NCBI GenBank assembly: GCA_017527625.1
Contig: JAFXPV010000084.1
Coordinates: 1 to 19,507 of the forward strand
Direction of reading: 5' to 3'
DNA length: 19,507 nt
DNA from: Bacteroidales bacterium
Lineage (GTDB): Bacteria > Bacteroidota > Bacteroidia > Bacteroidales > UBA932
Positions within the stretch are counted from its first letter, which is position 1. Each line of letters opens with the position of its first letter. The notes under the pieces are model-generated. The model was not told where the DNA came from. It saw only the letters and a program-made list of their open reading frames with translations, and ran no database searches. Of the stretch, positions 1 to 19,507 are shown piece after piece. The translations under genes were made by a program, and so were the position numbers.

Positions 1-1270
1 CCCGGCATTTGAACTGGCCGGCTCACCTGCCGCAGTCAAGGCTGCAGCCAGCGACAAGATACGCTTCGGCTTCATCGGCCTCGGGCAGCAGGCTATGTAT
101 CTGCTCAGCAGCTTCATCAAGATGGACGACGTGCAAGTCGTTGCCGGATGCGACGTATATGACATCAAGCGAAACCGCTTCGTCAAGAGGGTGACTGATT
201 ATTACAAAGGGCAGGGCGTCAAGAAGGTTACCGCTCCTGCAATGTACGAAAACTATGAAGACCTCCTAGCCCGCAAGGACATCGACGCCGTGGTCATAGC
301 CACTCCGGACCACTGGCACGCAGGCATAGCGATAGCCGCCTGCAAGGCCGGCAAGGACATATACCTCGAAAAACCGATGACCCTGACCGTCTATGAAGGC
401 CAGCAGCTGGTGAAGGCCGTGCGCAAATACAACCGCATACTCCAGGTCGGCAGCCAGCAGCGTTCGAGCGAGGAATTCATACACGCTGCCAACGTGGCCC
501 GCGAAGGAGACCTTGGCCGGATCCAAAAGATGGACGTCTATGTAGGCCGCTGGGACGGGCAGCCGTTCCCCGTGCCTCATCATTTTCCCGCCCAGACTCC
601 GCCTGCCGGCCTTAACTGGGACAAGTGGCTCGGTCCTATGACCGACAAGGCGACATATTTCCCGGACATCGATCCTCTGCTCAAGGAAGACGGCAGTGAC
701 ACTTGCTGGGGTGCCTGGCGCTGGTACAAGCCCACCGGAGGCGGATATATGACGGACTGGGGAGCACATATGTTCGACATTGCCCAGTGGGCTGTCGGCA
801 AAGACCTCTCCGGCCCCACCGAGATCATACCTCCCGGATACAGTTTCTACAAGAATCTGACTTACAAATATGATAACGGTATCGTGGTGGAAGAGACTAC
901 TTTCGACGATTCCGGCCAGGGTCTCAAGATTTACGGCGAGAAAGGCTGGATCGCAGTACACCGCGGCAAGCTCTATGCTTCCGATCCCAAGTTCGAAATG
1001 AAGGTGGGTGACAACGACGTGCCCTTCGAAGCCCGTGCCGGCCATCACCGCGTGTTCATCGAAAGCATCAAGAGCCGCATCGACCCGAATGTGCCCGTCG
1101 AAGTCGGCCACTCATCCTGCACGATGTGCAACATCGGCATCATCGCCGGCGAGCTTGGCCGTCCTCTCACCTGGAACCCTATAGTCCAGAAGTTTATGGA
1201 CGACCCCGAAGCCAACGCCTTGCTCCATTACCCCTACCGTCCCGGCTACGAACACCTGCTGGACGTCTAG
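1..1270 (+). CDS. Gfo/Idh/MocA-family oxidoreductase (5' end outside window)
   Basis: The reading frame is open from base 2 (first codon CCG), so the gene begins upstream and at least 422 residues are visible. The first ~18 residues are a low-complexity Ala/Ser/Pro linker of the kind that follows an export signal in Bacteroidetes members of this family; a Tat signal may precede the window (inference). The Rossmann dinucleotide-binding motif GFIGLGQQA is at visible residues 23-31, the family EKP motif at about 123-125 (in YLEKPMTL), and the second-domain motif DWGAHMFDIAQW, with Asp and His positioned for catalysis, at about 252-263. The family oxidises or reduces sugar, inositol or other polyol carbons with NAD(P); the substrate cannot be read from sequence. 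It converges on glpC, with a structured repeat filling the gap. Family assignment is very safe; function beyond family is open. Confidence 0.93.
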   Translation, partial: PAFELAGSPAAVKAAASDKIRFGFIGLGQQAMYLLSSFIKMDDVQVVAGCDVYDIKRNRFVKRVTDYYKGQGVKKVTAPAMYENYEDLLARKDIDAVVIATPDHWHAGIAIAACKAGKDIYLEKPMTLTVYEGQQLVKAVRKYNRILQVGSQQRSSEEFIHAANVAREGDLGRIQKMDVYVGRWDGQPFPVPHHFPAQTPPAGLNWDKWLGPMTDKATYFPDIDPLLKEDGSDTCWGAWRWYKPTGGGYMTDWGAHMFDIAQWAVGKDLSGPTEIIPPGYSFYKNLTYKYDNGIVVEETTFDDSGQGLKIYGEKGWIAVHRGKLYASDPKFEMKVGDNDVPFEARAGHHRVFIESIKSRIDPNVPVEVGHSSCTMCNIGIIAGELGRPLTWNPIVQKFMDDPEANALLHYPYRPGYEHLLDV

Positions 1271-1273
1271 CCC

Positions 1274-1410
1274 CGCCAAAGTGTGCGCGCAGGACCCCCT
1301 CCGGAGCCTACTCCAGGGCATATAACGAGCGCACACCACCCTTCCGAGGGGGTGGTGTGCGCCATCAATCGCGTCTGTGCGCTCTGCAGGGCACCTGCCC
1401 GGAGCACACT
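1274..1410 (-). repeat. RAYT-associated structured repeat, copy 1 (inverted, solo)
   Basis: This is the reverse complement of the repeats at 7148-7280 and 8314-8450, with only a few differences over ~135 bp. It contains the invariant hairpin with stem GCGCACACCACCC at 1329-1341 and its perfect complement at 1350-1362 (13 bp, 8-nt loop). Read on the minus strand it starts AGTGTGCTCC at 1410 and ends CACACTTTGGCG at 1274. It occupies nearly all of the 160-bp space between the convergent 3' ends of the oxidoreductase gene (stop 1270) and glpC (stop 1431). It probably acts as a bidirectional 3'-end structure for both transcripts as well as a mobile or mobilisable repeat (inference). Confidence 0.9.
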
Positions 1411-1430
1411 CGCGCAAGGGAACTCCGGAA

Positions 1431-2678
1431 TCAGCGGTCTTCGAGGGCCTGGGCCAGGACGGAGACGGGATTCATCACCGGAATGCCGGTGGACATCTCT
1501 ATCTGCCACTTGCAGGTCTCGCATTCGGTGACGACTGCGAAGGGCGCTGAATCGTCAGCCTGCGCCTTGGCTTCGCGGATCTCGGCGAAGAGGGTTTCGC
1601 CGATGGCCTGGGAGTACCCGTAGTTTTCTTTCTTGAAGCCGAAGGTGCCCGAAATGCCGCAGCAGTTGGGCTCAAGCACTGTCAATTCCACTCCGGGAAT
1701 CATACGGAGTATTTCGATGGTGAACTGCTGCCAGCCCAGCCTCTGCATATGGCAGGCGGTGTGGTAGGCCAGCTTCAGGCGGAAATCCTTGCGGAAGTTG
1801 AGCTTAATCTCGCCGGACTGCAGCTTGGGATAGAGCCAGCGGGTGAGCAGCATTATGCGGTCCTTGACATCTTCGTTGGGAAGGCCGAGCACTTCGGGAT
1901 ATTCTTCCCTCATCATATGCGTGCAGGACGACGACACCGTAAGGACGGGGCCTTCGGCCTTGCGGATGGAATCGAGGTTGATGCGTCCCTGTCGGGTGGC
2001 CTTCGCTGCGAAGCCGTTGCTCATCAGAGCAATGCCGCAACATTTCTCTTTCTCCAGCAACTTGACTCCGTAGCCGGCGGCGTTGACTACCTTGACGAAG
2101 TCTTTGCCGAGCTGGGAATAATTGTAATTGGCGTAGCAGCCGTGGTAGAAGCTGACCGTCTTTGCGAAGCCGGCCTGGGCGTCCTGGGCCTCCTTGCGGA
2201 ACCAAGTCTCGAATTTCTGGGATGAATATGCAGGGAAGGTGCGGTGCTTGTCGACGCCAAGAGTGCCGTGAAGCACGGCTTTGGCCACTCCGGTCTTGAG
2301 GATGCCGTTGGCTATCGGAGCTATGGGGGTCGCCGCCATACCGCCTACGAAATCCGTGGACGCCAGAGTCCAGTCACGCAGACCGTGAAGGCTGCGCACC
2401 TTCGATTGCGAGCCGTATTTGATGCGGGCGGTCTGGATCATATCGCCGATCTTGACTCCGGAAGGACAAGCCACCTCGCAGCGCTTGCAGTTGAGGCAGT
2501 ATTTGAGGGCATAGTCGTAATACTCAGGGTCTTTGATCCTGTATCTCTCGCCGTCGGGACCAGCCTTCTTAGGCCCCGGATATTGTTCGTTCACCGCCAG
2601 CATCGGGCATACCAGCGTGCAGAGGTTGCACTTCAGGCACTGTTCGAGATTGGCTGTGCTTATGCTTGTTTCCTGCAT
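1431..2678 (-). CDS. glpC: anaerobic glycerol-3-phosphate dehydrogenase, iron-sulfur subunit C
   Basis: A 415-residue protein with two N-terminal ferredoxin-type [4Fe-4S] motifs: C14, C17, C20, C24 (CLKCNLCTLVCP) and C61, C64, C67, C71 (CLNCKRCEVACP). Two cysteine-rich CCG motifs follow at 213-215 and 339-341, as in the heterodisulfide-reductase/GlpC/LutA class. GlpC passes electrons from the GlpAB flavoprotein to the quinone pool and anchors the complex at the inner membrane. It is the last gene of glpA-glpB-glpC, starting 5 bp after glpB stops. Length is close to the E. coli protein. No obvious transmembrane helix is present, so membrane contact would be peripheral. The CCG family includes several redox subunits, but adjacency to glpA and glpB makes GlpC the best call. 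Confidence 0.93.
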   Translation of the reverse strand: MQETSISTANLEQCLKCNLCTLVCPMLAVNEQYPGPKKAGPDGERYRIKDPEYYDYALKYCLNCKRCEVACPSGVKIGDMIQTARIKYGSQSKVRSLHGLRDWTLASTDFVGGMAATPIAPIANGILKTGVAKAVLHGTLGVDKHRTFPAYSSQKFETWFRKEAQDAQAGFAKTVSFYHGCYANYNYSQLGKDFVKVVNAAGYGVKLLEKEKCCGIALMSNGFAAKATRQGRINLDSIRKAEGPVLTVSSSCTHMMREEYPEVLGLPNEDVKDRIMLLTRWLYPKLQSGEIKLNFRKDFRLKLAYHTACHMQRLGWQQFTIEILRMIPGVELTVLEPNCCGISGTFGFKKENYGYSQAIGETLFAEIREAKAQADDSAPFAVVTECETCKWQIEMSTGIPVMNPVSVLAQALEDR

Positions 2679-2683
2679 ATTTC

Positions 2684-3307
2684 TTACTGTTTTTTCAATA
2701 TCTTGCCGGCAGCAGCCTTGCCGCTGGCCTCAATCTCACTTTCTGACATAGGTCCGCCGGCCATCACCTGCCCGGCAGCAAAGAGGTTGCAGATGCTCCT
2801 GCCTCCTTTGATGACGTGGCCTTCGGCATCGGTCTTCACTCCGAACTTCTCGTAGGGCTGGGGAGCGAAGAAATCGGGGTCGAACCACTTTTCGTGGTCT
2901 TCCTCGAACTCCACATCGGCATCGAACACCGGCTCGAACACCTTTTCCATATTGGACATAATGCCGCGGGAGAAGAATTTGCCGGTGGCGAGCAGATATG
3001 CCCCGGCCTCCAGCGGCTCGCTTCCGAGATTGCGGCTGAATACCATTTTTACCGATGTGCCGTCTTCGCTCAGACAGGCATTTATTATGCTGTCACCCCT
3101 GAACACCGTGACGCCTTCAGCCGCAAGGGCCGACAGCGCGGCGTAGGGAGAATGTTCCTGGGCCTTCGGGGATGCAGGCCCCACCGTGGCGTCGTGGAGC
3201 GACAGCCCCTCGGAGAACAGAGCAACCTTCCTGCCCGCTGCAGCCAGTTCAGAGGCCGCGGTGCAACCGGCCAGGCCTCCGCCGATTATTATAACGTCAT
3301 ATTTCAT
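2684..3307 (-). CDS. glpB: short GlpB-like flavoprotein subunit of anaerobic glycerol-3-phosphate dehydrogenase
   Basis: A 207-residue protein with an N-terminal FAD-binding motif (VIIIGGGLAG, residues 5-14). Its C-terminal half matches GlpB: LLATGKFFSRGI at 105-116 and DPDFFAPQPYEKFGVKTD at 143-160, the latter close to the characteristic FFAPQPWQQFGVTTD of E. coli GlpB, then NLFAAGQVMAGG at 174-185. E. coli GlpB is about 419 residues; here roughly 200 central residues are absent, with the two halves joined in frame. The gene overlaps the glpA stop by 4 bp (ATGA) and is followed by glpC, so it is translationally coupled and not an obvious decaying fragment. GlpB bridges GlpA and GlpC in electron transfer. 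The family call is strong; whether the short form is fully active is unknown. Confidence 0.85.
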   Translation of the reverse strand: MKYDVIIIGGGLAGCTAASELAAAGRKVALFSEGLSLHDATVGPASPKAQEHSPYAALSALAAEGVTVFRGDSIINACLSEDGTSVKMVFSRNLGSEPLEAGAYLLATGKFFSRGIMSNMEKVFEPVFDADVEFEEDHEKWFDPDFFAPQPYEKFGVKTDAEGHVIKGGRSICNLFAAGQVMAGGPMSESEIEASGKAAAGKILKKQ

Positions 3308-4857
3308 TTCCTGTGTACCTTATGCATATATTCAGCCTCCCTGAGGGTGTCTCCCCACAACACGGGAGTCATACCTTTCCAACGCTCCTGCAGATATCCG
3401 TCCACCAGCTCCTGCGCCTTTTCGGGAGTTCCGAGCACTTCGGCCAGCACCTTCGCTACCCTGCTGATGCAGAATGAACCCTGGCAAGTGCCCATACCCA
3501 CCCTGGTGTGACGTCTGAGGTCGGAGATCGTCCTCACGCCCAGATTCTTGACTGCGTATTCTATCTCGGCGCGCGTCACCTGCTCGCATTCGCATATAAT
3601 CTCGCCGGCGCCTTTGCCGCTGAAATCCATCATATCGGCCTCGCTGCCGTGACGGCCCACGGCCGCACGTTTATGCACCGGATCCTTGCCGCCTTTGCGC
3701 TTGTGGGAGCCGGGCAGCTGCTTGACAGCTGTTGTGCAAGGAATCTTGAGCCCGAGTTTCTCGCACACCAGGTCGGTGGCCATTTCTGCCATCAGACGGC
3801 AGGTGGTGAGCTTGCCGCCTGTTATGGTGATAAGTCCCTTGACGCCGTCGCGCTTCTCGTGGTCGAGCAGGACGATGCCGCGGCTGACATTTCTGCCGTT
3901 GGCCGAGCTGTCGGCAACAACGAGGGGACGGACTCCTGCGTAGGCTCTGATAATCCTGGTTGTGGACAGTGCAGGCACCAGATGGATACCCTCCTGGAGC
4001 AGCACGGACACTTCGTCGCCGGTGGCCTTCATATCCTCGCAGTCTTCGAAAGGAACCTTATCGGAAGTCGTGCCGAGCACGCTGACTACGTCGCCGGGGA
4101 CGAGGATGTCGGCATTGCCGGGCTTGCGGCAGCGGTTGATCACCATCCTGGTGAGGCGGTGTCCGAAGATGAGAAGGGAACCTTTGCTGGGCATCATACC
4201 GATCTGGGCGCCTCCCATTTCAGCGAGATGTGCGCTCCATATACCGGCTGCGATGACTACCTGCTTCGAGCGGATTTCACTGTCGCCGAGCATTACGCCT
4301 TTCACGCAACCGTCCTCCTTCACGAGGCCGGTGACCTCGCGGAACTTGATGACGTCGGCGCCGTGGCGCACTGCATCAAGGATGTTGGCGTCCACTAGGC
4401 GGAAAGGGTCGACGGACGCGTCAGGAACCTTCACCGCACCGATAAGGGCCGGATTTACCGCCGGTTCCAGCCTGAGAGCTTCTTCGGGGCTTATGGCTTC
4501 GGCCTCGATGCCGCAGTCCAGACAGGCCTGGATGAATTTAGCCTGATACTCGAGGCTGTCTTCCGGCAGGGTGATGAACAGTCCGCCCGTCGGGTCGATG
4601 CACGACGAGGCTATCCTGCGCAGAATCTTGTTTTCCGAGATACACTCCCTTGCTCCTTCGGGGTCCGTGACGGCATATCTGGCGCCGCTGTGAAGCAGGC
4701 CGTGGTTACGGCCCGAAGCGCCGTCGCACAAATCGCCTCTCTCGACAAGCAGGGTCTTGAGCCCGCGCAATGCGCAGTCTCTTGCGGTGGCGGCTCCGGT
4801 TATTCCGCCGCCGATGATGATGACATCGTATTCTTTGTTGGTGTTTTCTATAATCAT
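3304..4857 (-). CDS. glpA: anaerobic glycerol-3-phosphate dehydrogenase, catalytic subunit A
   Basis: A 517-residue FAD-dependent dehydrogenase oxidising sn-glycerol 3-phosphate to dihydroxyacetone phosphate. The FAD motif IIGGGITGAA is at 14-23, followed by the substrate/flavin region SGRNHGLLHSGARYA at 48-62 and TGGKLTTCR at 346-354, all typical of GlpA/GlpD. A C-terminal BFD-like [2Fe-2S] domain is present with C422, C424, C458 and C463, which separates GlpA from the aerobic GlpD. It is the first gene of glpABC, so the operon delivers a complete anaerobic enzyme. The start (ATG at 4857) lies 48 bp from the divergent GH3 start. No glycerol kinase or transporter is present in the window, so substrate may come from phospholipid turnover or genes elsewhere (inference). 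Confidence 0.96.
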   Translation of the reverse strand: MIIENTNKEYDVIIIGGGITGAATARDCALRGLKTLLVERGDLCDGASGRNHGLLHSGARYAVTDPEGARECISENKILRRIASSCIDPTGGLFITLPEDSLEYQAKFIQACLDCGIEAEAISPEEALRLEPAVNPALIGAVKVPDASVDPFRLVDANILDAVRHGADVIKFREVTGLVKEDGCVKGVMLGDSEIRSKQVVIAAGIWSAHLAEMGGAQIGMMPSKGSLLIFGHRLTRMVINRCRKPGNADILVPGDVVSVLGTTSDKVPFEDCEDMKATGDEVSVLLQEGIHLVPALSTTRIIRAYAGVRPLVVADSSANGRNVSRGIVLLDHEKRDGVKGLITITGGKLTTCRLMAEMATDLVCEKLGLKIPCTTAVKQLPGSHKRKGGKDPVHKRAAVGRHGSEADMMDFSGKGAGEIICECEQVTRAEIEYAVKNLGVRTISDLRRHTRVGMGTCQGSFCISRVAKVLAEVLGTPEKAQELVDGYLQERWKGMTPVLWGDTLREAEYMHKVHRK

Positions 4858-4905
4858 AAATTCAAATTTACTAATTTTATTGTCAAAATCATATTTGTTT
4901 TCAAG
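4858..4905. promoter_or_regulatory. divergent glpA / GH3 promoter region
   Basis: The only space between the two divergent genes is 48 very AT-rich bases. On the minus strand a perfect Bacteroidetes -7 box TAAATTTG lies at 4870-4863, only 5 bases before the glpA ATG; no TTTG sits at the expected -33 distance. On the plus strand CATATTTG (4893-4900 area) is a near match that would also give an almost leaderless GH3 transcript. Promoters somewhere here are required by gene layout; the exact boxes are uncertain. Confidence 0.35.
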
Positions 4906-7149
4906 ATGAAAAACTCAATTTGCATACTTGCTGCGGCATTATTGCTGCTTTCAGCCGGCTGCTCTCCCAAATGGGAGGAGACGGCGACCCCTGACGGATA
5001 TAATCTCGTAACCCAGAAGGACGGTCCTTCGCTCGGTTACTCACCTGCGTCGGGTGTACAACTCATTACATCCGGAGGCTATGCCTTCAAGGATCTCAAC
5101 CGCAACGGCAAACTGGATATCTATGAGGACTGGCGCAAGAGCCCTGAGCGCAGGGCTGCGGACCTTGCCAGCCAGCTGTCCATCGAAGAGATTGCCGGAC
5201 TTATGCTTTACAGCGGTCACCAGTCAGTACCTTCCGAGAATATCACGGATGCCCAGAAAAAGTTCCTCTCGGAGGACAACCTGAGAGCCGTGCTTGTGAC
5301 GAGCGTCGCTTCTCCTGAAGTAGCAGCCAAATGGAACAATAACGTGCAGGCATTTGTCGAAGGTCTCGGACACGGCGTTCCTTCCAACAACTCTTCCGAC
5401 CCCCGCAACGAGACTTCCGCCACTGCCGAGTTCAACGCCGGCTCGGGCGGACGCATCTCACAGTGGCCGACGACTCTCGGAATGGCCGCCACCTTCGACC
5501 CGGATCTCGTGGAGGAGTTCGGCCGGATTGCTTCCAAGGAGTACAGGGCGCTCGGCATCGCGACGGCTCTGTCTCCCCAGATCGACCTGGCGACCGAACC
5601 CCGCTGGTCCCGTTTCAACGGCACTTTCGGCGAGGATCCCGACCTTGACGTGGATATGGCCCGCGCCTATGTCGACGGCTTCCAGACCACCGAGGGCTCC
5701 AAGGACGGATGGGGCGCTGAGAGCGTCAACGCAATGATCAAGCACTGGCCGAGCGGCGGTCCGGAAGAGGGCGGCCGTGACGCACACTACAACTACGGAA
5801 AGTATGCCGTCTACCCCGGCAACAACATCTCCGACCATATCAGGGCCTTCGTCGAAGGTGCCTTCCAGCTCAAGGGCGGCACCGGCAAGGCCACGGCAGT
5901 GATGCCCTACTACACGATTTCATACGGCATCGACCCTTCAGGCAAGAATGTCGGCAACAGCTACAACCACTATATCATTACCGACCTGCTGCGTGACAAG
6001 TACGGCTTCGACGGCGTTGTCTGCACCGACTGGGGCATCACCAACAACAACTCCACAATCTATTCGTTCGACGGCAAATGCTGGGGAGTCGAGACTCTCA
6101 GCATAGCCGAGCGCCATTATGAAGTGCTGAAGGCGGGCGTCGACCAGTTCGGCGGCAACAACGACAAGGGACCGGTGCTGGAAGCTTATCAGATGTGGGT
6201 GAAGGACTCCGGCGAAAAGAGCGCACGCGCCCGTTTCGAGCAGAGCGCTGTCCGTCTTCTGCTGAACAGTTTCCGCACAGGTCTGTTCGAGAATCCCTAT
6301 CTCGACCCCGCGAAGACTGCGCAGGTTGTCGGCAATCCGGAGTTTATGGCCAAAGGCTACGAAGCGCAGCTCAAATCAGTCGTGATGCTCAAGAATCACG
6401 GCTCGGTTCTGCCCAAGACCCAGAAGCTCAAAGTATATGTTCCCAAGCGCCTGTATCCGGCCAGAGGCGGAATGTTCGGCTTCGGCGGCACCAGCCAGGC
6501 CCGCTGGGATTACCCCGTCAGCAAGGAGCTGGTCGAGAAGTACTACGAGTGGACCGACGATCCGCGCAAGGCTGACTTCGCACTCGTGTTCATCCAGCAG
6601 CCTTCGGGCGGCAGCGGCTACAGCCGTGAGGATGCTGAGAAGGGTGGCAACGGATATGTACCCATCAGTCTGCAGTACAGGCCTTACACTGCTACCGCAG
6701 CCCGCGAAGTTTCGATAGCCGGCGGCGACCCCAAGGAGAGCTTTACCAACAGAAGCTACCGCGGCAAGACCGTCACCTGCGACAATATGACCGACCTGGA
6801 AATAGTCATCAACACAAAACGCCAGATGGGCAACCGTCCCGTGATTGTCTGTATGTCAGTATCAAGGCCGGTCGTTATGAGCGAAGTTGAACCCTATGCT
6901 GACGCCATACTGGTAACTATGGGCGTGCAGAACCAGGCGGTCCTCGACCTGGTGAGCGGCAAGGCCGAGCCTTCAGGCCTGCTTCCTATGCAGATGCCTG
7001 CCAATATGGAAACGGTCGAGAAGCAGTTCGAGGACGTTCCCCGCGATATGGAATGCTTCGTCGACGCTGACGGCAACACCTACGACTTCGCCTTCGGTCT
7101 CAACTGGAAAGGAGTCATCAAAGACGCCCGCGTAGAGAAATATAAATAG
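4906..7149 (+). CDS. glycoside hydrolase family 3 lipoprotein (beta-glycosidase type)
   Basis: A 747-residue exported enzyme. The start at 4906 is chosen because it gives a lipoprotein signal peptide with lipobox LSAGC (Cys19); the longer frame reaching 4690 would run into glpA on the other strand. After the signal there is an EF-hand-like DLNRNGKLDIYED segment (63-75). The GH3 (beta/alpha)8 domain follows with QWPTTLGMAATFDPDLVEEFGR (186-207), the KH pair at 279-280 in IKHWPSGGPEEGGRDAH, and the nucleophile Asp375 in GFDGVVCTDWG. The C-terminal alpha/beta sandwich starts near SVVMLKNHGSVLP (491-503). The family hydrolyses beta-linked gluco- or xylo-oligosaccharides; specificity is not readable. 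Its stop codon overlaps the start of repeat copy 2. The MFS gene beyond the RAYT may once have been its direct neighbour (inference). Confidence 0.93.
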   Translation: MKNSICILAAALLLLSAGCSPKWEETATPDGYNLVTQKDGPSLGYSPASGVQLITSGGYAFKDLNRNGKLDIYEDWRKSPERRAADLASQLSIEEIAGLMLYSGHQSVPSENITDAQKKFLSEDNLRAVLVTSVASPEVAAKWNNNVQAFVEGLGHGVPSNNSSDPRNETSATAEFNAGSGGRISQWPTTLGMAATFDPDLVEEFGRIASKEYRALGIATALSPQIDLATEPRWSRFNGTFGEDPDLDVDMARAYVDGFQTTEGSKDGWGAESVNAMIKHWPSGGPEEGGRDAHYNYGKYAVYPGNNISDHIRAFVEGAFQLKGGTGKATAVMPYYTISYGIDPSGKNVGNSYNHYIITDLLRDKYGFDGVVCTDWGITNNNSTIYSFDGKCWGVETLSIAERHYEVLKAGVDQFGGNNDKGPVLEAYQMWVKDSGEKSARARFEQSAVRLLLNSFRTGLFENPYLDPAKTAQVVGNPEFMAKGYEAQLKSVVMLKNHGSVLPKTQKLKVYVPKRLYPARGGMFGFGGTSQARWDYPVSKELVEKYYEWTDDPRKADFALVFIQQPSGGSGYSREDAEKGGNGYVPISLQYRPYTATAAREVSIAGGDPKESFTNRSYRGKTVTCDNMTDLEIVINTKRQMGNRPVIVCMSVSRPVVMSEVEPYADAILVTMGVQNQAVLDLVSGKAEPSGLLPMQMPANMETVEKQFEDVPRDMECFVDADGNTYDFAFGLNWKGVIKDARVEKYK

Positions 7150-7280
7150 TGTGCGCCGGGCGGACGCCCTGCAGAGCGCACAGACGCGATTGATGGCGCA
7201 CACCACCCCCTCGGAAGGGTGGTGTGCGCTCGTTATATGCCCTGGAGTAGGCTCCGGAGGGGGTCCTGCGCGCACACTTT
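7148..7280 (+). repeat. RAYT-associated structured repeat, copy 2
   Basis: About 133 bp, bounded by AGTGTGCGC and GCGCACACT (9-bp perfect terminal inverted repeats). It begins inside the GH3 stop codon. Hairpin I pairs TGTGCGC (7150-7156) with GCGCACA (7176-7182) around an inner GGGC/GCCC mini-stem. Hairpin II is the invariant 13-bp stem 7196-7208 / 7217-7229 with loop CCTCGGAA. A third element, GGAG-TAGG-CTCC (7244-7255), carries the tetranucleotide GTAG. Unlike copies 1 and 3, homology stops at CACACTTT and lacks the following GGCGG. It is in direct orientation with copy 3, the two bracketing the RAYT gene. Confidence 0.92.
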
Positions 7281-7295
7281 AAGTATAAAAAAACA

Positions 7296-7327
7296 GTTGC
7301 AAGAAAGAAAGATTATTCCCAACTTTG
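7296..7327 (+). promoter_or_regulatory. possible promoter of the RAYT gene
   Basis: GTTG at 7296-7299 and CAACTTTG at 7320-7327 are separated by 20 bases, an imperfect match to the Bacteroidetes TTTG / TAnnTTTG pattern (TA replaced by CA). It lies between repeat copy 2 and the RAYT start at 7391 and would give a leader of about 55 nt. Confidence 0.28.
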
Positions 7328-7390
7328 GAACAGGACTACTCGTCGAGTCATCGTGTTGGTGGCGTACGGTCGAGGGGGTAGAATTATACT

Positions 7391-8314
7391 ATGATGACGC
7401 AATATTCTTACGGCGCCGACCGTTCCGGCTATTTTCACTTGTGCTCTGATGGCGCCCTGTCGCCGCACTTCCTTATCTGCGAAGATGATTTCAGATACGC
7501 GTTCAACCTGGTTGGCGTATGCGCGGCAAATTGCGCGGCGACAATCCTTTCTTTCTCTCTAGAAGATACGCATCTGCACATATTGGCATATGGGAGCAAG
7601 GATAGCTGCATCCTATTCAAGTCAATGTATGAAGGCAGTTGGGCTCATCATATCGCGGGAACACGTGGCTCGAGGAAGGGGGCAGTGATAGACTTGGACA
7701 TAATCCCGGTAGATAGTCAGGAATACCTGATGAGTGTAGGCACATACACAATTGTCCAGCCGACGAAGGATGGCAAGCAAGTGATGCCATATGACTATCG
7801 ATGGGGAACAGGTTCTATGTACTTTCGAAGGTCAGGTTATATCTCTTTATGGACTATTGACGATAAGGGAGAAAAACGTGATACGATCAGGGCTGGAGAA
7901 ATTCCAAATAAACGACTCTGCAGTATTCTTGGATCCCGGCGGCCTGTTCCCAAAGATTGGGTTATTTGCAACGATATCCTCCTCCCAGACAACTACGTAG
8001 ATGTCGCACACTATGAAAGCATCTATTCGACAGCTAACTGTTTCAGGGTCTTTCTGGCCAGCAACCGGAACAGAGATCAGGAGATTCTGAAACGTATAGC
8101 AACTGTCCGGGGCGTGGCTATCGAAGATTCAGAAGCAAGAAAACTCTGCCACGAGATTTCGGAACAGCATTTCGGAACCAAAAACGTACACATTCTTAAT
8201 TCCAGCCAAAGAATTCAACTCGCTCAGGAACTGCGCAGAAAATGGCATATCAATGCGAGACAGATCGCCTCACTCGTGCAACTCAAGTATACCGAAGTCT
8301 GCAAATATATCTGA
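7391..8314 (+). CDS. REP-associated tyrosine transposase (RAYT), Y1 HUH superfamily, with C-terminal extension
   Basis: A 307-residue protein. Residues ~14-145 form the IS200-like Y1 transposase domain: FHLCSDGALSPHFLICEDDFRYAF (15-38), then the metal-binding HUH pair H61 and H63 in LEDTHLHILAYG, the SMYEGSWAHHIAGTRGS segment (78-94), and the likely nucleophile Tyr119 in SVGTYTIVQPTKDG, followed by MPYDYRWGTGSMYF, which corresponds to the family YxWSSYxxY region. Such enzymes cut single-stranded DNA at palindromic repeats via a covalent 5'-phosphotyrosine. Residues ~150-307 are an extension absent from short RAYTs; its end, LRRKWHINARQIASLVQLKYTEVCKYI, resembles a helix-turn-helix. The gene is flanked by the repeats it probably acts on, and its stop abuts copy 3. 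The frame is intact and the active-site residues are present. It is less likely to be an ordinary IS200/IS605 TnpA, which is shorter and lacks this tail. Confidence 0.85.
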   Translation: MMTQYSYGADRSGYFHLCSDGALSPHFLICEDDFRYAFNLVGVCAANCAATILSFSLEDTHLHILAYGSKDSCILFKSMYEGSWAHHIAGTRGSRKGAVIDLDIIPVDSQEYLMSVGTYTIVQPTKDGKQVMPYDYRWGTGSMYFRRSGYISLWTIDDKGEKRDTIRAGEIPNKRLCSILGSRRPVPKDWVICNDILLPDNYVDVAHYESIYSTANCFRVFLASNRNRDQEILKRIATVRGVAIEDSEARKLCHEISEQHFGTKNVHILNSSQRIQLAQELRRKWHINARQIASLVQLKYTEVCKYI

Positions 8315-8450
8315 TGTGCGCCGGGCAGGTGCCCTGTGGAGCTCACAGACGCGATTGATGGCGCACACCACCCCCTCGGAAGGGTGGTGTGCGCTCGTTA
8401 TATGCCCTGGAGTAGGCTCCGGAGGGGGGCCTGCGCGCACACTTTGGCGG
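8314..8450 (+). repeat. RAYT-associated structured repeat, copy 3
   Basis: Starts at the last base of the RAYT stop codon and ends ...GCGCACACTTTGGCGG. It carries the invariant 13-bp hairpin (8361-8373 / 8382-8394, loop CCTCGGAA). Hairpin I has one mismatch (GCTCACA in place of GCGCACA), and its mini-hairpin reads GGGC-AGGT-GCCC where copy 2 has GGGC-GGAC-GCCC. The 3' border with TTTGGCGG is shared with solo copy 1 but not with copy 2. Its terminal TTTG (8443-8446) fits as the -33 box of the downstream MFS gene. Confidence 0.92.
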
Positions 8451-8474
8451 AAAGCAAAATATAGCTTAAATTTG
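8443..8474 (+). promoter_or_regulatory. promoter of the MFS transporter gene
   Basis: TTTG at 8443-8446, a 20-base spacer, and a perfect -7 box TAAATTTG at 8467-8474 match the Bacteroidetes housekeeping promoter. The start site would be near 8481, giving a leader of about 34 nt to the ATG at 8515. The -33 box belongs to the repeat, so the repeat and the promoter are physically fused. Confidence 0.6.
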
Positions 8475-8514
8475 GTGTCTGATTTTCCGCACAGAACTAA
8501 TCAATCTCACAATA

Positions 8515-9909
8515 ATGGCAGAAAAAGTACAAAAACTACTTAACGATTACCCCGCAGCGAGATGGGCGGCGCTGATACTCATCGCGCTGATGATGTTCTT
8601 CGCCTATATGTTCGTAGACGTGATGTCTCCGCTCAAGTCTCTTATCGAAAGCTCACACGGCTGGGACAGCGGGGTGTTCGGCACCTACGCATCCGCTGAG
8701 TACATCCTCAACGTATTCGGCTTCCTTATCATCGCAGGTATCATCCTCGACAAGATGGGCACCCGCTTCACCGGCGTTCTCTCCGCTTCCATAATGGTAG
8801 TCGGAGCGCTCATCAAGTTCATCGGCATCAGCGACTGGTTCCAGACGACCGGCTTCTGCAACTGGCTCAACAGCTGGTGGGTGACTATGCCCGGCAGCGC
8901 CAAGATGGCAGCGCTCGGATTTATGATTTTCGGCTGCGGCTGCGAAATGGCCGGAACTACCGTTTCCAAGGCTATCGCTAAATGGTTCAAAGGCAAGGAA
9001 ATGGCCCTGGCTATGGGACTCGAGATGGCTATCGCACGACTCGGAGTGTTCGCAGTGATGTGGATCTCCCCCATCATCGCCGACCGCTTCGGCAATGCCA
9101 ACGGCATAGTGAATGCCGGCGACAGCGCTGTCGCATCTCTCGGCTTCTGCGCAGCCCTGCTCCTCATCGGACTCATCAACTTCATCATATTCACCTTTAT
9201 GGACCGCAAGCTGGACAATCAGCTCGTGGCAGCCGGCCTGGCGACCGAAGAGAAATCTCCTGAAGATGAATTCCACGTGTCAGACCTCGGACAGATCTTC
9301 TCAAGCAAGATGTTCTGGCTGGTGGCTCTGCTCTGCGTGCTCTATTACTCAGCTATCTTCCCGTTCCAGAGATATGCCCCGAACTTCCTCGAAGTGACTC
9401 TCGGCATCGACGCGACTGCGGCTTCCCGCCTGTTCAGCTGCTTCCCGATCCTGGCTATGTGCCTCACTCCCCTGCTGGGCATCTTCCTGGACACCAAGGG
9501 CAAGGGAGCCTCAATGCTTATGATCGGCGCCATCATTATGATTGTCTGCCACCTGAGTTTCGCGTTCCTGCTTCCGGCATTCCCTTACAAATGGCTCGCT
9601 CTCACACTGATTGTCATCCTCGGAGTCAGCTTCTCGCTCGTGCCCGCAGCCCTGTGGCCCAGCGTACCGAAGATTATCGACGAGAAAGTGCTCGGCAGCG
9701 CCTACTGCCTCATCTTCTGGGTGCAGAACATCGGTCTTTGCCTCGTGCCGCTGCTCATCGGCAAGCTCGTTGAGTCTACCGGAGGCTATCTGGTGCCTAT
9801 GATCGTGTTCTCAAGCTTCGGAGTTCTGGCCTTCATCTTCAGTATGCTGCTGAAAGTCGAAGACCGCAAGAAGGGCTACGGACTTGAAAAGCCGAACATC
9901 CAGAAATAG
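8515..9909 (+). CDS. major facilitator superfamily transporter
   Basis: A 464-residue integral membrane protein with about 12 hydrophobic segments (first at ~17-37, then ~60-78, 86-106, 130-150, with a second half from ~267 to ~446) and a central hydrophilic loop at ~230-260. An MFS motif-A-like sequence AGIILDKMGTRFTG (74-87) follows the second helix, and a related FLDTKGKGAS occurs in the second half (324-333), as expected from the duplicated fold. It appears to be a secondary carrier of small organic solutes; the substrate is not readable. Proximity to the GH3 lipoprotein suggests sugar or glycoside-derived uptake (inference). It has its own promoter, partly in repeat copy 3, and ends in a clear terminator. 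Confidence 0.88.
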   Translation: MAEKVQKLLNDYPAARWAALILIALMMFFAYMFVDVMSPLKSLIESSHGWDSGVFGTYASAEYILNVFGFLIIAGIILDKMGTRFTGVLSASIMVVGALIKFIGISDWFQTTGFCNWLNSWWVTMPGSAKMAALGFMIFGCGCEMAGTTVSKAIAKWFKGKEMALAMGLEMAIARLGVFAVMWISPIIADRFGNANGIVNAGDSAVASLGFCAALLLIGLINFIIFTFMDRKLDNQLVAAGLATEEKSPEDEFHVSDLGQIFSSKMFWLVALLCVLYYSAIFPFQRYAPNFLEVTLGIDATAASRLFSCFPILAMCLTPLLGIFLDTKGKGASMLMIGAIIMIVCHLSFAFLLPAFPYKWLALTLIVILGVSFSLVPAALWPSVPKIIDEKVLGSAYCLIFWVQNIGLCLVPLLIGKLVESTGGYLVPMIVFSSFGVLAFIFSMLLKVEDRKKGYGLEKPNIQK

Positions 9910-9927
9910 ACCTCGACGTAAGGCAAT

Positions 9928-9959
9928 AAAAAACCTCCGGAAAAAACGGAGGTTTTTTT
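9928..9959. terminator. bidirectional rho-independent terminator
   Basis: Six A, CCTCCG, loop GAAAAAA, CGGAGG, seven T: a GC stem extended by A/T pairing and able to work on both strands. It lies between the convergent MFS gene (stop 9909) and ssb (stop 9980), so it probably ends both transcripts. Confidence 0.9.
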
Positions 9960-9979
9960 GTGTCCTGCCGGCAAGCACG

Positions 9980-10504
9980 CTAGAACGGAAGGTCGTCGCT
10001 GTCGTCGCCTTCCAGGCTGTCGAGCGTGACGGGCTGCTGAGGCTGGGGCTTGGGATAAGCCGGAGCGGCAGCACGGGGAGCGGGAGCCGGCGCCTGGGCG
10101 GGAGCGGGAGCCGGCGCCTGGGCGGGAGCGCCCGGGTCGGTGTAAGCTCCACCGGTGGGAATCGGCGCGTCACCCTTGCGGCCGAGGAGCTGGATGCTGT
10201 CGGCAAGGATTTCGGTGATGTAGCGTTTCTGACCGTTCTGGTCGTCCCAGCTGCGGGAACGGATACGACCCTCTACGAAAATCTGGCTGCCCTTGCGGAT
10301 GAAATTCTCCGCCAGGTCGGCGAGCTGTCTCCACGCCACGATATTGTGCCATTCGGTTATTTCTTTTGCTTCGCCGCTTCCGCGTTCTCTGTATCTTTCA
10401 GTAGTAGCGAGGGTAAAACTGGCCACAGAAGCACCTCCCTCCAGATGTCTCACATCGGGATCCCTCCCAACATTGCCGATCAAAAATACTTTGTTGAGTG
10501 CCAT
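9980..10504 (-). CDS. ssb: single-stranded DNA-binding protein
   Basis: A 174-residue SSB. The N-terminal OB fold (residues 1-108) starts MALNKVFLIGNVGRDPDVRH and includes WHNIVAWRQLADLAENFIRKG and VEGRIRSRSW. An Ala/Pro/Gln-rich linker (~124-160) follows, and the protein ends in the acidic tip DDSDDLPF, the docking site for RecJ, RecQ, PriA and other partners. The tip is intact. The linker DNA contains a 24-bp tandem duplication. The gene is the last of the minus-strand block lysS-methyltransferase-aroE-ssb, 94 bp after aroE, and ends at the bidirectional terminator. recJ, whose product binds the SSB tip in other bacteria, lies in the divergent operon nearby. Confidence 0.97.
   Translation of the reverse strand: MALNKVFLIGNVGRDPDVRHLEGGASVASFTLATTERYRERGSGEAKEITEWHNIVAWRQLADLAENFIRKGSQIFVEGRIRSRSWDDQNGQKRYITEILADSIQLLGRKGDAPIPTGGAYTDPGAPAQAPAPAPAQAPAPAPRAAAPAYPKPQPQQPVTLDSLEGDDSDDLPF
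10078..10130 (-). repeat. 24-bp tandem repeat in the ssb linker
   Basis: Two exact 24-bp units (10078-10101 and 10102-10125) plus 5 bases of a third. The unit encodes eight residues of the Ala-Pro-Gln linker, so slippage would change linker length in steps of eight without a frameshift. Confidence 0.85.
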
Positions 10505-10598
10505 TGGTAATCGTGTATTAATTTTTTCTAAAGGTAAGGCGAAGCGGCCAAAGTAGCAACTTTTTTTTTGAACAGCCGACCGTGAAAAACGGGAGTGG

Positions 10599-11315
10599 CT
10601 AGCGCAGCATCAGACGAAAACTTTCGTCGCCCTGGGCTGCGAGCCATACTTCGCCGGGGATGTACTCATAGCCGTGTCCGGCAGAGTACTGGGGCGAGCG
10701 GTAGTTGGCCTCGAAAAGGGTCTTGCCGGCGAGGGATGCGTCGTTGAGCTGCGGCAGGGTGACGGGGATGCAGTAGATTATGAAGCTGACTGACGGCAGC
10801 ACCGCCGGAATCATCGCAAGCCCGGCCGCCAGCAGGAGGGCTGAACCACCGCGGCCGATATTCGCGGCCACGAAGCTGACGGCACGCTGCTCGTCGCGAT
10901 TGGCGACGAAGACGTTGTGACCGGCATCAGCAGCGGCGAGGGCGGCAGCTTTAGCAGCGCCTCCGCAGCCGACGACCAGCACGTCGCCCTTGAAGTCCCG
11001 CTCCTCTATCACACGGCGCACGCCGAGATAATCAGTATTGTAAGCATACACCTTCCCTCCTTCTTTCTTGAGAAGGTTCGACGCGCCGCAGGCCTTGACC
11101 ACGTCATTGACGATGTCAGCCCTGGCAGCCGCGAGTTCCTTGAAAGGAGTCGTCACATTGACCGCATCATAACCATCGACGAAGCGGGCATATGCCTTGT
11201 CGAAGTCAGGCTCTTCGATTAGTTCGTAGCTGTGCTCCCTGCCGGGATACGCTGCAGCGAAGAGCGCAGGGCTCTGGCTGTGGTTGATGGGATGACCTAT
11301 GAGACCGAATTTCAT
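10599..11315 (-). CDS. aroE: shikimate dehydrogenase
   Basis: A 238-residue enzyme reducing 3-dehydroshikimate to shikimate with NADPH, in the aromatic amino acid pathway. The start is the ATG at 11315, overlapping the stop of the upstream methyltransferase as TAATG; a longer open frame to 11567 would overlap that gene and lacks homology. Substrate-binding SxS is at 13-15 (GHPINHSQSPALF), NVTTPFK at 53-59 with catalytic Lys59, NTD at 93-95 with Asp95, and the NADP motif VGCGGAAKAA at 115-124 with NR at 139-140. It is shorter than E. coli AroE (272), mainly through a reduced nucleotide domain around 140-195, and ends GYEYIPGEVWLAAQGDESF, as in other Bacteroidetes forms. Probably active. Confidence 0.92.
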   Translation of the reverse strand: MKFGLIGHPINHSQSPALFAAAYPGREHSYELIEEPDFDKAYARFVDGYDAVNVTTPFKELAAARADIVNDVVKACGASNLLKKEGGKVYAYNTDYLGVRRVIEERDFKGDVLVVGCGGAAKAAALAAADAGHNVFVANRDEQRAVSFVAANIGRGGSALLLAAGLAMIPAVLPSVSFIIYCIPVTLPQLNDASLAGKTLFEANYRSPQYSAGHGYEYIPGEVWLAAQGDESFRLMLR

Positions 11316-12109
11316 TACAGTGCTTGTTTTTGACGGACAGCCTCGTAGCTGAGTATCGCCACCGACGTGGATACGTTCAGCGAATCGAGCTTTCCGAGCA
11401 TCGGTATTATTATCTTGCGGTCGGAGCGCTCCCGCCAGAACTCTGTAAGGCCGGTGGACTCCGTGCCGAACACGACTGCGGTAGGCCGTCTGAAATCTAT
11501 GTCGTAGTACGGCGACGAATCCTGAAGCTGGGCGGTGAGGATCTGGAAGCCGAGGGCGTGGAGCCAATCATAAGCCTGTTGCGAAGTGCACGCGGCCACT
11601 GGCACGGTGAATATCCCCCCTATCGACGCCCTTATGAGATTAGGGTTATACAGGTCAGTCAGAGGGTCGCAAACTATCACCGCAGCCGCGCCCGAGGCAT
11701 CGGCCGTACGGAGCACCGCGCCAAGGTTGCCGGGCTTCTCTACTGACTCGAGCACTATCACGAACGGAGAGGAGTTTGACAGACGGATGTCCCTCAGGCC
11801 GCGCTCCTTCGCCTTGAAGACGGCAACAAGACCTTCTGTGGTGCCGCGGTAGGCAATCTTGGAATAGACGTTTTCGGATATGGAGACGAACTCGACACGG
11901 GAAGCGGCGAACAGCCCCTCCACCCCTCCGGCAGAGATGATCTGCGGACAGTAAAACACCGTGCGCGGAGTGAACCCGCCTGCAAGACAGGCAGCGGCCT
12001 CGCGGCGTCCTTCCACCGTAAAGAGCCCCTTCTCGCGTCTGTAGCGGGATTTCTCGCCAAGCATCACGAGCTCTTTGATGCGGGGATTGGATGTGGAAGT
12101 GATATCCAT
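11315..12109 (-). CDS. TrmH/SpoU-family RNA 2'-O-methyltransferase
   Basis: A 264-residue SPOUT-class methyltransferase. The N-terminal substrate-binding domain (1-~105) includes the common start ITSTSNPRIKEL and the FTVEGRREA segment. The C-terminal knotted domain shows the three SpoU motifs: VLESVEKPGNLGAVLRTADASG (119-140), VVFGTESTGL (212-221) and IPMLGKLDSLNVSTSVAILSYEA (235-257). The enzyme transfers methyl from S-adenosylmethionine to a ribose 2'-OH in tRNA or rRNA; RlmB-like and TrmH-like members cannot be separated from sequence alone, so no symbol is given. It starts 19 bp after lysS and shares one base with the aroE start (TAATG), indicating translational coupling. Confidence 0.93.
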   Translation of the reverse strand: MDITSTSNPRIKELVMLGEKSRYRREKGLFTVEGRREAAACLAGGFTPRTVFYCPQIISAGGVEGLFAASRVEFVSISENVYSKIAYRGTTEGLVAVFKAKERGLRDIRLSNSSPFVIVLESVEKPGNLGAVLRTADASGAAAVIVCDPLTDLYNPNLIRASIGGIFTVPVAACTSQQAYDWLHALGFQILTAQLQDSSPYYDIDFRRPTAVVFGTESTGLTEFWRERSDRKIIIPMLGKLDSLNVSTSVAILSYEAVRQKQAL

Positions 12110-12128
12110 TGTCAGGATGGATCCGGAC

Positions 12129-13685
12129 CTACGCTTTCTGCGCCGAATCCTCTTCGCTCTGCTGGCTCTGGGTCTTCTCAGGCCTCATCTGGGGGAAGAA
12201 CAGAACGTCCTGGATGGTCTGCGAATTGGTCATAAACATAGTGAGGCGGTCGATACCCATACCCAGTCCGGAAGTCGGAGGCATACCGTATTCGAGGGCG
12301 CGTACGAAATCCATATCGATGTACATAGCCTCGTCGTCGCCTTTGGCCTTGAGACGGGCCTGGGCCTCGAAACGCTCGAACTGGTCGATGGGGTCGTTGA
12401 GTTCGCTGTATGCATTGGCCAGCTCCTTGCCGTTCACGAAGAGCTCGAAACGCTCGGTGAGGGCAGGATTCTCGCGGTGACGCTTGGTCAGCGGAGACAT
12501 CTCCACCGGATAGTCGGTGATGAAAGTAGGCTGTATGAGGTTCTTTTCGCAATATTCACCGAAGAGAGCGTCGACCAGCTTGCCGTAGCCGAAGGTCTCG
12601 TCGATGGGCACTTTCTTGTCCTTGCACACCTGGCGGAGCTCATCCTCGCTCATTCCCGCGATATCTACGCCGGCGTATTCCTTGATGGCCTCGAGCATAG
12701 GCAGACGGCGGTACGGAGCCTTGAACTCGATCTCGTTGCCCCAGACGTCGAAGCGGGTGCAGCCGTTGGTAGCCACTGCAATCTTCTCAAGCATAGTCTC
12801 GACGAAGCGCATCATCCACTTGTAGTCCTTGTAGGCGACGTAAATCTCCATACAGGTGAACTCAGGGTTGTGGGTGCGGTCCATTCCTTCGTTGCGGAAA
12901 TCTTTCGCGAACTCGTAGACGCCGCTGAAGCCTCCGACGATAAGCCTCTTGAGGTAAAGCTCATTGGCGATCCTCAGGTAGAGCGGTATGTCGAGGGTGT
13001 TGTGGTGGGTGATGAAGGGTCTCGCGGTGGCGCCTCCGGGAATCGGCTGAAGGATCGGGGTCTCGACCTCGAGGCAGCCGTTCTCGTTGAAATACTCGCG
13101 CATCGTAGCGATTATCTTGGCCCTTTTCACGAAGGTTTCCTTCACCTGGGGATTGACGATGAGGTCTACATAACGCATACGGTAGCGCTGCTCGGGATCG
13201 GTGAAACCGTCGTGCACTGTTCCGTCGGCGTCGGTCTTAACTATCGGAAGCACGCGCAGGCTCTTGCTCAGGACGGTGAGAGTCTTTGCGTGGATTGAAA
13301 GCTGGCCGGTCTGCGTGATGAAGGCATAGCCGGTGATACCGCTTACGTCGCCGATATCGAGCAGTTTCTTGAAAACTGTATTGTACAGGGTCTTGTCCTC
13401 GCCGGGGCAGATCTCGTCCCTCTTGACGTAGACCTGGATGCGGCCTTCGGCGTCCTGCAGCTCGATGAACGAAGCAGCGCCCATTATGCGGCGGCTCATA
13501 ATGCGTCCGGCGATAACCACGTCGTTGAAATTGCCTTTGTCTGCGTCATAGCCGGCCTTGATGGCTGCGCTGGATGTATTGACCGGATACTCCGCGGCAG
13601 GATAGGGTTCAATGCCAAGTTCCCTGAGTTTCAGGAGGGAATCACGCCTGTTCTGTTCCTGCTCGTTGAGTGTGATATTTTCCAT
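12129..13685 (-). CDS. lysS: lysyl-tRNA synthetase, class II
   Basis: A 518-residue enzyme charging tRNA-Lys. The N-terminal OB-fold anticodon domain (about 55-160) includes [23 protein letters not shown]. Class II motif 1 region RYVDLIVN is at 171-178, motif 2 [14 protein letters not shown] at 263-276, and motif 3 with GMGIDRLTM at 475-483. The C-terminal tail after 503 is short and Gln/Glu/Ser rich. It is the first gene of the minus-strand block, with a promoter in the 102-bp space shared with recJ. Length fits bacterial LysS and all motifs are intact. Confidence 0.97.
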
Positions 13686-13721
13686 AATCGGTATGTTTTT
13701 TAGCTATTTATCTGATTTGGG

Positions 13722-13729
13722 CAAAAATA
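13722..13729 (-). promoter_or_regulatory. -7 box of the lysS promoter
   Basis: Read on the minus strand this is TATTTTTG, a perfect TAnnTTTG match, ending 36 bases before the lysS ATG. No clear TTTG is seen 19-20 bases upstream; an AT-rich run occupies that place. Confidence 0.4.
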
Positions 13730-13756
13730 GTCCTTTTTTTTGAAATAAATAATGGA

Positions 13757-13764
13757 TATATTTG
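13757..13764 (+). promoter_or_regulatory. -7 box of the recJ-purA-dxs promoter
   Basis: TATATTTG is a perfect -7 match, 23 bases before the ATG at 13788. A TTTG at 13739-13742 lies upstream, but with a 14-base spacer, shorter than usual. The box lies downstream of the other in-frame ATG (13752), which argues that 13788 is the true start of recJ. Confidence 0.45.
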
Positions 13765-13787
13765 CAAACTGTGACAGAAAGTGCAGT

Positions 13788-15530
13788 ATGACACCGATAG
13801 CTGAAAAGAAGTGGATAGTCAAGGAGCCCGGCAACCCGGCGCTTGTGCGTCAGCTCGCGCAGGAGCTGGGCATAGACCAGGTTCTGGCCAATCTGCTCGT
13901 ACAGCGCGGTATCACGACTTACGAAGATGCGATGGAGTTCTTCCGCCCCGACCTGTCGATGCTTCACGACCCGTTCCTGATGCTCGATATGGACAAAGCC
14001 GTGGAAAGGATCCACGAGGCAGTCGCCAAGAAAGAGCGGATCCTCATCTACGGCGACTACGACGTGGACGGAACCACCGCCGTCGCCCTGATGTACACCT
14101 TCCTCAGCCAGGTGACCGGCAATCTGGAATACTACATACCCGACCGCTACGACGAGGGCTACGGCGTCTCGTACAAGGGCATCGACTGGGCTGTCAAGAA
14201 GAAATGCAGCCTGATCATCTGCCTCGACTGCGGCATCAAGGCCATCGAGAAAGTGAAATATGCTGCCGACCGCGGCATCGACTTCATAATCTGCGACCAT
14301 CACCTGCCCGATGCCGAACTTCCGCCGGCAGTAGCTGTGCTCGACCCCAAGAGGACCGACAGCACCTACCCCTTCGACGACCTTTCAGGCTGCGGCGTCG
14401 GATTCAAGCTGGCGCAGGCCTACGCATCGAAATACGACATCTCCAAGGAGAGCGTCCTGGAGCTGCTCGACCTGCTGGCCGTCAGCATCGCCTCCGACCT
14501 TGTGTCCATAACCGGCGAGAACCGCATCCTGGCTTACTACGGCCTCAAGAGGCTCAACTCCAACCCCCGCAAGGGCCTGCAGTCGATAATCAAGCTCTCA
14601 GGGCTCGACAAGCACGTCATCACCATCGACGAGATAGTCTTCAAGATCGGTCCCCGCATCAACGCGGCCGGCCGTATGGAGTCCGGAAGGACCGCCGTCG
14701 ACCTGCTGATATGCCGCAACGACGAAGACGCCCGCAAGATCGGTGACGAAATCAACGAACACAACAACGAGCGCAAGAGCATCGACCGGGAGATCACCTA
14801 CGAAGCCGTGAATATGGTGCGCAACAACCCCGCCTTCGACGGCAAGAAATCCACCATAGTCTACAACCCGTCCTGGCACAAAGGCGTCGTGGGCATCGTA
14901 GCTTCCAGACTTGTGGAAGCCTACTACCGCCCCACCATCGTCCTCACCAAGTCCAACGGATACATCACCGGCTCGGCCCGTTCCATCACCGGGTTCGACC
15001 TTTACGAAGCCATCGAGTCGTGCTCCGACCTGCTGGAGAACTTCGGAGGCCATATGTATGCCGCAGGCCTCACGATGAGGGAAGAGAATCTGCCGGAGTT
15101 CTGCCGCCGCTTCGAAGACACCGTCGAGAAGATGATCGACGACGATATGCTCACCCCTATCGTCAACATCGACACCTACCTCGACTTCAAGCAGATAACC
15201 CCCAAGTTCTTCCGAGTGCTCAAACAGTTCCAACCGTTCGGTCCGGGCAACCAGTCTCCGGTGTTCATATCCGAGAACGTGTACGACAACGGCAACGGCC
15301 GCAAAGTCGGTTCCGACAACGGCCACCTCAAGCTCGAGCTTATCCAGGAAGATTCCGCATACCTGCCGATTTCGGCAATCGCATTCAACAAGTCCAATCA
15401 CTTCGAGCATCTGCACTCCGGAAATCCGGTGGACATCTGCTACTCAATCGCGGAGAATTACTACCGTGGCCTGGCCAATATCCAGCTCCGCATCAAGGAC
15501 ATTAAAGACAAAGAAGACATTTTCAGGTAA
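13788..15530 (+). CDS. recJ: single-stranded-DNA-specific exonuclease RecJ
   Basis: A 580-residue DHH-family 5'-3' exonuclease acting in recombination and mismatch or base-excision repair. The start at 13788 is preferred over an in-frame ATG at 13752 because the -7 box falls between them and homology begins at MTPIAEKKW. Metal-binding motifs: GDYDVDGT at 89-96, DCG at 147-149, DHH at 170-172, and GPRINAAGRM at 288-297. The DHHA1 domain carries GSARS at 395-399 and FGGHMYAAG at 419-427, followed by a C-terminal OB fold. It is the first gene of recJ-purA-dxs, divergent from lysS. The full set of catalytic residues is present. Confidence 0.96.
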   Translation: MTPIAEKKWIVKEPGNPALVRQLAQELGIDQVLANLLVQRGITTYEDAMEFFRPDLSMLHDPFLMLDMDKAVERIHEAVAKKERILIYGDYDVDGTTAVALMYTFLSQVTGNLEYYIPDRYDEGYGVSYKGIDWAVKKKCSLIICLDCGIKAIEKVKYAADRGIDFIICDHHLPDAELPPAVAVLDPKRTDSTYPFDDLSGCGVGFKLAQAYASKYDISKESVLELLDLLAVSIASDLVSITGENRILAYYGLKRLNSNPRKGLQSIIKLSGLDKHVITIDEIVFKIGPRINAAGRMESGRTAVDLLICRNDEDARKIGDEINEHNNERKSIDREITYEAVNMVRNNPAFDGKKSTIVYNPSWHKGVVGIVASRLVEAYYRPTIVLTKSNGYITGSARSITGFDLYEAIESCSDLLENFGGHMYAAGLTMREENLPEFCRRFEDTVEKMIDDDMLTPIVNIDTYLDFKQITPKFFRVLKQFQPFGPGNQSPVFISENVYDNGNGRKVGSDNGHLKLELIQEDSAYLPISAIAFNKSNHFEHLHSGNPVDICYSIAENYYRGLANIQLRIKDIKDKEDIFR

Positions 15531-15541
15531 AACAACCATAT

Positions 15542-16807
15542 ATGAAGAAACTCGACGTAGTTCTCGGATTGCAATGGGGCGACGAAGGCAAGGGTAAAGT
15601 CGTGGACGTCCTTGCCGGCTCCTATCCGGTAATCGCCCGTTTCCAGGGCGGCCCCAACGCAGGGCACTCGATCCATTTCGAAGGCAAGAAATTCGTTCTG
15701 CGCAGCATTCCTTCGGGAGTGTTCCGCAAGGATACCATCAATATAATAGGTAACGGCGTGGTGCTCGACCCCGTCACTTTCCGCGAGGAGTGCGAGAATA
15801 TCAGCGCATCCGGCATCGACATCCGCAGCCGTCTGGTAGTAGCCAGGAAGGCTCACCTCATCCTCCCGACCCACCGTATGCTCGACGCTGCCCAGGAAGC
15901 GGCCAAGGGAGCGTCCAAGATCGGTTCTACGCTCAAGGGCATCGGCCCGACCTACACCGACAAGATAGCCCGCAACGGCCTCCGCGTGGGCGACATCCTC
16001 ACCGCCGACTTCCGCAGCCGCTATGAGAAGCTCCGCGAGAAGCATTTCGAGATGCTGCGCCAGCTCAATTACAGCTGTGACGTGACCGAGATGGAAGCCG
16101 CCTGGTTCGACGCCATCGAATACCTCAAGAGCTTCAAGCTCATCAGCGCGGAATATTATACCGACAACTGCCTGAAAGAAGACCAGGCCATCCTTGCCGA
16201 AGGCGCTCAGGGCAGTATGCTCGACATCGACTACGGCTCATATCCCTTCGTGACCTCATCAAACACAGTCTGCGCAGGAGCGTGCACGGGCCTCGGCCTG
16301 GCTCCCGCCAGAGTCGGCTCAGTCTACGGCATCTTCAAGGCATACTGCACCCGCGTGGGCAGCGGTCCCTTCCCCACCGAACTGTTCGATGCCACCGGCG
16401 AAGAACTCCGCAAGAAGGGCTATGAATTCGGCGCTGTCACCGGCCGTCCCCGCCGCACAGGCTGGCTCGACCTCGTGGCCCTGAAATACACCGTGATGAT
16501 CAACGGCGTCACAAACCTCATAATGATGAAGTCAGACGTGCTTGACGACTTCGACGTCATCAAGGCCGCAGTGGAATATGAAGTGGACGGCAAGCGCACC
16601 GCAGAGGTTCCTTTCGACACATACGCAGAAATCACCCCTGTCTACAAGGAGTTCAAGGGCTGGAAGGCCGACATCACCTCAGCCACCGGCGAAGAAGAGC
16701 TTCCGGCAGCTTTCAAGTCATACATCAAGTTCATCGAAGATTACCTAGGAGTACCTGTCACCATCCTTTCAGTAGGTCCGGACAGAGATCAGACCATATT
16801 CAGATAG
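15542..16807 (+). CDS. purA: adenylosuccinate synthetase
   Basis: A 421-residue enzyme joining IMP and aspartate with GTP to form adenylosuccinate, the first committed step from IMP to AMP. The GTP/IMP loop LQWGDEGKGK is at 10-19 with catalytic Asp14; NAGH is at 39-42 with catalytic His42; GSTLKGIGPTYTDK is at 128-141; and TGRPRRTGWLD appears in the C-terminal third. It begins 11 bp after recJ and ends 4 bp before dxs, so the three are very probably cotranscribed. Length is near the E. coli protein (432). Confidence 0.97.
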   Translation: MKKLDVVLGLQWGDEGKGKVVDVLAGSYPVIARFQGGPNAGHSIHFEGKKFVLRSIPSGVFRKDTINIIGNGVVLDPVTFREECENISASGIDIRSRLVVARKAHLILPTHRMLDAAQEAAKGASKIGSTLKGIGPTYTDKIARNGLRVGDILTADFRSRYEKLREKHFEMLRQLNYSCDVTEMEAAWFDAIEYLKSFKLISAEYYTDNCLKEDQAILAEGAQGSMLDIDYGSYPFVTSSNTVCAGACTGLGLAPARVGSVYGIFKAYCTRVGSGPFPTELFDATGEELRKKGYEFGAVTGRPRRTGWLDLVALKYTVMINGVTNLIMMKSDVLDDFDVIKAAVEYEVDGKRTAEVPFDTYAEITPVYKEFKGWKADITSATGEEELPAAFKSYIKFIEDYLGVPVTILSVGPDRDQTIFR

Positions 16808-16811
16808 ACAG

Positions 16812-18698
16812 TTGGGAAACATACTCGAGCATATCAACTCCCCGGCTGACCTCAAGTCCCTCTCGATAGAGGAGCTCGAGCAGTTGTGCGAAGAACTCAG
16901 ACAATATATAATAAGGTGTTGCGCCGAGCACCCCGGCCATATCGGGTCGAGCCTCGGTGCGATCGAGATTGCCGTCGCCCTGCACAAGGTCTACGACACT
17001 CCGCTGGACAAGATTGTCTGGGACGTGGGGCATCAGGCCTATGCGCACAAGATACTCACCGGCCGCCGCGAGGCCTTCATCCACAACCGCGAGATGGGCG
17101 GCCTGTCCGGCTTCCCCAAGATGAGCGAAAGTCCCTACGACGCTTTCGGAGTGGGCCACGCCTCGACATCGATCTCAGCCGCCCTGGGACTGGCTGTCGC
17201 TGACGCCCGCCTCGGCTCGCAGGCCAAGCACATCGCCGTCATCGGAGACGGCGCCCTGACGGGAGGTCTTGCTTTCGAAGGGCTCAACAACGCCGGAGGG
17301 CTCAAGGCCGACATCCTCGTCATCCTCAACGACAACCAGATATCCATCGACAAGGGCACCGGCGGACTGCACAACACTCTTATAAAGATTACCACCGGCC
17401 GCCGCTACAACAAGCTCAAGGACAATGTATGGAGCGCCCTTGGAGCCACCAAGCTGCGCCGCAGCATCCAGAAGATGGTCAAGAACGCCAAGCGGGCCTT
17501 CATCAAGACGTCGGAGATCAACTCCCTGTTCGATTCCCTCGGCTTCAGGTATTTCGGTCCCATCGACGGCAACGACGTCGAAGCCCTGGTCACCTATCTG
17601 ACCAGGCTCAGGGAGATCAAGGGCCCCAAGCTGCTGCACGTAATCACCACGAAGGGCGCGGGCTACAAGCCGGCCGAGGACAACCCTACCGTATGGCACG
17701 CTCCCGGGCAGTACGACCCTGCCACCGGCAGGACCATCAAGCAGGATGACAAGAGGGCCCGCTATCAGGACGTATTCGGTACCACGGTCACAAGGCTGGC
17801 CCGCGAGGACAGCCGTATAGTCGGCATCACCCCCGCAATGCTCAGCGGCAGCGGACTCAGCATAATGAACGAAGCAATGCCCGACCGCGTATTCGATGTC
17901 GGCATCGCCGAAGGACACGCGGTGACCTTCTCGGCCGGACTGGCCGCAGGCGGCCTGCTGCCCTTCTGCAGCATATACTCGTCGTTTATGCAGAGGGCCT
18001 ACGACAACGTCATCCACGACGTAGCCCTTCAGAATCTGAAAGTAGTCTTCTGCCTGGACAGGGCCGGTCTCGTCGGCGAAGACGGCGCGACCCACCACGG
18101 TGTGTTCGACCTGGCCGCATTCAGGCCGGTGCCCAACCTGGCCATAGCTTCGCCCCGAAACGAGCTGGAGCTGGCCAACCTGCTTTACAGCGCGACGACT
18201 GACGACTACCCTGCCACCGTCATCCGCTATCCACGCGGACGCGGCACAGGCATAGCCTGGAAAGACGAGCCTTTCAGCAAACTGCCGTTCGGCAAGGCCG
18301 AGCTGCTTCACGAAGATGAGAATGCTTCCGTTGCGGTACTGTCCATCGGCCCGGTGGCCGAGAAGTGTGCAGAAGCCGTCAGGATGGCCGGCGACAGAGG
18401 CGTTGGAGCGATCCACTACGATATGCGTTTCCTCAAGCCCCTCGACACTGACGCCCTCGACCGCGTACTCTCGAAGGTCGACGCCGTCATCACCGTCGAA
18501 GACGGATGCACGCAGGGAGGACTGCACGGAGCAGTTGCCGAATATGCTGCCGCCCACAAGCCCGGGTGCCTCGTGAATAGCCTCGGCGTCCCCGATGAGT
18601 TTATTTCGCAGGGATCAAGGGAGCAGTTGTTCGACTATTGCGGCTACAACACCGCCGGCATATTCGAAGCTATAATGTCATTCGAAAAAAATAAATGA
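16812..18698 (+). CDS. dxs: 1-deoxy-D-xylulose-5-phosphate synthase
   Basis: A 628-residue thiamine-diphosphate enzyme condensing pyruvate and glyceraldehyde 3-phosphate, the entry to the MEP isoprenoid pathway. The start is a TTG at 16812, 4 bp after purA; there is no in-frame ATG until well inside the conserved domain (HNREMGG, ~95), and homology begins almost at once (ILEHINSPADLKSL). Motifs: PGHIGSSLG (41-49), WDVGHQAYAHKILTGRR (70-86), the TPP motif GDGALTGGLAFEGLNNAG...LNDNQ (145-176), and DVGIAEGHAV with catalytic Glu367. The transketolase C-terminal domain is complete. The TTG start and short gap suggest expression tuned by coupling to purA. Confidence 0.96.
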   Translation: MGNILEHINSPADLKSLSIEELEQLCEELRQYIIRCCAEHPGHIGSSLGAIEIAVALHKVYDTPLDKIVWDVGHQAYAHKILTGRREAFIHNREMGGLSGFPKMSESPYDAFGVGHASTSISAALGLAVADARLGSQAKHIAVIGDGALTGGLAFEGLNNAGGLKADILVILNDNQISIDKGTGGLHNTLIKITTGRRYNKLKDNVWSALGATKLRRSIQKMVKNAKRAFIKTSEINSLFDSLGFRYFGPIDGNDVEALVTYLTRLREIKGPKLLHVITTKGAGYKPAEDNPTVWHAPGQYDPATGRTIKQDDKRARYQDVFGTTVTRLAREDSRIVGITPAMLSGSGLSIMNEAMPDRVFDVGIAEGHAVTFSAGLAAGGLLPFCSIYSSFMQRAYDNVIHDVALQNLKVVFCLDRAGLVGEDGATHHGVFDLAAFRPVPNLAIASPRNELELANLLYSATTDDYPATVIRYPRGRGTGIAWKDEPFSKLPFGKAELLHEDENASVAVLSIGPVAEKCAEAVRMAGDRGVGAIHYDMRFLKPLDTDALDRVLSKVDAVITVEDGCTQGGLHGAVAEYAAAHKPGCLVNSLGVPDEFISQGSREQLFDYCGYNTAGIFEAIMSFEKNK

Positions 18699-18704
18699 CT
18701 TTTT

Positions 18705-18735
18705 TTTGGTAATTAATCTAAATGGTCTATATTTG
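18705..18735 (+). promoter_or_regulatory. promoter of the tRNA-tuf cluster
   Basis: TTTG at 18705-18708, a 19-base spacer and TATATTTG at 18728-18735 form a complete Bacteroidetes consensus promoter, the best in the window. Transcription would start near 18742, about 21 bases before the first tRNA. It lies just past the dxs stop (18698), where A and T tracts give only a weak possible terminator. Confidence 0.7.
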
Positions 18736-18762
18736 CAGTCCCGAAAAAGAGCGCAGGATATT

Positions 18763-18835
18763 GCCGATATAGCTCAGTCGGTAGAGCAGCTGTTTTGTAA
18801 ACAGCAGGTCGGGGGTTCGAATCCGTCTATCGGCT
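18763..18835 (+). tRNA. tRNA-Thr (anticodon TGT)
   Basis: A 73-nt cloverleaf: acceptor GCCGATA pairs with TATCGGC, discriminator T. The anticodon stem GCTGT/ACAGC encloses loop TTTGTAA, giving TGT. The T arm contains GGTTCGAATCC. CCA is not encoded. First tRNA of the cluster. Confidence 0.96.
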
Positions 18836-18852
18836 CTGATGTTTGAAATACT

Positions 18853-18935
18853 GGGGAGATACCAGAGTGGCCAAATGGGGCAGACTGTAAATCTGCTGGC
18901 GCACGCCTACGGTGGTTCGAATCCATCTCTCCCCA
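18853..18935 (+). tRNA. tRNA-Tyr (anticodon GTA)
   Basis: An 83-nt tRNA with a long variable arm, typical of bacterial tRNA-Tyr. Acceptor GGGGAGA pairs with TCTCCCC, discriminator A. The anticodon stem GCAGA/TCTGC holds loop CTGTAAA (GTA). CCA is not encoded. It lies 17 nt after tRNA-Thr(TGT). Confidence 0.96.
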
Positions 18936-18949
18936 CATATATAAATCAG

Positions 18950-18997
18950 GCGGAAATGTTGTGACATAATTGCTATTGCAGCATTACCGCTTTTTTT
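18950..18997 (+). terminator. terminator/attenuator inside the tRNA cluster
   Basis: GCGG-A-AATGTTG pairs with CAGCATT-A-CCGC (one A/A mismatch, one G-U pair) and is followed directly by seven T. This is a good intrinsic terminator shape between tRNA-Tyr and tRNA-Gly. No convincing second promoter is seen in the 29 bases that follow, so it may act partially, lowering read-through to tuf. Confidence 0.6.
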
Positions 18998-19026
18998 ATA
19001 AAAGTGAATTGAAAGCTTGGTTTTTT

Positions 19027-19102
19027 GCGGAAGTAGCTCAGTCGGTAGAGCATCAGCCTTCCAAGCTGAGGGTCGCGGGTTCGAACCTCGTCTTCCGCTC
19101 CA
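19027..19102 (+). tRNA. tRNA-Gly (anticodon TCC)
   Basis: Acceptor GCGGAAG pairs with CTTCCGC, discriminator T, and CCA is encoded (19100-19102). The anticodon loop CTTCCAA gives TCC. The D arm AGCTCAGTCGGTAGAGC and T arm GGTTCGAACC are standard. Confidence 0.96.
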
Positions 19103-19113
19103 GTAATAGCTCC

Positions 19114-19155
19114 CTGTCGCCATCAGGCGATAGCGGGGTTCGGGGCAGCGCCCCG
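19114..19155 (+). other. two GC-rich hairpins in the tRNA-Gly/tRNA-Thr spacer
   Basis: Hairpin a: CTGTCGCC-ATCA-GGCGATAG (19114-19133), 8 bp with one G-U pair. Hairpin b: CGGGGC-AGC-GCCCCG (19141-19155), 6 bp, all G-C. No T-run follows, so these are not intrinsic terminators. Possible roles are tRNA precursor processing or a small palindromic insertion (inference). Confidence 0.6.
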
Positions 19156-19164
19156 GTATAAAAT

Positions 19165-19239
19165 GCTGGTGTAGCTCAGGGGTAGAGCGCTTCCTTGGTA
19201 AGGAAGAGGTCGTGAGTTCAATTCTCACCACCAGCTCCA
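19165..19239 (+). tRNA. tRNA-Thr (anticodon GGT)
   Basis: Acceptor GCTGGTG pairs with CACCAGC, discriminator T, CCA encoded (19237-19239). The anticodon stem CTTCC/GGAAG encloses loop TTGGTAA, giving GGT. It is the second threonine isoacceptor of the cluster and lies 41 bases before tuf. Confidence 0.96.
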
Positions 19240-19280
19240 ATAAAGAATAATTGATATTTTACATATTAAAGCTTTAAATT

Positions 19281-19507
19281 ATGGCAAAAGAAACGTTCAA
19301 AAGGGATAAACCCCACGTAAACATCGGTACCATCGGTCACGTTGACCACGGTAAAACTACTCTGACCGCCGCCATCACTCAGGTATTGGCAAAGAAAGGT
19401 CTTTCTGAAGTACGTTCATTCGACTCAATCGACAACGCTCCTGAAGAGAAAGAGCGTGGTATCACCATCAACACTGCCCACATCGAGTATCAGACCGCTA
19501 CCCGCCA
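19281..19507 (+). CDS. tuf: translation elongation factor Tu (3' end outside window)
   Basis: The first 75 residues are visible, starting [20 protein letters not shown]. The P-loop GHVDHGKT is at about 19-26 and the switch I region [13 protein letters not shown] follows. EF-Tu delivers aminoacyl-tRNA to the ribosome with GTP. The order tRNA-Thr, Tyr, Gly, Thr, tuf matches the E. coli thrU-tyrU-glyT-thrT-tufB locus, so cotranscription with the tRNAs is likely. No separate promoter is evident in the 41 bases upstream. Confidence 0.98.

Follow-up and report, generated by a model that had tools for sequence, protein, structure and literature searches.

Pairs of RAYT genes and REP sequences are one of the leading bacterial examples of a domesticated transposase that has a repeat of its own. 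A classical RAYT gene lies between two REPs in inverted orientation (PMC2817692), and the enzymes of E. coli and Stenotrophomonas cut single-stranded REP DNA at CT, a cleavage which needs the Tyr and depends on GTAG (PMC8266576). REPINs are made up of two hairpin units forming one symmetrical element with two alternative folds, and are linked to RAYTs (PMC3116915). A survey which started from PF01797 matches (E < 0.01) gives Y---NP as the signature common to class 2, Y-x3-Q for subclass 1.2, and 20-25 nt for the end hairpins of IS200/IS605 (Quentin et al., 2018; PMC6006769). Its subclass 2.6, mostly from Bacteroidetes, has proteins of 179 aa with the motifs NH[LIV]H and YIH[QN]NP, and the secondary structures flanking its genes are atypical, lack the consensus GT[AG]G and have copies elsewhere in the genome (PMC6006769).

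The locus described here lies in a window of 19,507 nt, the whole stretch of DNA analysed. Judging from sequence, its organism seems to be a rumen Bacteroidales; the best named relative, a contig from a Bacteroidales MAG of yak rumen, aligns to the window in the same way as G001 does. Within the window, a RAYT-like gene encoding 307 aa (7391..8314, + strand) stands between two copies of a long palindrome. We think it probable that this gene is a divergent relative of RAYT/TnpA-REP and that the palindromes of ~135-150 bp belong to it as cognate elements and function like REPINs. The arrangement is REPtron-like with REPIN-like elements; binding, cleavage and movement are inferred. No published account of this gene-element system was found in the open-access literature searched, outside which most subscription journals lie.

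The original prediction had placed two direct repeats around the gene and a third, inverted copy further off, and all three are there. Copy 1 (7148..7280, + strand) lies 5′ of the gene, copy 2 (8315..8450, + strand) directly follows its stop codon, upstream of an MFS-like transporter gene (8515..9909, + strand; named by eye), and copy 3 (1273..1410, − strand) lies where two convergent ORFs face each other with their 3′ ends; this count of three covers the window. The direct copies match at 92% over 143 nt (7138-7280 against 8303-8445), and the inverted copy shows complementarity of 96% with 8315-8450 and of 97% with 7148-7280. Every copy is palindromic in itself, with strong predicted hairpins. 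Copy 1 contains four identical or complementary 8-nt arms with no mismatches (7149-7156, 7196-7203, 7222-7229 and 7270-7277), and its central hairpin (7196..7229) has equivalents at 8361-8394 and 1329-1362. Rfam models at gathering scores found four tRNAs in the whole window and nothing at the repeats; the tRNA genes form a cluster at 18763-19236.

RAYT-like homologues were found in 24 of the 60 relatives searched, comprising 21/26 members of the genus, 3/10 other members of the family and 0/24 other members of the order. A single genome gives up to seven matches (some genes give two rows), six genes on our reading. The 41 loci analysed are the window and 40 others, from rows 1-41 of the 87 match rows minus row 34. 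A direct repeat of ≥60 bp brackets the gene at 23/41 loci, or at 23 of the 39 with enough flank (18 of them with ≥120 bp), compared to 10 of 189 control ORFs from the same loci (seven with ≥120 bp); some of these bracketed controls adjoin a family gene, and theirs appear to be the family's own repeats. The same test gave no bracketing direct repeat for the remaining 16 of the 39 testable genes. Because of this difference, and because G001, the nearest genome, keeps the three window copies at corresponding places, the window repeats are more than chance. The prediction of a distinct repeat family is supported, and the outcome that was to refute it, with nothing matching near related genes elsewhere, was not seen. 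Relatives have many gene-repeat pairs whose repeats differ, which suggests that a known kind of system has a divergent branch here.

The palindromes could instead be transcription terminators, or other regulatory elements merely accompanying the gene. Copies directly after a stop codon and between convergent ORFs would fit this, as would the strong predicted hairpins, but a similar copy also lies upstream of the gene at 23/23 bracketed loci (as the test itself requires). Furthermore, none of the six terminator-like sites in 1000-9000, a number equal to the shuffled expectation, falls within the repeats, which also lack an Rfam match at the gathering score. We therefore regard a role as terminators or other regulatory elements as improbable.

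The codons of the predicted HUH residues H61 (7571-7573) and H63 (7577-7579) and of the putative catalytic Tyr119 (7745-7747) were found on the + strand as proposed, and all three residues are invariant in 34/34 aligned homologues, their equivalents likewise in 11/11 proteins of a wider set. The motifs of the window protein are THLH and YTIVQP. All 34 aligned homologues have Y---Q in place of Y---NP, the Gln being Gln123 in the window (codon 7757-7759, + strand), while 6/6 remote relatives keep Y---N. Helices near the C-terminus (about 8201-8308, + strand) possibly form a helix-turn-helix. Against Pfam and NCBIfam, PF01797 and NF047646 included, the window protein had no match at E up to 10, and PF01797 matched none of the 34 homologues at E up to 1; remote relatives do match PF01797/NF047646, mostly below cut-off. 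A profile search of PDB sequences gave a single chain, AdeR (E 0.34). In structural comparison the protein has the TnpA-REP fold, and this fold is closer to TnpA-REP than to IS608. Purifying selection on the gene is shown, as are its homology to RAYTs, the fold and the conserved catalytic positions.

How the gene should be labelled is a separate matter. As neither Y---NP nor direct profile matches were found, class-2 RAYT was rejected and the gene is filed as a divergent relative. Subclass 2.6 is similar in being mostly from Bacteroidetes, and in its atypical flanking structures without a GT[AG]G consensus and with copies elsewhere (PMC6006769), but was also rejected as a label (TnpA-Y1 subclass 2.6), its proteins having 179 aa, NH[LIV]H and YIH[QN]NP against 307 aa, THLH and YTIVQP here; moreover, the window protein lacks the PF01797 match from which the survey began (PMC6006769). 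Compared to a REPtron such as that of E. coli (4er8), the HUH and Tyr positions and the fold are shared, as are palindromes bracketing the gene, copies elsewhere and a single gene neighbourhood across species. In contrast, the window protein is 307 aa long with a further C-terminal region and has Y---QP for Y---NP, a GT[AG]G foot common to element types was not seen among the ten compared, and the bracketing copies are direct, each a double hairpin, rather than inverted REPs (PMC2817692). The original prediction of a RAYT equivalent is supported for fold, catalytic positions and bracketing palindromes; the class-2 signature Y---NP is missing, and the bracketing is direct. The window family is a lineage missed by standard profiles, with several diverged gene-element pairs within one genus.

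Most elements are palindromes of 130-160 bp, several times longer than a REP as anticipated, and their sequence varies between gene types. After six near-duplicates were removed from 23, 17 element types were compared. An arrangement of four 8-nt arms, ordered w, w′, w, w′ and each with one mismatch or none, is present in 10/17 types and missing from 7/17; among shuffled elements the mean number passing was 0.02 and the maximum 1. Nine of the ten four-arm types have arm starts spaced 44-52, 20-28 and 44-52, the tenth, L091, being shorter. Arms in this order allow an element two alternative folds, a pair of hairpins or a single long one. The same has been described for REPINs, which are likewise symmetrical, RAYT-linked elements of two hairpin units (PMC3116915). 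Unlike REPINs, the units have ~38-nt loops in 9/10 four-arm types, and copies per genome are few where counted. A loop motif common to the types (CCTGGAG and similar) was considered and rejected, as any one 6-mer occurs in at most 7/17 types, compared to a maximum of nine in shuffled sets.

Across 23 gene-element pairs, similarity of protein and of element show a modest correlation (rho 0.37; 0/2000 permutations as high). Of 253 pairs, 11 have clearly similar elements (E < 1e-6, ≥100 bases), and some proteins 66-67% identical carry elements without detectable similarity; within the window type the arms hardly vary. GT[AG]G stands at 3/40 arm feet over ten types (2.5 expected). The window copy accounts for two of these three, with GTGG at its inner feet, and among 21 window-type copies GTGG occurs at the inner foot in 13/21 on one strand and 6/21 on the other. 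Across pairs, arm sequence differs while shape and spacing stay. This natural series could be used to test how a protein and its palindrome stay matched while both change, and the window family may also be a case of recognition that needs no common GT[AG]G guide.

By eye, window-type copies in G004 carry inverted repeats of about 16-20 bp at their termini, as might be expected of MITE-like palindromes moved by an unrelated DDE transposase, the gene being a passenger. Against this, the best counts of target-site duplications in 13 copies (k 3-6) were not above permuted expectation, and distinct gene types are bracketed by distinct element types, making such an origin highly improbable.

The original prediction made a distinct repeat family conditional on the repeat being abundant, which is not borne out where it can be counted. 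Window-type places, found by a model of this type with strands merged by hand, number at least 20 in G004, the richest relative, at least nine in G002, at least six each in G008 and G005, at least four in G001, at least three in G020 and at least one in G015, the model having been built on copies from the window, G001, G002 and G004, which match by construction. No window-type copy was among the matches listed (E up to 1e-4) for the other 19/26 genomes. Four of these genomes, all drafts, also carry a close relative of the window gene, and they have from at least three to at least 20 places each; in G002, G008 and G015, which are 85%, 80% and 74% complete, there are copies and a close gene was not found. 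As far as these lower bounds from draft genomes go, the family's 130-160 bp elements are few in number compared to the repeats of a REPtron. Six of the at least 20 places in G004 are on the gene's own 26-kb contig (binomial 9e-8, or 2e-6 minus the copy at the gene). A second element type is present in G001, G002, G004, G015 and G023, and a third in G001, G005, G008 and G020. When copies were compared with ORFs, 26/70 rows were flagged as inside one, mostly short, mechanically found ORFs.

Genes close to the window's lie in the same neighbourhood in G001, G004, G005 and G020, in differing order. An element is found 5′ of the transporter gene in seven of eight close genomes, window counted (it is cut by a contig end in G002, of a related type in G020 and G005, and identified by eye in G023). 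It is absent in G015, where the element's last 13 bases are retained; the transporter-gene tree places G015 together with G004 and G002 (93/97; the fork is not starred). Loss in G015 is therefore likelier than original absence, and may have been a plain deletion. The right neighbour, the transporter gene, is constant while the left changes (gene names by eye): it is the RAYT-like gene, forward in the window and G001 and reversed in G020 and G005, an oxidoreductase-like gene in G004 and also in G015 without the element, and the end of an aroE-like gene in G023. In G004 the RAYT-like gene is some 8 kb from this site on the same contig.

On contig C191 of G001 one gene lies between two elements, and the matching site in G008 has a single element, whose left flank, further out, is that of the first C191 copy and whose right flank is that of the second; some 60 bases immediately left of it differ from C191. 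The difference may reflect recombination loss or gain of gene plus element. It is also compatible, in either direction, with an IS200/IS605-like insertion sequence in which element-gene-element is mobile as a unit and single elements are deletion remnants, as are the up to seven matches per genome. The Y-x3-Q motif, which IS608 TnpA carries, also points that way. The same motif is given for subclass 1.2, and IS200/IS605 end hairpins, at 20-25 nt, are far smaller than the window elements (PMC6006769). We nonetheless consider an insertion sequence unlikely: close genes hold their neighbourhood, the fold is closer to TnpA-REP, and G004 has one close gene for its at least 20 window-type places. 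Among the homologues analysed, identity within a genome never exceeds 68% (37 pairs from 14 genomes), and no near-identical, multi-copy element-gene-element units were seen among them, in drafts that are incomplete.

If the palindromes are indeed REPIN-like elements of a RAYT relative, the element would fold into two hairpins or one long one when single-stranded (e.g. at replication), and the protein would bind the arm sequence of its own element type, cut at the element feet via Tyr119, and move or copy the element. The gene would remain in one neighbourhood, vertically inherited, while recombination between direct copies could delete it, leaving a single element; copies sit at points of changed gene order. 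A bolder and rather doubtful version is that of a separate HUH-Tyr branch, whose two-part protein (a core and possibly a DNA-binding C-terminal region, with Gln for the RAYT Asn) would recognise a four-arm double hairpin of ~146 nt as a whole, through arms specific to its type, and spread it mainly near its own gene, thereby repeatedly reshuffling local gene order.

Several other repeats were observed around the long palindromes. In G004, two window-type copies (L098:3174-3405 and L101:2733-2969) are alike at 88% for a further ~230 bp beyond the element, which represents either a larger repeated unit or an older insertion common to both. L103 of G004 and L112 of G002 share 2.2 kb at 98% identity, including an element copy, through either recent transfer or a binning error. 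A second repeat family, with hairpins of roughly 65-75 nt (AACTTATCTCC ... GAGGATAAGTTC), adjoins long palindromes in several members of the genus (L116:3217-3423, L117:3250-3537 and L099:2727-2919). Tandem repeats of ~51 bp, akin to part of the sequence adjoining long palindromes, are found at L118:3527-3692, L119:2202-2525 and L127:325-504.
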